A stretch of DNA of 64,000 nucleotides, taken from the NCBI GenBank assembly GCA_029862185.1, contig JAOTXX010000011.1:1-64000 (forward strand), given 5' to 3'. How positions within the stretch are numbered: position 1 is the first letter of the stretch; each line of letters begins with the position of its first letter. The notes under the pieces were generated by a model. The model had not been told where the DNA came from. It made no database searches and was given only the letters and a program-made list of their open reading frames with translations. A program made the position numbers and the translations under genes. This document shows, in pieces, positions 1 through 64,000 of this stretch. This DNA comes from Myxococcales bacterium (GTDB lineage: Bacteria > Myxococcota_A > Polyangia > Polyangiales > Houyiibacteriaceae).

Positions 1-1
1 C

Positions 2-643
2 GACGCCGGTGCTCTTGGGATCACGGTTCATCCGCGCGCCGATCAGAGGCACATACGCCCCCTCGACGTGTACGAGATTGCCAATGTGCTCGAGTCGGTG
101 CGCGACCGCGTCGAGTACAACATCGAAGGCGATCCGCGGCCTGAGCTCATCGAGCTCGTCCAAGACGTGCGCCCCGATCAGTGCACGCTCGTTCCCGTCC
201 GGCCTGGTGAGCTCACGAGCGAGGCGGGCTGGGCTGCCGACACCCCCAGCGAAGAGCTCGCCGAGATCATTCGTCGCTTTCGAGGGAGCGGAGTGCGCGT
301 GAGTGTGTTCGTGGACCCGGAGCCGTCCGCCATCGACTGGGCGGCGGAGCTGGGCACCGATCGGATCGAGCTCTATACCGAGCCTTACGCGCGCGCATTC
401 GAGCAAGGGGGCGACACCTTGTGTCGCAGTCTCGACCACTATCGCACGGCGGTCGAACGCGCGATCGCCCATGGACTCGGCGTCAATGCCGGGCACGACC
501 TCGACTTGCAAAATCTACCGACGTTTCTGACCTTGTCCGGGATCGATGAAGTTTCGATCGGACATGCGTTGATGGCCCGCGCGATGTTTGTCGGCCTGGA
601 GGCTGTCATCGCCGAATACCTGGAAATTACAAGGGCTCGTTGA
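2..643 (+). CDS. pdxJ: Pyridoxine 5'-phosphate synthase (partial, 5' end outside window)
   Basis: PdxJ condenses 1-deoxy-D-xylulose 5-phosphate with 3-amino-2-oxopropyl phosphate to make pyridoxine 5'-phosphate, the last ring-forming step of DXP-dependent vitamin B6 synthesis in the cytoplasm. The frame is open from base 2, with no start in the window. The first visible residues (DAGALGITVHPRADQRHIR) are the PdxJ substrate-binding segment with the conserved His/Arg set. Near the C-terminus lie the family motifs NAGHDL and IGHALMARAMFVG. About 213 residues are visible of a family that is usually around 240, so roughly 25 residues are missing upstream. The stop TGA is at 641-643, and an SDR gene follows after 33 bp on the same strand. 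Confidence 0.96.
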   Translation, partial: DAGALGITVHPRADQRHIRPLDVYEIANVLESVRDRVEYNIEGDPRPELIELVQDVRPDQCTLVPVRPGELTSEAGWAADTPSEELAEIIRRFRGSGVRVSVFVDPEPSAIDWAAELGTDRIELYTEPYARAFEQGGDTLCRSLDHYRTAVERAIAHGLGVNAGHDLDLQNLPTFLTLSGIDEVSIGHALMARAMFVGLEAVIAEYLEITRAR

Positions 644-676
644 CAGTGGAACGGAGTTCTTTAGAGTGCGGCGACC

Positions 677-1690
677 ATGGCCAATAGGACCCACGAAAAC
701 CCGTTGAGTGCGGTCTTGAGTGGGTTGCTCGACCAGCGGAGCAAAGACCCGAAGGTCGACCCCGTGTCCGATAGCGTGCGACTCGACGGACGCGTCTGCC
801 TGGTGACAGGCGCCAACAGTGGCTTGGGGAAGGGCATTGCGGTTCGGCTCGCAAAGCGCGGCGCCCACGTGATCATGGCCTGCCGAAGCGGGATTCCCCA
901 AGCGGGCGAAGAGGTCCGGGCCGAGAGCGGTGGCGGCAGCGTCGAGATGATGCACGTCGACCTCAGTGATTTTGATTCGATGGCGGCCTTTTGCGACGAG
1001 CTCCGCGATCGAAAGGTGACGCTCGACGTGGCGGTGTTCAATGCGGGTGTCGTCCCGGTCACGTCGCGCACGAACGAGCACGGTCTCGAGTTGATGTTTG
1101 CCGTCAATTTCCTGGCCAAGTTCGTCGTGCTCCGTCGATTGCTGAGTGACGGAGTGATTCCGAATGCGGTCTACGGTCACAATTCTCGCGCGGAGGACCC
1201 GCCACGGCTGATCTTCATTTCTTCGGAGACCCATCGGAGCTCCATCCCCATCGATTTCGACACGTTCGGCGAGCCGATCGAATACGGTGTGACCGACGGG
1301 GTCAAATACTACGGATTGAGCAAGCTACACCTGACGACGTTCTTCCACGAGCTCTCGCGGCGGCTGAACCCCGGGGGCAGTGGCGGAAACCCGGACGTCT
1401 GTGTCCACGCGCTTTGTCCAGGTGCCGTCAACTCGAACATGGCCCGTGAGGCGCCCAACTGGCTCATGCCAGTTCTCAAGCCCGTCATGGCTCTGTTCTT
1501 CCAGAGCCCGGAGAAAGCATCGATCCCGGTCGACTATCTCGTCGCCTCGGACGAGATGGGTGAGAAGACCGGCGAGTACATGCACATGATGCGGTTCAAG
1601 GAGTCATCGGAAGCTTCGATGGACCCGGACAAAGGTGCGCTGCTCTGGAGCAAGACCGAAGGACTGCTGCGCGAACATGACGTGCTTTGA
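677..1690 (+). CDS. Short-chain dehydrogenase/reductase, retinol-dehydrogenase-like
   Basis: A 337-residue NAD(P)-dependent oxidoreductase of the SDR superfamily. The cofactor motif TGANSGLG lies at about residues 44-51, the FNAG motif at about 121-124, and the catalytic YxxxK is in KYYGLSKL near residue 207. An approximately 35-residue N-terminal extension and a longer C-terminal half than a classical 250-residue SDR resemble the retinol dehydrogenase / protochlorophyllide reductase-like group. The ATG at 677 is chosen because it precedes the Rossmann fold by a plausible length. It is followed after 9 bp by a DUF1214-type gene and then a sulfotransferase, all co-directional, so it is probably the first gene of a three-gene operon acting on a lipid or terpenoid alcohol. 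The substrate cannot be told from the sequence. Confidence 0.9.
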   Translation: MANRTHENPLSAVLSGLLDQRSKDPKVDPVSDSVRLDGRVCLVTGANSGLGKGIAVRLAKRGAHVIMACRSGIPQAGEEVRAESGGGSVEMMHVDLSDFDSMAAFCDELRDRKVTLDVAVFNAGVVPVTSRTNEHGLELMFAVNFLAKFVVLRRLLSDGVIPNAVYGHNSRAEDPPRLIFISSETHRSSIPIDFDTFGEPIEYGVTDGVKYYGLSKLHLTTFFHELSRRLNPGGSGGNPDVCVHALCPGAVNSNMAREAPNWLMPVLKPVMALFFQSPEKASIPVDYLVASDEMGEKTGEYMHMMRFKESSEASMDPDKGALLWSKTEGLLREHDVL

Positions 1691-1699
1691 GGGAGTCAA

Positions 1700-2800
1700 A
1701 TGAGCGATAAGCTGAGCAAACGAGAACGAGAGATCGTCGACGGAGCGGTGTGGAACCAGTTCTGCGACACGCTCAAGATGGCCGGCAACGTCGTGCTCGG
1801 GCCCAACACTCCCAGCGATCCGATGAATCGCATGGAGGGTTTCCGGTACCTGAGCCGGATCACGCGCGCGGCGCTGCAAACTTTCGTCGAACACAACGAC
1901 CCGCTCGCGCCCGTGCTGCAGCGGGTGGTGCACGAAACGGCGAAGATGGGCGCCGATCATCCCGACAACTACTACCAGAATGCAGCGATTAGCGGCGATC
2001 ACGAATATCGTATCTTTGGCAACCGCGGGACGGTTCACTATCTCGGGTTCTTCACGCAAAAGGGGAACTACGGGGAAGGTCGCGGCATGCCGCCGACGGG
2101 GTATCTCGAAGCGTCGACGCTGGAGGTCGCACCGGACGGGAGCTTCGAGATCATCCTGAGTACCGAGGAGCAGCCTGGAAACTGGCTACCGATGGAGAAG
2201 GACACCGGCACCTTGATCGTCCGCCAAACACGTTTGGATCGCGAAAACGAAACGATTGCGGATCTGCACATCGAGCGCCTCGGTGGCGATGGAATGCCGA
2301 CGCCTTTCGATCCGATCCGCTGCGCGGATGGATTGACGCAGTCGGCGGGCTTGGTAGCCGGTGCTGCGATGCTCTTCGCGAGCTGGGCCGAAGGCTTCAA
2401 GAAGCACCGCAATCAGTTGCCGCGATTCGACCAGAACGTCTCGAACATGGCGGGCGGGGTGCCCGACATCGCTTACTATCACAGCTATTGGAAGCTAGCA
2501 CCGGACCAGGCATTGGTGATTGACGCCACGCCACCCGACTGCGAGCACTGGAACTTCCAGCTCAACAACTACTGGATGGAGTCGCTCGATTACCGCTACT
2601 ACCCCGTCCACGTAAACAAGCACACGGCGAAGTATCGGCCCGATGGCTCGGTGCAAGTGGTGGTCGCCGCGCAGGACAAGGGCTTCGACAATTGGATCGA
2701 CACCGTAGGCCATGAAGAGGGCACGATGTGCTGGCGCTGGGTGCGAGCCACGGAGCACCCCCAGCCTCAGACCCGGGTTGTGAAGCTTTCGGAGCTCTGA
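1700..2800 (+). CDS. DUF1214-domain protein
   Basis: A 366-residue protein without signal peptide or membrane span. The middle and C-terminal parts match the DUF1214 pattern: a GNWLP segment followed by TLIVRQT and an IERLGGDG stretch, then a Trp/Tyr-rich C-terminal half with NNYWMESLDYRYYPV. The function of the family is not established. Members occur beside sulfotransferases and SDRs in actinobacteria and myxobacteria, as here. It starts 9 bp after the SDR stop and ends 8 bp before the sulfotransferase ATG, which argues for co-transcription. The assignment rests on motif memory, not on a profile search. Confidence 0.7.
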   Translation: MSDKLSKREREIVDGAVWNQFCDTLKMAGNVVLGPNTPSDPMNRMEGFRYLSRITRAALQTFVEHNDPLAPVLQRVVHETAKMGADHPDNYYQNAAISGDHEYRIFGNRGTVHYLGFFTQKGNYGEGRGMPPTGYLEASTLEVAPDGSFEIILSTEEQPGNWLPMEKDTGTLIVRQTRLDRENETIADLHIERLGGDGMPTPFDPIRCADGLTQSAGLVAGAAMLFASWAEGFKKHRNQLPRFDQNVSNMAGGVPDIAYYHSYWKLAPDQALVIDATPPDCEHWNFQLNNYWMESLDYRYYPVHVNKHTAKYRPDGSVQVVVAAQDKGFDNWIDTVGHEEGTMCWRWVRATEHPQPQTRVVKLSEL

Positions 2801-2808
2801 CGGGTTCG

Positions 2809-4077
2809 ATGTCTTCGGCTGAGATCACCAGCAGCTTCGGGAAGCCTTACCGTCCGACCGCGATTGCCCTGGCCAATCGCATGGGCCGCGCGCTTTGGAA
2901 GCTAGGCATCGGCGGGAAGCCGATCACGGTGCAATCGGTGCTTTCGGACGCACGGAGCAAGGTCGGTCTCGACGACTTTGGCGACGAGGGCTTCCTCGAG
3001 CCGCTCGAAGTGCTGGTCGATTCGATCAATCGTGAGGCGCAGCTCAACCCAGTGGGTCACATGATCATTCGTGGCCGAATCGTCGGTGTCTTGTCGAACA
3101 AGCTGGTGGCCCAAGACACGATCAAGCGGCACCCGGAAATCCTCGACATCCCCGTCGAGGCGCCGATCGTCGTCGCTGGCTTGGCGCGCACCGGTACGAC
3201 CATGTTGCACCGATTGATTGCACAGGACCCATCCATTCGTTCGTTGGCCTCGTGGGAGGCGATCAATCCGGCGCCCGCGAGCCACAAAGCCGGGCAAAAG
3301 AAAGACCCGCGATTCGCGCAGGCCGCCGCCGCTGCCAAAGGGCTCAAGTACATGTCGCCTGGGTTTTTTGCGATCCACCCCGCCGAGCCGGACGCGCCTG
3401 AAGAAGAGGTGATCCTACTCGAGCAGGCGTTTCTGACGACGACTCCCGAGGCGATGATGAACGTGCCCACGTACTCGAAGTGGCTCGAAGCGCAGGATCA
3501 CGTTCCGGCCTATCAGACGCTCAGGCGCATGATGCAGTACTTGCAATGGCAGCGGCCGGGCATCGGCAAAGAGGTCCGCTGGGTGCTCAAGACACCCCAT
3601 CATCAGGAGTATTTCGACCCCCTGTTGGAGGTGTTTCCAAACGCGCTTCTCGTCCACACCCATCGCGACCCGCTCAAGACGAGCCCTTCGCTATTCAGCA
3701 TGCTCACCCATCTGCAAATGATCTTCAGCGACGAGGTCGATCCGAAGCGGGTCGCACGCCACTGGCTCGGCAAGATCGAGAACATGGCACGGCGAACGCT
3801 GGCGACCCGGGAACGCGTAGGCGATCGAGGCTTCATCGACGTTTCGTACTACGACTTGATCCAGGATCCGCTGCCTCAGGTCGCGCGGATCTACCAGGCC
3901 GCGGGGCTCGAGCTCACAGCTCCCACCATTCGCCGCATGCAGGCCTCGCACCAGGTGAACAAGCAGCACAAGTACGGCCGCCACAAGTACTCCCTTGCGG
4001 ACTTCGGGATGACCGAAGAGGACGTCGAGTCGCGAATCGCGGCCTATCGCGCCCGCTTCGACGTTCCCTACGAATGA
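2809..4077 (+). CDS. Sulfotransferase family protein
   Basis: A 422-residue PAPS-dependent sulfotransferase-like enzyme. The 5'-phosphosulfate-binding loop is visible as VVAGLARTGTTMLHRL near residues 117-132. The 3'-phosphate-binding segment appears later as LLVHTHRDPLKTSPSLFSML. The length and the extra N-terminal region fit the bacterial family with a Sulfotransfer_3-like fold rather than small cytosolic enzymes. ATG 2809 is preferred over the earlier in-frame start at 2728, which would put 27 residues inside the DUF1214 gene. The spacing of 8 bp to the preceding stop suggests translational coupling. The acceptor is probably a hydroxylated lipid or sterol-like molecule, inferred only from the SDR neighbour. 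Confidence 0.88.
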   Translation: MSSAEITSSFGKPYRPTAIALANRMGRALWKLGIGGKPITVQSVLSDARSKVGLDDFGDEGFLEPLEVLVDSINREAQLNPVGHMIIRGRIVGVLSNKLVAQDTIKRHPEILDIPVEAPIVVAGLARTGTTMLHRLIAQDPSIRSLASWEAINPAPASHKAGQKKDPRFAQAAAAAKGLKYMSPGFFAIHPAEPDAPEEEVILLEQAFLTTTPEAMMNVPTYSKWLEAQDHVPAYQTLRRMMQYLQWQRPGIGKEVRWVLKTPHHQEYFDPLLEVFPNALLVHTHRDPLKTSPSLFSMLTHLQMIFSDEVDPKRVARHWLGKIENMARRTLATRERVGDRGFIDVSYYDLIQDPLPQVARIYQAAGLELTAPTIRRMQASHQVNKQHKYGRHKYSLADFGMTEEDVESRIAAYRARFDVPYE

Positions 4078-4099
4078 AAACCGGCTAGTATCCGCGGCG

Positions 4100-5413
4100 A
4101 TGCAGAGCCTTGCCGCGATCTTGAGCACCGACGTCGGTGCCGTGCCTTTTTGGCAGCGACTGATTTCGTTTTGCGGCTTGTTTGCACTGGTGGGCATTGC
4201 GTGGCTGTTCTCGAGGCATCGCGAATCGGTTCCTTGGCGCGTCATCGGATGGGGAATTGGTTTGCAGGTTTCGTTCGGTGTGTTGGTGATGAAGACCGAC
4301 CTTGGCCTGCGGCTCTTTTCGATACTCAACGACCTCGTGCTCGCTCTCTTGGGCTTTACCGCCGAAGGAACCGAGTTCATTTTCGGCGACTTCGCGTCGG
4401 AGAAGTTCACGATTGCGATCAACGTGCTCCCAACCCTGATCTTCTTTTCCTCGTTGATGACGATCCTCTACTACCTTGGCATCATGCAGCGCCTGGTAGC
4501 CGTCTTCGCCTGGATTATGCGCCGCACCATGAAGACCTCGGGACCCGAAACGCTCTCCGTGGCGGCGAATACCTTCGTCGGCCAGACCGAAGCGCCGCTG
4601 ATGATCGCACCCTTCATCGGCAAGATGAGCATGTCGGAGCTCACCGCGGTGATGACTGGGGGCTTTGCCACCGTAGCGGGAGGGGTCTTGGCTGCCTACG
4701 TGGGCCTGCTCAAAGGCGTCTTTCCAGGCATTGCCGGGCATCTGATCGCTGCAACCGTGATGAGTGCTCCGGCCGCTTTGGTGATCGCCAAAGTCATGTG
4801 GCCGGAAACCGAGAAGCGTGAAATCGAAGTTGAGTTCGCCATGGAGGTCGATAGCCCGGACGCGAACGTGATCGATGCCGCCGCGCGGGGGGCGTACGAA
4901 GGCATGAAGCTCGCATTGAACGTGGGGGCCATGCTGCTCGCCTTCATCGCCTTGATCGCCCTTGGCAACGCGCTCCTAGGTCTCCCGTTTGGACTCTACA
5001 ACGATTGGATGGGTCTCGAGGGTGCTGCAGCGGTGGCGCCTCTCACGTTTCAGCAGATCCTTGGCTGGCTCTTCTGGCCGTTTGCTTTTCTGATCGGCGT
5101 TCCCGTTGCCGAGTGTGCCGCCGTCGGCACCCTGCTCGGCGAGAAGATCGTTCTCACCGAGTTCGTCGCGTACCTCCATCTCTATGAGTCGCTGTCCGAA
5201 GGCGCGGCGCAACTCTCACACCGCACCGTCGTGATCGCGAGCTACGCGCTCTGTGGGTTTGCCAACTTCGGGTCGATTGGAATTCAGATTGGCGGGATCG
5301 GCGGTATTGCGCCCGAGCGCCGGCATGACCTCGCCCGCCTGGGCCTGCGGGCGATGTTCGGGGGCATGCTCGCCTCGCTGATGACGGCCGCGGTAGCGGG
5401 AATGCTCATTTAG
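4100..5413 (+). CDS. Concentrative nucleoside transporter, NupC/CNT family
   Basis: A 437-residue inner-membrane protein with many hydrophobic helices. The CNT signature is clear: AANTFVGQTEAPLMIAPFIG near residue 155, followed by MTGGFATVAGGVLAAYVGLL, and a late NFGSIGIQIGGIG segment. The family imports nucleosides by Na+ or H+ symport. The gene starts 22 bp after the sulfotransferase stop. No nucleoside catabolic gene is nearby, so it looks like a stand-alone transporter that may share the upstream transcript. The length is normal for the bacterial family (about 400-430). Confidence 0.94.
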   Translation: MQSLAAILSTDVGAVPFWQRLISFCGLFALVGIAWLFSRHRESVPWRVIGWGIGLQVSFGVLVMKTDLGLRLFSILNDLVLALLGFTAEGTEFIFGDFASEKFTIAINVLPTLIFFSSLMTILYYLGIMQRLVAVFAWIMRRTMKTSGPETLSVAANTFVGQTEAPLMIAPFIGKMSMSELTAVMTGGFATVAGGVLAAYVGLLKGVFPGIAGHLIAATVMSAPAALVIAKVMWPETEKREIEVEFAMEVDSPDANVIDAAARGAYEGMKLALNVGAMLLAFIALIALGNALLGLPFGLYNDWMGLEGAAAVAPLTFQQILGWLFWPFAFLIGVPVAECAAVGTLLGEKIVLTEFVAYLHLYESLSEGAAQLSHRTVVIASYALCGFANFGSIGIQIGGIGGIAPERRHDLARLGLRAMFGGMLASLMTAAVAGMLI

Positions 5414-5427
5414 CTGTCACAGCGCCA

Positions 5428-5445
5428 GTGTCAGCGTCACTGTCA
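5428..5445 (+). repeat. Short GTCA hexamer repeat
   Basis: Three adjacent hexamers GTGTCA, GCGTCA and CTGTCA lie in the 105-bp gap between the transporter and the CcmH-like gene. They resemble, on the opposite strand, the longer hexamer tract at 33331-33366. No function is evident. Confidence 0.45.
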
Positions 5446-5518
5446 GTGGGGGTGCCTGACTAGGCGCGACAATTTGCCACCTTATTGTTGGGCGCGGGCG
5501 GACTTATGTAAGTAAAGA

Positions 5519-5974
5519 ATGGTCCGTATTGTTGCGTTCTCAGTGGTCGTTTTCGCGCTCGGCTGTGCCTCGGTACGTGCCGACGACACTTCCATTGATG
5601 AGGGTCGGCAGGTGCAGTCGATAGTGCGCAATACCCTGAGCCCCTTCTGCCCTGGCAAGACCCTCAACTCCTGCCCCAGCCCGAAGGCCGGGGAGTGGCG
5701 TCGGGACATTCGCGAGTGGGTCGTGGCAGGCGTGCCCGAACCGGAGATCCGCGATCGACTTCAAGCGAGGGTCCCCAGCTTCGATTTGAGCATCCCACCG
5801 GTCAAGTCCGGCTGGGTCATCCCGCTGATCGCCGTCGTTCTATCGACGCTTTGGTTCATCGTCATGGCCCGCAAGTTCCGAGGGCGCGGCGGGCCAAGGC
5901 GCCAACCCGAAGCGCCCCCACAAAATCAAGACCTCGACGCCCGACTTGACGAAGAGCTAGCCGCCCTAGACTAG
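5519..5974 (+). CDS. CcmH/CycL/NrfF-family cytochrome c maturation protein
   Basis: A 151-residue membrane-anchored protein. An N-terminal hydrophobic segment ending near LGCAS acts as signal peptide, possibly with a weak lipobox. It is followed by the periplasmic helical domain and a single TM helix at about residues 97-116 (GWVIPLIAVVLSTLWFIVMA). Canonical CcmH carries LRCxxCQ. Here the motif is FCPGKTLNSC followed by PSPKAGEWRRDI, a spaced-Cys variant I associate with deltaproteobacterial CcmH proteins. The role would be thiol handling of apocytochrome c before haem attachment. No other ccm gene is in the window, although three dihaem cytochrome-like proteins are encoded further on. The gene converges on the thiolase gene. 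Confidence 0.8.
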   Translation: MVRIVAFSVVVFALGCASVRADDTSIDEGRQVQSIVRNTLSPFCPGKTLNSCPSPKAGEWRRDIREWVVAGVPEPEIRDRLQARVPSFDLSIPPVKSGWVIPLIAVVLSTLWFIVMARKFRGRGGPRRQPEAPPQNQDLDARLDEELAALD

Positions 5975-6028
5975 TCGCCCCTTAAAGACGCCGCTTCCGC
6001 GCCGTCCTCGGGGCTGCGCTGTCGCGAT

Positions 6029-7216
6029 TCAGACAGTGCAGATCACCGAAGAGCCGTGACCGAACAAGCCCTGGTTCACCGTCACGCCGGCCTTCGCACC
6101 CTCCACTTGGCGCCCCTCGGCTTGGCCGCGGAGTTGCCAGGTCAGCTCGCAGACCTGCGCGATCGCTTGCGCCGGCACGGCTTCGCCAAAGCACGCCAAG
6201 CCGCCGCTCGGGTTGACCGGGACGCGGCCGCCAAGGCTGGTCTCGCCGTCTCGCAGCAACTTCTCGGCGTCGCCTGCCGCGCAGAGTCCGATCTGTTCAT
6301 ACCAATCGAGCTCGAGTGCGGTCGACAGGTCGTAGACTTCCGCAAGGCTCATGTCTTCGGGGCCGAGGCCTGCTTCTTCATAGGCACGGTGCGCGATCGA
6401 TTCTTTGAAACCGATCTCGGGCAGCTCAACGCCAGCCTTCGAGTCGGTCGCGAGGTTGGGCATTTCGATGATGTCGTTTGGGTAGACTGGCGTCACGGTC
6501 GAGACCGCCGAAATCTTCACGGGGTCGGTCCCGTGTTTCCGTGCGAAGTCCATGCTGGAGAGCACCAGCGCCGCGGCGCCATCGCTCGTGGCGCAGATGT
6601 CGAGCAAGCGAAGGGGGTCCGCGACCAAGACCGAGCCCATCACGTCCTCGAGCGTGACCGCTTTGCGGTATCGAGCGTTCGGATTGTGAAGGCCGTGCTT
6701 GGCGTTTTTCACTTTGACCGCCGCAAAGTCTTCCTGTGTCGCCCCATAGACGTCCATGCGTCGACGCGCGTACAGCCCGAAATAGGTGGGATTCGTGATG
6801 CCCTGGACATGAAAGCGCAGCCAGTCAGGGTCGTCCGGCCGGCGCCCACCGGTGGGGGCGAAAAAGCCTCTCGGCGCCGCGTCGGCGCCAATCACCAGGG
6901 CAACGTCGCAGAGGCCGGCCAAGATGTTCGCCCGTGCGACGCTGATGGCCTGGGCACCCGTCGCGCAGGCGCCGTAGGAGCTCGACACCTTGGCGCCCGA
7001 CCAGCCGAGCGCTTGCGCGAACGTCGCACCTGCCACGAAGCCAGGGTACCCGTTCCGAATCGTGTCACCGCCCGCCAAGAGCTGGATGTCTTTCCACTCC
7101 ACGCCCGCGTCCTTCAACGCGTCCTGTGCCGCCTTCACACCGTAGCCGACAAAGCTCTGCCCCCACTTGCCCCAGGGATGCATACCCACGCCGAGCACTG
7201 CAACGTCCTTACTCAT
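6029..7216 (-). CDS. Thiolase-fold lipid-transfer-protein (SCPx/Ltp-type) acyl-CoA enzyme
   Basis: A 395-residue thiolase-superfamily protein. It begins MSKDVAVLGVGMHPWGK, has the nucleophile-elbow region YGACATGAQA near residue 85, an intermediate VNPSGGLACFGEA segment and a C-terminal GLFGHGSSV. This fits the acetyl-CoA acetyltransferase / lipid-transfer protein branch rather than FadA. Ltp-type enzymes work as an obligate pair with DUF35 proteins, for example the retro-aldolases of steroid side-chain degradation. Exactly such a DUF35 gene lies immediately upstream with a 4-bp ATGA overlap. The ATG at 7216 is chosen over a longer frame because it overlaps the upstream stop. The substrate is unknown, and beta-oxidation of a branched or steroid acyl-CoA is an inference. 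Confidence 0.87.
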   Translation of the reverse strand: MSKDVAVLGVGMHPWGKWGQSFVGYGVKAAQDALKDAGVEWKDIQLLAGGDTIRNGYPGFVAGATFAQALGWSGAKVSSSYGACATGAQAISVARANILAGLCDVALVIGADAAPRGFFAPTGGRRPDDPDWLRFHVQGITNPTYFGLYARRRMDVYGATQEDFAAVKVKNAKHGLHNPNARYRKAVTLEDVMGSVLVADPLRLLDICATSDGAAALVLSSMDFARKHGTDPVKISAVSTVTPVYPNDIIEMPNLATDSKAGVELPEIGFKESIAHRAYEEAGLGPEDMSLAEVYDLSTALELDWYEQIGLCAAGDAEKLLRDGETSLGGRVPVNPSGGLACFGEAVPAQAIAQVCELTWQLRGQAEGRQVEGAKAGVTVNQGLFGHGSSVICTV

Positions 7217-7662
7217 GCGTCGCTCCCGCTGCCGGCCGGCTGCCAGTTCCAGGTGAAGTAGACATGCTCGTCGTCTTGGTAGAGCTCGCGAAGCACGAGC
7301 TCCATCGGCATGCCGGTCGCCAGCGCATCCACGCCGACGCCATCTGCGACCTGGCCGAGGATTGTAAGCCCCTCTTTTTCGAGCTCGACCGCCGCGATCG
7401 CAAACGGCTCGAATGGCTCTTTGGCTACGAATGGCGACGGCGGTTTGTAGTTTGCGCTGGTGTACGACCAGACCTTGCCCGCGCGGCTCAAAGGGACGTC
7501 TTCGAGGTCCGTTCGGTCGCAAACCGGATTTCGGCAAAAGGTTTTCTCCGCGGGGAAGAAATAGGTTCCACAGCCGCGGCATCGCGTTCCGAGGAGGCGA
7601 GGCGCGCGCTGGTCCATGGTGAAGAGGCCTTCGACGGCCGGGACGTGGGTTTTCTCAGTCAT
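7213..7662 (-). CDS. DUF35 OB-fold / zinc-ribbon partner of thiolase
   Basis: A 149-residue protein with an N-terminal rubredoxin-like zinc ribbon (Cys28, Cys31, Cys43, Cys48) followed by an OB-fold domain (GKVWSYTSANY, then FAIAAVELEKEGLTILGQV). DUF35 proteins bind acyl-CoA and complete the active site of Ltp-type thiolases. The 4-bp overlap with the thiolase-like gene implies translational coupling and a stable complex. It is the first gene of a two-gene minus-strand unit, with only 15 bp to the next upstream gene stop at 7678. Confidence 0.9.
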   Translation of the reverse strand: MTEKTHVPAVEGLFTMDQRAPRLLGTRCRGCGTYFFPAEKTFCRNPVCDRTDLEDVPLSRAGKVWSYTSANYKPPSPFVAKEPFEPFAIAAVELEKEGLTILGQVADGVGVDALATGMPMELVLRELYQDDEHVYFTWNWQPAGSGSDA

Positions 7663-7677
7663 CGTGAACGGTGCATT

Positions 7678-8361
7678 TCAAGCGGACTTTGCGTACTGGG
7701 CTTTGGTTCGCTCCAGGAGCTCCGTCAGGTCTTCGCGGAGCGCTTCGAGCGTCTCGAGGGTCGTGCGGACCATTGGGCGGCGGAGGCCGTCGATCTCTTC
7801 GAGCATCCGTTCGAGCCGCCTGGCCGCCGCGGTCGCGCGCCGGATCGCGTCCATTTGTTCGGCGCCTTCCGGCTTCGGATTGAATGCGGGGTTGAATCGT
7901 TTCCGAAGCTCGGTCACGGGCGCGCCTTCCTCGAAGACGGCCTCCCTGAGCTGGTCGACGAGCTCCTGAGGCACGGCGCGTTCGCCCGGTGCGTCGTTGC
8001 TTGGATTCCTCTGAAGTGCTCGTGCGAAGTAGTCGACCGCGTCGCATGTCGGGATGCGTTCGTTGAGCCCGTCGCGTTTCAAGACGGACGGCGCGTGCCG
8101 CTTGAGCGCGACATAGGAGCCGGTGAGCTTGTCGGCGGTCGCCTGCTTGAGCTGAAGCTCTAGCGAGCAGTAAGAGTAAAAGTCCTCGTAGCCCCAGTTG
8201 AGGTACGATTCCCGATTCCGGACCTCCACCAGCGCCTCCGCCATCATCACCCACGAGCGCTTGAACTCGCGCGCACGGCGAACGACGTGAACCCGGAGCT
8301 CATCCGCCCCCTCTGCTTCGAGCGCCTCTGCGAGGTCGCCGAGCCTTTGATGCGTAGCCAT
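7678..8361 (-). CDS. Uncharacterised helical protein
   Basis: A 227-residue protein that I do not recognise. It is predicted almost fully helical and charged. The N-terminal half has an EFKRSWVMMAEALVEVR stretch and an aromatic NWGYEDFYSYC segment. The C-terminal half (RRATAAARRLERMLEEIDGL, then TLETLEALREDLTELLERTKAQ) looks coiled-coil. There is no signal peptide, membrane span or catalytic motif. ATG 8361 is preferred over an upstream start at 8391, which lies in the divergent intergenic region. The gene is co-directional with the DUF35/thiolase pair (15 bp gap) and divergent from the nucleotidyltransferase gene at 8420, so the 58 bp between them must hold both promoters. Confidence 0.7.
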   Translation of the reverse strand: MATHQRLGDLAEALEAEGADELRVHVVRRAREFKRSWVMMAEALVEVRNRESYLNWGYEDFYSYCSLELQLKQATADKLTGSYVALKRHAPSVLKRDGLNERIPTCDAVDYFARALQRNPSNDAPGERAVPQELVDQLREAVFEEGAPVTELRKRFNPAFNPKPEGAEQMDAIRRATAAARRLERMLEEIDGLRRPMVRTTLETLEALREDLTELLERTKAQYAKSA

Positions 8362-8419
8362 CGGCGCTCTATACCACCGAAGCGGTTTCATTTATACCGG
8401 GCAAGGGAAGATCGAAGAA

Positions 8420-9253
8420 GTGGCGCAAACCACAGTGAATCGAAACGCCGCACGGCGCCGCGCAGCGACGTCGCTTGGGGCCGATGCACTCGTCGCCGAC
8501 GTTGCGGGCAAGCTCGCACGCTCGGGTATTTCGGTGATGCCCGTCAAGGGCGCGCTGCTCCAGCACTGGCTCTACGACGATCCGACGGAGCGGCCATTGA
8601 CCGACGTCGACCTGCTCGTGCTCTCAGCGGATCTGGAAGAGGCGGTAAAGCAGCTCGAGTCTGCAGGCTATCGCTCGCTGGCGCGTCCCAGTTTCGGCCC
8701 GGTCGTCCTGCAAACCCCGTTCGGCCTGGCGCTCGACCTTCACCCTTCGCTTTTCGACGCTGCTCGTTATCGACTGCGCACCGAGGATCTCTTCGCACGG
8801 AGCACCGAGGACACCCGGATCTATGCGGTTTGCGTCCAACTTCCCTCACCGCTCGACGTCTACGCACACCTCATTGGCAAATTTGGTAGCGACCATCTCG
8901 ATGGCCGGGCGACCGGCCCTCTCGACGAGATCGCCCGAATGGCAAGCCGGATCAATGCGCCACCGGAAACTGTCGCGCAGCACCTCGTGCTCTGTGGGAT
9001 GCGGCGTGTCTCGCGGTATGTGCTGCCCTTGGTTCACCAGACGATGAACGAGCCGTTTGCGGGGCAGGTCCACAGCTGGCTCCCGTTCGACCCGATCGGT
9101 AGATGCATTGCGGCGTTTGCATCCTCGAGCTTGCAGGACGCACCTGCGGGCTCGCGCAGCGGCGCTCTGGTCGCGCACTTGCTGAATGACTCCCTCCCAC
9201 GGGCGGCTCGCTCGGGCGCTCGGGCGCTTCTTCAGAAGATTCGACCGCGCTGA
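8420..9253 (+). CDS. Nucleotidyltransferase family protein (NTP_transf_5 type)
   Basis: A 277-residue protein of the uncharacterised nucleotidyltransferase family related to PF14907. The signature is visible: PVKGALLQHWLYDD at about residues 41-54, then PLTDVDLLV with the metal-binding pair Asp62 and Asp64. Such proteins occur in peptide-modification clusters beside HprK-like kinases. In at least one lasso-peptide system the homologue decorates the phosphate placed by the kinase. Here it converges on the precursor peptide gene (stops 16 bp apart) and is the only plus-strand member of the cluster. Transfer of a nucleotide or sugar-phosphate onto the modified peptide is an inference. Confidence 0.83.
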   Translation: MAQTTVNRNAARRRAATSLGADALVADVAGKLARSGISVMPVKGALLQHWLYDDPTERPLTDVDLLVLSADLEEAVKQLESAGYRSLARPSFGPVVLQTPFGLALDLHPSLFDAARYRLRTEDLFARSTEDTRIYAVCVQLPSPLDVYAHLIGKFGSDHLDGRATGPLDEIARMASRINAPPETVAQHLVLCGMRRVSRYVLPLVHQTMNEPFAGQVHSWLPFDPIGRCIAAFASSSLQDAPAGSRSGALVAHLLNDSLPRAARSGARALLQKIRPR

Positions 9254-9256
9254 CGC

Positions 9257-9285
9257 CCCGATTCGTCGCTCAGGACGAAATCGGG
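9257..9285. terminator. Hairpin between convergent nucleotidyltransferase and precursor genes
   Basis: CCCGATTCGTC (9257-9267) pairs with GACGAAATCGGG (9274-9285), an 11-bp stem with one bulged A and a 6-base loop. The hairpin is shared by both convergent transcripts. The precursor stop codon (complement of 9270-9272) lies in the loop and its last Ser codons are in the stem. No long T-run follows on either strand, so the terminator call rests on position and stem strength. Confidence 0.5.
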
Positions 9286-9437
9286 CCGATCGGACATGCG
9301 CCAGGGTTGCCTTTGGCGCCCGCCGTCGTGCAGGCGACAGCCACGGCTTCCAAGGGCTCGCGGTACACGATCCGCGGCGGCTCATACGGCTCCCGCTTGG
9401 ACCCTTCGCCTGAGCTACTGGTGTTCTTCCGTTCCAC
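9270..9437 (-). CDS. Candidate precursor peptide of a radical SAM RiPP cluster (55 aa)
   Basis: A small gene below usual calling thresholds. It starts at GTG 9437 with a good Shine-Dalgarno (GAGGGG, five bases upstream) and ends at TGA 9270-9272. It lies 14 bp downstream of the radical SAM stop on the same strand. The product has a polar N-terminus (MERKNTSSSGEGSKRE), a compact leader-like block PYEPPRIVYREPLEAVAVA (residues 17-35), and a short Gly/Pro/Cys-rich tail with Cys36 and Cys48 that ends PIGPISS. This architecture is what a RiPP precursor next to PqqD and a SPASM enzyme should look like. The terminal Ser54-Ser55 is a plausible phosphorylation site for the adjacent HprK-like kinase, because HprK-like kinases of lasso-peptide clusters modify the C-terminal Ser. 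Homology was not tested. Confidence 0.8.
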   Translation of the reverse strand: MERKNTSSSGEGSKREPYEPPRIVYREPLEAVAVACTTAGAKGNPGACPIGPISS

Positions 9438-9451
9438 GTTTCCCCTCGTCG

Positions 9452-10516
9452 CTACAATACAGCAAGTCGGACCCGCGCGCGAGCCGACGCGGCGATCCTC
9501 TGCTCGACCGCCGGGTAGAGCGCAAGAGGGTCACCCGAGTAGACCTGGGCTGCACCCGGGCAGAAATTCGAGCGTACCGCGGCGTCGCCAAGACCTTCGA
9601 GCATGCGCCGCGCCGCTTTGGTCGTTTCCCGAACATCCTGTAGCCCCACGGATTTTTCCCAGATCTCGGCAATTCGCTGATCGTGCAGGTTGCCGACGGG
9701 AACGCGCCACTGCACGCAGGGCAGCACGTTTCCATACGGATCGATCGCAATGTTGTTGGATCCTGCGCCACAGTGTTTGTCGGTCCGTGCGACGCGCGGC
9801 TCCCGCCCCGCTTCACGCGATGCGGTATCGATGTCTGGGTCGTCTCTGTTCGCGCGCGCTTCGAGTGCGCGACGGTAGCGAGCTTGGCCTTCTACGCTTG
9901 CTTCAATAGCCAATGGCTCCCGATCGCCATCGTCTCTCGGCTTCACTTCGGGGTCGATCTGAAACAGGACACCGAGTTCATCGTAGAGCGCGAGCATCCC
10001 CTCGACCTCGTCCTCGTTCCACCGAGTCAGGACGCTGTTGGCTTTCACGCGGAGCCCAAGCGACTTCATCGTTCGAACGTTGTCGATCAGACGCTCGAAG
10101 CTTCCGGCCACGCGGGTCTGCCGATCGTGCGTTTCTGCACTGGCACCGTGGATGCTGACTTCGATGACGAACGGGTCGACTTCGTTCCGAATTCTCTCGG
10201 CCGTCGCGGGTCTGACGGCATGGCCGTTGGTCTTGAGCCGGATGACGAACCCGAGGCTACGAGCATGGTTCGCGATATCAAAAAAGCGGGGGTGAGCTAG
10301 CGGCTCCCCACCGCTCAACGAGAGGTTGAGGATCCCGAGCTCGGCCAGGTCGTCCAGGAGCTGCCGGTATTGCTCGAGAGAGAGCTGCTGTCCGTCGCGT
10401 GCGAGATCGTTGTAGCAAAATGTGCAGTCGAGGTTGCAGGCGTAGGTGAGCTCCAAGAGCACCGACATCAGTCGGTTTCCGGCCCACGCGCGCTTGATTG
10501 TATTCGAGTAACTCAT
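9452..10516 (-). CDS. Radical SAM/SPASM peptide-modifying enzyme
   Basis: A 354-residue radical SAM enzyme. The [4Fe-4S]-SAM motif CxxxCxxC is at Cys27, Cys31 and Cys34 (ACNLDCTFCYN), with the GGEPL motif near residue 70. The C-terminal region contains the SPASM/Twitch-type cysteines: KHCGAG, then VLPCVQWRVPVGNL and SNFCPGAAQ. This resembles PqqE/AlbA-type enzymes that act on a peptide delivered by a PqqD domain. The start overlaps the PqqD-like stop by 4 bp (ATGA). Immediately downstream is the candidate precursor. The reaction could be a thioether bond to Cys36 or Cys48, epimerisation or a C-C crosslink. The sequence does not decide. Confidence 0.93.
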   Translation of the reverse strand: MSYSNTIKRAWAGNRLMSVLLELTYACNLDCTFCYNDLARDGQQLSLEQYRQLLDDLAELGILNLSLSGGEPLAHPRFFDIANHARSLGFVIRLKTNGHAVRPATAERIRNEVDPFVIEVSIHGASAETHDRQTRVAGSFERLIDNVRTMKSLGLRVKANSVLTRWNEDEVEGMLALYDELGVLFQIDPEVKPRDDGDREPLAIEASVEGQARYRRALEARANRDDPDIDTASREAGREPRVARTDKHCGAGSNNIAIDPYGNVLPCVQWRVPVGNLHDQRIAEIWEKSVGLQDVRETTKAARRMLEGLGDAAVRSNFCPGAAQVYSGDPLALYPAVEQRIAASARARVRLAVL

Positions 10517-10794
10517 GTTTGGCTGATCGCGCCTGCCTCGAGAAGCGCGTCGAGAAGAGACCGTGCATCCGCCCGCGCGCGATCCTGGTCGACGGCGTAG
10601 CGATCGGTGATGGCCATGACGACCTCATCGACGCTGCGCTCGGCTTGCAATTGTTGGACGATGAAGGCGCCGACCTCGTTCACGACCAGGACCTCGCCGG
10701 CCTCTTGCAGAACAAAGATCCCTTCGTCGTCCATCACGCGAAACCTCGCGTGCGGATCAACGCGATACCGCTGTTGCTGGCTCTGGGTACTCAT
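10513..10794 (-). CDS. PqqD-like peptide chaperone
   Basis: A 93-residue PqqD-family RiPP recognition element that would bind the leader of the precursor and present it to the radical SAM enzyme. It has the typical pattern of a short strand-rich N-terminus (RFRVMDDEGIFVLQEAGEVLVVN), then a helix starting EVGAFIVQQL and a helical C-terminus (SVDEVVMAITDRY). Its ATG (10794) lies 38 bp inside the end of the upstream HprK-like gene, and its stop overlaps the radical SAM start. This is the tight packing of a single translationally coupled operon. Similar stand-alone PqqD proteins are known next to HprK-related kinases. Confidence 0.88.
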   Translation of the reverse strand: MSTQSQQQRYRVDPHARFRVMDDEGIFVLQEAGEVLVVNEVGAFIVQQLQAERSVDEVVMAITDRYAVDQDRARADARSLLDALLEAGAISQT

Positions 10795-11623
10795 TGTCCA
10801 ATACGCTCCAAAAACGGGTATCCTTTGCGAAGGTGAGAACGCGAAGCGGTAGGCACTCCACGAGCTCCTCGGCGCGCGAAGTCAGCCTGTCGACGAGCCA
10901 AGGGTCGGCATTCACATACGGACACGAGGCGACGATACGCGACACCGCTTCGGCTTTCGAGCAGAGGCTCACCGACGGCGCGCTGCCCTGGCTGAGGCCG
11001 AGCAGGCCGGTAACTGGGTAGGGTGGGTGCCGCCGGGGCGCCCCGCCAAATTCGCCCGCAAACGGCATGGCCAGAAGCTCGAACGAACCGCCTGCTGGCC
11101 GAATCGCATTCAGCTCGTCGCTCAAAATCTCGAGCTCCAGCTCGTCGGCCAGGCCGCAGATGGTGGTCTTGCCTGCTCCGGAGCGCCCACAGAAGAGGAA
11201 CCCCCGAGCTCCGTCGTTGAACGCCGCGCTGTGCATGACCAGCGCTCCCTCGCCGAAGAGTCGATAGCAGGCCACGATTCGGAAGACGTTCTCGAAGGCC
11301 GCGGAGAACCATTCGTCGCTCTGGCACGTCTGCATTTGTACACGAAACGGGTTGCGGTCGACGTTGGCGGTGAAGCCGATGCCCGCGACGGCGATGCTTT
11401 CGTCGCCATGCACCACTGCAACCGGATACTCGACTGCCCCGAGCGGCCTCCGCATGAATGCAGCTGAATTGGGGTTGAAGTGGATGTCGATTCGAACATC
11501 CGGCTTCGCCTCGTCTCTGCGCAGCAAGGGCTGAAATCGCGAACGTACGAGGCCATCCTGCTCTGGGTTCAGGCCGGCGAAGCGATAGCGGGACCCGGCG
11601 AACTCGATGCTCAGTGCGCTCAT
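10757..11623 (-). CDS. HprK-related kinase
   Basis: A 288-residue protein related to the C-terminal kinase domain of HPr kinase/phosphorylase. The Walker A loop GRSGAGKTT is at about residues 146-154, preceded by ALVMHSAAF, and followed by ILSDELNAI, which matches the SDE-type metal-binding segment of HprK-like proteins. It has an unrelated roughly 130-residue N-terminal domain instead of the HPr kinase N-domain, and no PTS gene is nearby. It is coupled by a 4-bp overlap to the S24/S26-like gene upstream and overlaps the PqqD gene downstream. The likely role is phosphorylation of the cluster peptide rather than of HPr. This is an inference from lasso-peptide kinases of the same superfamily. 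Confidence 0.87.
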   Translation of the reverse strand: MSALSIEFAGSRYRFAGLNPEQDGLVRSRFQPLLRRDEAKPDVRIDIHFNPNSAAFMRRPLGAVEYPVAVVHGDESIAVAGIGFTANVDRNPFRVQMQTCQSDEWFSAAFENVFRIVACYRLFGEGALVMHSAAFNDGARGFLFCGRSGAGKTTICGLADELELEILSDELNAIRPAGGSFELLAMPFAGEFGGAPRRHPPYPVTGLLGLSQGSAPSVSLCSKAEAVSRIVASCPYVNADPWLVDRLTSRAEELVECLPLRVLTFAKDTRFWSVLDNEYPEPATAVSR

Positions 11624-12006
11624 CGGCCGACCCCAGCCACTCGGAGAATCATGGCGCGAGCATACTTGCCGAGCGCTGACAGCCGATCTGAGGCCCGGAC
11701 CTCGCAGGTTGCCCGTCCGACGATGGCGCTTGCGAGGGCCGCAGGGTCCCGCTTGGCAGCGTCGTCAGACTGGGTGAGTGCCACCAGGCCGTGAACGCTC
11801 GGTGCGTAGCCCAAGAATCGATGCGCGTTCCAGTCGTCGCGGCGCCGCACCACGATCACGTCACCGGGCAGGTAGAGCCGCTGCCTGCGCACCTGCACAG
11901 ACTGGCCATCGCTGATCGATCGCATGCACTCGCCGCGAATCGAGAACTTCACCGATTCTCCATGGCCCAGGCCAAGGCTCGCCAAGCTCGATTGTCCCCC
12001 TTGCAT
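11620..12006 (-). CDS. S24/S26-like peptidase with Cys in place of the catalytic Ser
   Basis: A 128-residue protein with the small beta fold of S24/S26 peptidases. The nucleophile motif GxSMxPxI reads GECMRSI, putting Cys27 at the Ser position. DGQSVQVRR and LPGDVIVVRR follow as in LexA and signal peptidase. Where a Lys-Arg pair (LexA type) or His-Arg pair (SipW/Sec11 type) normally supplies the base, the sequence is AHRFLGY with His62. It may therefore be a Cys-His protease that removes the leader, or a non-proteolytic relative. There is no signal peptide or TM segment. It is the first gene of the minus-strand operon, starting ATG 12006 and overlapping the kinase start by 4 bp. Confidence 0.72.
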   Translation of the reverse strand: MQGGQSSLASLGLGHGESVKFSIRGECMRSISDGQSVQVRRQRLYLPGDVIVVRRRDDWNAHRFLGYAPSVHGLVALTQSDDAAKRDPAALASAIVGRATCEVRASDRLSALGKYARAMILRVAGVGR

Positions 12007-12335
12007 TCGCCGAATGAACCATACCAGAGGGCTGCCGCCCGCACCCCTAGAAGCCGGATCAGCAGTGCGATCTCCGCGCTCATCTCGGTGCCCGGGAACC
12101 CCTTTTTTTAATGTAACCCAAAATACTTGTTGACAACCGTGTTTCCGGAGCTTTACCGTAGGACTGTCGGCGGCTGTTTAGCGACCCTCCGACATGGTGA
12201 ATCGGGTTCATACTCCTTGGGGGTACAACAAAAACGGGCACTCGGGCGGGGTTCACACCTCGCCCGAGATTTTTAAGCCGTCACCCAGGTCGTCGCGGTC
12301 CTCGAGAGGCGCAAAACGTCGCGAGCAAGACGCCG
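12007..12335. other. Intergenic region upstream of the peptide operon
   Basis: This stretch separates the peptide-modification operon from the RRM gene (both minus). It holds the terminator at 12241-12268 and an AT-rich patch at 12104-12135 that is the best place for the operon promoter on the minus strand (TTGTCA as complement of 12130-12135, with AT-rich sequence downstream). On the plus strand the same patch contains TTGACA (12130-12135), but it points at no recognisable gene. I see no convincing coding sequence here. Confidence 0.5.
12241..12268. terminator. Bidirectional-looking intrinsic terminator after the RRM gene
   Basis: CTCGGGCG (12241-12248) and CGCCCGAG (12261-12268) form a perfect 8-bp GC-rich stem around a 12-base loop. 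On the minus strand it follows the RRM stop by about 67 bases and is followed by a run of five T (complement of 12231-12235). On the plus strand it is followed by ATTTTTA. It should terminate the RRM transcript and isolate the peptide operon. Confidence 0.75.
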
Positions 12336-12779
12336 CTACAGGCTTCGCTTCTTGCCGCGCAGCCCTCGGCGACTGCCTTTGGGCTTCTTCGGCCTCTCGT
12401 ACGAGCGGCCGTCGCCGCCACCACGGTCGTAACTTCCACCACGATCGAAATCGCCACCGCCCGGGTCGCCGCCGCGATCGTAGCGGTCGGGCGGAGGTCC
12501 ACCAAAATCACGGCGCTGACGCGGAGGCCGTGGGCGGTCTTCGGCGATATCGAGCCGCAAATCACGACCACCGACTTCGCGACCGTGAAACTTCTCGACG
12601 GCTTCCGCGGCGTGCTCTTCCGCTGCGAATCGAACAAATGCGAACCCCCTGGGGCGGCCGGATTCGCGGTCCTTTGGAATGTGAACGTCAACGACCTCAC
12701 CGATCTCTCCGAAGAGCTCACGCAGCTCTTGGTCGGTCGTGGCAAAGTTGAGGTTCCCTACGAATATCTTGCTTGAGAT
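12336..12779 (-). CDS. RRM-domain RNA-binding protein with apparent ATC start codon
   Basis: A 147-residue single-RRM protein of the bacterial RbpA/cold-inducible type. RNP2 is KIFVGNLNF at residues 4-12, RNP1 is RGFAFVRF at about 44-51, and a long Gly/Arg/Asp-rich tail ends in a basic KKPKGSRRGLRGKKRSL. The reading frame has no ATG, GTG or TTG before RNP2. An in-frame TAA lies two codons upstream of ATC (12779-12777), so translation must begin after it. A perfect GGAG (complement of 12786-12789) sits six bases before that ATC. Starting there gives an N-terminus of fMet-SSKIFVGNL, which is typical of the family. The gene lies 102 bp downstream of menB on the same strand. It is probably an RNA chaperone. 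A sequencing error at the start codon is the alternative. Confidence 0.8.
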   Translation of the reverse strand: MSSKIFVGNLNFATTDQELRELFGEIGEVVDVHIPKDRESGRPRGFAFVRFAAEEHAAEAVEKFHGREVGGRDLRLDIAEDRPRPPRQRRDFGGPPPDRYDRGGDPGGGDFDRGGSYDRGGGDGRSYERPKKPKGSRRGLRGKKRSL

Positions 12780-12881
12780 GACTTACTCCGTTCTCCGATG
12801 TGCTCAATTGGCACGTTTTTGCTCTGGGTCCAAAGGACAGTGTACCTCAGATCCAGGTTTTTGTTGGCGATCGCCTCTGGC

Positions 12882-13778
12882 TCAGTAGTGCCAGGGGAAC
12901 TTTTTGTAGTCTTGCGGGCGCTTTTCGAGGAAGGCGTCCCGGCCTTCTTGGGCCTCTTCGGTGCCATACGCGAGACGGGTAGCCTCTCCGGCGAACAGCT
13001 GCTGACCGACCAGGCCGTCGTCGACCATGTTGAAGCCGAACTTCAGCATCCGCATCGCCGTCGGGCTCTTCGAGTTGATTTCCTTGGCCCAGCCGAGGGC
13101 GAAATTCTCGAGATCGACGTGGGGCACCACCGCATTGACCATCCCCATCTCGGCCGCTTCCTCGGCGCTATAGTTGAGGCCCACGAAGAAGACCTCGCGC
13201 GCCTTCTTCTGACCCACTTGCCGGGCGAGGAGCGCGGAGCCGTAGCCACTGTCGAAGCTCGCGACGTCGGGGTCGGTCTGTTTGAAGACGGCGTGCTCCT
13301 CGCTCGCGATGGTCAGGTCGCAAACCACATGTAGGCTGTGCCCCCCGCCGACCGCCCAACCAGGCACCACGGCGATGACGACCTTTGGCATGAAACGGAT
13401 CAGGCGCTGCACTTCGAGGATATGCAGGCGACCGAGTCGAGCCGGGTCGATCTCTCCGGCGGAATCGGTCTCGTACTTGTAGCCGTCTTTGCCGCGGATC
13501 CGTTGGTCGCCACCCGAGCAAAACGCCCAGCCGCCGTCTTTCGTGGAAGGCCCGTTGCCCGTGAGCAGCACGCAGCCGACGTCCGAGGTCTGTCGCGCGT
13601 GGTCGAGCACCCTGTAGAGCTCGTCGACCGTGCCAGGGCGAAACGCGTTCCGCACCTCGGGCCGGTCGAAGGCGATGCGCACCGTGCCGTGGCCTTTGGC
13701 GCGGTGATAGGTGATATCTTGGAGGTCGAAGCCTGGTACCTCAGCCCACTTGGACGCGTCGAATATCTGGGAAACCAT
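12882..13778 (-). CDS. menB: 1,4-dihydroxy-2-naphthoyl-CoA synthase
   Basis: A 298-residue crotonase-family enzyme that cyclises o-succinylbenzoyl-CoA in menaquinone synthesis. Family-diagnostic segments are present: DRPEVRNAFRP near residue 40, FCSGGDQRIRG with the CoA-binding oxyanion region, GWAVGGGHSLHVVCDLTIAS around residue 150, and SFDSGYGSALLARQVGQKKAREV, which carries the MenB-specific Asp/Ser/Tyr active-site block. The length is slightly above the usual 270-290. No other men gene is in the window. A TetR-family gene lies 7 bp upstream on the same strand and may be co-transcribed. Confidence 0.95.
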   Translation of the reverse strand: MVSQIFDASKWAEVPGFDLQDITYHRAKGHGTVRIAFDRPEVRNAFRPGTVDELYRVLDHARQTSDVGCVLLTGNGPSTKDGGWAFCSGGDQRIRGKDGYKYETDSAGEIDPARLGRLHILEVQRLIRFMPKVVIAVVPGWAVGGGHSLHVVCDLTIASEEHAVFKQTDPDVASFDSGYGSALLARQVGQKKAREVFFVGLNYSAEEAAEMGMVNAVVPHVDLENFALGWAKEINSKSPTAMRMLKFGFNMVDDGLVGQQLFAGEATRLAYGTEEAQEGRDAFLEKRPQDYKKFPWHY

Positions 13779-13785
13779 CGACCCG

Positions 13786-14400
13786 CTACTCTGTGAACTC
13801 GCTCAGGACCGCGAGGATGATGCGCCCCAAAAGCGTGGCGACTTGCTGACGCGAAAACTCACCCTCGATCCAACGCTGCAGCATCTCACCGGCGCCAGTC
13901 AAAATCATGTCGGCGAGCGCTTGGGCTTCGGCGTCATCAAGTCTCGTGAGCTCGCGAAGCGGGATGAGCCACGGCTGTACGAGCTGCCCACGGAAATCCT
14001 TGCTGATCGCGGAGATTTCCTGATCTGGACCAACGGAACGAAGCAATTGCCAGCCTCCGGGGCCCTTGGCTTCGATGGTATCGCAGGCGGCGTCGATGAA
14101 GCCGCTTGCGATCGTTGCGATGTCCGCATCACCGTCGGTTTCCAGGATGTTCGGCGTGCGGCGTGCGAAGTCGTCGAGGAAGTCCTCGAGCACGCCTTTG
14201 ATGAGCTCGTGTCGGTTCGGAAAAAATTTGTAAACGACCGGCCTGGTGATGCCTGCCGCCGCGGCGACATATGGAATGCGCACGTTGTCGACGCCGTCGG
14301 CAGCGATGATGTCCGACGTGACGCGCAACAACTGTTGTTGGCGTTGTTCCGGACTGAGCCTGGTACGGGAGGCGTCGCTTGGTCTGTTGCTTGATGGCAT
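13786..14400 (-). CDS. TetR-family transcriptional regulator
   Basis: A 204-residue regulator with an N-terminal helix-turn-helix: LLRVTSDIIAADGVDNVRI, then AAAAGITRPVVYKFFPNRHELIKGVLEDF, the classic TetR recognition-helix region. The C-terminal ligand-binding half is divergent. ATG 14400 is preferred to an upstream in-frame start at 14439. The stop is 7 bp before menB on the same strand, so it may repress its own unit, but the target and ligand are unknown. Confidence 0.92.
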   Translation of the reverse strand: MPSSNRPSDASRTRLSPEQRQQQLLRVTSDIIAADGVDNVRIPYVAAAAGITRPVVYKFFPNRHELIKGVLEDFLDDFARRTPNILETDGDADIATIASGFIDAACDTIEAKGPGGWQLLRSVGPDQEISAISKDFRGQLVQPWLIPLRELTRLDDAEAQALADMILTGAGEMLQRWIEGEFSRQQVATLLGRIILAVLSEFTE

Positions 14401-14468
14401 TGAGTCACGAAAAAGGGTGGCCCCAAAAACAGAAGCCACCCTAATCCTATTCTAGAACTACGGACGAC

Positions 14469-14810
14469 TCAGTCTTGAGCGAGGTTCATCACCTGTTGGA
14501 GGCTCATGGCCAGGGTCATGTCGCCATCGATCTTGATCTTGCCGGACATGAAGGCCTGCATCGGATTCAGCGAGCCGTTGAGCATGCCGAGCCAATCTTC
14601 GGAAGACACGGTGATGGTCGCACCCGGGCTGTCATGGGTGCCCTTGCTGACGAAGCCGCTGGTCGTGCCCTTCGTGCAGTCCAAGCTCCACTCACCACCA
14701 CCGTCGCCGGTGATGTTGAACTGGTAGATCGCGTTGGGGGCGGTGGCCGCGTCGGTGTTTTCGGCGGCTCTCTTCTCAAATTTCTCGAAGAACTCAGCTG
14801 CGGATTCCAT
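14469..14810 (-). CDS. SCP2 sterol-binding domain protein
   Basis: A 113-residue stand-alone SCP2 domain. The fold pattern is visible: strand segment AIYQFNITGDGGGEWSLD, then DSPGATITVSSEDWLGMLNG and the helix-rich FMSGKIKIDGDMTLAMSLQQVMNL, typical of sterol carrier protein 2-like lipid binders. ATG 14810 is chosen because it is preceded by an AGAGG ribosome site and gives the normal 110-residue length. A longer frame to 14909 adds no recognisable sequence. The likely role is shuttling acyl-CoA or sterol-like lipids, consistent with the many lipid enzymes nearby. Confidence 0.9.
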   Translation of the reverse strand: MESAAEFFEKFEKRAAENTDAATAPNAIYQFNITGDGGGEWSLDCTKGTTSGFVSKGTHDSPGATITVSSEDWLGMLNGSLNPMQAFMSGKIKIDGDMTLAMSLQQVMNLAQD

Positions 14811-15048
14811 TGATCTTGCCTCTCTTGTGTTGTCGGCCGCCGTTCCCACCCGCTCCCCGGATGTGGCCTGCCGGACGGGAGTTGTAACCGAAATTTCCGC
14901 TCCATGCACCCCCGCAAAGAGTTGAAAAACCCAGCAATTTCAGACCTCCGCAAGCTCTTGGGCTTTGAAACAAGCCGGAAACGCACGACACATCCCACCG
15001 AAACAGCGCGGATCTAGGCTCTGCCAACTTCAGAAGGAGGAACCGGGG

Positions 15049-16281
15049 ATGGACGCTCTCAATCAGGCGGATACGGCATGGCTCATGGTGTCGTGTGCAC
15101 TCGTGATGCTCATGACACCGGGCTTGGCGCTCTTCTATGGCGGCATGGTCAACTCCAGCAACGTGCTGTCGTCGTTCATGCACAGCTTCATCGCGCTGGG
15201 CATCATCACGCTGCAGTGGGTGGTGATTGGCTACTCGCTGGCGTTCGGTTCGGACGCGGGTGGAGGCTTCATCGGCGGTTTCGAATACGCCTTCCTGAAC
15301 GGCGTGGGTCTCGAGCCGCAAGAGGGCTCCACGATCCCACACATCTTGTTCATGGCGTTTCAGATGATGTTCGCGATCATCACGCCGGCGCTGATCTCCG
15401 GCGCGATTGCCGAAAGAATGAAGTTCAGTGCGTACTTCCTCTTCATCTTGTTGTGGGCAACGCTGGTCTACGACCCCATTTGCCACTGGGTCTGGGGTCC
15501 GGATGGCTGGCTCGGCGCCCGCGGTGCCCTGGACTTTGCCGGCGGCACGGTCGTCCACCTTTCGTCAGGCGTGGCAGCCTTGGTCTGCGCACTCGTCATC
15601 GGTCGCCGGAGTCGACCTGGGCCGCCCCACAATCTCACATTGACCTTGCTTGGCGCAGGCCTGCTCTGGTTCGGTTGGTTCGGCTTCAACGCGGGCAGCG
15701 CGCTTGCCTCGAACGACAACGCCGCGCTCGCTCTGGTCAACACGCACCTGGCCGCTGGCGCTGCCGCGTTTGCCTGGGCGATCGTCGAATGGATCAAGCA
15801 GGGCAAGCCAACCGCCCTCGGCGTGGCTTCCGGCTTGGTGGCCGGTCTAGTCGTAATTACGCCGGCGGCCGGTTTCGTCGGCCCAATCTCGGCGGTGCTG
15901 ATGGGCTTGATTGTGGGGCCAATTTGCTACGGCGCCGTGTTGCTCAAGGGCACGCTTGGCTACGACGACGCGCTCGACGCGTTTGGCATTCACGGTGTCG
16001 GTGGCGCGCTCGGCGCGATCTTGACGGGGGTGTTCGCGAGCGCGGTCTGGGGTGGAACCGATGGACTCATCGGGGGAAACAGCGATCTCTTCATCGAGAA
16101 CATCATCGGCGTCCTCGCGGCTGCAGCCTATTCGATCATCGTCACGTTCGTGATTCTGAAGCTCCTCGACGCCACCATTGGTCTCCGCGTCAGCAAAGAC
16201 GAAGAGAGCGAAGGCTTGGACACCAACCTGCACGGCGAAGAGGGCTACCACATGGGTGGCGCGGGGGCGCTGACCGAGTAG
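15049..16281 (+). CDS. amtB: Ammonium transporter, Amt family
   Basis: A 410-residue inner-membrane ammonium channel with 11 expected helices. Family features: an LMTPGLALFYGGMV entry segment near residue 20, the first pore histidine in GGTVVHLSSG near residue 170 and the second in FGIHGVGGALGAILTG near residue 315. A long cytoplasmic tail rich in Glu/Gly follows. ATG 15049 is selected because a strong AAGGAGG (15034-15040) lies 8 bases upstream. The frame itself is open from 14965. No glnK/glnB gene is adjacent, which is unusual for amtB. A cytochrome b5-like gene follows after 68 bp. Confidence 0.96.
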   Translation: MDALNQADTAWLMVSCALVMLMTPGLALFYGGMVNSSNVLSSFMHSFIALGIITLQWVVIGYSLAFGSDAGGGFIGGFEYAFLNGVGLEPQEGSTIPHILFMAFQMMFAIITPALISGAIAERMKFSAYFLFILLWATLVYDPICHWVWGPDGWLGARGALDFAGGTVVHLSSGVAALVCALVIGRRSRPGPPHNLTLTLLGAGLLWFGWFGFNAGSALASNDNAALALVNTHLAAGAAAFAWAIVEWIKQGKPTALGVASGLVAGLVVITPAAGFVGPISAVLMGLIVGPICYGAVLLKGTLGYDDALDAFGIHGVGGALGAILTGVFASAVWGGTDGLIGGNSDLFIENIIGVLAAAAYSIIVTFVILKLLDATIGLRVSKDEESEGLDTNLHGEEGYHMGGAGALTE

Positions 16282-16349
16282 CGCCGGTTCGTCGCGACCA
16301 ACCGATTGTCCGTATTGTCCGGGGCCTGCATTCATCGTAGGTCTCGGGC

Positions 16350-16727
16350 ATGGGTCTAGGCCGATTCGTTGCGAGGTTGTTCGGCAAGAAGAAGAAGCCG
16401 GCGGCGCCTCTGCCCGAAGCGGAGGAGCGCGACTATTCGCTACAGGAGCTGGCCGCCTACGACGGGTCCGATCCAGGCAAGCCGCTCCTCATCGGCATTC
16501 GCGGCCAGGTCTACGACGTGACGCGCGGACGAGATTTCTACGGTCCTGGTGGGCCCTACGGAATGTTCGCCGGCAGAGACTGCACGCGCGCGCTGGCGAA
16601 GGTGTCGTTCGACGCAGAGCTCTTCACCGGAGACCTCGAAGGCTTGGAACCCGAAGAGCTCGACAAGCTCGAAGAATGGATCGAGATGTTCGAAGGGAAG
16701 TATCGACGGGTCGGGCAGCTGCGCTAG
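16350..16727 (+). CDS. Cytochrome b5-like haem/steroid-binding protein (MAPR type)
   Basis: A 125-residue soluble protein with a basic N-terminus (RFVARLFGKKKKP) and one cytochrome b5-like domain. The pattern DYSLQELAAYDGSD, then LIGIRGQVYDVTRGRDFYGPGGPYGMFAGRD and ALAKVSF, is that of the membrane-associated progesterone receptor branch. That branch binds haem through Tyr rather than the His pair of true b5. It may bind haem or a lipid in support of an oxygenase. It is co-directional with amtB, 68 bp downstream, and converges on the lipoprotein gene with stops 2 bp apart. Confidence 0.87.
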   Translation: MGLGRFVARLFGKKKKPAAPLPEAEERDYSLQELAAYDGSDPGKPLLIGIRGQVYDVTRGRDFYGPGGPYGMFAGRDCTRALAKVSFDAELFTGDLEGLEPEELDKLEEWIEMFEGKYRRVGQLR

Positions 16728-16729
16728 CG

Positions 16730-17974
16730 CTACGGCGACAACAGGGGGCTCACCTGAAGCACTTGGCCGCCAGAGCCGCCGCCATCGTTGGTGATGTACA
16801 AGAGGCCGTCAGGGCCCTGTCGCGGCGAACGAAGTCGTCCACGGTCTTCGATCACACGGAAATCATTGGTCACTTCTCCCTGGGCGCTCACCGAGTAGAC
16901 GTGAAGGTGCGCGGCTTTCAGGGTTGCCACGGCGAGCACGCCGTCCCAGTCACCCCATTGGCTTCCCTCGATGAAGGTCGCGCCTGACAGCGCCAGGGTC
17001 GAGGACCCGCTCGACCAGATCGCCTCGATTGCATCGGGGAACGCGACCAGGTCTGTCATCGGAACCGATTCATTGTATTGTGGCCCGCCGTTTGTGGGCA
17101 CCGGGTCCCAGCCGAAGTTGCCGGCCACGAGCAGATTGACTTCGTCGTCGATCAACGGACCGTGCTCTGCCGAGACGCCTAGATCGTCCGAGGCGCGAAA
17201 CGCCATGCCTTGAATGTTGCGATGGCCTTTGGAGAACCAGCGCCGACCGCTCGGGTTGTCGGGCGCAGCGTTGCCGTTTCGATCGATGCGAAGCACCTTG
17301 CCCCCGAGAGAGTCGTCGTCCTGGGGTGTCGTCCCGATCGCGGCATCGCCGGTGCCCACCCAGAGGTAGTCATCGGGGCCGAAGCGAGGCCGACAGCCGC
17401 TGTGACGTCCGCTGCTGTAGGGCATGCCGGTCACGATGTCGGTTCGGTCGACCACCGAGTCTCCGTTGGGTGTCTGGAGCTCGTAGCGCACCAAGCGCAC
17501 ATCGGTCGCGGTGCCCGCATCGGAGGCCATGCACACGTAGACGTATCCGTTGTTCGCAAAGTCGGGATCGACTTCGAGGCCCAGCATGCCTCCCTCGCCG
17601 TTCGCGACGAGGTCGGTCGGTGCGATGGCGAAACTCGGCGAATCGACTCCATCGACGTACACGTTGAGTGGGCCCGACCTCTCGGTGACCAGCACGGTTC
17701 CATTGGGCAGCCAAGCGATGTCCCATGGTTTAGTCAGGCCAGAAATGAAAGGCGTGACGACCAAGTCGACCGACGTGTTGCCGCCTCCGGCGCCCGCGTC
17801 TCCACCTGCGCCGGCCATGCCACCCGAGCCAGCCATGCCGCCCGCACCGGCCATGCCACCGGAACCCGCATTGCCGCCAGTGCCAACGATGCCACCGGTG
17901 CCGTCCGTGTTACTCGCCGATTCCCCACATGCCCCGAACAACAAAGCACAGACCAGCAAAATTCTTCGCCCCAT
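16730..17974 (-). CDS. Lipoprotein with PQQ-dependent sugar dehydrogenase-like beta-propeller
   Basis: A 414-residue exported protein. The signal peptide ends in a lipobox (LLFGAC), followed by a low-complexity linker of repeated GGMAG/AGG units at about residues 28-65, and then a soluble glucose/sorbosone dehydrogenase-type propeller. The latter shows KPWDIAWLPNGTVLVTERSGPL, then NGEGGMLGLEVDPDFANNGYVYV and GDAAIGTTPQDDDSLGGKVLRID, which match the YliI/aldose sugar dehydrogenase group. The protein should sit on the cell surface or periplasmic face. PQQ synthesis genes are not in the window, so the cofactor is unverified. The linker matches those of three other lipoproteins in this window. 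Confidence 0.86.
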   Translation of the reverse strand: MGRRILLVCALLFGACGESASNTDGTGGIVGTGGNAGSGGMAGAGGMAGSGGMAGAGGDAGAGGGNTSVDLVVTPFISGLTKPWDIAWLPNGTVLVTERSGPLNVYVDGVDSPSFAIAPTDLVANGEGGMLGLEVDPDFANNGYVYVCMASDAGTATDVRLVRYELQTPNGDSVVDRTDIVTGMPYSSGRHSGCRPRFGPDDYLWVGTGDAAIGTTPQDDDSLGGKVLRIDRNGNAAPDNPSGRRWFSKGHRNIQGMAFRASDDLGVSAEHGPLIDDEVNLLVAGNFGWDPVPTNGGPQYNESVPMTDLVAFPDAIEAIWSSGSSTLALSGATFIEGSQWGDWDGVLAVATLKAAHLHVYSVSAQGEVTNDFRVIEDRGRLRSPRQGPDGLLYITNDGGGSGGQVLQVSPLLSP

Positions 17975-18360
17975 GATGCCAATTTTGCTGCTGGCGACTC
18001 GATGTTCAAGCGGACGGAAACCTTCGGTAGTTCCATGTATTCACGGTGCTCACGCATCGGGCGATCATCGCGCAGAGGAATGGCAGTTTGAGCAGGGCCT
18101 CCTGGTCGGCTACGGTAAACGCGGCCGAGATGACCGCGATTGCGCGCGGCGCCGGATCCACATGCCGCCTCCAATCGTGAGGCGCGCCAGCGCCGTGACG
18201 AGCAGTTCGTCGAGGCCGCTGAGCACGCGGCACCATACACGGGCCGGGCCGGGCGAAACCCGAACCTCCGCACCGGCGGCCAGCGTAGAGTCGCAGGGAC
18301 GGGCTGCAGGCTTGCCAACCGCCTATTGACCACCGTTCGGCGGCGGCTCAGCCTTCGTCG
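17975..18360. other. 386-bp divergent intergenic region without a supportable gene
   Basis: The region lies between the minus-strand sugar-dehydrogenase-like lipoprotein and the plus-strand acyl-CoA dehydrogenase and must hold both promoters. Several short open frames exist on both strands. None has a good start plus recognisable domain, and the two minus-strand stretches that look protein-like (near 18160-18300 and 18006-18160) are in different frames. I see no repeat or terminator. Confidence 0.45.
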
Positions 18361-19686
18361 GTGGACAATGAAAAGATCCTGAACGAGATGATGGGCAGCA
18401 GCCTGCGGGTGCTCAACCGCATCGCCGACTCGCCGCTCGTCGAACGACTCGGACTCGAGGATCGGGCTCAGAAGCTGGTCTACGAAGGCGCCAAGCGTGC
18501 GGCGGAGACCGCCGCAAGAGCGGCGAAGCGGTTTTCGTCCAAGCGCACGGACGGTCGGCCTCGAAGCTCACAGAAATTCGACCTGAGCCTCACCGAAGAA
18601 CAGCAGTTGATGCGGGACACGCTTCGGCGGTTCGCCGATGACGTGATGCAGCCCGCCGCCCGAGAAGCCGATGATCGCTCGTCGACGCCCGACGGCTTTC
18701 TCGACGCGTTTGGCGAGCTCGGGGCCTTCGCCATGTCGGTGCCCGAAGTGCTCGGTGGGGCGGCCGAGCGGGTGTCTGCCGTTTCTCAGATGCTCATCGT
18801 CGAAGATCTTGCACGCGGAGATATGGGCCTGGCCTACGCCGCGCTCTCCCCGTTGTCGTTCGTCAACGCGCTGGTCCATTGGGGGAGCGACGAGCAGCAG
18901 TCGCGCTTGCTTCCTTCCTTGCTCGAAGGGGAAAGCAACGCAGCGACTGTGGCAGTCGTGGAGCCTCATCCGCTTTTCGATCCGGGTGCACTGCGAACCG
19001 CCGCCAAGAGACGTGGCTCGGACTACGAGCTCAGTGGCGAGAAATCGATGGTGGCCTTGGCGGATCGCGCGCATTATTTCTTGGTCGCTGCGGAGGTGCC
19101 CAAGGTCGGGCCGCGATTCTTCTTGGTGGAGCGCGACGCAGAAGGGGTCGAAACGCTCGACGAGCCGGCGATGGGACTGCGATCAGCGAGCCTCGGCCGC
19201 CTGAAGCTCGACAAGGTTCGGGTTGGCTCCGAAGCGCTGCTGGGAGGCGAAGCGGCTCTGAAGGCCGAAGGCAAAGCCGCCTACGACGACGGCATGAATC
19301 GCGCGCGTATCGCCTGGGGCGCGATGGCGCTTGGAACCTCGCAGGCGTTGCTGGACTACGTGATTCCGTACTGCAACGAGAGGCTTGCGTTTGGAGAGCC
19401 GATTTCACATCGGCAGGCGGTCGCGTTCATGGTGGCCGACATTGGCATCGAGCTCGAGTCGATGCGGATGCTCGTCTATCGCGCCGCCGGGCGTATCGAC
19501 GCCGGCCTCAGGTGCCGTCGGGAAGCCTACCTGGCGCGGACGCTCTGCTCCGAGAAGGCGATGGAGATTGGGACCAATGGAGTCCAGCTGCTCGGGGGCG
19601 CCGGCTTCATCAAGGACCATCCGGTCGAGCTCTGGTATCGACAGCTTCGTTCCATCGGTGTGATGGACGGAAATCTGCTGCTCTAA
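18361..19686 (+). CDS. Acyl-CoA dehydrogenase-like subunit with atypical catalytic position
   Basis: A 441-residue acyl-CoA dehydrogenase homologue with an approximately 70-residue basic N-terminal extension before the conserved FDLSLTEEQQLMRDTLRRF start of the fold. The substrate and FAD-binding middle is weakly conserved. The C-terminal helical domain keeps NGVQLLGGAGFIKDHPVELWYRQLR. Where active enzymes have EGT with the catalytic Glu, this one reads VMDGNLLL and ends, giving Asp and a truncated tail. It is followed after 9 bp by a second, canonical acyl-CoA dehydrogenase. Paired subunits of which only one is catalytic are known from steroid-degrading actinobacteria, so an alpha2beta2 complex is likely. 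The GTG start at 18361 has no strong ribosome site. Confidence 0.86.
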   Translation: MDNEKILNEMMGSSLRVLNRIADSPLVERLGLEDRAQKLVYEGAKRAAETAARAAKRFSSKRTDGRPRSSQKFDLSLTEEQQLMRDTLRRFADDVMQPAAREADDRSSTPDGFLDAFGELGAFAMSVPEVLGGAAERVSAVSQMLIVEDLARGDMGLAYAALSPLSFVNALVHWGSDEQQSRLLPSLLEGESNAATVAVVEPHPLFDPGALRTAAKRRGSDYELSGEKSMVALADRAHYFLVAAEVPKVGPRFFLVERDAEGVETLDEPAMGLRSASLGRLKLDKVRVGSEALLGGEAALKAEGKAAYDDGMNRARIAWGAMALGTSQALLDYVIPYCNERLAFGEPISHRQAVAFMVADIGIELESMRMLVYRAAGRIDAGLRCRREAYLARTLCSEKAMEIGTNGVQLLGGAGFIKDHPVELWYRQLRSIGVMDGNLLL

Positions 19687-19695
19687 GGGATTCAG

Positions 19696-20904
19696 ATGAT
19701 CTATTTGGAAGTTCCAAAGAACCTCAAGCTCGTCGTCAACCAGGCGCACCAGGTTGCCAAGCACATCTTTCGACCAATTTCGCGCAAATACGACCGCGCC
19801 GAGCACGACTATCCAAAGGAGCTCGACATGCTGGCGGCGCTCATGGATGGCTTGAGCGCCGGTGGCGGACCACAAGGCGCCGGTGTCGATGCGCTACAAC
19901 GCGAAGCGGGCGCGAATGGGGGAGTGCGCAATGGCGGCAACATGACGACCTGTCTCGGGCTGACGGAGCTCTGCTGGGGCGACGTGGGTCTCGCGCTGTC
20001 CATTCCGCGTCAAGGTCTCGGCAACGCCGCGATTGCCGCGGTGGCGGACGCCGATCAAAAGGAGCGCTTCGCGGGCGTCTGGGCCGCCATGGCCATCACC
20101 GAACCCGGCGCCGGCTCGGACTCGGCCAACATCCGCACCACAGCTCGACTCGACGGCGACGAGTGGGTGCTCAATGGGGAGAAGATCTACGTGACGGCTG
20201 GAAGCCGGGCGGACTCGGTGGTCGTTTGGGCGACGCTCGATCGAAATCTTGGACGCGCGGCGATCAAATCGTTCGTCGTGCCGCATGGGACGCCCGGAAT
20301 GGAGGTCGTCCGTCTCGACAAGAAGTTGGGCATTCGGGCTTCGGACACGGCGAGCATCACGCTCACCGAGTGCCGCATTCCCAAAGACAACCTGCTCGGC
20401 AGCTCCGACATCGAAGCGAAAACGGGTTTCGGCGGGGTGATGCAGACCTTCGACAACACGCGGCCCGTCGTGGCGGGGATGGCGGTTGGTGTGGCCCGTG
20501 CCGCGCTCGAGCACACCCGCGCGCTTCTCGAAGAGGAGGGCATCAAGGTTCGTTACCGGGGCCCGCTTTTCGCCAAGAGCGCCGCCGAGGCCGAGCTCAT
20601 CCGAATGGAAGCGGACTGGGAAGCGGGCCGGCTCCTCATGCTCAAGGCCGCGTGGATGGCGGACAATGGAATTCCCAACTCGACCGAAGCGTCGATGTCC
20701 AAGGCCAAGGCCGCGCGCGTCGGCAATCGAATTACCCTTCGCTGCGTGGAGCTCTGTGGCAGCCTCGGTTACTCCGAAGCCGAGCTCATCGAGAAGTGGG
20801 CGCGGGATTCGAAGATTCTCGATATCTTCGAGGGTACCCAGCAAATCCAACTACTGATCGTCGCGCGCTCGCTACTCGGGAAGCGATCGTCGGAGCTGCG
20901 CTGA
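19696..20904 (+). CDS. Acyl-CoA dehydrogenase
   Basis: A 402-residue FAD enzyme that oxidises an acyl-CoA at the alpha-beta position. It keeps the substrate/FAD motif AITEPGAGSDSANIRTTA and NGEKIYVTAG near residues 135-165, and the catalytic Glu in ILDIFEGTQQIQ at the C-terminus. The N-terminus (MIYLEVPKNLKLVVNQAHQVAKHIFRPISRK) lacks the usual short lead-in, as in steroid-type FadE partners. It sits 9 bp after a non-canonical homologue and 9 bp before a VOC-fold gene. All three probably form one operon. The natural acyl chain is unknown. Confidence 0.94.
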   Translation: MIYLEVPKNLKLVVNQAHQVAKHIFRPISRKYDRAEHDYPKELDMLAALMDGLSAGGGPQGAGVDALQREAGANGGVRNGGNMTTCLGLTELCWGDVGLALSIPRQGLGNAAIAAVADADQKERFAGVWAAMAITEPGAGSDSANIRTTARLDGDEWVLNGEKIYVTAGSRADSVVVWATLDRNLGRAAIKSFVVPHGTPGMEVVRLDKKLGIRASDTASITLTECRIPKDNLLGSSDIEAKTGFGGVMQTFDNTRPVVAGMAVGVARAALEHTRALLEEEGIKVRYRGPLFAKSAAEAELIRMEADWEAGRLLMLKAAWMADNGIPNSTEASMSKAKAARVGNRITLRCVELCGSLGYSEAELIEKWARDSKILDIFEGTQQIQLLIVARSLLGKRSSELR

Positions 20905-20913
20905 GGAGGGCCC

Positions 20914-21327
20914 ATGGAGATCAACGGAATCGCGCATACCTTCGTAACCGTGGGCGACTTCGATCGGGCCCGCGCGTTCTACAGTGAGCTCCTGCCCTTC
21001 CTCGGCTTGAAGAACGTCATGGACATTCCGGGGACCTATTACTGCGTCGGCGGTCGAACCGGCTTCGCGATTCGAGAGGCGCCCGAAGAAAATCGTGGCC
21101 AGCGATTTGACCAAGACCGGGTCGGCCTCCACCACATCTGCTTCCGCGCCCGCAGCCGGGAAGGCGTCGACGAAGCGTACGAGCTCGTCAAGAGCCTGGG
21201 CGCAACGATCATTCACGGCCCCGAAGAGGCCAACTGGGCTCCGGGCTATTACTCCATTTTGTTCGAGGACCCGGATGGGATCCGGCTGGAGATCAACTAC
21301 GTGCCTGGTAAAGGGCTACTGAAGTAG
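20914..21327 (+). CDS. VOC/glyoxalase-fold protein
   Basis: A 137-residue single vicinal-oxygen-chelate protein. It has the paired beta-alpha-beta-beta-beta modules: N-terminal GIAHTFVTVGDFDRARAFYSELL and C-terminal VGLHHICFRARSREG, ending FEDPDGIRLEINYV. The His near the start of each half and the final Glu are the usual metal ligands. The role could be a lyase, isomerase or dioxygenase in the same acyl-CoA pathway as the two upstream dehydrogenases. It converges on the ABC ATPase gene. Confidence 0.87.
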   Translation: MEINGIAHTFVTVGDFDRARAFYSELLPFLGLKNVMDIPGTYYCVGGRTGFAIREAPEENRGQRFDQDRVGLHHICFRARSREGVDEAYELVKSLGATIIHGPEEANWAPGYYSILFEDPDGIRLEINYVPGKGLLK

Positions 21328-21338
21328 CAGCGCGAGCG

Positions 21339-22118
21339 TCAGTGGCCCTGCAGCCACCAGCGGCCGTTGGCGGTCCCCAGCTTGCAGGGATACTCGTAGA
21401 GCTCGGTGAGCAGTGCTTCGGTCAGGACTTCGCGAAGCGGGCCGGAGGCTAGGAGGGCGCCTTCCTTCAGGAGCAAGGCGTGGGTGGCGTGGCCTGGAAT
21501 CTCTTCGACGTGGTGACTGACCAAGATCAGCGTAGGGCCACCGCGTTTTGCGCACAGTCGATCGACGTCGTCGATCAGGCGTTGCCGGGCACCGGGGTCG
21601 AGGCCGGCGCACGGTTCGTCGAGGATCAGGAGGTCCGGCTTCGTGACCAGCGCGCGCGCGATCATCACCCGCTGTTTTTCGCCCTGCGAAAGCACGCCGT
21701 AACGTTTATTGCGGAATGCGAACGCACCGATGCTGCGGAGGGCGTCGTCTGCTCGAATGAGGTCTTCGGCGCTTAGCTCGTGCCAGCTGCCGATGGTCGC
21801 GTGGATGCCCGTCGCCACGACTTGCCTCGCGCTCTGGCGCCCAGGTAGCCAGGAGAAAAGCGCAGAGCTGACCCAGCCGATCCGCTCCTTGAGGGCGCGC
21901 ATGTCGCACTCGCCATAGGTCTCGCCGAGAACCGCAACGCGACCTCTACTGGGCCACTCGTAGCCCGCTGCGATCGAAAGCAGCGAGCTCTTGCCCGCCC
22001 CATTGGCGCCGAGAACCACCCAGTGCTCTCCGGGCGAGATCTGCCAGCGAATGCCCCGCAGGATGGCAACGCCGTCACGGGTGAAGGTTTCGACCTGGAG
22101 ATCGAGGACCGGTGCCAC
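21339..22118 (-). CDS. ABC transporter ATP-binding protein
   Basis: A 259-residue ATPase subunit with Walker A GANGAGKSS near residue 38, the signature LSQGEKQRVMIARAL near residue 145, Walker B LLILDEPCAGLD, and the H-loop VSHHVEE. The sequence resembles ModF/YfmF-like stand-alone ATPases (phrases such as AGYEWPSRGRVAVLGETYG). No permease or substrate-binding gene is adjacent, so partner and substrate are unknown. It is divergent from the PHP hydrolase gene at 22204. Confidence 0.93.
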   Translation of the reverse strand: MAPVLDLQVETFTRDGVAILRGIRWQISPGEHWVVLGANGAGKSSLLSIAAGYEWPSRGRVAVLGETYGECDMRALKERIGWVSSALFSWLPGRQSARQVVATGIHATIGSWHELSAEDLIRADDALRSIGAFAFRNKRYGVLSQGEKQRVMIARALVTKPDLLILDEPCAGLDPGARQRLIDDVDRLCAKRGGPTLILVSHHVEEIPGHATHALLLKEGALLASGPLREVLTEALLTELYEYPCKLGTANGRWWLQGH

Positions 22119-22203
22119 TGCTGCAGCCTAGCATCGTCTTCGCACACGATGCCCGGTTCTTAGCGCTTGAAGCCGCGCCCAATGTGCGTTCCAATGGACG
22201 CCA

Positions 22204-23745
22204 ATGCCGTTACATCTAGTTTGGCTTGCTGCCAGTCTCGTGCTTGCCGCCAACGTAGCCCGTGCACAGGAACCCTGCTCGAAGCGCATCGAAGGCACCG
22301 TGCCCGACGGTGCGGAGACCCACTTCTTTCTTCCCTTCGAGGTCCCGGAGGGCATCGCCGAAATCGAAGTCCGGCACGATAACCTCTCCTCCGAGAACAT
22401 TCTCGACTGGGGGCTCGACGACCCGAACGGGTTTCGCGGCTGGGGCGGAGGCAACCGCGAGCCTGCCGTCGTAGGAGTCGAAGCAGCATCGAGAAGCTAC
22501 GTGCCGGGACCCATGCCCATGGGGACTTGGGAGGTCGTCGTCGGCAAGGCCAAGATCGTCGAGACGCCAGCCGAGTACGACATCTGCATCATTCTTCGGA
22601 CGGAGCCGACCTTGCCTCCGCAGCCCCGCATGCCTTACGAGGATCCGGGCGTTCTCGATAGCGAAGCGCGATGGTATGCGGGCGACTTCCACGTGCACTC
22701 CCGCCAAAGTGGCGATGCTCGGCCGACCATCGCAGAAACGCTGGAGGTTGCGCGCGACGTCGGTCTGGATTTCATCATGCTCTCCGAGCACAACACCAAC
22801 AGCGGTCTCACGCTGTATGGGAGCGTGCAGCCGGACTTCCCAAACCTGCTCATCGTTCCCGGCGTCGAATGGACGACCTATTCCGGTCATGCAGGTGGTA
22901 TCGGCGCCACGGAGTGGGTCGACCACAAGGTTGGCGTTCGAGGTGCAACGGTCGAAGCGGCGATCGAGGCCTATCACGATCAAGGCGCGCTCTTTTCGCC
23001 GACGCATCCGGAAGAGCCTAGCTGGGAGCAGTGCATCGGCTGCGAATGGGAGTTCGAGGTCGACCCGCGGGCCGTAGACGGAGTCGAGGTGCAGACCGGG
23101 GTTTGGGCCGCCATCGGCCTCTGGGAGGAGTACTGTCGTCTTGGGTCGCACGCCGCCGCGCTTGGCGGAAGTGACGATCACAACGCCGGTCAGGTCGACA
23201 ACCCAATCACCAAGCCCATTGGAACACCTACGACGATGGTGTTTGCGGATGGACTGAGCGTAGACGCCATTCTGGATGGCGTTCGGAATGCGCGCACGGT
23301 CGTCAAGGTCAACGGGATCGATGGCCCAATGCTCGAAACAGAGCTTAGTGGAGAGCGTGTCGGCGACACGGTGTTTGCGGACAGTGCGACTCTCTCGGTC
23401 CGGGTCACGGCGGCGACCGACGAGGCCCTTCAGGTCATCAAGAACGGCGCCGTTGTGGAGACCCTATCGATTGACAGCGATCCGTTCATGCACGAAATGA
23501 GCGTTGAAGCACCACCCGAAGGTGAGGATCGCTACCGGCATCAGGTGGTGCGCGCGAACGTTCCGCTCACCGTTGGCAGTTACGTCTGGCTTCGAGCGGC
23601 CGACACCCCGGAGCCGCCCGAGCCGGGCGAGAGCAGCAGTGGCTGCAGCTGTCGGCTCGTCAATCCGGCCGATCACGACACCGGAGTGCTTCTAGCGGCC
23701 CTGGGGCTCTGCATGTTGTATTGGCGGCGCCGTCGCGTGTGCTGA
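22204..23745 (+). CDS. Secreted CehA/McbA-type PHP metallohydrolase with MYXO-CTERM tail
   Basis: A 513-residue exported protein. A signal peptide (residues 1 to about 21, cut after ARA) precedes a beta-rich domain. A PHP-fold hydrolase follows, with metal-binding motifs DFHVHSRQSGDA near residue 160, FIMLSEHNTNSG near 185, and GGSDDHNAG near 320. This is the CehA/McbA family, whose characterised members hydrolyse carbamate or phosphoester bonds. The C-terminus is SSGCSCR, then a hydrophobic stretch LLAALGLCMLYW and RRRR, the form of a MYXO-CTERM sorting signal for myxosortase processing and surface display. It converges on the ATPase operon with stops 6 bp apart. Confidence 0.9.
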   Translation: MPLHLVWLAASLVLAANVARAQEPCSKRIEGTVPDGAETHFFLPFEVPEGIAEIEVRHDNLSSENILDWGLDDPNGFRGWGGGNREPAVVGVEAASRSYVPGPMPMGTWEVVVGKAKIVETPAEYDICIILRTEPTLPPQPRMPYEDPGVLDSEARWYAGDFHVHSRQSGDARPTIAETLEVARDVGLDFIMLSEHNTNSGLTLYGSVQPDFPNLLIVPGVEWTTYSGHAGGIGATEWVDHKVGVRGATVEAAIEAYHDQGALFSPTHPEEPSWEQCIGCEWEFEVDPRAVDGVEVQTGVWAAIGLWEEYCRLGSHAAALGGSDDHNAGQVDNPITKPIGTPTTMVFADGLSVDAILDGVRNARTVVKVNGIDGPMLETELSGERVGDTVFADSATLSVRVTAATDEALQVIKNGAVVETLSIDSDPFMHEMSVEAPPEGEDRYRHQVVRANVPLTVGSYVWLRAADTPEPPEPGESSSGCSCRLVNPADHDTGVLLAALGLCMLYWRRRRVC

Positions 23746-23751
23746 TGAGCC

Positions 23752-24387
23752 TCAGCCCGTTTTCTTTCGGCGTCGCAGGACGTGACGAAGTCGCGAACGC
23801 TCATCGCGCTCTCGCTCTTCGAGCATTCGCTTGAGTGAGCTGAGCTCCGCGGTCAACGCTGGCTCGACGCGTAGCTGCAAGGTGTTCACCTGACGGGTGG
23901 CCTTGGCGAGCGCGTCGCCAAGGCGCCGAACCAGCTGTTCTTTGGGAAGCGCTTCGAGGACGAGCTCGACCAGACGCTCGAACTCGGTGGCGGTTTGTGC
24001 AGCGGCGGGGCCGATCGAGGCTGCGGCCGTGTCGCGACCGGTCAAGGTACGCAGAATCGGTGTGTGTGAAGCGACGGAGGGCACGACGATGCCCCAGATC
24101 TGCTTGTGCTCGAGCTCGACCGTGATCTCTCTCCCCGGCCAGGCATCGCTCTCCAAGGTTGCGTGCCCGCGCGCCGCCAGGGCGTGAAGTAAAGCGTTGT
24201 AGGCTTCGCTGGCGCGCTTCTCGACCTCTTGGCGAGCGTTCAACGCCGGCCGTGCGCTCTTGAAGAGCTCGGTGATCAAGGCTTCGCGCTTTCGATTGAG
24301 CAGCTCGCGGCCTTTTCGAACACGTCCGAGCTGTGCGCTTGCTCGAACGAGGCCGGAACGGGTCGGCGGGACCGAGCGCGTGCTCAT
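23752..24387 (-). CDS. atpD: A/V-type ATPase subunit D (central stalk)
   Basis: A 211-residue long helical-hairpin protein that forms the rotor shaft of the A/V-type ATPase. The typical opening PPTRSGLVRASAQLGRVRKGRELLNRKREAL and the closing helix VNTLQLRVEPALTAELSSLKRMLEERERDERSRL fit subunit D. ATG 24387 overlaps the subunit B stop by 4 bp. It is the last gene of a nine-gene minus-strand operon. Confidence 0.94.
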   Translation of the reverse strand: MSTRSVPPTRSGLVRASAQLGRVRKGRELLNRKREALITELFKSARPALNARQEVEKRASEAYNALLHALAARGHATLESDAWPGREITVELEHKQIWGIVVPSVASHTPILRTLTGRDTAAASIGPAAAQTATEFERLVELVLEALPKEQLVRRLGDALAKATRQVNTLQLRVEPALTAELSSLKRMLEERERDERSRLRHVLRRRKKTG

Positions 24388-25793
24388 TGGCTGGCCTCTT
24401 CGGCTTTGGCCGTGCCTGGGCGCGACGCCCACGTCGCCTCGGAGATTCGACTGAGCTCGTCGCGCGGCAGCGTCTCGAGGAGCGACCAGCCCACTCGCAT
24501 CGTTTCGGGCAGAGAGCGGCGCACGCCGCTCTGGTTGATCAGCTTCGTTTCGAACGCGTCGACGAAGTCGAGGGCGCGGCGATCGCCCGGTGCGAGACCT
24601 TCGCTTCCCACGATTGCCGCCATGAGCTTGGCTTCGCGGCCGCGCGCGTAAACCGCGTAGAGCTGATTCGCCCATTCGCGGTGTTCCGGTGCGGTTCGAC
24701 CTTCGCCGATGCCGGCATTCATCAACCGCGACAAGGACGGGAGCACGTCGATGGGTGGATAGACCCCGCGCTGATGTAGCTCCCGGCTCAAGACGATTTG
24801 TCCCTCGGTGATGTAGCCAGTCAGGTCCGGGATCGGGTGGGTCATGTCGCCGTCGGGCAGAGAGACCACGGGCAGTTGGGTGACCGAGCCGCTGCCGCCC
24901 TTGAGGACTCCAGCGCGCTCGAACAGCGATGCTAGGTCTGTGTACATGTAGCCAGGGTATCCGCGCCGCCCAGGGATCTCTTCTCGCGCCGCCGCGACTT
25001 CTCGCAAGGCCTCCGCGTAGTGGGTGATGTCGGCCATCACGACCAGAACGTGGATGCCATGGGTGAACGCAAGGTGTTCGGCGGTCGTCAGCGCGACGCG
25101 CGGGGTGAGCAGGCGCTCGATGGTCGGGTCGCTTGCCTGGTTGAGGAAGAGCACCGTGCGCTGCATCACTTCGCTCTCGAGAAAGCGGGACACGAACGAT
25201 TGCGTTTCACGCTCGGTGATGCCCATGGCGGCGAACACCACTGCAAAGGGCTCACCGCGTGCGGGGCGCGCGTTTTCCACGATGTCGGCGGCGAGCTCCA
25301 CGCCGGGCAGACCGGGCGCCGAGAACACGGGAAGCTTCTGGCCCCGCACCAGCGTGTTCATTCCGTCGATCGCAGACACGCCGGTTTCGATGAAATCCGA
25401 CGGGTGCTGCCTTCGAACGGGATTGATGGGCGCGCCCCAAATCGGAAGACGCGCTTCACCAATCGAGGGTGGGAGACCGTCGAGCGGTTCGCCTGTACCA
25501 CTGAGCGCACGCCCGAGCAGATCCTGTCCGACTACTGTCGTGGCGGTCTCGCCGGTGAGGGTGATCGCCGCGTCCGCGGGTTTGAGCCCCAGCGTGTCCT
25601 CAAACAGCTGAATCACCGTGATCTCCGTGCCCACGTCGATCACCTGCCCACGTCGATCGTCTTGGCCACTGCCTCCGATGCGAACCCACTCGCCAAGCTT
25701 CGCGCGCCGCGTGGAACGGACGAAAATCAAGGGACCCGCCGCGGAGGCAGCACCAGAATAGGTTCGCGCGATGGGTGCGTCCAAGCGCTTCAT
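24384..25793 (-). CDS. atpB: A/V-type ATPase subunit B
   Basis: A 469-residue non-catalytic nucleotide-binding subunit that alternates with A in the hexameric head. It lacks a canonical P-loop, as expected. Family segments include GLPPSIGEARLPIWGAPINP, FIETGVSAIDGMNTLVRGQK and the arginine-rich VLPSLSRLMNAGIGEG, which reaches into the A-subunit site. It overlaps subunit A and subunit D by 4 bp each, so expression is coupled. The length is normal for the bacterial and archaeal enzyme. Confidence 0.96.
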   Translation of the reverse strand: MKRLDAPIARTYSGAASAAGPLIFVRSTRRAKLGEWVRIGGSGQDDRRGQVIDVGTEITVIQLFEDTLGLKPADAAITLTGETATTVVGQDLLGRALSGTGEPLDGLPPSIGEARLPIWGAPINPVRRQHPSDFIETGVSAIDGMNTLVRGQKLPVFSAPGLPGVELAADIVENARPARGEPFAVVFAAMGITERETQSFVSRFLESEVMQRTVLFLNQASDPTIERLLTPRVALTTAEHLAFTHGIHVLVVMADITHYAEALREVAAAREEIPGRRGYPGYMYTDLASLFERAGVLKGGSGSVTQLPVVSLPDGDMTHPIPDLTGYITEGQIVLSRELHQRGVYPPIDVLPSLSRLMNAGIGEGRTAPEHREWANQLYAVYARGREAKLMAAIVGSEGLAPGDRRALDFVDAFETKLINQSGVRRSLPETMRVGWSLLETLPRDELSRISEATWASRPGTAKAEEASQ

Positions 25794-27526
25794 GCCGGCC
25801 TCATCTCCGCGATGGTGCGCTTGGCTTTCGAAATCTCTTCGCCCAATTCATCGGGCGCCGCGGTCTTCACGGCGCCGAACGCGACCCGAACGGCGGCAAG
25901 GTCGAGCTTCTCGAAGGCTGTGCCTTCCTTCAGCGCCGTTTCGCCGGTCTGCATGAATGCCCAGAGCATCTTCACGAGCTGGTAGGTCTTCTCCACGCTC
26001 GAGAAGGCGTCGTGTGGATGGAATGCGTTTTGGCCGATGAGAAACTCTCGCGCGATCCGCGCGCCTTCGAGCACCAGGCGGTCTTCATCCTCCAGCGCAT
26101 CGACCCCGACGAGGCCCGCGATTTCGCGGAGCTCACGATCGCGCTGCAGGAGACGAACCGTTTCGACCCTCAGCTCCGACCAATCGGCTCCGCCTTCTTT
26201 CGAAAACCATGCCCGGGTACCGTCGGCGTAGAGGCTGTAGCTGATGTCCCAATCGACCGCGGGGAACTGACGTTGGTGGGCAAGGCGCGGATCGAGCGCC
26301 CAAAGCGCGCCGACGACTCGCAAGGAGGCCTGCGTGACGGGCTCAGCGAAGTCGCCGCCGGGTGGAGAAATCGCACTGATGAACGTCACCGCACCGGTTC
26401 GCGTTGGCGTCCCCTGGCTTTCGACGCGGCCCGCGCGCTCGTACAGGCGGCTCATGCGATTGGCGAGATAGGTTGGGTAGCCCTCTTCGCCGGGCATCTC
26501 TTGGAGGCGCGCGGCGATTTCGCGGAGCGCCTCGGCCCAACGCGAAAGGGAATCGGCGAGGATCGCCACGTGGTAGCCCATGTCCCGGTAGTACTCGGCG
26601 ATCGTCATTCCCAAATAGACCGACGCGTCTCGCGCTGCGACTGGCATGTTCGAGGTGTTCACGATCAGGATCGTCCGATCCATGATCGATCGGCCGGTTT
26701 CGGGGTCGGTGAGGCGACCGAAGTCGTGCAGGACTTCCGCCATTTCGTTTCCGCGCTCACCGCAGCCGATGTAGACCATGATGTCGGCCTTTGCGTACTT
26801 CGCGAGCGACTGCTCGATCACCGTCTTACCCGTCCCGAACCCGCCAGGAACGGCCACAGAACCCCCTTCCATGACGGGAAAGAGAAGATCGAAGACGCGT
26901 TGTCCGGTGATGAAGGGGCGGTCGCCGGGCAGGTGATTGGCGAACGGACGCCGTTGCCGAATCGCCCATGGCTGCGAGAGGGTTAGGGCGGTGCCGTCGC
27001 TCAAGCTCCCAATGGCTTCGGTCACCGTGAACGTTCCCTGCTCGATGTCTACGACTCGACCGGTGGAGCCAGGGGGCATCAGGACCCGGTGTACCATTCC
27101 GGGGCGTTCTTCGACCTCACCCAAGACATCGCCGCCGCTCACGTCCGCCCCCGCCGCCACGGTCGGCGTAAACGACCAGCGCGCATCGGGGTCGAGGGTG
27201 GGCATTGTCATCCCCGGCGCCATGAAGTCGCCCGATCGCTCGGCGAGCCCATTGAGGGGCCTCCCGACGCCGTCGAGAATGGAACCAAGCAAGCCGGGCC
27301 CTAGCCGAATCATGAGCGAGCTTCCGGTGCGGCGAACCGGCTCGTGAAGCCCGAGGCCGCTGGTTTCCTCGAACACTTGAATCGTCGCGACGTCGCCTTG
27401 GATCCGAATCACCTCGCCGAGCAGTCGACGCTCGCCGACTTCGACCAGCTCGTACAGAGCGGTATCACCAAGTGGCTCTGCTTCCGCAATCGCGCCCGCG
27501 ACTCGGATGATGCGCGCTTCTGTCAT
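25790..27526 (-). CDS. atpA: A/V-type ATPase catalytic subunit A
   Basis: A 578-residue catalytic subunit. The P-loop is in VPGGFGTGKTVIEQSLAKY near residue 230, followed by YIGCGERGNEM with the catalytic Glu, and ADSLSRWAEALREIA. The family-specific insertion between strands is present near residues 110-190, which separates it from F-type beta subunits. It overlaps subunits F and B by 4 bp each. The enzyme either makes ATP or pumps ions; the sequence alone does not decide the direction. Confidence 0.97.
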   Translation of the reverse strand: MTEARIIRVAGAIAEAEPLGDTALYELVEVGERRLLGEVIRIQGDVATIQVFEETSGLGLHEPVRRTGSSLMIRLGPGLLGSILDGVGRPLNGLAERSGDFMAPGMTMPTLDPDARWSFTPTVAAGADVSGGDVLGEVEERPGMVHRVLMPPGSTGRVVDIEQGTFTVTEAIGSLSDGTALTLSQPWAIRQRRPFANHLPGDRPFITGQRVFDLLFPVMEGGSVAVPGGFGTGKTVIEQSLAKYAKADIMVYIGCGERGNEMAEVLHDFGRLTDPETGRSIMDRTILIVNTSNMPVAARDASVYLGMTIAEYYRDMGYHVAILADSLSRWAEALREIAARLQEMPGEEGYPTYLANRMSRLYERAGRVESQGTPTRTGAVTFISAISPPGGDFAEPVTQASLRVVGALWALDPRLAHQRQFPAVDWDISYSLYADGTRAWFSKEGGADWSELRVETVRLLQRDRELREIAGLVGVDALEDEDRLVLEGARIAREFLIGQNAFHPHDAFSSVEKTYQLVKMLWAFMQTGETALKEGTAFEKLDLAAVRVAFGAVKTAAPDELGEEISKAKRTIAEMRPA

Positions 27527-27852
27527 TGCAGTTTCACCCGATAGCCAATCGCACGCCGAAGGATCTCGACGATGTACTCGTGAGCCGAGGCCTCCGAGGT
27601 CCAGTCCGGCCCGGGGACTGGGATGACGACGGGGAGCGCGGAACGCTGAAGGCCTCGCCGAATCTCTTCCGGAATGTCCCGGTAGAGCGGTTCGTCGATG
27701 AGAACGACGCCTGCGCCTTCGCTTTCCGCCAAATGCTCGATTTGCGCTGCCGCGTCTGCGCCGCTTTTTGCTTCAAACACAGGCACCCCAGCCAATGCGA
27801 AGCCGGCACTCAAGCCTTGGCCTGCAATCACCACGAGTCGTTGCTCCTTCAT
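27523..27852 (-). CDS. atpF: A/V-type ATPase subunit F
   Basis: A 109-residue small Rossmann-like subunit that sits on the rotor shaft with subunit D. It starts MKEQRLVVIAGQGLSAGFALAG, the usual subunit F opening, and continues GAGVVLIDEPLYRDIPEEIRRG and PVVIPVPGPDW. ATG 27852 is preferred over an upstream in-frame start because it overlaps the stop of the C subunit gene by 4 bp. Confidence 0.92.
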   Translation of the reverse strand: MKEQRLVVIAGQGLSAGFALAGVPVFEAKSGADAAAQIEHLAESEGAGVVLIDEPLYRDIPEEIRRGLQRSALPVVIPVPGPDWTSEASAHEYIVEILRRAIGYRVKLQ

Positions 27853-28865
27853 GTGAGCACCATGTCTCCTTGGATGAGGGCGGCAGGCGCCCGAAGGGCG
27901 ACGCCCCAAATGATGCGTCTCATGCTCAGGACTTGGGCGCGAAGCTCGATGACGAAGCCAATCACCGGTGCAGCGCTGCTCGGGTCGATTCGCATCGAGC
28001 GATTCTGCCAGGCGATCTGAGCTCGGAGCGCAGCGCTTTCCAACTCGGCGATCTCATCGAGGCCTGGGCGAAACACGTGCGCCAGGGCGGAGCTGCGGAG
28101 CTCCCATGCGAGTTGCTTCTCGACGTCCTCGCGGGACGCGACATCCATCAACTGTTCGAACACCCTCCGCGTTAGCCACTGGCCTCCTTCAACGAACGTC
28201 AGCTCGACGATCCTCGGGTCTCGCTCGGCGAAGTGCAGCAAGGCGGACCAGGCGTTCATCAGGTCGATGACTTGTCCGACGTACTCGACCATTTGCGCCC
28301 CACCTTCCAGCGCTCGCGACGACGCTCTTCGGGCAAACGCACGCTGAAGCGCAACTTCGAGCTCGAAGAGCGAAGGATGGGCCCGGCTCGCGGCCTCGAC
28401 GAGAGGTGGGCCGAAAGGGTGGTTCCACAGCAGCAGCATTCGAACCACGTCTGCCGCGGTTGGCTGACTGGCGAGGCTGAACAGAGCGCGTTCCGAGAGG
28501 CTTGCGGTTGGAACCAAGCCCCCCATGCGTGCTTCGGACGCCACCCCTTGCTCTGCGCCGCGCAAAATGCTCTGAATGGATCGTCGATCCTCATCTTCGA
28601 AGAGCACCGACAAGGCCAACCGGCGGCGATCGCCACACCAGCGATCGAGCACCCTCATTTGGCGTCCAGCATGATGCCGGATCGACTTCTCCAGGCTTGC
28701 AGGGGTCGCTGGCGCATCGGATCGCACGAACCCAAGCGAGCTGAGCTCCCTTTGGAGTGCGGGCAGGCTCGTGGCGCGCGCGAGTCGCTCCAATTCCGAG
28801 GGTGGAAGCAAATGCGTCCGAAGCCCCCGCGCGCGAGTATTGATATCGCCCAAGTACCTCGCCAT
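27849..28865 (-). CDS. atpC: A/V-type ATPase subunit C
   Basis: A 338-residue all-helical funnel subunit (V-ATPase d/C homologue) that couples the rotor shaft to the membrane ring. The opening MARYLGDINTRARGLRTHLL and the repeated helical layout fit the family. Sequence conservation is low, as is usual. A GTG one codon upstream (28868) would also work, but ATG 28865 lies two bases after the subunit E stop and is the likelier start. The position in the operon between E and F supports the assignment. Confidence 0.86.
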   Translation of the reverse strand: MARYLGDINTRARGLRTHLLPPSELERLARATSLPALQRELSSLGFVRSDAPATPASLEKSIRHHAGRQMRVLDRWCGDRRRLALSVLFEDEDRRSIQSILRGAEQGVASEARMGGLVPTASLSERALFSLASQPTAADVVRMLLLWNHPFGPPLVEAASRAHPSLFELEVALQRAFARRASSRALEGGAQMVEYVGQVIDLMNAWSALLHFAERDPRIVELTFVEGGQWLTRRVFEQLMDVASREDVEKQLAWELRSSALAHVFRPGLDEIAELESAALRAQIAWQNRSMRIDPSSAAPVIGFVIELRAQVLSMRRIIWGVALRAPAALIQGDMVLT

Positions 28866-28867
28866 CA

Positions 28868-29449
28868 CTAGAGCTCCTTCAGGCGCGCGTGGATTTCGAT
28901 CGCCAGCGTGGATGCCAAGCGGCCGATCCGAGCTTCGAGCTGGCCGTCCACGACGACTGAGCCTCCGGCGCCCACGACGATGAAACCCGTGCCCATCTCT
29001 TCGTCGGGTTCGACCCGGACGCGCGGCCTATCGGAGAGCGCCTTTCGGACGGCCGGTTCGAGGACTGGAGAACAGCGCACCACAGCGTCGTCGCCCTCGA
29101 CGAACATCCATGCCTCGGCCAGCTCGGCGCCTAGGGCCTCGAGGTAGCGCTCGTCCATCGCAGCTTCTGGGAGAAGCCCCCTGGCCCGCTCGAGCACCCG
29201 ATCGACGAGCGTTGTCCGCGCCATGAGCACGGCGCGCATGGCAGCGTGCCTTTCGGCGGCGATCGCACGGCGAGCGTCGGCGCCGTACTCCGCCTCTTTG
29301 CGCTCCATGAGCTCCCTTCGCCTGCCCTCGATCGCCCGTTCCGATTGGGACGCAACTCGTTCGGAGTCACCCCGCGCCGCGTCCAAAATGGACTCGGCCG
29401 TCTCATTGGCGGCGCGGCGCAATTCGGCATCGAGGTCGGAACCGGCCAT
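28868..29449 (-). CDS. atpE: A/V-type ATPase subunit E (peripheral stalk)
   Basis: A 193-residue subunit. The N-terminal half is a long charged helix (ELRRAANETAESILDAARGD, then ERKEAEYGADARRAIAAE). The C-terminal half is a mixed globular domain ending VVDGQLEARIGRLASTLAIEIHARL, typical of subunit E. It pairs with the 125-residue coiled-coil subunit encoded first in the operon to form the stator. The gap to subunit K is 7 bp. Confidence 0.9.
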   Translation of the reverse strand: MAGSDLDAELRRAANETAESILDAARGDSERVASQSERAIEGRRRELMERKEAEYGADARRAIAAERHAAMRAVLMARTTLVDRVLERARGLLPEAAMDERYLEALGAELAEAWMFVEGDDAVVRCSPVLEPAVRKALSDRPRVRVEPDEEMGTGFIVVGAGGSVVVDGQLEARIGRLASTLAIEIHARLKEL

Positions 29450-29456
29450 AGCCGCT

Positions 29457-29684
29457 TCAGCCTCCTGCTTGCAAGAGGATCAAGACCGCAATCACGAATC
29501 CGAGGATTGCGAGCGTCTCCGGAATGGCGATCAAAAGCACGACCGTAACGGTGAGCTCCGGCTTCTCAGCAAGCGCCGCAGCGGCCGCTGGGCCGATGCG
29601 GGATTGAGCCCAACCCGTGGCGAGGGCCGGAATGCCCACGGCTAAAGCCGCACTCAGGTACAGGAAAACCATCTCTAATTGCAT
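29457..29684 (-). CDS. atpK: A/V-type ATPase subunit K (membrane ring, c-type)
   Basis: A 75-residue proteolipid with two transmembrane helices: FLYLSAALAVGIPALATGWAQ and TVVLLIAIPETLAILGFVIAVLILL. The ion-binding Glu lies in the second helix (PET). It is a single-hairpin subunit, as in Thermus and many archaea, not the fused four-helix form of Enterococcus. A Gln near the end of helix 1 is present, but I cannot assign H+ versus Na+ specificity from this. ATG 29684 follows the subunit I stop by one base. Confidence 0.93.
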   Translation of the reverse strand: MQLEMVFLYLSAALAVGIPALATGWAQSRIGPAAAAALAEKPELTVTVVLLIAIPETLAILGFVIAVLILLQAGG

Positions 29685-29685
29685 C

Positions 29686-31578
29686 TCACTCGCTCCTCTC
29701 GTCGGAAGCGCTTTCGCGCCGGGACCAATGTCGAAAGGGTCGGTACTGCGCACCGCCCGGGCTGTAGAACTTTCCAAAAAACTCCACATAGTGAAGTCGC
29801 AGAACATGAATCGTCGGGCTGAACACGCCCAAGACGAAATTGATGAGATGGAAGACGAGGGCAAACAGGACGCCCACTACGACCGAGCCAAACGCTCCGA
29901 CCATTCGGTTCGCGACGACCGCCATCATCACCGACGCGGTGCCGACTGCCATGATGCGCGCGTACGAAAGCACGTTGCCTAGCGTGGAAACGAATTCGAT
30001 GGGCGCAAGAATGCCTTCGCCAATGATCAAAACCGGGAGGGCGACCAGCGCGGTGATCACCAAGGGCGTGAAGAACCGCTCGGGAAGCATCTCGAACGCC
30101 GCCATGAGCGCCAGCGCGATGACGACGACCATGACGGCTGCCATGCCCTTGCCGATCGCGCGCCGTTTGTTTCCGCGAAACATCTTCGCGGCGCCCAGCA
30201 GCAAGCCGACCACGATGTGAACGAGGCCCAGCGCGACGGCGAAACCCAGGTAAGGAAAGAACGCTTCTTCACGGTTGAAGATGAGTGGATCGAGACCGAT
30301 CCGGTGCCCGAGGTCGCCGAAGAGCTCGCCGTACAAAAAGCCGAAGATGATCGAGAACAAGGAGCACGCAAGGCCGATCTCGGATACAGATCGCAATGTC
30401 GTGTCGGCTTGCGACCTGATCCGCAAGATGAGCGATATCGCTGCTAGGATCGTGCCGTAACCGATGTCGCCGAGCACGATCCCAAAGAACATCGGGAAGA
30501 AAACCGCGACGAACGGCGTGGGATCCACCGTCCCGTACTTCGGCAGGGGCATCATCTTCGTAATCGCTTCGAACGGGCGAAACAGACGGGGGTTGTTGAG
30601 GACGACCGGGACGGTGTCGCCGGACCACTCTTCGGAGGAGACCGTCTCGATTTCGAACCCCGGCCCGCAGGACGAGCCGAGCCGCCGTTCCAGGTCGCGC
30701 TGCGCCGCCTTGGGAACCCAACCTTCGAGAACGAACGCTCGTTGCGTCACGACGGCTTTCTCCATGGCTTCGACCGTTGCCAGGTGATCCCGAACACTCG
30801 CTTGAATCCACGCGAGCTCCCGCCCACGCTCTCGGGCGACTCGGGCGCGCTCCCGTTCCAGCGCTGCGAGCGCTTCGGGCAGCTCATCCAGCCGAGTCTG
30901 CATGCGTCGAATCGTCGCACTCACACCTTCCCCTTCGAACTGGTCGGGGAGGGAGAGAGATTGGACACCCGCTTCACTGAGCAGTGCCTCGGCTTTCGCA
31001 GCGTCTGCCGTCGGCACGGCCAGTAGCATCGCGGATTCGCCGGACTCGGACGGCTGGTTCAGGAGCTCGAACCCATCTCCGAGGGCTTGGCGAAGCGCGG
31101 CCCGCATGCGGCGGAGCTCTTGTTCCCCGTCTTCCCTCAACACCAGGTAGAAGACCCGAATCCCGTCGAGGTCCAGACCCGAGTCACCGATCTTTCGAAA
31201 TGCCGAGAAGAACGGTCGAAACTTCAGGATGAGGGCGCGCTCCTCTTCGAGCCCTTGACTCTGCTCGGCCAAGGCTTCGAGCTGCCGTCGGGTTCTACCT
31301 GCAATCAAGGCGGCCTTGGGCAGCGGGAATCCTTCGGCTGCTTTCGGCGGCTCCGGTGTCACCCCAAGAAGCTCGAGCGCGGTGTCCACGTCTTCGACGA
31401 CCTTGCGCACGCTGCGCAAGTGATGAGCCTGCTCGATGTTGAGCCCGAGGGGCCTCAAGACTTCGGTCGCGGCGGGTTCGATCAACTGAACCAGGCCGAC
31501 GTCCTGGATACAGCCCAGGCACGACTGCAACTGTTCTTTCGGCCCGAGCATTCGGATGCGGGACATTTCCAGAATCAA
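29686..31578 (-). CDS. atpI: A/V-type ATPase subunit I (membrane stator, a-type)
   Basis: A 630-residue subunit. The N-terminal cytoplasmic half is mixed with coiled-coil (EALAALERERARVARERGRELAWI). The C-terminal half holds about seven TM helices, including GIVLGDIGYGTILAAISLIL, a long FLYGELFGDLGHRIG segment and LGNVLSYARIMAVGTASVMMA, where the conserved Arg of the ion path is expected. It ends FYSPGGAQYRPFRHWS, as is common in bacterial subunit I. It overlaps the upstream stalk gene by 4 bp. Confidence 0.95.
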   Translation of the reverse strand: MILEMSRIRMLGPKEQLQSCLGCIQDVGLVQLIEPAATEVLRPLGLNIEQAHHLRSVRKVVEDVDTALELLGVTPEPPKAAEGFPLPKAALIAGRTRRQLEALAEQSQGLEEERALILKFRPFFSAFRKIGDSGLDLDGIRVFYLVLREDGEQELRRMRAALRQALGDGFELLNQPSESGESAMLLAVPTADAAKAEALLSEAGVQSLSLPDQFEGEGVSATIRRMQTRLDELPEALAALERERARVARERGRELAWIQASVRDHLATVEAMEKAVVTQRAFVLEGWVPKAAQRDLERRLGSSCGPGFEIETVSSEEWSGDTVPVVLNNPRLFRPFEAITKMMPLPKYGTVDPTPFVAVFFPMFFGIVLGDIGYGTILAAISLILRIRSQADTTLRSVSEIGLACSLFSIIFGFLYGELFGDLGHRIGLDPLIFNREEAFFPYLGFAVALGLVHIVVGLLLGAAKMFRGNKRRAIGKGMAAVMVVVIALALMAAFEMLPERFFTPLVITALVALPVLIIGEGILAPIEFVSTLGNVLSYARIMAVGTASVMMAVVANRMVGAFGSVVVGVLFALVFHLINFVLGVFSPTIHVLRLHYVEFFGKFYSPGGAQYRPFRHWSRRESASDERSE

Positions 31579-31952
31579 TCGGAACCCCGCGATCCGGGCC
31601 GGCCCAATAGAAGATCCAACACGTACGAGGCGAGCTCATTGACCTTAGCGTCGTCGAGCTCGTCGAGTTGGTCGCTTTCCCGTCGAGCTTCTTCTCGAAT
31701 CGAGTCAATGGCCTGGTCTCGCTCGCGCGCGATTCGATCGCGGACGATCGCTTCCTCTGCTTCGAGTTGTAACTCGAACTGTCGGACACGATTCTCAGCC
31801 GCGGACTCGGCCAATTCGACGAGCCGCTTAGCTTCCTGCTTCGCCTGCTTGAGCATCGCTTCGAGCTCGAGTTCCGTTTCGAGAAGACGGCTGAGCTTGC
31901 TCTTGGCGTCGGCGTCCGCGCGCTCTCCATCGTCCCTTCGCTTTGCTGCCAT
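31575..31952 (-). CDS. A/V-type ATPase peripheral stalk subunit G/H-like
   Basis: A 125-residue, almost fully coiled-coil protein (LETELELEAMLKQAKQEAKR, then EAEEAIVRDRIARERDQAI). It is the first gene of the ATPase operon, where bacterial operons place the G/H stalk subunit that pairs with E. ATG 31952 is chosen over a TTG at 31958. The identification rests mainly on position and coiled-coil character, because this subunit is poorly conserved. The promoter of the operon is either in the 51 bp upstream or shared with the MFS gene. Confidence 0.8.
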   Translation of the reverse strand: MAAKRRDDGERADADAKSKLSRLLETELELEAMLKQAKQEAKRLVELAESAAENRVRQFELQLEAEEAIVRDRIARERDQAIDSIREEARRESDQLDELDDAKVNELASYVLDLLLGRPGSRGSD

Positions 31953-32003
31953 ATCCAACTACCGGCTTGGAAAATAGCAGAAGGAAGGCATCGGGTGTGG
32001 GCG

Positions 32004-33179
32004 TTAAACGACTTTCGCTTGACTGCCGAGGCTCAAAATGAACGCCCCTCCCAACGTCACCGCGCCGGCTAGCCAGAAAGCGGTGCCGTAACTCCACGCG
32101 GCCGCGACCAGGCCCAGGCCATACGCAAAAAATGCGTGCCCTCCATTGAACGCGCCGTGGATGATCGAGACCACCATGCCGCGCGAGGATGCGTCTGCAC
32201 GTTCGATTCCGAGGGCCGTGACGGCGGGATAGGCGATTCCGTGCCCGAACCCCATCATGGCGCCGATCGCGAAGAGATGGCCGGGACCGAGGATGCCGAG
32301 CATGGGCGGCACCGCAGAATACATACAAAACGCGATCACCGAGGAGCGAAGCACGCCGAAGCGATCGATGAGGCGGCCGCCGCCCAGCCGTACCGTGAGC
32401 GCGACGATCGCAAAACCGATGAAGAAGCTTCGAACCTCGGTGACGCCGAGCTCGAGTGCAAACGGCTGATGCAGGGTGAAGAGCGCTGTGAACGCGGCGG
32501 TCATCACGAATGTCGCGCCGTACACGCGCATCAGCGAGCCTCCGAAGATCGGTCGGCGAGCTTGCGGTTCTTGAGGCTGATGTCGAGGCGACTCCTTCAA
32601 TCGCGTGCTGAGGAGCGCAGCGAGAAGGCCGGCGCTGGCGCTGGCAACGAACACATGCTGCCAGCCGAGAGAATCCGCCAGGACCTCCCCAATCGTTGGG
32701 GAGACCGCGTTCATGCCGAGATTCGCCGCGCCGAAGAGGCCAAGTGCCTGTGCCATTCGACCGCTAGGCGCGATGTCCGCGGTCATCGTCCCCGCCGCGT
32801 TGAACCCCATCACCATTCCCAGGCCCCAGCACATCTGTGCGAGGTAGAGCAGAGGGCCTTCGTGATCGACAAATACGTAGATCGCTCCGGTGATCGCCAG
32901 CATGAAGTTGCCAAGGGTCAGCCAACGCCGCCGACCGTAGCGATCGACCAGCCAGCCGACCAAGGGCGTGGCCGCAACCGCCGTGAGACCTTCTATCGCG
33001 ACTGCGCGCCCGATTCCCGCAGCGTCCATGCCGAGCTCGGCCGCGAAAAACTTTGGCAGGATTAGATAGAAAGACCAAGAGAACCCAAACAACGAAACCG
33101 CGCCGAGCAAGAGAAGAAACTCGCGCGACAAGAGGTGCGAATCCTGGTCCGGGGCTAGCGGCTTAGGCTCGGTGGACAT
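32004..33179 (-). CDS. MFS transporter
   Basis: A 391-residue inner-membrane protein with 12 predicted helices. The major facilitator loop motif is GWLVDRYGRRRWLTLG near residue 78, and the second half repeats it weakly as GGRLIDRFGVLRSS. The N-terminus MSTEPKPLAPDQDSHLL is cytoplasmic. The family is drug or metabolite efflux-like, but the substrate is unknown. It is co-directional with the ATPase operon 51 bp downstream, so read-through is possible. Confidence 0.93.
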   Translation of the reverse strand: MSTEPKPLAPDQDSHLLSREFLLLLGAVSLFGFSWSFYLILPKFFAAELGMDAAGIGRAVAIEGLTAVAATPLVGWLVDRYGRRRWLTLGNFMLAITGAIYVFVDHEGPLLYLAQMCWGLGMVMGFNAAGTMTADIAPSGRMAQALGLFGAANLGMNAVSPTIGEVLADSLGWQHVFVASASAGLLAALLSTRLKESPRHQPQEPQARRPIFGGSLMRVYGATFVMTAAFTALFTLHQPFALELGVTEVRSFFIGFAIVALTVRLGGGRLIDRFGVLRSSVIAFCMYSAVPPMLGILGPGHLFAIGAMMGFGHGIAYPAVTALGIERADASSRGMVVSIIHGAFNGGHAFFAYGLGLVAAAWSYGTAFWLAGAVTLGGAFILSLGSQAKVV

Positions 33180-33268
33180 CGAAGCGTCTCCTTAGCACTT
33201 CAAACCCAGCTGTGAGGGGTTCCGTCGCGGGGGCGTGCGGATCTGCGTGGGATCAGCGATGATCCCGG

Positions 33269-33320
33269 TGGGTCTCAATCGTGAGCGCGCCCGTCGCGAG
33301 TTGTTCTCCGATTGTATCGT
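33269..33320. repeat. Partial copy of the dispersed element at 62024-62075
   Basis: This 52-bp stretch matches 62024-62075 at roughly four positions in five, including an identical CGCCCGTCGCGAG core and TTCTCCG. It is preceded by a perfect palindrome GGGATCA-GCGA-TGATCCC at 33250-33267. It lies between the MFS and LMF genes. It looks like a decayed or partial copy of a dispersed noncoding repeat. Confidence 0.6.
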
Positions 33321-33330
33321 GGTGAGCTCC

Positions 33331-33366
33331 TGTCGCTGTCGCTGTCGCTGTCGCTGACACTGACAC
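33331..33366 (+). repeat. Hexamer tandem repeat (TGTCGC)4(TGACAC)2
   Basis: Four exact TGTCGC units (33331-33354) are followed by two exact TGACAC units (33355-33366), immediately before the GTG start of the LMF-like gene at 33374. Slippage in units of six would change promoter or 5' UTR spacing without frameshift. A shorter relative on the opposite strand lies at 5428-5445. Confidence 0.85.
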
Positions 33367-33373
33367 CGCCGCT

Positions 33374-34861
33374 GTGATAAGCACGGCAATCGTGACCCTC
33401 GCTGACACCCGTCAAACCTATGCCGCCTCCTCTTGGCTCTTCGCACGGGTGCTTGGAGGCGTGCTTCTGATTGCCTTCGTGTCGTTGGGCGTCCAAGCGA
33501 AGGGGCTTTTTGGCGACAGCGGGGTGATGCCGATTTCGATGCTGGTCGAGCAAGCCAAGAGCGCGGGTCACAGCTTCTGGCAGCACCCGAGCGCGCTCTG
33601 GTGGGGGAGCGGCGACACGGTGATCACCGCCGTTTGCGTGGTTGGCGTGTTCGCGTCGCTCGCGCTTCTCCTGGGCTTCGTGCCGAAGCTTGCCCTCGCG
33701 GTATCTTGGTTCGCCTATCTCTCGTTCGTCAGCCTGGGATGGCCGTTCATGTCGTTTCAGTGGGACGTGCTTTTGCTCGAGGTTTCGTTCACGGCCTTCT
33801 TCTTCGTGCCCTTGCGTCTATGGGATCGGCCAAGCGGACATCCTGCTCCGCATCCGATCGCACGATGGGCGCTCTGGTGGCTTCTGTTCCGACTCGTGTT
33901 CCGATCGGCTTGGGTGAAGCTCGCAAGTGGTGACGCTGCCTGGGCGGACCTCAGCGCGCTCAGCTACCATTACTGGACGCAGCCTTTGCCGACTGCGCTT
34001 GCATGGTACGCCAACCTCCTGCCGGACTGGTTTCAGAGGTTCTCCTGCGCGCTGATGTTCGCGGTCGAGCTCGGGGCGCCCGTCCTTATCTTCTTGCCCT
34101 GGCCCTGGGCGCGCCGCACCGTCGCTGCCGCGATCGTTGCTCTGATGATTCTAATCGGGCTCACTGGCAACTATGGGTTCTTCAACCTGTGTACGATTGC
34201 ACTCTGCATTCCGCTCCTCGACGATCGACTCCTTGCGCGCTTTGATCGAGGCAGATTCGATGTCAGCGCCGTGCCCGACCGCAAGACCAAATGGAACGCG
34301 TGGCCGGGTGTCGCGCCCACGCTCGTGATCCTGGTGTCCGGTGCAATCTTCGTGTCCGGCACGTTCGGCGCGGGCGCACCACGTTGGTTGCGTCCGATCT
34401 ACCCGTTCAGCAGCTTCAACAATTACGGCCTCTTTGCTGTGATGACGACCGAGCGTCCCGAGATCGAAATCGAAGGCACCGTCGACGGCCAGATCTGGAG
34501 GCCTTACCGGTTCCGCTACAAGCCAGGCCCGCTCGACAGGGCGCCGGTCTGGAACAGTCCGCATCAGCCGCGCCTAGACTGGCAAATGTGGTTCGCTGCG
34601 CTTGGCGACTTTCGCCGAAACGTCTGGCTCGGCAATCTGATGCGGCGGCTGTTGCAGGGTGAGCAGACGGTGCTCGGGCTCCTCGACGAGAACCCGTTCG
34701 AGGAACGGCCGCCGAAGCAGATTCGCGCCGTCATCTATCGCTACGAGCTCACCAACCGCGACGAACGCAAAGCCACAGGCAACTGGTGGAAGCGCCGCGA
34801 CCGTGCGCTCTACGCGCCGATCCTCGGCGTCGAAATTGCACCGCCTAGTACTGCAGAGTGA
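33374..34861 (+). CDS. Lipase maturation factor family protein
   Basis: A 495-residue membrane protein resembling eukaryotic LMF1/LMF2. The N-terminal two-thirds is a set of TM helices (GGVLLIAFVSLGV, LWWLLFRLVFRSAWVKLASGD, LLPDWFQRFSCALMFAVELG). The C-terminal domain carries the LMF pattern: EIEIEGTVDGQIWRPYRFRYKPG, then HQPRLDWQMWFAALGD and a closing YRYELT followed by GNWWKR. In animals the family helps fold dimeric lipases in the ER. The bacterial role is unknown. The GTG start at 33374 lacks a clear ribosome site and sits directly after a hexamer repeat. It overlaps the convergent FadL-like gene by 17 bp. Confidence 0.9.
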   Translation: MISTAIVTLADTRQTYAASSWLFARVLGGVLLIAFVSLGVQAKGLFGDSGVMPISMLVEQAKSAGHSFWQHPSALWWGSGDTVITAVCVVGVFASLALLLGFVPKLALAVSWFAYLSFVSLGWPFMSFQWDVLLLEVSFTAFFFVPLRLWDRPSGHPAPHPIARWALWWLLFRLVFRSAWVKLASGDAAWADLSALSYHYWTQPLPTALAWYANLLPDWFQRFSCALMFAVELGAPVLIFLPWPWARRTVAAAIVALMILIGLTGNYGFFNLCTIALCIPLLDDRLLARFDRGRFDVSAVPDRKTKWNAWPGVAPTLVILVSGAIFVSGTFGAGAPRWLRPIYPFSSFNNYGLFAVMTTERPEIEIEGTVDGQIWRPYRFRYKPGPLDRAPVWNSPHQPRLDWQMWFAALGDFRRNVWLGNLMRRLLQGEQTVLGLLDENPFEERPPKQIRAVIYRYELTNRDERKATGNWWKRRDRALYAPILGVEIAPPSTAE

Positions 34862-36299
34862 ACGACACGGACGCCCAGTAGCTAAACACCCGGTACTCGC
34901 CGGGGCAGCCGGTGCGCACGACTTGGTCCTCACTACAGATCCTGGGGTTGTCGATTGGATTGTCGGGGTCGCCGCCGGGTACGAGAGCCCGCTGACCGAT
35001 GAACTCGTTCCCGATCGTATCTTTCGTGAACGCGAATAGCCCCCCGAGATCGAGTCTGTACTTATCCTTGATGCTCGGGTCGTTGCGGTCATCCCAGTAA
35101 AAGCCTAGGCCTGCGGTGACCGTCTGAACACCGGCAGGGGCGGGAGGCGGCGTGAAGTATTGTGCCCACTTGGCACTGGTGGCGCCCTTTGCGACGTTGA
35201 CGCCGAGTCGAAGCGCCAGCAGGTCCTGGGTGAACCTGTACTCGAACCCGATTTTGGCGCTCCAAGCATTCTCCCAGCCGAACGGCACCACGATTCGTGT
35301 GTCGGGAAATACACCGTCGGGGTCGGTCGCCGTCACGGTTTGATTCTGGTTTCCGCTGTTCTTCGCCCCATGGAATTGGACTCGACCCTCGAAAGCCAAG
35401 AGCAGATGACTGTTGGCTTGATACGAGACACCAAAGGCAATCGCGTGCGGGATGAACCAATCCGCTTCGGCCTCGAGCGTGATGGGGTCCGCCCCCGCGA
35501 TGAGCGCGGTTTCAGTCGTCCCCGTGAGCTTGATCTTCGAGGCCATGCGGTACATCGCGCTAATTCGGACCTTGCGATGCGGCTTGATGGTGAAGCCAAT
35601 CCGCAGCGAAGGGACGCCCACGCCGCCAAGGTCGTTCTTCACGCGTCCATAGGTGGGGCTCGGAAGAATTGGGGTTGCCGCACCGATGTTCTGATAGATG
35701 TCGGCGACCTGCTTCGAGAACGGGAGACGAAGCGCAAGCCCGAGGATGAACTTCTCATGGGCCAGGAACGAGAAGCCGGTGGAGAACTCGCCGACGAAGA
35801 ATGTCACGTCGAGGTTTTGAGGCGTGGGGACGGTGCATTGGCCTGGACCCGCGTTGGTATCGTTGTTGGGCGTGTAGTCGGGGCCGGGGCCGACCGGATC
35901 GCCATCGAGGCAAGTCACCTGACTGAATGACGACCCGTAGCCGGTTTCGATGTAGATGCCGCCGGCGAAGACGACGCGTGGGGCAATCCGTCCTGCGATG
36001 AAGCCAGAAGGCAACGGGCCGAAGCCGACGCCTGAATCCAACCGGGTGTTGGGGCCTTGCACCGGCGCCCGCTGGTTTACGAACAGCGCGGTGAAGTTGA
36101 AGGTGAAACCGAGCTTGTTGATACCTTCGAGGTTGGCGGGGTTGAGCACGAGCGCCGAGGCCCTGTCGAGGTAGGTCACCCCGGTGAGACCCATGGCAAT
36201 GCTCCGGGAGTCATAGGCCGTTGGTTCGGGATTGGCGCTTGCGAGCGCGGGCGTCAGCACGCCGGTCACGAGGCATGCCATCAGTAGTTTGTGCTTCAT
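34845..36299 (-). CDS. FadL/TodX-family outer-membrane transport protein
   Basis: A 484-residue outer-membrane beta-barrel. The signal peptide ends ALASA and the mature start NPEPTAYDSRSIAMGLTG is the FadL-like hatch segment. DRASALVLNPANLEGI follows, and the protein ends with an aromatic residue (SVSFTLQY), as expected for barrel insertion. The family passes long-chain fatty acids or hydrocarbons across the outer membrane. ATG 36299 is chosen because it starts the signal peptide, with a GGAG upstream. The gene converges on the LMF gene and overlaps its 3' end by 17 bp. Confidence 0.91.
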   Translation of the reverse strand: MKHKLLMACLVTGVLTPALASANPEPTAYDSRSIAMGLTGVTYLDRASALVLNPANLEGINKLGFTFNFTALFVNQRAPVQGPNTRLDSGVGFGPLPSGFIAGRIAPRVVFAGGIYIETGYGSSFSQVTCLDGDPVGPGPDYTPNNDTNAGPGQCTVPTPQNLDVTFFVGEFSTGFSFLAHEKFILGLALRLPFSKQVADIYQNIGAATPILPSPTYGRVKNDLGGVGVPSLRIGFTIKPHRKVRISAMYRMASKIKLTGTTETALIAGADPITLEAEADWFIPHAIAFGVSYQANSHLLLAFEGRVQFHGAKNSGNQNQTVTATDPDGVFPDTRIVVPFGWENAWSAKIGFEYRFTQDLLALRLGVNVAKGATSAKWAQYFTPPPAPAGVQTVTAGLGFYWDDRNDPSIKDKYRLDLGGLFAFTKDTIGNEFIGQRALVPGGDPDNPIDNPRICSEDQVVRTGCPGEYRVFSYWASVSFTLQY

Positions 36300-36382
36300 T
36301 ACGGGGGCTCCTCCACCCAACTTGCGGCCCAGGGGGTCGGCGCAGGATACATGGAAAGCCCGCTGATAGGTCAACCAAAAAG

Positions 36383-36411
36383 CACCTGGATGATGCACAT
36401 ATAACCAGGTG
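36383..36411 (-). terminator. Intrinsic terminator downstream of msrA
   Basis: CACCTGG and CCAGGTG (36383-36389 and 36405-36411) form a 7-bp perfect stem with a 15-base loop. On the minus strand the stem is followed by CTTTTTGG, a run of five T. It lies 26 bases beyond the msrA stop and upstream of the FadL-like gene start. Confidence 0.72.
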
Positions 36412-36436
36412 AAATCCGTCTCTTAGCTGGTGGGTC

Positions 36437-37090
36437 TCAAATCGCCACGAGCTTCGTGGGGCATCCTACACCGGTGCCGCCCAGGCCGCAGTACCCGGCC
36501 GGGTTCTTTGCGAGGTATTGCTGGTGGTAGTCCTCCGCATAGTAGAAGGGCGGCGCTTCGATGATCTCGGTCGTGATGCGCCCGTATCCGGCATCCTCGA
36601 GTGCACGCTGGTAGCGTTGCATCGATTCGGTCGCCGTTTGGCGCTGCACGTCATCAAAGCAATAGACACCAGAACGATATTGGGTTCCCCGGTCGCCGCC
36701 CTGTCGCATGCCCTGAGTCGGGTCGTGGCTCTCCCAGAACAGCTTGAGAAGCTCCTCGTAACTCACTTCCGCCGGCCGATAGACGACCAGGACGACCTCA
36801 TTGTGACCGGTAAGGCCGGAGCACACCTCTTCGTAGGTCGGATTGGGAGTCTGGCCTGCGGCGTAGCCTACCGCGGTCGTGAAGACCCCTTTGGATTCCC
36901 AAAACTTTCGCTCGGCTCCCCAAAAGCATCCAAGGCCGAACATCGCCATCTGCGTGTCGTCGGGGAAGGGGCCTTCGAGCGGAGCATCGAGGACGAAATG
37001 ACGGGCCGCGACCGGCATGTTCGTGTCCCGTCCCGGCAGGGCCTGCTCGGCTGTGGGCATTCGGAGCTTCTTCTCGGAGTTGAAGAACAT
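36437..37090 (-). CDS. msrA: Peptide methionine-S-sulfoxide reductase
   Basis: A 217-residue repair enzyme that reduces the S-form of methionine sulfoxide with electrons from thioredoxin. The catalytic motif GCFWGAER is near residue 54, then [18 protein letters not shown], a [18 protein letters not shown] block and a C-terminal [13 protein letters not shown] with the resolving cysteines. A roughly 40-residue extension precedes the catalytic domain without signal-peptide features. ATG 37090 is the first plausible start. It is divergent from the Sir2 gene at 37178. No msrB is nearby. Confidence 0.95.
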
Positions 37091-37177
37091 AGCAAATACA
37101 TAGGGAGCTCGCGCCACAGCGCCAGTGCGGGGGCCCCTCCGCTTGGCGATCCGTCGATAATACGATAACCAAGCTCG

Positions 37178-37942
37178 ATGGACGAGCGGCAGATCTCCGA
37201 GATCGCCAAGCGGCTTCGAGGCAGCCGAAGCGTCCTGTTCATCACGGGAGCCGGCATTTCGGCCGACTCGGGCTTGCCGACCTATCGCGGGATCGGAGGT
37301 CTCTACGAGCAGGAGGAAACCGACGACGGCATTCCCATCGAGGCCGCGCTGTCCGGGGCGATGTTCCAGCGTGATCCGGCGCTCACCTGGAAGTACATCC
37401 ACCAAATCGAAAGCTCGTGCCGCGATGCCGGCCCCAATCGGGCGCATCACGTCATTGCCGAGCTCGAGCAGCGGTTCGATCGGGTCTGGACGCTGACCCA
37501 AAATGTCGACGGTTTGCATCATGCGGCGGGCAGCGCGCAGGTCATCGACATCCACGGCGACGTGCATCGCCTATTGTGTACGCACTGCGGTCACCGTTGG
37601 CGGGTGCGGAGCTACGTAGGTCTCGACATTCCGCCCGCCTGCCCCGAGTGTGCGTCTTTGGTCAGGCCCGAAGTGGTCTTGTTTGGCGAAATGTTGCCCT
37701 TGGATCGTGCGCGCATCCTGCAGGAGCAGTTGATGCGTGGGTTCGATGCCGTGTTTTCCATCGGGACTACCAGCGTGTTTCCGTACATCGCCGAGCCGGT
37801 GGTCGATGCCCGGCGCCGCGGCGCACTGACCGTCGAAATTAACCCCGGCACGAGCGAAGTTTCACACCTCGTAAACCACCGACTTCGCACCGGGGCGGCT
37901 GCGGCGATGGATGCGGTTGTCCGCGCCCTCGATCGTGCCTAG
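37178..37942 (+). CDS. Sir2-family NAD-dependent protein deacylase
   Basis: A 254-residue sirtuin. The NAD-binding motif [15 protein letters not shown] is near residue 25, TQNVDGLHH is followed by the catalytic His in DIHGDVHRL near residue 125, and the structural zinc site is formed by CTHCG and CPEC (four cysteines). It deacylates lysines of proteins such as acetyl-CoA synthetase. A GNAT acetyltransferase gene follows after 13 bp, an arrangement that suggests a reversible acylation pair. That pairing is inferred only from position. Confidence 0.94.
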
Positions 37943-37955
37943 GCTGCCTCCTGCC

Positions 37956-38639
37956 ATGGGGGGTCAAAGGCAGGGCTATCGGTACGACGGCTCGTACGAA
38001 GAAACCGTTCATCTCACCGATGGGCAGCGGGTCCAGCTGCGTCTCATGCGACCGTCGGACAAACAGATGCTTCGCGAAGGCTTCGAGCACTTGTCGCCCG
38101 ATTCTCGCTATGCACGTTTCATGTCGCCGAAATCCAGGCTGACCGAGGGGGAGCTCGAGTACCTGACCAACGTGGACGGCGTGAACCATTTCGCAATGGG
38201 GGCGATTCGTCGTCGCTTCGTGTCCACAGACCAGGGCATAGGCAGCGCGCGGTTCGTGCGCTTGATGGATCAGCCGGACACGGCCGAGCCCGCGGTCACC
38301 GTCCTGGACGAGTTCCACGGACAAGGTCTGGGCTCGATTCTCTTGCAGCGCCTGATTGAAGCCGCCTGGGAGCGAGACGTTCGCTGGTTCATCACCGAGT
38401 TGCTGGCGGAAAACAAGGCATCGAAGCGCATGATCGAATCGCTGAGCCCCGAGGTGACGTTTCGCCATGCAGGAGACGGCGCCCTGGTTGCGACGCTACC
38501 GGTTCCAGAGCCCGACCGGACGCCAACGGCCCCTGGCTTCTTGGCGGGGACGTCCATCCAGAAGCTGCTTTCTTACGTGGCTCGATCGAATGTTTCCGTT
38601 CGGCCGCGCGTGACGAAGCCACCCGAACCAGCTGGCTAG
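37956..38639 (+). CDS. GNAT-family N-acetyltransferase
   Basis: A 227-residue acetyltransferase. The acetyl-CoA-binding motif A region is visible as VLDEFHGQGLGSILLQRLIEAAWERDV near residue 115, followed by LLAENKASKRMIESL. The opening (VQLRLMRPSDKQMLREGFEHLSPDSRYARFM) is of the type found in Pat-like protein acetyltransferase domains. ATG 37956 avoids an extension that would overlap the Sir2 gene. It lies 13 bp after the sirtuin gene, so the two may control the same acylated targets. Its stop overlaps that of the convergent DJ-1 gene by 4 bp. Confidence 0.88.
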   Translation: MGGQRQGYRYDGSYEETVHLTDGQRVQLRLMRPSDKQMLREGFEHLSPDSRYARFMSPKSRLTEGELEYLTNVDGVNHFAMGAIRRRFVSTDQGIGSARFVRLMDQPDTAEPAVTVLDEFHGQGLGSILLQRLIEAAWERDVRWFITELLAENKASKRMIESLSPEVTFRHAGDGALVATLPVPEPDRTPTAPGFLAGTSIQKLLSYVARSNVSVRPRVTKPPEPAG

Positions 38640-39205
38640 GAAACCTGCACCGGGAACATCATCGGCGCGCGCACTTCGACCATACGCTGTGCGCTGGTGA
38701 GCGTGCCTACGATCCGCAGGGCAAACGGGAACGCCGTACCTGGGCCTCGGCTCGTGATCAGCTTGCGATCGGCGACCACCGGATGCTCGCTGTAGTCTCC
38801 CCAGCTTTCGAGTTGGCTCTTCACGCTCGGATGGCTGGTGAGCTGATGATGCTGAAAGACACCGTGTGCCTGAAGCGCGATCGGCGCGGCGCAAATCGCA
38901 GCGACCCAGCGCCCGCCTTGCTCTTGCTGGCGAAGAAGCTCTCCAACCTTTGAAGAGGCTGCCAAGCGTTGCGCGCCTTCCGCCCCGCCCGGGAGAACCA
39001 GCACGTCGAATTCACCGTCGACGCTATCGAGCCCGACGTCCGGCGTGATCGTCACACCACGGCTGCAGCGAATCGGCACGGCGCCTTCGACCCCTGCCAC
39101 CGTGACCTCGATTCCGCCGCGGCGCAGCACATCGATGCTGATGACGGCTTCCATTTCCTCGCTGCCCTGTGTGAGCAGCACCAGTGCCTTGGGTTTGTCG
39201 CTCAT
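38636..39205 (-). CDS. DJ-1/PfpI-family protein
   Basis: A 189-residue class I glutamine amidotransferase-like protein. The nucleophile elbow is WVAAICAAPIALQAHGV with Cys near residue 108, and a conserved Glu is at EEMEAV near residue 17. The latter is the DJ-1 acidic partner of the reactive cysteine. Members act as chaperones, deglycases or redox sensors, so the precise role is open. ATG 39205 overlaps the stop of the upstream DUF442 gene by 4 bp, which suggests coupling with that protein. Confidence 0.9.
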   Translation of the reverse strand: MSDKPKALVLLTQGSEEMEAVISIDVLRRGGIEVTVAGVEGAVPIRCSRGVTITPDVGLDSVDGEFDVLVLPGGAEGAQRLAASSKVGELLRQQEQGGRWVAAICAAPIALQAHGVFQHHQLTSHPSVKSQLESWGDYSEHPVVADRKLITSRGPGTAFPFALRIVGTLTSAQRMVEVRAPMMFPVQVS

Positions 39206-39819
39206 CGCAGGTCCTCGCAATTTCGCGACTTGTCGGCTTTGCAGATCTCAGTGATTCGCTCACGGAGCGCTGCCTCGAGCTTGGTCAGGCCAAGGCTCTT
39301 GGCGAGATCCATGGCTGCTGCAGCGCTGACGCGGTCGACCACGAAGGCCTTCAAGCCGAGCAAGGCGCTCGCCCGTTGGCCCGATTTGCAATGGACGACC
39401 GCGGGCAGCGCATCCTGCTCCCCCAGCGCTTTGGCGAGCGTGCGTGCGTTTGATTCGGTCAGCCCAGACGGGCCCGGGACTGGGATGGACACGAATTTCA
39501 TCCCCAGGCGCTCGACGGTAGCCTGCTCACCCTCATCGCCCGTTTCGCTTTCCGCGCGCAGCGTGATCACGGTGCGGTACCCGGCTTCTTCGATCGCCTT
39601 GAGCTGATCGGGGGTGGGCTGGCCTCCAACGAGCAGGCCGTTCTTGGTGACGCGGGCGTTGGGAATCGGAACCAGCGGCGGCGTCTGGTCGATGTTCTTG
39701 GGAGTGTTCGGCCGCTCGGGCGCCCGGTCCGCCGATGCCGCGGGCAGTCCGCCCAGCAGACCGCCAAGAAGACCGCCGAGAGCGATCAAAGAAGAAATTG
39801 GAATTGCACGATTCAGCAT
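39202..39819 (-). CDS. Exported DUF442/protein-tyrosine-phosphatase-like protein
   Basis: A 205-residue exported protein. The signal peptide (residues 1 to about 31) is Gly/Leu-rich (LGGLLGGLLGGLPAASA) and the catalytic-type loop is VVHCKSGQRASALLG. Family members with HCxSGxR are annotated DUF442 or beta-lactamase-hydrolase-like phosphatases. The domain opens with the characteristic GGQPTPDQLKAIEEAGYRTVI. It is probably periplasmic. It starts 8 bp after the stop of the upstream ThDP-enzyme gene and overlaps the DJ-1 start. The substrate is unknown. Confidence 0.85.
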   Translation of the reverse strand: MLNRAIPISSLIALGGLLGGLLGGLPAASADRAPERPNTPKNIDQTPPLVPIPNARVTKNGLLVGGQPTPDQLKAIEEAGYRTVITLRAESETGDEGEQATVERLGMKFVSIPVPGPSGLTESNARTLAKALGEQDALPAVVHCKSGQRASALLGLKAFVVDRVSAAAAMDLAKSLGLTKLEAALRERITEICKADKSRNCEDLR

Positions 39820-39827
39820 AGGCCCCC

Positions 39828-41561
39828 TCATCCGATGGTATGGCGTTTCAGCGCGCGCCCAATGTATCGGACCTTTTGACGCAAAGGGAAGCGGCCGAGG
39901 TTCACCTTGACCACACCCTGCGTGAATGCGCTCTTTCGCGAGTAATCGATGTTTACGTCGACGATCACCGGTCGCCCTGTTGCAGCGGTCGCGAGTGCCT
40001 CGTCGAGGGCTCGATCGACCGCCATGTCGTTCTCCATCTTTACGTATGCCGCACCGGTGGCAATTGCTACGCCCTCGATCTGCAAATCGCCGGTGATGGT
40101 GCAGGTCTTGTCCTTCAAAGGTATCGCCTGGAACTGAGAAATCTGGGCGAGCTCGCCGTCGTGGAAGACGAAAAAGACGGCTCCGAGCTCATTCATCGTG
40201 GCGGTCAAGATCTCTAGCGCGGTCATCATGAAGGCGCCGTCGCCGACGATGGCGCAGACCTGCTTGTCGGGGTGGGAGAGCTTCACGCCGATGGTGCCGG
40301 GCACGCAGTAGCCCATGCAGTTGAAATCGGTCGGCGAAATCAGGTGCTTCGACTCGTAGACCGGGAACTGCTCGGCGGTCAGGAAGGTGTGATTTCCGTC
40401 GTCGACCACGACGTAGGCGTCACGATCGAGCTTTTTTCGAAGCTGCCGAAAGAAGATGCCCGGACTGACGCTCTCGTCGTTGATCTTTCTGGTCCAACTC
40501 TCGAAGAACGCTTCTTTCTCTCGCTTGATGCGCCGCGTGAGCTCGCTCCGATCCGGTGGGCGCACCTGTTCCTTTTTCAGCGCCTCGAGTAGCGCCATCA
40601 TGAACAGCTCTGCATCCGACTCGATCGCGACGGCGGCTGGGTAGTTCTTGTTGAAGACCTCGGGGTCGATGTCGGCGTGGATCAGCTTCTCCGGAATCGG
40701 CATGCCGTAGCTGCCAGTGGCGAGCTCTGCGAAACGGACCCCCACCGCGAGGAGGCAATCGACGCTCTCAAAGGCCTTGCGCGCCGCCGGCACAGCTGAC
40801 GGACCGAAGCCAAAGCCCGCGTGCAGCGGGTGGTCGTGCGGAAAGACGCTGATCCCCTGAAGCGTCGTCGAGACGGGCGTGCCCAGAAGCTCGGCAACCT
40901 CGGTGCTCCACTTCGTCGCTTCGCGCGCCCCCCAGCCGAGATAGAGGCCGGGCTGCTTTGCGGCGCCCAGCAGCTCGACCGCGCGCTTGATCAAGGATGG
41001 GTCTGGCGCAGGCGGTCGGTACCTAGGCACGAACTTTGGGACTTCGTGGACCTCTGCCGTGAACATCTGCACGTCGCCGGCGATTTCGACGAATACGGGG
41101 CCCGGTAGACCCGAGGTCGCGATTTCGTAAGCTTGATAGATCGTCGAAACGACATCTTCGTGCTTGTCGACGAGGAACGCCGCCTTGGTGATGCCGTCGA
41201 GAACGCGTTGCTGGTCGAGCTGATGGAGCTGGTAGTGGCGGCCAGAGTCGCGCCGAATGCCACCGGAGATGACGAGCAGCGGAACGCCGTCGAGGTAGGC
41301 TTCGCCGATGCCGCTCATCGCGTGGGTCATGCCTGCCGCGGGTACGACCAGCAGGCAGCCGATACTGTCACTGACACGACTGAATGCCTCGCCCATGAAG
41401 CTCGCGCCCTGTTCGTGGGTCACCAGGACAGGGGTGATCAGCTCGCTGCGGTTGAGCTGGTCGTAGATTTCGGTGTTGTGAACCCCGGGGATGCCGAACG
41501 TGTATTTCACACCGATGTTCTCGAGCGCTCGCGCCGTCAACCATGCACCGCTTTGCTTCAT
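39828..41561 (-). CDS. Thiamine diphosphate-dependent enzyme, acetolactate-synthase-like
   Basis: A 577-residue ThDP enzyme with the three-domain layout of the acetolactate synthase/benzoylformate decarboxylase group. The catalytic Glu is in VTHEQGASFMGEAF near residue 50, and the Mg/ThDP motif is GDGAFMMTALEILTA near residue 450. The expected Asn pair at the end of that motif reads HD (VFFVFHDGELAQI), an unusual variant. No regulatory small subunit is adjacent, which argues against a biosynthetic IlvB. It lies 3 bp from the FAD-dehydrogenase stop upstream and shares its direction, so the two may form one catabolic unit. Confidence 0.86.
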   Translation of the reverse strand: MKQSGAWLTARALENIGVKYTFGIPGVHNTEIYDQLNRSELITPVLVTHEQGASFMGEAFSRVSDSIGCLLVVPAAGMTHAMSGIGEAYLDGVPLLVISGGIRRDSGRHYQLHQLDQQRVLDGITKAAFLVDKHEDVVSTIYQAYEIATSGLPGPVFVEIAGDVQMFTAEVHEVPKFVPRYRPPAPDPSLIKRAVELLGAAKQPGLYLGWGAREATKWSTEVAELLGTPVSTTLQGISVFPHDHPLHAGFGFGPSAVPAARKAFESVDCLLAVGVRFAELATGSYGMPIPEKLIHADIDPEVFNKNYPAAVAIESDAELFMMALLEALKKEQVRPPDRSELTRRIKREKEAFFESWTRKINDESVSPGIFFRQLRKKLDRDAYVVVDDGNHTFLTAEQFPVYESKHLISPTDFNCMGYCVPGTIGVKLSHPDKQVCAIVGDGAFMMTALEILTATMNELGAVFFVFHDGELAQISQFQAIPLKDKTCTITGDLQIEGVAIATGAAYVKMENDMAVDRALDEALATAATGRPVIVDVNIDYSRKSAFTQGVVKVNLGRFPLRQKVRYIGRALKRHTIG

Positions 41562-41564
41562 GGG

Positions 41565-43190
41565 TTACCTCACACCTTTGCCGCTGTGGATCGCGCGCGC
41601 CGCAACGCGTCCCGAATACACGCAGCCCCCGAGGAACGAACCTTCGAGCGCGCGCTTTCCGTGCATGCCACCACCGCCGAAGCCGCAGGCCTCGCCGACC
41701 GCGAACAGATTGGGGATGGCGTTGCCGTGCGTGTCGAGAACCTTCGCCTCGAGGTCGACTTGAATCCCGCCCAAACTCTTGCGCGTGAGGATCTGCGTGC
41801 GAATGGCGATCAAGGGCATGGCGTCGGGGTCGAGGATCGGCGACATATTGCAGGTTCGAAGCCGGTCACCGAGGTACTGACGGACGTGCGCGATTCGGCG
41901 AAGTTGGTCATCGTTCTGAAACTTGGAGCCCCGCGCGATGTTGGCGTCGTAGTCGGAGATTTCTCGTTCCAGCAGTTGGGCGTCGACGTCTTTGCTGCCG
42001 GCTAGGGCGTTCATCTTGTTGGCGAGCTCGGGCACGCTCCCAGCGGTGACGAAATCTGGGCAGTGGTCGATGAACTCCTGGACCTGTTCGCCGTTTCCCT
42101 GCAGGAGGCGCACGATGAAGGCCATCATCTTCTTTTCGCGGACGGCCTGGTTGAACTCAGCGCCGGAGATCGCAAACTCTTTGTTGGCGATCTTGCGGTT
42201 CATCACCTGCCAGGAGTACTTCTTCTTTTCTTGGCAGATGCGGTCGACCAGCAAAAGCGTGTCGTAGGAACCGACGAGCGGCGGATCGACGAAACGCCGG
42301 CCCTCGTAGTTGAGCCAGAGCGCCGACTTCCCCGGAACCATGCTCAAGCCGTGGTTGGGGAAGAGCGGTTCCCAGTGCCGAACGCCCGCCGCGTAGTTCC
42401 ACATCTTTTCGAGGTGCGTCACATTGCCTCCGAGCTCCGCGACGCGTTCGAGGAGCTTCCCATCGGCTTCGGGAATCGAGCCGTTGAGCATCGGTTCCGG
42501 CGGTTCGCCCCATTGATCTCTCGGCCAAACCTCGCGAACCTTGTCGTGGTTGCCGGCGATGCCACCCGCCGCGATGACGATGGCGTCGCCCAGCGCTTCG
42601 AACGAGCCGGCGCCGTGCGTGCCGTGGCACCCCACGACTTGGCCACGCTCCCGGGTCAAGCCGTCGACCTTGTGATCGAAGTGGAGCTCGAGCAGCCCGG
42701 CCTTTTCGTGCGCCTCGAGCCTCGGAATTAGCGGCAGCACGATCCCTTCGCCCGTACCCCAGACGATGTGGAACCTCGGCACCGAATTTCCCGGCACGAA
42801 GTAGCCGCGCTCGGTCCAGTTCACCGCCCGAAAGAAGCTCACGCCACGTTCCGCGAGCCAGTCACGGACCTCTTCGGTACAACGATGGACGTAGGCTTCT
42901 GCCCAGCGATACGGCCAGATGTCGTTTGGGTCGAGCTCGCCGTAGCGAACCCAATCGCGCATGGCCAGGTCGACCGAGTCCTTAATGCCGTTCTTTCGTT
43001 GTTCGGGGGAGTCGACGAAGAAAATGCCGCCGAAGGACCACGTGGCGAGCCCGCCGATGCGATCCCGTGACGCCGCGTCCAACATGACGACCCGCTTGCC
43101 CGCATCGAGCAGCTCCAGTGCCGTCACCATCCCTGCGAGACCCGCGCCAATGACGACGACCTCAGCGCTGTATTTGCTCCTGCCGGGCAT
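41565..43190 (-). CDS. FAD-binding dehydrogenase (ketosteroid dehydrogenase/fumarate reductase-like)
   Basis: A 541-residue flavoprotein. The N-terminal dinucleotide motif is VVVIGAGLAGMVTALELL near residue 10, then the substrate-domain loop RIGGLATWSFGGIFFVDSPEQ, and the C-terminal FAD return AIPNLFAVGEACGFGGGGMHGKRALEG. The predicted-oxidoreductase group it resembles (COG3573-like) is related to 3-ketosteroid delta1-dehydrogenases and fumarate reductase flavoproteins. There is no signal peptide. The ThDP enzyme gene follows after 3 bp. A steroid substrate is possible but unproven. Confidence 0.87.
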   Translation of the reverse strand: MPGRSKYSAEVVVIGAGLAGMVTALELLDAGKRVVMLDAASRDRIGGLATWSFGGIFFVDSPEQRKNGIKDSVDLAMRDWVRYGELDPNDIWPYRWAEAYVHRCTEEVRDWLAERGVSFFRAVNWTERGYFVPGNSVPRFHIVWGTGEGIVLPLIPRLEAHEKAGLLELHFDHKVDGLTRERGQVVGCHGTHGAGSFEALGDAIVIAAGGIAGNHDKVREVWPRDQWGEPPEPMLNGSIPEADGKLLERVAELGGNVTHLEKMWNYAAGVRHWEPLFPNHGLSMVPGKSALWLNYEGRRFVDPPLVGSYDTLLLVDRICQEKKKYSWQVMNRKIANKEFAISGAEFNQAVREKKMMAFIVRLLQGNGEQVQEFIDHCPDFVTAGSVPELANKMNALAGSKDVDAQLLEREISDYDANIARGSKFQNDDQLRRIAHVRQYLGDRLRTCNMSPILDPDAMPLIAIRTQILTRKSLGGIQVDLEAKVLDTHGNAIPNLFAVGEACGFGGGGMHGKRALEGSFLGGCVYSGRVAARAIHSGKGVR

Positions 43191-43291
43191 GAAGACGCGG
43201 GAGCATAACAGATACGTGGTCTGGAAAAAGGAACCTTCTCAGCGCATCTTTCGCGGTCTCTGGTAGTCGTGCTCTTCGCGGTGGGAGCGAG

Positions 43292-43322
43292 CCGACCCGG
43301 ACCCTTTCAGTGTCCGGGTCGG
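43292..43322. terminator. Strong hairpin after the small lipoprotein gene
   Basis: CCGACCCGGAC (43292-43302) and GTCCGGGTCGG (43312-43322) form a perfect 11-bp stem with a 9-base loop. It lies 26 bases beyond the lipoprotein stop on the minus strand and ahead of the FAD dehydrogenase start. No T-run follows, so it may terminate, attenuate or stabilise a 3' end. Confidence 0.55.
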
Positions 43323-43347
43323 TGCAGCCACCAGTGCGGGTGTGAGC

Positions 43348-43776
43348 CTACTGGCTCCCGCACGGTGGGTTGCCCGAAGCGTGACCGCAGTGCAGCTCTC
43401 GGTCGGGTCCTGGCGCGGCGTCGGACGCCAAGCCTAGGTGCGTGACCACGCACTCCTTGCGAAGCGTGCTGAATCCTTCGTAACCCCCGAGGCAATCGGG
43501 GCGATCGCCGAAGTTGTCTCCTACATTGTAGTCGCAGAGTCCTTCAAAATCGTCGCAGAACTGGGCTGAGGTGGGCACCCCCATTCCGCCCATGCCGGCT
43601 TCGCCGCCCATGCCGCCGCTGCCGGCCATGCCACCGCTACCCGCCATCCCGCCGGCACCAGCTGAGCCTCCGGTTCCAGCGGAACCGCCGGAACCGCCTT
43701 CGCCGCCGTCGCTCTCGGTCTCGCAGCCCAGTACGCCGAGCGCCCCGCTCAACAAGAGAATCACAAAAACTCGCAT
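43348..43776 (-). CDS. Small Gly-rich-linker lipoprotein with six-cysteine C-terminal domain
   Basis: A 142-residue lipoprotein. The signal peptide ends in a lipobox (LGVLGC), followed by a GGSGG/GGMAG linker of about 50 residues, and a short C-terminal domain with six cysteines (QFCDDFEGLC, DRPDCLGGYEGF, KECVVTHLGL, ELHCGH, NPPCGSQ). The even number suggests three disulfides. I recognise no function; the domain looks like an exported binding or structural module. ATG 43776 starts the signal peptide. The linker is shared in style with the lipoproteins at 16730, 50445 and 51768. Confidence 0.82.
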   Translation of the reverse strand: MRVFVILLLSGALGVLGCETESDGGEGGSGGSAGTGGSAGAGGMAGSGGMAGSGGMGGEAGMGGMGVPTSAQFCDDFEGLCDYNVGDNFGDRPDCLGGYEGFSTLRKECVVTHLGLASDAAPGPDRELHCGHASGNPPCGSQ

Positions 43777-43881
43777 GTTCACCCCCCATCGGCGTAATCC
43801 ACCACGCCGCTTGCATGAGACGATACCATGGCTGGACTTGCGTGCCGAATCTGGGCTTGTACGGTCCGGCTCGGAGAGCAG

Positions 43882-44703
43882 ATGCGCGATCTCGATGGAA
43901 AAGTTGCTGTGGTGACGGGAGCGGGGCACGGCATTGGGCGAGAAACGGCGCTCGCCTTGGCAGCCAAAGGGTGCCGGCTTGCGATTTGCGATGTGAACGA
44001 GGCCGCACTGGAAGCTGTGCGGCATGAGCTCGAGGTCGGCGGTGCCACCGTGACCGCGCATCGCGTCGACGTCTCCGACAAGGCACAGATGGAGGCCTTC
44101 GCATCCGCCGTCGTGGGTGGGCACGGCGCAGCCAACATCCTCATCAACAACGCCGGCGTCACGGTCTACGCGTCCTTCGAAGAGCACAGCGTCGAAGACC
44201 TCGAATGGATCCTCGGCGTGAACCTCTGGGGCGTGATCTACGGCTGCAAGTTCTTTCTGCCTCACCTCAAGGCGGGCGGCGAGGGCCACATCGTCAACCT
44301 GTCGAGCGTGTTCGGCATCATCGCGCCGCCGCTTCAGACCAGCTACGTGGCAAGCAAGTTTGCGGTCCGGGGTTTCAGCGAGTCCTTGAGGGCGGAACTG
44401 GCCGACGACCACGTGGGCGTCACCTCGGTCCATCCCGGCGCGATCAAAACCAACATCATTCAAAACGCTCGCTTGGTGACCGACACGCACCAAGAGCTCC
44501 GGAACACGACCCAAGAGCTTTTCGATCGGCTTGGCACGACGCCCGACGTCGTCGCCGCGCGGATCGTCAAGGCCATCGAGTACAACTCGCCGAGGGTGTT
44601 GATCACGAAAGAAGCGCGGGTGGCCGACGCCTTGAAGCGTCTAATGCCGGCAACGACCGACGGCATCGTGGCCCGCGTGTTCAAGAGGATCTCCCCGCGG
44701 TAG
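43882..44703 (+). CDS. Short-chain dehydrogenase/reductase
   Basis: A 273-residue classical SDR. The cofactor motif TGAGHGIG is near residue 13, an Asp after the second strand (ICDVNEA) suggests NAD preference, NNAG is near residue 90, and the catalytic Ser/Tyr/Lys are in VNLSSVFG and SYVASKFAV. ATG 43882 gives the canonical short N-terminus; an upstream in-frame ATG at 43828 adds 18 residues of little merit. The alpha/beta hydrolase gene begins shortly after the stop on the same strand. The substrate is unknown. Confidence 0.92.
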   Translation: MRDLDGKVAVVTGAGHGIGRETALALAAKGCRLAICDVNEAALEAVRHELEVGGATVTAHRVDVSDKAQMEAFASAVVGGHGAANILINNAGVTVYASFEEHSVEDLEWILGVNLWGVIYGCKFFLPHLKAGGEGHIVNLSSVFGIIAPPLQTSYVASKFAVRGFSESLRAELADDHVGVTSVHPGAIKTNIIQNARLVTDTHQELRNTTQELFDRLGTTPDVVAARIVKAIEYNSPRVLITKEARVADALKRLMPATTDGIVARVFKRISPR

Positions 44704-44744
44704 CTGTGCCGGCCGTTCGACGCGAACATTTTGGAGACTTCAGC

Positions 44745-45596
44745 GTGCTCCACCGCGAAGCGAGCGGTGCGGAGAACGTCACCGTCCACTTCGCCCATGC
44801 GACGGGGTTCAACGCGGAGACCTACAGTAGCCTGCTTGCAAAGGTCGACCCTGCGATCGGGCTGTACCTGATGGATGCGAGAGGACACGGCCTGTCCAAA
44901 GCGAGTGCGGATCCGAGGAAGCTCCGATCCTGGCGGCCCTACCGCGACGATCTCGAAGCGTTTGCGAGCACCCTACCGCAGCCTCTGATTCTCGCCGGGC
45001 ACTCGATGGGCGCGACCGTCAGCATGGAGCTTGCTGCGACGCGGCCCGATCTGGTCCGCGGCTTGGTGCTCATCGACCCCGTCATCGTGCCTCCAGGTCA
45101 GATCGCGACGCTGGCCTTGGCTCGCACGTTCGGGCGGGCGGACCGCATCGTTCCCATCGCGCAGATGGCCGCGCGCCGGCGTATGGAGTTTCCGTCGAAA
45201 GCTGCTGCCGTCGAGAACTACGTCGGCAAAGGCCCGTTTCGAACCTGGCCTCGCAAATGGATTGAGAGCTATGTCGAAGGGGGGACAGTGGACAACGACG
45301 ACGGGACGGTTCGCCTGAGCTGTGAGCGCGCCTGGGAGAGCAAGACCTTCGCGATGGCGACGGTCAACCCGTATCGCGCGCTCCGTAAAGTACACTGCCC
45401 GATCACCTTGTTTGCGCGCGAGCACAGCGGCCCGCCGTTCACCCGGGAGTCGCGCGAGGCGTTCATGCGATGCCGGCCGGAGACACGCCTCTTGGTCCTC
45501 GAAGACGTCACGCACTTCATGGCGATGGAGCGCCCCGACATCGTGGTCGAGGAAATTGAGCGCATGGCCGAGCTGGTGCGCTCAGAGCTCGGATAG
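44745..45596 (+). CDS. Alpha/beta hydrolase
   Basis: A 283-residue alpha/beta-hydrolase. The oxyanion region is FAHATGFNAETY, the nucleophile elbow GHSMGATV is near residue 86, and the C-terminal catalytic His is in VTHFMAMERP. The GTG at 44745 is favoured because GGAG lies eight bases upstream; GTG 44706 is an in-frame alternative directly after the SDR stop. The C-terminus overlaps the convergent nadE gene by 15 bp. It could be an esterase or a C-C hydrolase working with the SDR. Confidence 0.86.
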   Translation: MLHREASGAENVTVHFAHATGFNAETYSSLLAKVDPAIGLYLMDARGHGLSKASADPRKLRSWRPYRDDLEAFASTLPQPLILAGHSMGATVSMELAATRPDLVRGLVLIDPVIVPPGQIATLALARTFGRADRIVPIAQMAARRRMEFPSKAAAVENYVGKGPFRTWPRKWIESYVEGGTVDNDDGTVRLSCERAWESKTFAMATVNPYRALRKVHCPITLFAREHSGPPFTRESREAFMRCRPETRLLVLEDVTHFMAMERPDIVVEEIERMAELVRSELG

Positions 45597-47537
45597 CTCT
45601 CGCTCGAAACCACCCGATAAGATTGGAAAGCGGCACCAGGTCTTCGGGTCGAGGTTCTTGTCGTCGACGTGAAACGAAGGCGCGTAGCGCTCCCGCTTCC
45701 ACTGGTTGCGCGACCAGAGCCGAAAGAAGCGCGTCACCCAGCCACGGAGAGTGTCCTCGTCGTAGTCCGAGAATTCGCTTCCCAGAATCTCCAGGCAGTC
45801 GGCGGGTGGCAGCTTGTCTCCGATCGCGAGCCGTTCGATGACGTCGAGCACCGGGTAGGGCATCAAATCGCCTTCATCGGTTTGGTCGCTGCCCTTGGGG
45901 CGGAGCTCGGCGGTCGGCGTTTGCACGTTGACCGCATGGAGTGCCGGAATCGGATGCATGCCCTCGGGGCCGTTGTGCTCGAGCCAGAAGAGCCACTGAC
46001 GGAGGAAGGCCTTGTCAATTCCGGCAATCGGACTGAGGCCTCCACAGGTATCGCCGTCCATCGTCGCGTAACCGACCGCCGCTTCGGAGCGATTGCTCGT
46101 CGACAGGAGCAATGCGCCCCGCATGTTGGCCAGCATCCAGACGCTCGGACCACGCGCGCGCGCCTGGATGTTCTGGAGCGTGATGTCGTCTTCTTCCCAG
46201 GTCAGGGGACGCGCGACGGCTTCGGAAATCAGGGTCTCGTAGGCGTCGACGATGTGCTGCACGTCGAGGATGTAGAATGTGGCTCCAATCGCCTCGGCCA
46301 CGGCCGTGGCGGCGTTGCGCGTAACCTCTCCGCTGTTCTCGGTCGGTTGGTAGGCGCAGCACAGGAGCTTATGCACCCAGTCGCGAACGCTGGCCTCGGC
46401 GTTCATGCCGATCTTTTCCGCAAATCGTTCGGCGCCCAGCTCTGCAATTGCCCGGTCGACCATGAGCGAGACGAGGCAAGCCGCCGCTGCGGAGTCGGCG
46501 CCTCCACTGATGCTAAGCACGAAACCCCGCGAGTGGCTCTTTCGAAGATAGTCGAAAAGGGCGAGCGTGAGCGCGCGGGTGAATTCCTCTTCTTTGTGGT
46601 CGGCGCTGGCTTCCCATTTGGGTGAGCTGGGCTCGCTGCGCTCCATCTTTGCGGGTGGAAACTCGAAGTCCACGCTAATTCTGTTGGCGCCCGGGTCGGT
46701 TCGATCCGCCTGAAAGCTCGTGGTCCGGACCTGTTCGGTTTGAGACGCTTCGACGTCGATGACCGCAGTCGTCAAGACCGAATCGTCGAAGGTGAGCCGC
46801 TGCGATCGGGCCAACATCTTGCCGTTCTGTGCGATGTAGCAGCCGCCGTCGTAGATCACTCGGCCGGCCTCGTTGCCAAGCAGGTTGGCGTAAAGATAGC
46901 TCACCGCCATCGAGCGTGAGCCTTCGAGCACGAGCCGTTCGCGCACCTCGTGCTTGCCAAAGGCGAAGTGACTCGCGCTCGGGTTCACGATGATGTCCAT
47001 CGCATGGCCGTCGATCGCTCCTCGGCGTTGCGCAACCCATGCGTCTTCGCAAATCTCGAAGCCAACGCGCACACCCGAGAAATCGAAGAAGACGTCGCCA
47101 AAAGGGTAGCTCTTTCCGTCGCGCTCGAGCTCGACGACTTGATGGTTGGGCCAAGGTTTGAACCACCGCGGCTCGTAGTGAAGCCCCTCGCCGGCCAGAT
47201 GTTCTTTGGCAGCAAAGCCTGCAATGTGACCGTCCGCCACGACGCAGGCCGTGTTGTAAAGACCACCTCTGCGACGCACGGGCATCCCGATGCTCACGAC
47301 CATCCCCTTGGTTTGCGGAAGCAGCTCCATCAGCATCGACCAAGCGCGATTCGCAACGTCCGGACCAAGAAACGCATCTTCGCAGCCGTAGCCCGTCGTG
47401 CAGAGCTCGGGCAGCACGAGCAGCGCCGCGCCTTCGAGGTGTGCTTGCCGCAAGACCGCCTCGATGCGCCGCTGGTTGCCGCCCCAGTCGAGGGGCGTCT
47501 GATTCAACGACGCGGTCGCGACCTTGATCGGGATCAT
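45582..47537 (-). CDS. nadE: Glutamine-dependent NAD+ synthetase
   Basis: A 651-residue two-domain enzyme that amidates deamido-NAD using glutamine-derived ammonia. The N-terminal nitrilase-like glutaminase has the Glu/Lys/Cys triad regions VLPELCTTGYGCEDA, AKEHLAGEGLHYEPRWF and FEICEDAWV. The C-terminal synthetase has the PP-loop SISGGADSAAAACLVS near residue 345 and the later STSNRSEAAVGYATMDGD. The length is typical of the bacterial glutaminase-fused form. It is divergent from the acyl-CoA dehydrogenase at 47652, with about 115 bp for both promoters. Confidence 0.96.
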   Translation of the reverse strand: MIPIKVATASLNQTPLDWGGNQRRIEAVLRQAHLEGAALLVLPELCTTGYGCEDAFLGPDVANRAWSMLMELLPQTKGMVVSIGMPVRRRGGLYNTACVVADGHIAGFAAKEHLAGEGLHYEPRWFKPWPNHQVVELERDGKSYPFGDVFFDFSGVRVGFEICEDAWVAQRRGAIDGHAMDIIVNPSASHFAFGKHEVRERLVLEGSRSMAVSYLYANLLGNEAGRVIYDGGCYIAQNGKMLARSQRLTFDDSVLTTAVIDVEASQTEQVRTTSFQADRTDPGANRISVDFEFPPAKMERSEPSSPKWEASADHKEEEFTRALTLALFDYLRKSHSRGFVLSISGGADSAAAACLVSLMVDRAIAELGAERFAEKIGMNAEASVRDWVHKLLCCAYQPTENSGEVTRNAATAVAEAIGATFYILDVQHIVDAYETLISEAVARPLTWEEDDITLQNIQARARGPSVWMLANMRGALLLSTSNRSEAAVGYATMDGDTCGGLSPIAGIDKAFLRQWLFWLEHNGPEGMHPIPALHAVNVQTPTAELRPKGSDQTDEGDLMPYPVLDVIERLAIGDKLPPADCLEILGSEFSDYDEDTLRGWVTRFFRLWSRNQWKRERYAPSFHVDDKNLDPKTWCRFPILSGGFERELSEL

Positions 47538-47651
47538 GCACCTTCTCTAGCACCGCTCCGCGCTGTCGAGCCTGTTTGAGGATTGACGGGCCACGACAGC
47601 CGGCGTATGATGATTTCGAAGATCGTCAGTTTCTGCCAAGTTGAGTAATGT

Positions 47652-49316
47652 ATGCCCTTTGAGCAAGCCCCCCCAAGCCTTGGAAATCAATACGATTCTG
47701 ACCCGCTTCTCCACGAGTACCTGGAGCGAACCCTCCCAGCGGAGCTTCTTGAGCGCTTCGAGCCGGAGTACCGCGAGCTCGGCGCGCTCAACGGTGGCGA
47801 GCTCTACCGACTCTCGCTGGCCGATCTCGAGAACGAACCGGTTCACCGGGTTTGGGATGCCTGGGGCAATCGGGTCGACGAGGTCGAGGTCACCAAGGTC
47901 TGGAAGCGGGCGCAGGTCCTTTGCGCCGAACACGGCTTGGTGTCCGCTGGCTATGACGCGGAGCTCGGACTCTACGCGCGCGTCCACCAGCACATCTTGA
48001 ACTACGTCGTGCAGGCCTCACTCGACACCTACAGTTGCCCGTTGGCGATGACCGACGGCGCAGCGCGGACGCTGCTCGATTCGGGAAATCAGGCGCTCAT
48101 CGATCACGCGCTTCCGCGGCTCCTGTCGCGCGACCCGGCCACGATGTGGACGTCCGGTCAATGGATGACCGAGCGCATCGGTGGCTCCGATGTCGGGCAG
48201 ACCGAAACGATTGCGCGGCGCGACGGCGACCGCTGGCGCCTCTACGGCACCAAATGGTTCACCTCGGCGACGACGGCCGACATGGCGCTCACTCTGGCGC
48301 GGCCGGAGGGAAACCCGCCGGGCGGTCGCGGCTTGGCGATGTTCTACCTCGAGCTTCGCGACGAAGATGGGAAGCTCCAAAACCTCCACATCAATCGGCT
48401 CAAAGACAAATTCGGGACGCGCAAGCTCCCGACCGCGGAGATCACTCTCGACGGAGTCGAGGCGATTCCGGTCGCTGGGCTCGAAAGCGGAGTCCGCAAC
48501 ATCACGCCAATGTTGAACGTCACACGCACGTGGAACGCGGTTGCGGCGGTTCTAGGTATGCAGCGCGCCGTTGCCCTGACCCGCGACTACGCGAACAAAC
48601 GCCAGGCGTTTGGCGCTTCCCTGATCGACAAACCACTTCACGTTGACACCATGGCGGACATGATCGCCGAAACGCAGGGTGCGTTCCTGCTCGCGTTTCG
48701 TGTCGTCGAGCTCCTTGGCCGCATCGAATCCGGGGACGCGAGCAAAGCCGAGCAGCTTCTGAGCCGCCTGCTGACCCCGATCGGAAAGCTCACGACCGGA
48801 AAACAAGCCGTTGCGGTGGCTTCCGAGGCGCTTGAATCCTTTGGCGGCGCCGGCTACGTCAACGACACCGGCCTCCCAAGGCTCCTCGCCGACGCGCAGG
48901 TGCTTCCAATCTGGGAAGGGACGACCAATGTCCTCTCGCTCGATACCCTTCGCGCGCTCAAGCAAGATGGCGTTTGGGGCGCGTACGTCCGCGAGATTCA
49001 CGATCGACTCGAAGCGACGACCGATCCGCGCTTGCAGGCCGCCATTGAACGCAGTCAGGCTGCCGTTCAGCACGCAGGCCGCTGGCTCGAGGCCACCCTC
49101 TCGGAACGCGACCTGCTCGAAGCCGGCGCCCGACGCTTTGCGATGACGCTGGGTCGCGCGACCGAGCTCGCGCTGCTCGGCCACCACGCGCAGTGGTGCC
49201 TCGATCAAGGCAAGGGCGAGCGCGCCTTGGCTGCTGCCCGCCGCTTCGCCCGAAGCCGCATCGACCTCATCGAGGACGATGACTTCACGCGCGAGAGCCG
49301 GTTGCTGGTCGATTGA
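47652..49316 (+). CDS. AidB-like acyl-CoA dehydrogenase family protein
   Basis: A 554-residue member of the AidB branch. Family features: a long N-terminal helical part, the motif QWMTERIGGSDVGQTET near residue 172, KWFTSATTADMALTLARPEG, and the Glu position in LPIWEGTTNVLSLDTLRAL near residue 420, followed by an approximately 120-residue C-terminal domain. AidB of E. coli is an alkylation-response flavoprotein with low dehydrogenase activity. Whether this homologue acts on acyl-CoA or in DNA protection is undetermined. It stands alone on the plus strand and converges on the cytochrome cluster. Confidence 0.9.
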   Translation: MPFEQAPPSLGNQYDSDPLLHEYLERTLPAELLERFEPEYRELGALNGGELYRLSLADLENEPVHRVWDAWGNRVDEVEVTKVWKRAQVLCAEHGLVSAGYDAELGLYARVHQHILNYVVQASLDTYSCPLAMTDGAARTLLDSGNQALIDHALPRLLSRDPATMWTSGQWMTERIGGSDVGQTETIARRDGDRWRLYGTKWFTSATTADMALTLARPEGNPPGGRGLAMFYLELRDEDGKLQNLHINRLKDKFGTRKLPTAEITLDGVEAIPVAGLESGVRNITPMLNVTRTWNAVAAVLGMQRAVALTRDYANKRQAFGASLIDKPLHVDTMADMIAETQGAFLLAFRVVELLGRIESGDASKAEQLLSRLLTPIGKLTTGKQAVAVASEALESFGGAGYVNDTGLPRLLADAQVLPIWEGTTNVLSLDTLRALKQDGVWGAYVREIHDRLEATTDPRLQAAIERSQAAVQHAGRWLEATLSERDLLEAGARRFAMTLGRATELALLGHHAQWCLDQGKGERALAAARRFARSRIDLIEDDDFTRESRLLVD

Positions 49317-49334
49317 GCAGGCGGCTTGCTCAAG

Positions 49335-50441
49335 CTAGCGGCCGGGAAAGATCGGCCCGTCGAGCGGCGTTGGCAAGCCGCTGGGCACCGTCCGGGGGCG
49401 CTCGGCACTGCGGCTGTCGTCACGCAGACCCTTGCTGATGAAGAGCTCGATCAGCCGGACATCCTCTTCGTCAAATGAGATGCGGCTTTGCTCGAGCTCG
49501 TGACGGACCGCGTCTTCCAGTCGCTTCACCGAGCCGTTGTGGAAATAGGGTTCGCTTTCGAAGCTGTTTCGTAGCGTCGGGGTTCGGAATTTGCCGACGT
49601 CTTCTCCGCGCCCGGTGACTTCGGCCCGCCCTTCGTCGATGATGCCTTCGACTTCGGGGACGTTGCGGTCTGCAAAGGTCTCGGACTCGAAGAGCGGTGG
49701 GCTGTGACAGTCGTTGCACCCCATCTCGGCGAAGAGGAACATCCCCTCGACGAGCTCCTCGCTGAGCGTCGCCAGATGTCCACCCACATAGGCGTCGTAC
49801 AGCGAACGGTCCGAGACCATCGTCCGCTGAAAGGCAGCGAGCGCCGAGGCTAGATTGGCCACCGAGACCTCTGGATTGTCCGGGAACGCCTCGGTAAAGA
49901 GGTCGGCATATTCGGGAATGACCATGAGCTCGGCGACGGCGACCTCTGGGTCCACATTGAGCTCGTCCGCCGCGAGCAAAGGCGTAATCGCCTGCGCCTC
50001 CAGCGATTCGCTTCGGCCGTCCCAGAAAAGGCTCTCACGAAAGGCGAGGTTGAAGAGCGCCGGTGAGTTGCGGCGAAGCGTGTTCGGTCCCTCGCGGCCG
50101 GGCCCGGCGAGCGGACCCGCGCCGTTGCCCACGGCAACCGGCAGAGCGTCGCTCATGCCCCAGAACTCGCTGTGGCAGGTCGCGCAGGCGGTGACTCGAT
50201 CCACGGAAAGAATCGGGTCGTAGAACAGCAGGTTGCCGAGCCGGATTCGTGCCTCCGGAGCTTCCTCAGCGATCTTGGGGAGCGCGGGGAACTCGGTCGC
50301 CGGCCAGGGAAGGGGCGGCGCCGTGTCCGGTGCGCCGCCCGAACCCCCGAATCCACCAGCGTCACTCAGTGGTTCAGCCGCGTCGCCGCACGCGGCCACG
50401 AGCGCCAAGAGACCGAGGGCCGAGCAGAGGAGGCGCAGCAT
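49335..50441 (-). CDS. Dihaem cytochrome c peroxidase family lipoprotein
   Basis: A 368-residue exported protein with a lipobox (LVAACGD) and a short Gly-rich spacer. Two c-type haem sites are present: CATCHSEFWGMSD near residue 85 and CNDCHSPPLF near residue 240. RNSPALFNLAFRESLFWDGR between them is the MauG/CcpA family segment. Peroxide reduction or MauG-type oxidation of a partner protein is expected. It starts 3 bp after the stop of the SO2930-type gene, so it is the third gene of a beta-helix / dihaem / peroxidase operon. Confidence 0.92.
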   Translation of the reverse strand: MLRLLCSALGLLALVAACGDAAEPLSDAGGFGGSGGAPDTAPPLPWPATEFPALPKIAEEAPEARIRLGNLLFYDPILSVDRVTACATCHSEFWGMSDALPVAVGNGAGPLAGPGREGPNTLRRNSPALFNLAFRESLFWDGRSESLEAQAITPLLAADELNVDPEVAVAELMVIPEYADLFTEAFPDNPEVSVANLASALAAFQRTMVSDRSLYDAYVGGHLATLSEELVEGMFLFAEMGCNDCHSPPLFESETFADRNVPEVEGIIDEGRAEVTGRGEDVGKFRTPTLRNSFESEPYFHNGSVKRLEDAVRHELEQSRISFDEEDVRLIELFISKGLRDDSRSAERPRTVPSGLPTPLDGPIFPGR

Positions 50442-50444
50442 CGG

Positions 50445-51734
50445 TCACTGCTGAGGGCAGCCAGGCGTGACACCCACGAACAAGTTCGGCAGCTCTTGGA
50501 TCCACTCGCGTATCAGCTCCACGCCTTGGGCATGGACGATGGTCCTACCCACGGGCGCCATCCGCTCGCCCGCGGCGATCGATTCCATACGACAGAGCAA
50601 GAACGACGAGCTCGGATCGCCTGGAACGACGTCCAGGGGCTGTTCGCAGTCGACTCCGTTGCCTCCGGACGAATGCGGCTTGCAGACGCCCCAGGTGAAG
50701 AAGCTCGTGCCCGTATCCGGATCCATGCTCTGGTAATCGAGGTGGAGGCCCTTGTCGGAGACCTCCCCGTACGGTGCCGGCGCATGGCAATGTGCGCAGT
50801 TCGAGTCGAAGTACGAGCGCGCACGGTCATGGAGGCCCGCCTCGGTTGCGATGGCGGGGTCCGACACGTAGGTCGTCCTCTCTCCGACCGGGGGAGGCTC
50901 CGCGTCGAACATCCCGAGACCGTTCATGTAGTCGATCTGGTTCAGCACGCCGATTCCGGGGCCGTAGTCATTGTCGCGGTTGAACATTCCGCTCGAAGGC
51001 CCAAGTGAGCGTCCCGCGACGCTGTGGCACTCCTTGCACTGCGGTACGCTCGGCACCTCGTAGTCGAGCGAAATGGTTTCGCCCAGGACGTTCGTCCAAC
51101 TCACGTCGAGCACCGGGCCAAAGTTGATGCGCTCCGCGTCGTTGTTGTCACCTTCCGGATAGACGTACGTCCAGGTGTCGACTTTGTCTTCGCCGAACAC
51201 CAGCAAGCGCGTTTCGATGAGTTGATATCCGAGCTCAGGCGAGCGGGCGTCGACCGGGTAGGCGAAGGTCTTGACATAGATCGTCCCAGCCGGGTTCAGC
51301 CAGCGCTCGGTGTCGGAGTAGACGAGCTGCTCGCCATCCGGTACCTGCACCCAGCGGAACTTCGCTGCATCGTCGGTGAAAAGCGGCGCCGTGACTTCGT
51401 AAGGAATCAGCCCGTCTTCCGGAATCTGATCGGGAATGCTCTTGAAAAGGCCCCATTCGGACAGGAGCTGAGGCGGGCCCGAGGTTCCGCCGGAGCCCCC
51501 GATGCCGCCGGCACCGCCAGCGCCGGCCATGCCACCCGCGCCACCCTCGCCGCCAGCGCCGGCCATGCCACCGGCGCCACCTTGGCCTCCAGCGCCGCCC
51601 TCACCGCCGGCACCGGCGCTTCCACCGGCACCGGCGCTTCCACCGGCACCGGCCGTGCCGCTACTGCCGCTATCGCTCCCGCAGCCTACGGCGATCGAGA
51701 TGAGGAGAAGGAAACCAAAGCTAAGCATCTTCAT
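50445..51734 (-). CDS. SO2930/HNE_0200-type dihaem lipoprotein
   Basis: A 429-residue lipoprotein: lipobox SIAVGC, then an approximately 65-residue linker of GGMAG, GGEGG and GGAGG units, and the conserved domain LSEWGLFKSIPDQIPEDGLIPYE, then LNPAGTIYVKTFAYPVD. It has two CxxCH haem sites (QCKECHS near residue 240, NCAHCHAP near residue 315). Together with the adjacent beta-helix protein this is the pair that TIGRFAM-type models describe as conserved neighbours (SO2930 and SO2929-like). The function of the pair is unknown. It is co-transcribed with the beta-helix gene (33 bp gap) and the peroxidase gene (3 bp gap). Confidence 0.85.
   Translation of the reverse strand: MKMLSFGFLLLISIAVGCGSDSGSSGTAGAGGSAGAGGSAGAGGEGGAGGQGGAGGMAGAGGEGGAGGMAGAGGAGGIGGSGGTSGPPQLLSEWGLFKSIPDQIPEDGLIPYEVTAPLFTDDAAKFRWVQVPDGEQLVYSDTERWLNPAGTIYVKTFAYPVDARSPELGYQLIETRLLVFGEDKVDTWTYVYPEGDNNDAERINFGPVLDVSWTNVLGETISLDYEVPSVPQCKECHSVAGRSLGPSSGMFNRDNDYGPGIGVLNQIDYMNGLGMFDAEPPPVGERTTYVSDPAIATEAGLHDRARSYFDSNCAHCHAPAPYGEVSDKGLHLDYQSMDPDTGTSFFTWGVCKPHSSGGNGVDCEQPLDVVPGDPSSSFLLCRMESIAAGERMAPVGRTIVHAQGVELIREWIQELPNLFVGVTPGCPQQ
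51485..51660 (-). repeat. Coding low-complexity Gly/Ala linker repeat
   Basis: Degenerate tandem 9- to 18-base units encode GGMAGAGG-like peptides inside the SO2930-type lipoprotein. Similar tracts occur at about 17800-17890, 43575-43700 and 53175-53260 in the other lipoprotein genes. The units are imperfect and lie in frame, so they are a peptide linker rather than a CRISPR or satellite. Confidence 0.85.
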
Positions 51735-51767
51735 GGGGCGTTACCTTTTGAGCTTGATCCGCGTGAC

Positions 51768-53327
51768 CTAGGGGACGCAGAGGAACGGGGTTTGGTCGGT
51801 CGAGGCGTTGTCCTGCGCGCACGTGATGTAGTCCTCGAAGGACGGGTTGATCGGGTCCTGGCAAACATCCCCGATGACCAAGACCGTGGCCGCGGCTGCT
51901 GCGTCCGTGCCAAGGCACAGCCCAACGTCGCTCGGGTTTTCGAGATATCCGTCCCAGACGATGTTCGGCACGGGCGGGCGGCCGACGCTGCCGAAACCGA
52001 GGATCTTGAAAAGCGTCCCGAAGTCGCCAAGCGGATCGGTTCCGTTGTTCGTGAACACGTTGTCGTGAATGTAGTTTTGCTTCACGAAGGGATCGTAGCC
52101 TGCCGTGTAGGGCGGACAGTCCGAGCCGGCGACCTGGCAGTTGAGAATGTTGCTCGCCATACCGATGCCAAGCGTCTGGTTGTCGGTGATCTGATTGCCG
52201 AAGATCTCGACGCCGTCGCCTGCGAAGCTGAGCAAGCCGGTGCCGACCGGAATGCCCGCAACCGCGCTGCCCGGCTTCGCGAAGTTCGGATGGTTGTTGC
52301 AGTAGGTCTCGTTATCGAACAGGCGCACGTCGGTGTTGGACTGCATGTCCCCCGAGATATCCTGCTGCAGGGCGAAAAGGCCGCCCACGTTGTCAAAGGC
52401 CGAGTTGTTCGAAGCATCGACGCCGACGCAGTTCTCGACCTCGAGGCCGGCCACGTTTTCATTTACGATGTTGTTCTCGACCGAGCCACCGGTGCACTTG
52501 CCAATGTAGATGCCGGCATCGGAGGCGCCTTGAACCTGGCTGTACTCGACGAGCGTGTTCTGGCAGTCGGTGGGGTAGATCCCATAGGCCCCGTTCAAGG
52601 TCATGTTGCCGATGCACGTGCCCTCGGCTTGCGCGGTGAACACGGTGTCGCAGACCAGGCGGTCGTCGGCGCAGTCCTCTGTGCTCCCGCACGTTGCGTC
52701 ACAGTTCGCAGGTGCCGCTGGGCGGTCGCAACGGTCGTCCCAGCTGACACGCACTTTGCGGAAGACCGAGCCGTCGGTATCGCGCTGCTCGACCCCGTTT
52801 TCGCAGGTGTTCTTGACCCAGAGGTTCTCGATGGTGACGTTGTCGACACCCACGTTGATGCCCTTGGTGCCACGGCAATCGCCGCTTGCATCGGCGTAGT
52901 CGAGCACGACGTCGTCGGGCGAAGCGCCGATTCCCTTGATCGTGAGCCCCGGGTCGTCGGTAACGCCGATCGTGCCGGCCATGTCCCAGGTGCCGACGCC
53001 CAGACAAAGCGTTCCGTCCGTCAAGTCGTTGTCGACGAGCGCGTCGATGATCTGCGCGTTGTCGTTCGTACCCGTCGGGTTGAGCGTCATATCGCAGTCA
53101 TCTGTTGCAGTAGCCGGCGCATTGGGAACGATGTAGCTGGACGCGTCGGGGATGTCGTCGCAGCCCTTGGGTACCGGGGTGCCGCCCATGCCGCCATCGC
53201 CGCCGCTGCCCGCAGTGCCGCCGCTTCCTGCGGTTCCACCAGTGCCGGTGGTTCCGCTATCGTCGCTGCAGCCTGCGACGGCGATCATGGACGCAAGAAT
53301 TGCGCTGATAAGTACTTTGACTTTCAT
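51768..53327 (-). CDS. Parallel beta-helix repeat lipoprotein paired with dihaem protein
   Basis: A 519-residue lipoprotein: lipobox MIAVAGC, a GGTAGSGG linker, then a right-handed beta-helix with repeated NNI/NNV-type rungs (GGSVENNIVNENVAGLEVEN, then NNSAFDNVGGLFALQQDISG). It is typical of carbohydrate-binding or lyase folds. A Cys-rich insert (CDATCGSTEDCADDRLVCDT) interrupts the helix near residue 205. The protein matches the beta-helix partner of the SO2930-type gene downstream. A good GGAGGAGGAG ribosome site precedes ATG 53327. Surface location is likely. No catalytic residues can be assigned. Confidence 0.85.
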   Translation of the reverse strand: MKVKVLISAILASMIAVAGCSDDSGTTGTGGTAGSGGTAGSGGDGGMGGTPVPKGCDDIPDASSYIVPNAPATATDDCDMTLNPTGTNDNAQIIDALVDNDLTDGTLCLGVGTWDMAGTIGVTDDPGLTIKGIGASPDDVVLDYADASGDCRGTKGINVGVDNVTIENLWVKNTCENGVEQRDTDGSVFRKVRVSWDDRCDRPAAPANCDATCGSTEDCADDRLVCDTVFTAQAEGTCIGNMTLNGAYGIYPTDCQNTLVEYSQVQGASDAGIYIGKCTGGSVENNIVNENVAGLEVENCVGVDASNNSAFDNVGGLFALQQDISGDMQSNTDVRLFDNETYCNNHPNFAKPGSAVAGIPVGTGLLSFAGDGVEIFGNQITDNQTLGIGMASNILNCQVAGSDCPPYTAGYDPFVKQNYIHDNVFTNNGTDPLGDFGTLFKILGFGSVGRPPVPNIVWDGYLENPSDVGLCLGTDAAAAATVLVIGDVCQDPINPSFEDYITCAQDNASTDQTPFLCVP

Positions 53328-53385
53328 AAACGGGTCTCCTCCTCCAGAGATTCCGGCGTTCTAACACAAAAATGAACATTGAAAA

Positions 53386-53400
53386 GTGAGCGAATCTCAC
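53386..53400. promoter_or_regulatory. Candidate operator palindrome upstream of the beta-helix operon
   Basis: GTGAG-CGAAT-CTCAC is a perfect 5-5-5 inverted repeat 58 bases upstream of the beta-helix gene start and 50 bases beyond the TetR gene stop. Its size and position suit a regulator site at the operon promoter. The neighbouring TetR protein is the obvious candidate, but this is an inference. Confidence 0.4.
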
Positions 53401-53449
53401 AATTCTGGACTCTTCGTCAAGCGGTTGAAATCAATGCGCTTTAACCCCG

Positions 53450-54091
53450 CTAGGGGCTTGGCTCATCCATGTAAACCGCGAGGTAGCCCTTCAACAGGGT
53501 TTTCATCTCGATGATGATTCGATTCCTCAATTCCGGATCGTCCTCGGAGAGCGCCCAGTCCTGCAAAGCATTCGCGGCCTGGATGGCCGCACGCGTAACG
53601 AGCTGAATCCGATCCGCCGGTATCAACTTCTGTAGCGCAGGGTGAAACGCAAGCATGGCTGCCATGCGTTCGTTCGATTCGTCGGTGATCGCGCGGAACT
53701 CCGGCGTCGGACGAATGCTAAGAAGCAACTGGAGGTAGCCGGGCTGCGCAGCGAACCCCTCGATCGTTGCGTCGATGGCCCGATCGATCGCCTGATCCCA
53801 AGGAAGAACGCCGAAATCCTCGGCGATCAGGCTCGCGGTCTTCAAATCGACTTCCTCCATCACGCGCCGCGCAAGCTCGGCAAGCACGGCGAGCTTGTTG
53901 GGGAAGTACTGGTACACCGAGCCGATCGGCACGCCCGCCGTCTCCGCGATCGCTGCCGTCGTGATCTTGTCCACCGGCGTGCGGCCGAGAAGCGCAGAGG
54001 TCGCGTCCAAGATTCGCTCCACGCGGTCCCGCGAGCGTTCCTGACTGGGCTTCCGGCGCGGGGTGAGCTGATCGGTCAATTTGTTCACCAT
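53450..54091 (-). CDS. TetR-family transcriptional regulator
   Basis: A 213-residue regulator. The helix-turn-helix is in RVERILDATSALLG, then KITTAAIAETAGVPIGSVYQYFPNKLAVLAELA, which is close to the TetR consensus. The C-terminal domain is a helical ligand-binding half. ATG 54091 follows the usual short charged N-terminus; a longer frame to 54154 is unlikely because it runs into the divergent ppk region. It is upstream of and co-directional with the beta-helix / dihaem cluster, 123 bp away, and divergent from ppk. Confidence 0.92.
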   Translation of the reverse strand: MVNKLTDQLTPRRKPSQERSRDRVERILDATSALLGRTPVDKITTAAIAETAGVPIGSVYQYFPNKLAVLAELARRVMEEVDLKTASLIAEDFGVLPWDQAIDRAIDATIEGFAAQPGYLQLLLSIRPTPEFRAITDESNERMAAMLAFHPALQKLIPADRIQLVTRAAIQAANALQDWALSEDDPELRNRIIIEMKTLLKGYLAVYMDEPSP

Positions 54092-54215
54092 CGGTGCAGA
54101 GCCCCTGGGGCCGGAATTAGCGGAAAAACCAGGGAATGACCAGACCCTGCGCATATTCGCACCTAGATCGCAGCGACGATCGCGCGCTACACTAGGAATT
54201 CAGCGATTCCCTTCC

Positions 54216-56411
<2,196 letters not shown>

Positions 56412-56434
56412 CGAGTCGCTGCCCGGCCTGTCTC

Positions 56435-57085
56435 GTGATGGGATCTAAGTCGCTGCCCATCGTGCTGACGCTCGCGGTCGCCCTGCTGGCGACCGCAACC
56501 GGCTCGTCACAGCGGGTTCTGACGGCGTCGCCCACCTGCGAGGAGCTCACCATCATGGACTTCCTCGCGAGGCTCGACGAAGAACCAAGCCGTTACAAGC
56601 GGGGGCTCGACGTTCAGGACCGGCGCGACCTGTCGCAGCTTCGGCGGGAGGTCTGCGCACCGTATGTCGGTTATCGCGTGACGCGCCAACCGACGACGAC
56701 CTGGTCGAACGGGCGCATCATCGTGCGCGGCTATCTCGAGCTCAACCATCCGAACGGACGTCGCGCCAAGAGCCGCAGCGGCGAGTGGTTCTACCCGAGC
56801 GGTGCGAGGGCCAAGAGCGCGCTCGGGCAGTGGGAGTATCCAAATGGCTTGCTCGCGCGGACTAAGAAGGGCCTCTGGTACACGCGCGAAGGGAAGTACG
56901 TCGAGGACCCGGACAAGGCGCGCCTCCAAGCATGCGAATACTTGGGCCGGCAGCTGTGCCCGCTGGGCAAGGCGGACGAGGACCTGCTCGCGGTGACCGT
57001 CATGGGGCTCATCAACAAGGCCGCCCCGCCGAAGGAAGAGCCGCCCGCCGAAGAACCCATGGGCGCTTCGGACAAAAGCGATTAG
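56435..57085 (+). CDS. Uncharacterised exported protein with WxYPNG-type repeats
   Basis: A 216-residue protein that I do not recognise. It has an N-terminal signal-like segment (LPIVLTLAVALLATATG) and a Cys-containing N-terminal domain. Three approximate repeats follow at about residues 92-145, each built on a [Y/H]P[N/S]G core, a following A[K/R], and a Gly-x-Trp (LNHPNGRRAKSRSGEW, FYPSGARAKSALGQW, EYPNGLLARTKKGLW), recalling MORN-like beta-hairpin repeats. A second Cys-rich segment (ACEYLGRQLCPLG) and an acidic Pro-rich tail close the protein. It is 23 bp after ppk1 on the same strand. Confidence 0.75.
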   Translation: MMGSKSLPIVLTLAVALLATATGSSQRVLTASPTCEELTIMDFLARLDEEPSRYKRGLDVQDRRDLSQLRREVCAPYVGYRVTRQPTTTWSNGRIIVRGYLELNHPNGRRAKSRSGEWFYPSGARAKSALGQWEYPNGLLARTKKGLWYTREGKYVEDPDKARLQACEYLGRQLCPLGKADEDLLAVTVMGLINKAAPPKEEPPAEEPMGASDKSD

Positions 57086-57112
57086 GGCTGAGCTGTGGTA
57101 GAACCACCGCCC

Positions 57113-57967
57113 ATGGTTCAACCGTCGTTTCGAACAGCCTCATCGTCCTACGACCGCGAAGCCATCCTCCACGCGGCCAAGGCATCCCCTGAGCTTGCCG
57201 GGCAGCACGACAAGGAACGCTGGCTTGCATTGTACGCCGACGACGCGATCCTCGAGGACCCCGTTGGCACCCCAGCCTCTCACAAAGGGCGGCGGCCGGG
57301 TCGCTTGGGTGACGAGTTGGGCCGTTTCTACGAGGCATTCATCGCGGCAAGCGGAATCGAAATGGTGGCACGCCAGGACATCGTCTCCGACATGCATGTC
57401 TTTCGCGCGGTCGACATCCACACGACGAATCTCAAGACCGGTCTCAAGATGAGAGTGCCGGCCAACCTTCTCTACGAAATCGTTCCGCGCGACAGCGGCC
57501 TCGCGATCAGGCGAATGCAGGCGCACTGGGAGCTCAACCGAATCAGCCGCCTCCTGATGAGTCAGGGAGCGCTCGGGATACGAACCATTGCGGTCATGAA
57601 CTGGAGCATGCTGCGCGCGTTCGGGCCGAAGTGGCTCTTGGCGTACTTCAAGTCGTCGCAGAAGGGCGTGGGCCGTGCAGGCAAGGAGCGCGTCGAGCGG
57701 CTCGCGCGGCCGGCAGGCAACGACCCGGCGGATTCGTTTGCTCCAGGGGCCACGGTCGGCTTGCCGGGCGGTGCAAAGGCCTCCGTGAGCGAGTTCCTCG
57801 AAGGCTGCACGTCGCTAGAGGTACGGGATCTTCTCGCATCGGGCCCGACCGTCTCGGGCCTTGCGACCATCGAATGGGGCGAGCGCAAGCGCGAGGCTGG
57901 ATTTGTCGCCGAGCTCGATCCGGCGGGCAGCCGGGTGCAAGGTCTTCGCTGGTTTTGGGAGGCGTGA
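57113..57967 (+). CDS. NTF2/SnoaL-like domain protein
   Basis: A 284-residue protein whose N-terminal half matches the NTF2-like/ketosteroid-isomerase fold: HDKERWLALYADDAILEDPVGT, then GRFYEAFIAASGIEMVARQDI. The C-terminal half is a second, less clear domain with LPGGAKASVSEFLEGC, possibly a duplicated or degraded NTF2 module. There is no signal peptide. ATG 57113 is preferred over GTG 57095. The stop overlaps the next gene start by one base (TGATG), so it is coupled to the SMP-30/strictosidine-synthase-like gene. A role in isomerising or binding a steroid-like ligand is speculative. Confidence 0.72.
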   Translation: MVQPSFRTASSSYDREAILHAAKASPELAGQHDKERWLALYADDAILEDPVGTPASHKGRRPGRLGDELGRFYEAFIAASGIEMVARQDIVSDMHVFRAVDIHTTNLKTGLKMRVPANLLYEIVPRDSGLAIRRMQAHWELNRISRLLMSQGALGIRTIAVMNWSMLRAFGPKWLLAYFKSSQKGVGRAGKERVERLARPAGNDPADSFAPGATVGLPGGAKASVSEFLEGCTSLEVRDLLASGPTVSGLATIEWGERKREAGFVAELDPAGSRVQGLRWFWEA

Positions 57968-59043
57968 TGGCAAAGAAGGTGGTTGACTGGCTGGGCGGCG
58001 CGTTATTGGTGCTCTTGCTTTATCTCTTCCTCTGGCCGGTGCCCATTGATCCGATCTCCTGGGAACCCGCGCCGGTGCCTTCGCTCGAAAACGACTTCGA
58101 GGAAAACCGCGTGCTGCAAGGCATGGAGCTATTCGCGACGCCGAACGGACGCGGGCCCGAGGACGTCGCGGTCGACTCCGAAGGCCGCGTCTACGTCGGT
58201 CTCGAGGATGGGCAAATCCTTCGCTACGCCGCGGATGGCTCTGATCCTCAGTTGTTCGCCGACACGGCTGGGCGGCCGCTCGGCCTCGACTTCGACAATG
58301 ATGGAAACCTCATCGTTGCGGATGCAGTCAAGGGCTTGCTTTCTATCGACCCAAGCGGCGCGATCGATGTTCTGTGCACCGCAGCAGGTTCTGAGCCGTT
58401 CGGCTTCACCGACGACGTCGACGTCGATTCGCAGAACGTCGCTTGGTTCTCCGATGCCTCAGTCAGGTGGGACCACCACGAAGTGATGAACGACGTGTTC
58501 GAGAGTAGGCCCAGCGGCCGCCTCCTCAAATACGACATCTCGACGGGCGAGTGCGCCGTCGTCTTGGACGATCTCGTCTTCGCCAACGGAATCGCCGTCT
58601 CGCCGGATGATACGTACGTCCTGGTGAACGAAACCATGCGGTATCGCACCCAACGGGTTTTCGTTCGCGGGCCGCGCGCAGGCGAAGTCGAAGTGTTCAT
58701 CGACAACCTTCCAGGTTTCCCCGATGGCATCTCGACCGGCCCAGACGGAACGTTCTGGTTGGCGCTATATGCGCCGCGCAATGCACTCCTCGACTACGCG
58801 GGACCGAAGCCCTGGTTGCGCAAGCTGATCTATCGAATCCCCAAAGCGATGCAGCCGAAACCGAGGCGCCACCCGTTCGTCTTGGGGCTCGATGCCACGG
58901 GCAAGGTCGTCCATAATTTCCAGGACGCTGACGGAGCCGAGTTTTCGAAGTCCACGAGTGCTGAGCAGGTTGGCGACTGGCTATACGTCGGTAGCCTCAC
59001 GGAACCCAAGTGGGGGCGGATCGATCTCACCTCCATTCAGTGA
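57967..59043 (+). CDS. SMP-30/gluconolactonase/strictosidine-synthase-like protein
   Basis: A 358-residue six-bladed beta-propeller. One N-terminal hydrophobic segment (WLGGALLVLLLYLFLWPV) anchors it in the membrane. The propeller shows GPEDVAVDSEGRVYVGLEDGQILRYAADG, then LDFDNDGNLIVADAVKGLLSID, FANGIAVSPDDTYVLVNET and FPDGISTGPDGTFWLALY, the classic strictosidine-synthase-like blade motifs. Members hydrolyse lactones or esters with a bound Ca2+. ATG 57967 overlaps the upstream stop by one base, so the two genes are co-translated. Confidence 0.9.
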   Translation: MAKKVVDWLGGALLVLLLYLFLWPVPIDPISWEPAPVPSLENDFEENRVLQGMELFATPNGRGPEDVAVDSEGRVYVGLEDGQILRYAADGSDPQLFADTAGRPLGLDFDNDGNLIVADAVKGLLSIDPSGAIDVLCTAAGSEPFGFTDDVDVDSQNVAWFSDASVRWDHHEVMNDVFESRPSGRLLKYDISTGECAVVLDDLVFANGIAVSPDDTYVLVNETMRYRTQRVFVRGPRAGEVEVFIDNLPGFPDGISTGPDGTFWLALYAPRNALLDYAGPKPWLRKLIYRIPKAMQPKPRRHPFVLGLDATGKVVHNFQDADGAEFSKSTSAEQVGDWLYVGSLTEPKWGRIDLTSIQ

Positions 59044-59118
59044 GGCGCCAATCCGTCCGCTTGCCCTTCAGGCCCAATCCGGGAATCATCGAACCGCAAC
59101 TTGGATGGGAGCGACTGC

Positions 59119-61251
59119 ATGACGCGATTTTGGCTTGTTGGTTTCGGTTTCTTGTTGGCCATTGGGGCCTCTTCGTGCACGAGCAGCTCTGAGGGTGCGG
59201 ACGGGAATGTGCGCATCATCGCAGCAGACGATGGAGCTGTCGAAGTCATCGTCGACGGGAAGCGCACGTTCGCCGTGGCTGCCACGGGTCCGGTCGTGCG
59301 CAATTTCACAGAGCGCGTCGTCGGCGTGGGTGCAATCGTGTTCGAGCGAATCACGGAGTCGACGGATCCCCTGTCGGTTCGCTCGGTGGTAAACGAGGGG
59401 TCGAGCGCGCGCGTCGAGTACGCCAACGCCAGCGGGTCTCGGACGGCGACGCTCACTGCGAATGCCCTCGACGACGAAGCCAGTGAATTTCGCCTCGAGC
59501 TCGTCGGTCCCCCGGCTGACTCAATCGCCGTGGGCGTTCGTTGCGATCTGGACGGCACGTTTCACGGCTTTGGTGAGCAGTACAACGCGACCAACCAACG
59601 CGGAGAGGCTTTCCAGCTGTTGGTCAACGAGCAAGGCAACGGCCGCGACGGAAGCCCGGCACCATCGGTTGGCAACGAGCACACGACGTATTTTCCGATG
59701 CCTTACTACATCGATGCGCGGGGCTTCGGGGCGCTTTTTGACACCGCTCGGCGGGTGGACGTCGACCTCTGCGCCACCGATGAAGAGATCGCATGGTTCG
59801 AGGTCAATAGCGGCGCCCCCGTGCAGTGGCGCGTCTTTCACGGCCCGACGGCGCTCGATGTGATCCGACAGCTCGGCGACCTCGTCGGGCGACCCACGCA
59901 GCCCCCTGCCTGGGCGTACAAGCTCTGGATGGCGGCACAGGGCGGCTGGGCCAACGTGCTCGGTGAGGTCAGTGGCTTGGAGGCTGCGTCCATCCCGGCC
60001 TCCGCGTTTTGGGTTCAGGATTGGGGCGGGATTCGCATGAATCCCGATGGCGGCTTTGGAGTCCAGTACATCTGGGAGCCGGACGAGGACTTGTATCCGG
60101 ATTTCGCTGGCGGCGTCGCCGACATTCACCAGGCGGGTTACAAATTCCTGACCTACGCAAACCCGTTCATCGTCGATCCGGCAAGCGTGAGTGAAGAGGA
60201 CGACCCCGCGCGATTTGCGCCCCGCTTCGATTCCATGGAGCAGATGGGGTTGCTTCTCAAGAACCAAATGGGCGAGACCTACATCGATGGCGTGGCTCCG
60301 AACATTCCCCAGCGTAACGCCCACCCGGACTTCTCCAATCCGGGAACGGTAGAGCTCATCAGTGAGCTCCTCAGGAATGTGGTCGACACGTATGACGTCG
60401 ACGGTTGGATGGCGGACTTCGGCGAATGGGTTCCCGTCGACTCCGCTCACGAGGACGGAAGCGACGCGATCGAGCGTCGCAACACTTTCCCGATCGACTG
60501 GCAACTCGCCAATCGAAGAGCGCTGGAGGGCGCTCGGCCAGACGAAGACTGGGTGATGTTTGCTCGCTCGGGGTGGACCGGTGTCCAAGAAGTCGCCCAA
60601 ATCCACTGGGTGGGCGATCAAGAAACCAACTGGAGTGTGCTCGACGGGCTTCCGACGGTCGTGCCGGCGATGCTCAACCTCGGCTTGGCGGGGCAGCCGT
60701 TCGTCACGCACGACATCGCCGGGTTCGGGCGTGGCACGGGCCCGAGCAACAGGGAGCTTTTTCAACGCTGGACAGAGCTCGGCGCGTTCACGCCGATCAT
60801 GCGCACCCACGACGGAGCCGACAAAGTGAACAATTGGCGCTGGAACACCGACGAAGAAACGACGGCGCACTTCCGCAAGTTCACCTATGTGCACTGTGCG
60901 CTCACCGACGAACTCATGACTTTGGCGTCCGAGGCGGAGGAAACCGGCGCGCCGATCGTGCGCCATCTGATGCTCGTGTTCCCGAACGATCGTGAGACTT
61001 GGGACATCAGCGACCAGTTCTTGATCGGCGATTCCCTTTTGGTGGCCCCTGTGAGCGAAGAAGGAGCCACTTCCCGCTCGGTGTATTTCCCCGCAGGCAC
61101 CTGGTACAACGTCTGGACCGGCGAGGCTATTCAAGGTGGCCAGCGCAGCACGGTGGACGCGCCGATCGGAAGTCCCCCCGTGTACTCGCTCGGCCAAGAC
61201 CGCGAAGATTTGCGCAACTGGGAGAGCTTGGCGTACGGCGACTGCCGGTAG
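59119..61251 (+). CDS. Glycoside hydrolase family 31 lipoprotein (alpha-glucosidase-like)
   Basis: A 710-residue exported GH31 enzyme. The lipobox-like site is IGASSC, followed by an N-terminal beta-sandwich and a TIM barrel. The catalytic nucleophile Asp is in DGWMADFGEWVP and the acid/base Asp is in HWVGDQETNWS. These resemble the YihQ-like branch, but where sulfoquinovosidases have Arg-x-x-Trp and DIGGY for sulfonate recognition, this protein reads QYIW and DIAGFGRG. A neutral alpha-glucoside or alpha-xyloside substrate is therefore more likely. ATG 59119 starts the signal peptide. It follows the propeller gene by 75 bp on the same strand. Confidence 0.93.
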   Translation: MTRFWLVGFGFLLAIGASSCTSSSEGADGNVRIIAADDGAVEVIVDGKRTFAVAATGPVVRNFTERVVGVGAIVFERITESTDPLSVRSVVNEGSSARVEYANASGSRTATLTANALDDEASEFRLELVGPPADSIAVGVRCDLDGTFHGFGEQYNATNQRGEAFQLLVNEQGNGRDGSPAPSVGNEHTTYFPMPYYIDARGFGALFDTARRVDVDLCATDEEIAWFEVNSGAPVQWRVFHGPTALDVIRQLGDLVGRPTQPPAWAYKLWMAAQGGWANVLGEVSGLEAASIPASAFWVQDWGGIRMNPDGGFGVQYIWEPDEDLYPDFAGGVADIHQAGYKFLTYANPFIVDPASVSEEDDPARFAPRFDSMEQMGLLLKNQMGETYIDGVAPNIPQRNAHPDFSNPGTVELISELLRNVVDTYDVDGWMADFGEWVPVDSAHEDGSDAIERRNTFPIDWQLANRRALEGARPDEDWVMFARSGWTGVQEVAQIHWVGDQETNWSVLDGLPTVVPAMLNLGLAGQPFVTHDIAGFGRGTGPSNRELFQRWTELGAFTPIMRTHDGADKVNNWRWNTDEETTAHFRKFTYVHCALTDELMTLASEAEETGAPIVRHLMLVFPNDRETWDISDQFLIGDSLLVAPVSEEGATSRSVYFPAGTWYNVWTGEAIQGGQRSTVDAPIGSPPVYSLGQDREDLRNWESLAYGDCR

Positions 61252-61278
61252 GCGAGGGGCGTTTGCGCGAGGCCAGCT

Positions 61279-61641
61279 ATGCGTGAGCTCGGTATCGTCG
61301 CTGCGGTAAGCCTGCTCATGTGCCTGCTCAGCGGCATCTGGTTTACATCGTGGGAAGCCCTGTACTACAACGGGATCTGGATAGCCGCCGCCGGCTTTCT
61401 GGTCGGTGTCCCGACCGGTTTCATCTATCATGTCCGTCTCTACCGGGTGCTCGGCCCGCGTGGTGAGTTGCCGCCTCGTTGGTACTGGAAACCGCTCCGC
61501 TTCAACGCATGCCTTCGACGAGAGGAGCGCCCGGGCGTCATGGCTTGGTGCTACGTCGGCGGTCTGGGGTTCCTGGTGATCTGCGTGGGCTTGTTGATGA
61601 TGGGGGCTGGGGTTTCGATGGCGTTGATTCGGGGCGTGTAG
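61279..61641 (+). CDS. Uncharacterised membrane protein
   Basis: A 120-residue protein with three or four hydrophobic segments (IVAAVSLLMCLLSGIWF, GIWIAAAGFLVGVPTGFIY, and VGGLGFLVICVGLLMMGAGVSM). A cytoplasmic basic loop containing PRWYWKPLRFNACLRREERPG lies between the second and third. I recognise no family. It starts 27 bp after the GH31 gene on the same strand and may be co-transcribed with it. Confidence 0.7.
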   Translation: MRELGIVAAVSLLMCLLSGIWFTSWEALYYNGIWIAAAGFLVGVPTGFIYHVRLYRVLGPRGELPPRWYWKPLRFNACLRREERPGVMAWCYVGGLGFLVICVGLLMMGAGVSMALIRGV

Positions 61642-61704
61642 CCAACGAATCCACCGGGACACGGGAAACACGGAACACCGCTGCACCTCTGAGACATACG
61701 ATCA

Positions 61705-62064
61705 GAGAACGGCTCGCGATGGGCGTGCTCGGGGGCGTACCGGGGCGCAGCGGAACGCGACACGGGAGTTCAACGGACGGGGCGGCTTGCAGATGTGGCC
61801 GGATGGACTGGGGGCCTAGGCCACGCAAGCCGCCCCTCGGAGCTCGCGCCAATCGGGGCGGATTGCTGTCTTGCCGATTGTCACTCACACGCCGCCGAAC
61901 CCCCGCATCGCGTTCCGCCGCGCCCCTGAATCCATATCCGTTCAATAGGAGAACGGCTCGGGATGGGCAGCACAGGGATTGGGTCGAGCCTAGCCGTGGG
62001 TTGTCTTAAGGAATAGGGGGCGAGTGGGTCCCAATCCCGAGCACGCCCGTCGCGAGCCGTTCTC
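61705..62064. repeat. 360-bp element with 29-bp terminal inverted repeats
   Basis: The ends 61705-61733 (starting GAGAACGGCTCGCG) and 62036-62064 are inverted copies that differ at one of 29 positions. A third, direct copy of the outer half begins at 61949 (GAGAACGGCTCGGGATGGG). The element encodes nothing recognisable. It resembles a MITE or a BIME-like repeat assembly. A diverged 52-bp relative lies at 33269-33320. Confidence 0.75.
61779..61836. repeat. Large internal cruciform
   Basis: GGGGCGGCTTGC (61779-61790) pairs with GCAAGCCGCCCC (61825-61836). Inside it GTGGCC (61795-61800) pairs with GGCCAC (61819-61824), giving 18 base pairs interrupted only by a 4-base bulge. It is strong enough to fold as RNA or extrude as DNA and to act as a terminator or structured RNA core. 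Confidence 0.8.
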
Positions 62065-62126
62065 CGGTTGTTCGGATGACCGTTGCTGGGTCGGATGTTC
62101 GACTGGGGGCCGGCGCTCGATCTGCG

Positions 62127-63344
62127 CTACTCCGAGGCGTCGCCAACCAGCGAGAACGAATCGGCGAACGTACGCAGCAGGTCCAGCGCCATGTCCATGT
62201 CCTCGTAGGTGTGGCCGCGAGTGACATTCAATCGCAGGCGCTCTTCACCTTCTTTCACGGCCGGGTACATGATCGGGACCATCAGCACCCCGTTTTCCAG
62301 GAGACCCACGTGCGTCATCATCGCCTTGGTTTCATCGCGAATCATGATCGGCATGATGTGGGTGTTGCTTCCGCCGAGGTCGAAGCCGATCTCGGTCAAG
62401 CCCTTGCGCATGTACGCGGCCTTCTCGTGCAGCTCGCTGACCAAGGCCTTGCCATCGGCCTCGAGCATGTCGAGTATCGCACCGGCTGCAGCCACGATGG
62501 GCACCGGCAACGATGCGCTAAACAGAAACGAGCGCGCCGTGTGCTTGATGAAGTCGACGACGTCGGCCTCGCCGAGGAGAATCCCGCCAATGCCGCCAAA
62601 GGTTTTCGAAAAGGTACTGATGACGACCGGGATCTGCCCTTCGAGGCCGTACTTCTCGATGATGCCTCGGCCTCCGGCGCCGAGCGTGCCGGTGCCGTGC
62701 GCATCATCGCAGACGATCGCGACGTTTTCATGCTGGGCGCAGACTTCGATGAACTCCTGAATTTCGGCCTCATCGCCATCGAGCGAATAGATGCCCTCGA
62801 TCAGGACCAGCGCGTTCTTGCGGTCTCGTTTTCTCAGGACGCGATCGAGGGCCTTGGCGCTGTTGTGATTGAAGAAGCGAACCTCGGGCGCACGCATCGG
62901 CGTCCCGGCCGCCAAGAACGTGCCGTCGAGGATGCAGGCGTGGCTCAAGTTATCGAGGACCACCGTGGTGTCTTTGTCGGCTAGCGACATGATGGTGCCG
63001 ACCATCGCCTGGTAGCCAGTCGTGAAGATCAGCGACTTCTCGAATCCGAACCAGGCGGCCAGCCGATTCTCGAGCTCGACGTGCAAGGTTGCGGTGGCCT
63101 GAACACGCGACGAGCTGAGCCCGCAGGCGAACTGATCGATGACGGCCTTGGCCGCCTCTTTCACCTTCGGATGGGTGGTTAGGCCGAGGTAGTCGTTGGA
63201 GCTGAAGTTGACGATCGGCTTCCCGGCGATCGTCGTGTGGAGGCCTCCCGACTCGAACGGGCGGAAATAGGGATAGATTTTCTTGGCTTGCGCGTCGCGG
63301 ACGCGCGCTAACTCGGCGTGCGCCTTTTCGGAAATCCAGCTCAT
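62127..63344 (-). CDS. Alpha-oxoamine synthase, probable serine palmitoyltransferase
   Basis: A 405-residue PLP enzyme. It has the family segments IVNFSSNDYLGL near residue 45, SHACILDGT near residue 132, the DDAHGTGTLG Asp-x-x-His motif near 205, and the PLP lysine in STFSKTFGGIGG near residue 237. KBL, BioF, HemA and SPT all share these. The divergent neighbour is a dedicated acyl carrier protein, an arrangement known for bacterial sphingolipid synthesis, so serine palmitoyltransferase is the best guess. ATG 63344 has an AGG ribosome site and gives the canonical MSWISEKAHAEL start. BioF is the main alternative, but no bio genes are nearby. Confidence 0.83.
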   Translation of the reverse strand: MSWISEKAHAELARVRDAQAKKIYPYFRPFESGGLHTTIAGKPIVNFSSNDYLGLTTHPKVKEAAKAVIDQFACGLSSSRVQATATLHVELENRLAAWFGFEKSLIFTTGYQAMVGTIMSLADKDTTVVLDNLSHACILDGTFLAAGTPMRAPEVRFFNHNSAKALDRVLRKRDRKNALVLIEGIYSLDGDEAEIQEFIEVCAQHENVAIVCDDAHGTGTLGAGGRGIIEKYGLEGQIPVVISTFSKTFGGIGGILLGEADVVDFIKHTARSFLFSASLPVPIVAAAGAILDMLEADGKALVSELHEKAAYMRKGLTEIGFDLGGSNTHIMPIMIRDETKAMMTHVGLLENGVLMVPIMYPAVKEGEERLRLNVTRGHTYEDMDMALDLLRTFADSFSLVGDASE

Positions 63345-63393
63345 GTGACCTGCGGGGCCAAACGTACCGTAATTTCCGGTCCATACCACAATT

Positions 63394-63418
63394 GAAACAG
63401 GCCAATCGGCCAGTTTTC
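63394..63418. promoter_or_regulatory. Candidate operator palindrome between SPT-like and ACP genes
   Basis: GAAACAGGCC-AATC-GGCCAGTTTTC is a near-perfect inverted repeat (63394-63418) with a 4-base centre, placed between the two divergent starts. It could bind a dimeric regulator that controls both genes. No regulator gene is adjacent in the window. Confidence 0.4.
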
Positions 63419-63424
63419 AAATGC

Positions 63425-63455
63425 TTGACGCTGTTGGGGAACGCAAGCATATACG
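63425..63455 (+). promoter_or_regulatory. Possible promoter of the ACP gene
   Basis: TTGACG (63425-63430) and TATACG (63450-63455) are spaced by 19 bases; ATATAC at 63449 gives 18. The -10 ends only six bases before ATG 63462, so transcription would begin at or next to the start codon, a leaderless or near-leaderless mRNA. No Shine-Dalgarno is visible. Confidence 0.35.
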
Positions 63456-63461
63456 GGCGGC

Positions 63462-63701
63462 ATGTCGGACAAGCTTAAAGACGAGCTGAGGCAGATCATC
63501 ACCGAGGTGACGGAAGTCGAGGATATCCCCGAGGATACGCCGTTCGCGGACTTGGGAATCGACAGCATGATGGCGATCGAGATCGTTGCAGATGTCGAGA
63601 AGGACTACGAGATCACCATCGGTGAAGACGAGCTCAGCGAGCTGACCAACCTCAAGGCCGTCTACGACAAGGTCAAAGCGAAGCTCAGCGAAGCGGGCTA
63701 A
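63462..63701 (+). CDS. Acyl carrier protein
   Basis: A 79-residue acidic protein with the four-helix ACP pattern. The phosphopantetheine Ser is in GIDSMMAIEIV near residue 36, and the N-terminus SDKLKDELRQIITEVTEVEDI is typical. It is not next to fab genes but divergent from an alpha-oxoamine synthase, as are specialised ACPs that load acyl chains onto bacterial serine palmitoyltransferase. It is followed by a convergent serine acetyltransferase gene 13 bp away. Confidence 0.94.
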   Translation: MSDKLKDELRQIITEVTEVEDIPEDTPFADLGIDSMMAIEIVADVEKDYEITIGEDELSELTNLKAVYDKVKAKLSEAG

Positions 63702-63714
63702 CTGGCCCGATTCG

Positions 63715-64000
63715 CTACTTCGCGCGGCCGAAAATCTTCGACCCGGGCGGAACGGACTTGGTGAGCCAGACGTTGCCGCCGATCACCGAACCCTTCCCGA
63801 TGGTGGTGTCGCCACCGTGAATGGAGGCGCCGGCGTAAATCGTCACGTCGTCTTCGATCGTGGGGTGCCGCTTCGTACCATGGCAGCCGCGCGCCTCGTC
63901 CCAAGCGACGCTGAGAGCGCCCAGCGTCACGCCCTGGTAGAGTTTCACGTTGCGGCCGATGACGGCGGTTGCACCGATCACCACACCGGTGCCGTGGTCG
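63715..64000 (-). CDS. Serine O-acetyltransferase (partial, 5' end beyond window)
   Basis: The C-terminal part of a left-handed beta-helix acetyltransferase, visible as about 95 codons and open to the end of the window. The hexapeptide repeats and the active-site His regions are seen in [18 protein letters not shown], then [25 protein letters not shown] and [18 protein letters not shown]. This pattern fits CysE/SAT (often annotated EpsC), which makes O-acetylserine for cysteine synthesis. The position beside a serine-using SPT-like enzyme is notable, but may be coincidence. Confidence 0.88.

Follow-up and report, generated by a model that had tools for sequence, protein, structure and literature searches.

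A radical SAM, PqqD and HprK-like kinase locus in a Myxococcales bacterium, probably an LPP-like peptide pathway associated with PorU-like C25 proteases

Organization and conservation of the locus

The locus described here lies in a 64 000-nucleotide stretch of Myxococcales DNA (the window), where five minus-strand genes and a convergent nucleotidyltransferase gene occupy the positions given for them in the original prediction:

8420-9253, plus strand: NTP_transf_5 nucleotidyltransferase-like protein, 277 aa (PF14907, 1.8e-21)
9270-9437, minus strand: precursor peptide, 55 aa, GTG start
9452-10516, minus strand: radical SAM enzyme, 354 aa (Pfam Radical_SAM 4e-25, SPASM 1.8e-9)
10513-10794, minus strand: PqqD-family discrete RiPP recognition element (RRE), 93 aa (PF05402, 2.8e-14)
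10757-11623, minus strand: HprK-like kinase, PEPCK/HprK fold, 288 aa
11620-12006, minus strand: S24/S26-like gene, soluble archaeal/ER-type signal-peptidase-like protein, 128 aa

Re-measurement returned the tight coupling already described, with overlaps along the minus strand of 4 bp (radical SAM/PqqD), 38 bp and 4 bp, and 14 bp from the radical SAM stop to the peptide start; the nucleotidyltransferase gene converges on the peptide gene across a gap of 16 bp. Pfam models bore out the assignments of the nucleotidyltransferase, radical SAM, SPASM and PqqD domains, while family models placed the kinase and the S24-like gene only marginally; for these two, predicted folds and family profiles support the assignment.

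Relatives of the radical SAM enzyme occur in Myxococcota, Acidobacteriota and Gammaproteobacteria. Profile searches of the 61 loci of this family (L057-L117) showed that most carry the HprK-like kinase, PqqD and the peptide next to the radical SAM gene and that 33-34 of the 61 have the S24-like gene, the cassette members being kept despite inversions and changes of gene order and strand. Both the proposed RiPP-type unit and the small conserved peptide expected among homologues are thus seen in most relatives, and the association of PqqD, kinase, S24-like gene and peptide with the radical SAM gene holds in all three phyla. The six-gene locus is a real unit, and chance is excluded. No transporter is found among its six genes; just 6 relatives have a recognisable MsbA-like exporter family, and an O-antigen-ligase-like family adjoins 7. 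We found no paper on the combination of HprK, PqqD, radical SAM enzyme and RiPP in the open-access literature, which is weak evidence of absence.

The nucleotidyltransferase stands apart. It is the single PF14907 match in the window's genome, it adjoins few non-congeneric relatives, and it gave only 20 matches, spread over 18 of 75 loci and in several cases next to a second HprK/PqqD set. For this reason we reject it as a core part of the unit, as first proposed, and regard it as an accessory that, by analogy, may decorate the phosphate of a phosphorylated product.

Predicted modifying enzymes

The radical SAM enzyme carries the CxxxCxxC motif (C27, C31, C34), and its best PDB profile matches are PqqE (2.5e-22) and SkfB (2e-19). 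Its C-terminal part has only three conserved Cys (C249, C267, C319) and is partially SPASM- or twitch-like; despite the Pfam SPASM match, the seven-Cys SPASM signature is absent, so that of the 'SPASM radical SAM' originally called, the radical SAM domain stands and the full SPASM domain does not. For PqqD, lasso PqqD chaperones are among the closest curated models, at scores below cut-off. A PQQ- or mycofactocin-type cofactor pathway was rejected, as no curated model reached its cut-off.

Lasso kinases phosphorylate a C-terminal Ser and share a His-Lys-Asp-Asp motif (reviewed in PMC9266682). In the HprK-like kinase, H131, K152 and D169 are invariant in 54 of 54 sequences, and position 170, a candidate for the fourth residue of the motif, is Asp in 40 of the 54 and Glu in 14, the window's kinase included. 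The predicted model (pLDDT 94.5) resembles PEPCK (Z 15.3 across 241 residues) and HprK (Foldseek E 4.5e-4), and the curated HprK_rel models match marginally, at 0.0014 and under their cut-off.

The S24-like protein has SEC11A as its best PDB profile match (9e-7), a predicted fold similar to SipA/SpsB (Z ~8), and C27, H62, D81 and D87 as candidate catalytic residues. Homology and fold are supported, and the gene is re-read as that of an archaeal/ER-type signal-peptidase homologue with Cys for Ser: H62 and D81 are present in 34 of 34 members, and the nucleophile position is Cys in 28 (the window's protein among them) and Ser in 6. A relevant comparison is with the linear polyphosphorylated peptides (LPPs). 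The paper on these (Popov et al., 2026; PMC13381572) calls them Bacillota-restricted, and radical SAM enzymes do not figure in it. Their RRE-dependent leader peptidase, LppS, uses a Ser-His-Asp active site (S29/H68/D93; PMC13381572); here one His and one Asp are invariant and the presumed nucleophile is mostly Cys. By this analogy the S24-like gene probably encodes the enzyme that removes the leader, corresponding to LppS but with Cys as its nucleophile.

The precursor peptide

The peptide gene matched no family model. We consider it a conserved coding gene because substitutions are biased to third codon positions and because its relatives adjoin the same enzymes in three phyla: against the nearest congener, positions 1, 2 and 3 carry 4, 2 and 17 substitutions, with 15 synonymous and 5 non-synonymous codons. 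Its parts are predicted as follows:

9437-9339, minus strand: predicted leader, residues 1-33, with Y18-x-x-P21, E30 and A33
9338-9273, minus strand: predicted core, residues 34-55, VACTTAGAKGNPGACPIGPISS, with C36, K42, C48 and S55
9273-9275, minus strand: codon of Ser55, the proposed phosphorylation site, based on conservation of the C-terminal Ser

Across the family, 56 of 60 peptides have Y/W-x-x-P, then 11 residues, then A/S-x-x-C (Ala in 52, Ser in 4), and a Cys occupies core position 3 in 56 of 56 aligned peptides. All 37 non-redundant peptides contain exactly two Cys with a Lys between them. The last residue is Ser in 56 of 60 (36 of 37 non-redundant) and Thr in the rest, while the residues ahead of it vary; four extra peptides, left out of the profile, also fit the pattern and end in Ser. 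We place the predicted cut after A33 because its spacing from the Tyr of the YxxP motif then equals that of the cut in LppA (PMC13381572). In LPPs it is Ser3 of the core that is phosphorylated; both the conservation of the C-terminal Ser and the lasso analogy lead us to move the proposed site to the C-terminus, which has strong comparative support.

A secreted C25 protease as a probable partner

Unexpectedly, a giant secreted peptidase of family C25, PorU-like in type, accompanies the cluster in nearly all genomes that bear it, in all three phyla, although the tests of this co-occurrence ignore shared ancestry. Often the C25 gene lies directly 5' of the peptide gene; roughly half of the peptide genes in the family have C25 adjacent or bicistronic, with bicistronic pairs for example in Sedimenticola and Competibacter, and three loci (L073, L080, L087) have two tandem C25/peptide pairs each. 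Linkage and co-occurrence of C25 with the cluster are observed. In a few genomes with the cluster, C25 was searched for and not matched, Thiocapsa marina being a cultured example, and C25 is also present in genomes that lack the cluster. As a universal partner C25 was rejected, since the giant neighbour in a distant group of loci (L049-L055) is an FG-GAP/Ig-like protein. The window's genome has two C25 genes, both outside the window and neither linked to the cluster, and a search beside them for a second peptide gene gave no convincing match (best E 0.042, in a frame antisense to C25).

The C25 proteins are large and multidomain, with His and Cys motifs recurring in those inspected and a MYXO-CTERM-like tail in those of the window's genome. 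They score well above the cut-off of the C25 family model. Their best curated model is PorU (1e-48 to 7e-59), at 162-200 bits against an equivalog cut-off of 420. We found no paper pairing C25 with a radical SAM enzyme in the open-access literature, an absence that is weak evidence.

Relation to known systems

The reading that fits best is an LPP-like RiPP pathway plus a radical SAM step. With LPPs the locus shares a putative signal-peptidase-I-like leader peptidase, a discrete RRE (PqqD fold), an HprK-like kinase and a nucleotidyltransferase (not general among relatives), the lack of a macrolactam cyclase, and a YxxP leader with a proposed cut equally far from the Tyr; of the LPP leader YxxPxVLxHQxIxFET, the YxxP register is kept and HQ and FET are replaced. 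The MsbA-like transporter, an LPP feature, is absent from the window's cluster and present in some relatives. In contrast to LPPs, the locus adds the radical SAM enzyme, most of its peptidases have a Cys rather than a Ser nucleophile, Cys36 takes the place of core Ser3 with the conserved Ser at the C-terminus, the core carries two invariant Cys and a Lys, and the hosts are Gram-negative phyla with a PorU-like C25 partner.

Phosphorylated lasso peptides such as paeninodin and pseudomycoidin (PMC9266682), a class originally cited as precedent, are more distant than LPPs. They have in common with the locus the HprK-type kinase, the C-terminal Ser, a nucleotidyltransferase homologue, a [Y/W]xxP leader and a PqqD-like RRE, but here a radical SAM enzyme stands in place of B2 and cyclase. 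The absence of a lasso cyclase that had been remarked on was borne out, with no asparagine-synthetase-like cyclase among the cluster's six genes, and the whole genome gave 0 matches to the B2 leader peptidase (PF13471); because both are missing, we reject a lasso peptide. In the PqqD-dependent systems of PqqE, SkfB and CteB, too, a PqqD-type partner goes with the radical SAM domain; they differ from the locus, whose enzyme has only three auxiliary Cys. They are not known to include a kinase or a signal-peptidase-like leader peptidase. PorU itself, the T9SS sortase, matches the partner proteins in its C25 domain, whereas their N-terminal domains differ.

Proposed pathway and alternatives

We consider it likely that the locus makes an LPP-like, radical-SAM-modified and C-terminally phosphorylated peptide that functions together with a secreted, PorU-like C25 protease. 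The analysis establishes gene content, conservation, catalytic motifs, predicted folds, and the linkage and co-occurrence of C25; the following steps are proposed. PqqD would bind the YxxP leader and present the precursor to the radical SAM enzyme, which would modify the C-K-C core, a Cys-based thioether or carbon crosslink being our most likely guess for the product. The HprK-like kinase would phosphorylate Ser55, one or more times, the signal-peptidase-like protein (Cys27/His62 plus an acidic residue) would cleave after Ala33 to release a 22-residue core, and the nucleotidyltransferase, if present, may derivatise the phosphate with a further group. Once mature, the peptide could act with the C25 protease as substrate, tag or regulator.

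A conventional secreted, bacteriocin-like RiPP, with C25 as an extracellular protease that trims or activates it, is a possible if rather unlikely alternative. The adjacent and tandem C25/peptide genes would suit it, and its cleavage site might be the Lys that is invariant between the two Cys of the loop, but so large a multidomain protein, with a MYXO-CTERM-like tail in the window's genome, would be odd for a dedicated trimming protease, core conservation is above that usual for bacteriocins, and the distant group's giant has no recognised protease domain. It is more doubtful that the modified phosphopeptide is a tag or linker joined by the PorU-like protein, as a transpeptidase, to a surface protein or glycan. 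PorU has been implicated as the sortase attaching the C-termini of cargo to a linking sugar that bears Ser or Gly (PMC7468200), LPP loci are located in capsule regions (PMC13381572), and both the PorU resemblance and the O-antigen-ligase-like neighbours are consistent with such a role; transpeptidation by these C25 proteins is, however, a deduction from family resemblance, and the FG-GAP group lacks C25 altogether.

That the product is a linear phosphopeptide just like LPPs, the radical SAM enzyme serving another substrate, we think improbable: leader, RRE, kinase and peptidase do match LPPs in type and register, yet the radical SAM gene overlaps PqqD and ends just short of the peptide gene, its relatives retain the peptide, and the invariant Cys and Lys of the core are unlike LPPs. 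Finally, 55 codons, a GTG start and the lack of a family model might suggest that the short frame is no gene or a decayed remnant, a reading made scarcely credible by its third-position substitution bias and tight cross-phylum conservation.

Implications

Read as an LPP-like pathway with a radical SAM step, the locus extends to three Gram-negative phyla a RiPP type that a report of this year confined to Bacillota, and adds radical SAM chemistry to it. A leader peptidase of signal-peptidase fold in which Ser has naturally given way to Cys would be of interest in its own right, and the function of the peptide's four invariant core residues is open to testing. The PorU-like partner is a first lead on the function of such phosphopeptides, LPPs and paeninodins included. 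More speculatively, and in our view unlikely though worth stating, the peptide, once processed by a signal peptidase turned cysteine protease, may serve a PorU-like C25 transpeptidase outside Bacteroidota as its dedicated partner, whether as covalent tag or as prosthetic element; if true, this would be a new peptide-dependent system of surface anchoring or protease control.

A conserved gene unit

All six open reading frames of the original prediction were borne out, as were their coordinates, their overlaps (4, 38 and 4 bp) and the 14 bp that separate the peptide gene from the radical SAM gene, and the locus is a real and conserved unit.

8420–12006, cluster: nucleotidyltransferase (plus strand); peptide, radical SAM, PqqD, HprK-like and S24/S26-like genes (all minus strand)
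9270–9437, minus strand: 55-residue peptide
10757–11623, minus strand: HprK-like kinase
11620–12006, minus strand: S24-like protein, putative leader peptidase
7678–8391, minus strand: 237-residue protein without family assignment, 28 bp from the divergently transcribed nucleotidyltransferase gene

Family models recognise the radical SAM, SPASM and PqqD domains, and PF14907 matches the nucleotidyltransferase (1.8e-21); the kinase and S24-like genes give only weak matches with single-sequence models, and the peptide is without any family-model match. Substitutions relative to the closest congener's peptide gene lie mainly at third codon positions (4, 2 and 17 at positions 1, 2 and 3). The 237-residue protein is probably an unrelated neighbour; its copies in congeners are 76–97% identical, a level of conservation that in general exceeds that of the cluster genes.

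The radical SAM gene occurs in 12 of 58 relatives, and its alignment, used to scan the collection, returned 75 loci, including a family (L057–L117) from Myxococcota, Acidobacteriota (many Thermoanaerobaculia), Gammaproteobacteria (Sedimenticola, Competibacter, Contendobacter, Thiocapsa marina) and one record labelled Betaproteobacteria. Since the loci were selected by this gene, its presence is itself no evidence. Co-occurrence of the cluster genes, as predicted, was found: the peptide is present in 12/12 radical SAM-bearing relatives, and by profile the HprK, PqqD, S24-like and peptide genes adjoin the radical SAM gene in family loci. Order and strand vary (e.g. L071, L087, L098, L108, L117) yet the genes stay together; this favours a functional unit over a simple absence of rearrangement as the explanation. 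The nucleotidyltransferase is a less general part of this unit; it adjoins the cluster in congeners, L064 and L075 but is occasional elsewhere.

Several loci carry additional genes. L063 (10446–13357; kinase TIGR04352 8.6e-17, below cut-off) and L065 (10555–13115) each have, a few kilobases away from the radical SAM cluster, a second PqqD/HprK_rel_A-like/NTP_transf_5-like set, possibly a sister pathway without radical SAM. In the acidobacterial L116 (1682–6998) a single peptide gene is surrounded by HprK-like genes (three) and radical SAM genes (two), and in L047 (1424–6121) PrkA kinase and SpoVR genes adjoin the cluster.

Enzymes and peptide

The predicted kinase model (pLDDT 94.5) has a PEPCK/HprK fold (VIA Z 15.3, rmsd 3.8, 241 residues; Foldseek to HprK 1knx, E 4.5e-4). 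His131, Lys152 and Asp169 are invariant (54/54) and position 170 is Asp or Glu; a His-Lys-Asp-Asp motif occurs in lasso kinases phosphorylating the C-terminal Ser (PMC9266682). For the S24-like protein (pLDDT 80), the nearest profile is SEC11A/C (9e-7) and the nearest structures are signal peptidases, at modest scores (SipA Z 8.0, SpsB Z 7.8) that agree with the sequence and motif evidence for a predicted signal-peptidase type. Its His and Asp are invariant, and restriction of the nucleophile position to Cys (28/34) or Ser (6/34) suggests an active nucleophile. The SPASM family model does match the radical SAM enzyme as proposed, but besides C27/C31/C34 only three Cys are conserved, pointing to an auxiliary cluster of the twitch-like kind or a partial SPASM.

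Sixty peptides reduced to 37 non-redundant ones. In each of these the C-terminal 40 residues contain exactly two Cys, separated by a stretch with one or more Lys. The C-terminal residue is Ser in 36 and Thr in one, while the preceding residues vary. Spacing is identical in 56/60 peptides ([YW]xxP, eleven residues, [AS], two residues, Cys); in these 56 the residue before the proposed cut is Ala (52) or Ser (4), and Glu is always at −4. Four peptides from genomes found later through their C25 gene (L138, L139, L140, L142) keep the same rules.

Comparison with linear polyphosphorylated peptides

The core of the linear polyphosphorylated peptide (LPP) system comprises the SpI-like peptidase LppS, which cleaves the leader together with the RRE LppB, the HprK-like LppK, which polyphosphorylates core Ser3, the NTP transferase LppN, whose deletion in a heterologous host caused no change, and the MsbA-like LppD; LPPs are termed Bacillota-restricted, and radical SAM enzymes are unmentioned (PMC13381572). 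The LPP motif YxxPxVLxHQxIxFET/xxS aligns without gaps with YxxPxIVxREPLEAVA/xxC here (/, cut), with equal Tyr-to-cut distance and Cys36 in place of Ser3. The window's locus thus probably works like the LPP pathway. Because the core Ser3 motif is absent from its peptide and the cluster has no LPP-type transporter, we class it as an LPP variant, not a member.

A giant C25 partner

Many relatives encode, immediately upstream of the peptide gene and in the same orientation, a giant protein whose C-terminal domain is Peptidase_C25 (1e-44 to 1e-68 for the six proteins scanned); among curated models, PorU is the closest named match of these proteins. An automatic count, which missed several overlapping frames, placed C25 within 600 bp 5' in 22/54 peptides, and L073, L080 and L087 each have two tandem C25–peptide pairs alongside one enzyme set. 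Where the window's relatives have C25, it mostly lies apart from the cluster. The window genome has two such giants outside the window (G000:C100:6772–7800, in L135 4240–8028; G000:C85:24336–25358, in L136 8139–13406), one containing RTX repeats and the other myxo-disulfide repeats; each ends in a MYXO-CTERM-like tail. Tandem secreted proteins around the L099 cluster (294–12196; one scanned, a GEVED-domain protein) share an 'RWETLEERGTIGFYxERR'-like region, and a similar region occurs in these two giants.

Treating genomes as independent, though they are related and many are incomplete MAGs, C25 occurs in 11/12 cluster-bearing versus 3/46 other relatives (Fisher 1.8e-8) and, within the genus, in 7/8 versus 1/11 (p 0.0012). 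Further cluster-bearing genomes have it in 46/49 cases, against 15/275 sampled Gammaproteobacteria and 13/149 genomes from an acidobacterial class. Of the gammaproteobacterial C25 carriers besides the centre genome, 4/14 carry the cluster; the contrast there is 14/17 versus 10/270 (5.6e-15), with background cluster carriers sought among C25-bearing genomes only. In the acidobacterial sample of 149, C25 is present in 2/2 cluster-bearing genomes.

From these features we infer a pathway in which PqqD would bind the leader, the radical SAM enzyme would modify the C-K-C core, Ser55 would be phosphorylated, cleavage would follow Ala33, the nucleotidyltransferase would add a decoration, and the peptide would act together with C25. 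Roles as substrate or tag of C25 and as its regulator are about equally plausible. In order-level relatives (L049–L055), whose distant radical SAM enzymes have more SPASM Cys, an FG-GAP/Ig-like giant is paired with a related peptide that has ANT or TNS at its C-terminus (a sulfotransferase-like gene adjoins in L055); these giants caution against a purely protease-inhibitor role. LPPs were described very recently, and the C25 partner gives the window's locus a functional interest beyond the LPP kind.
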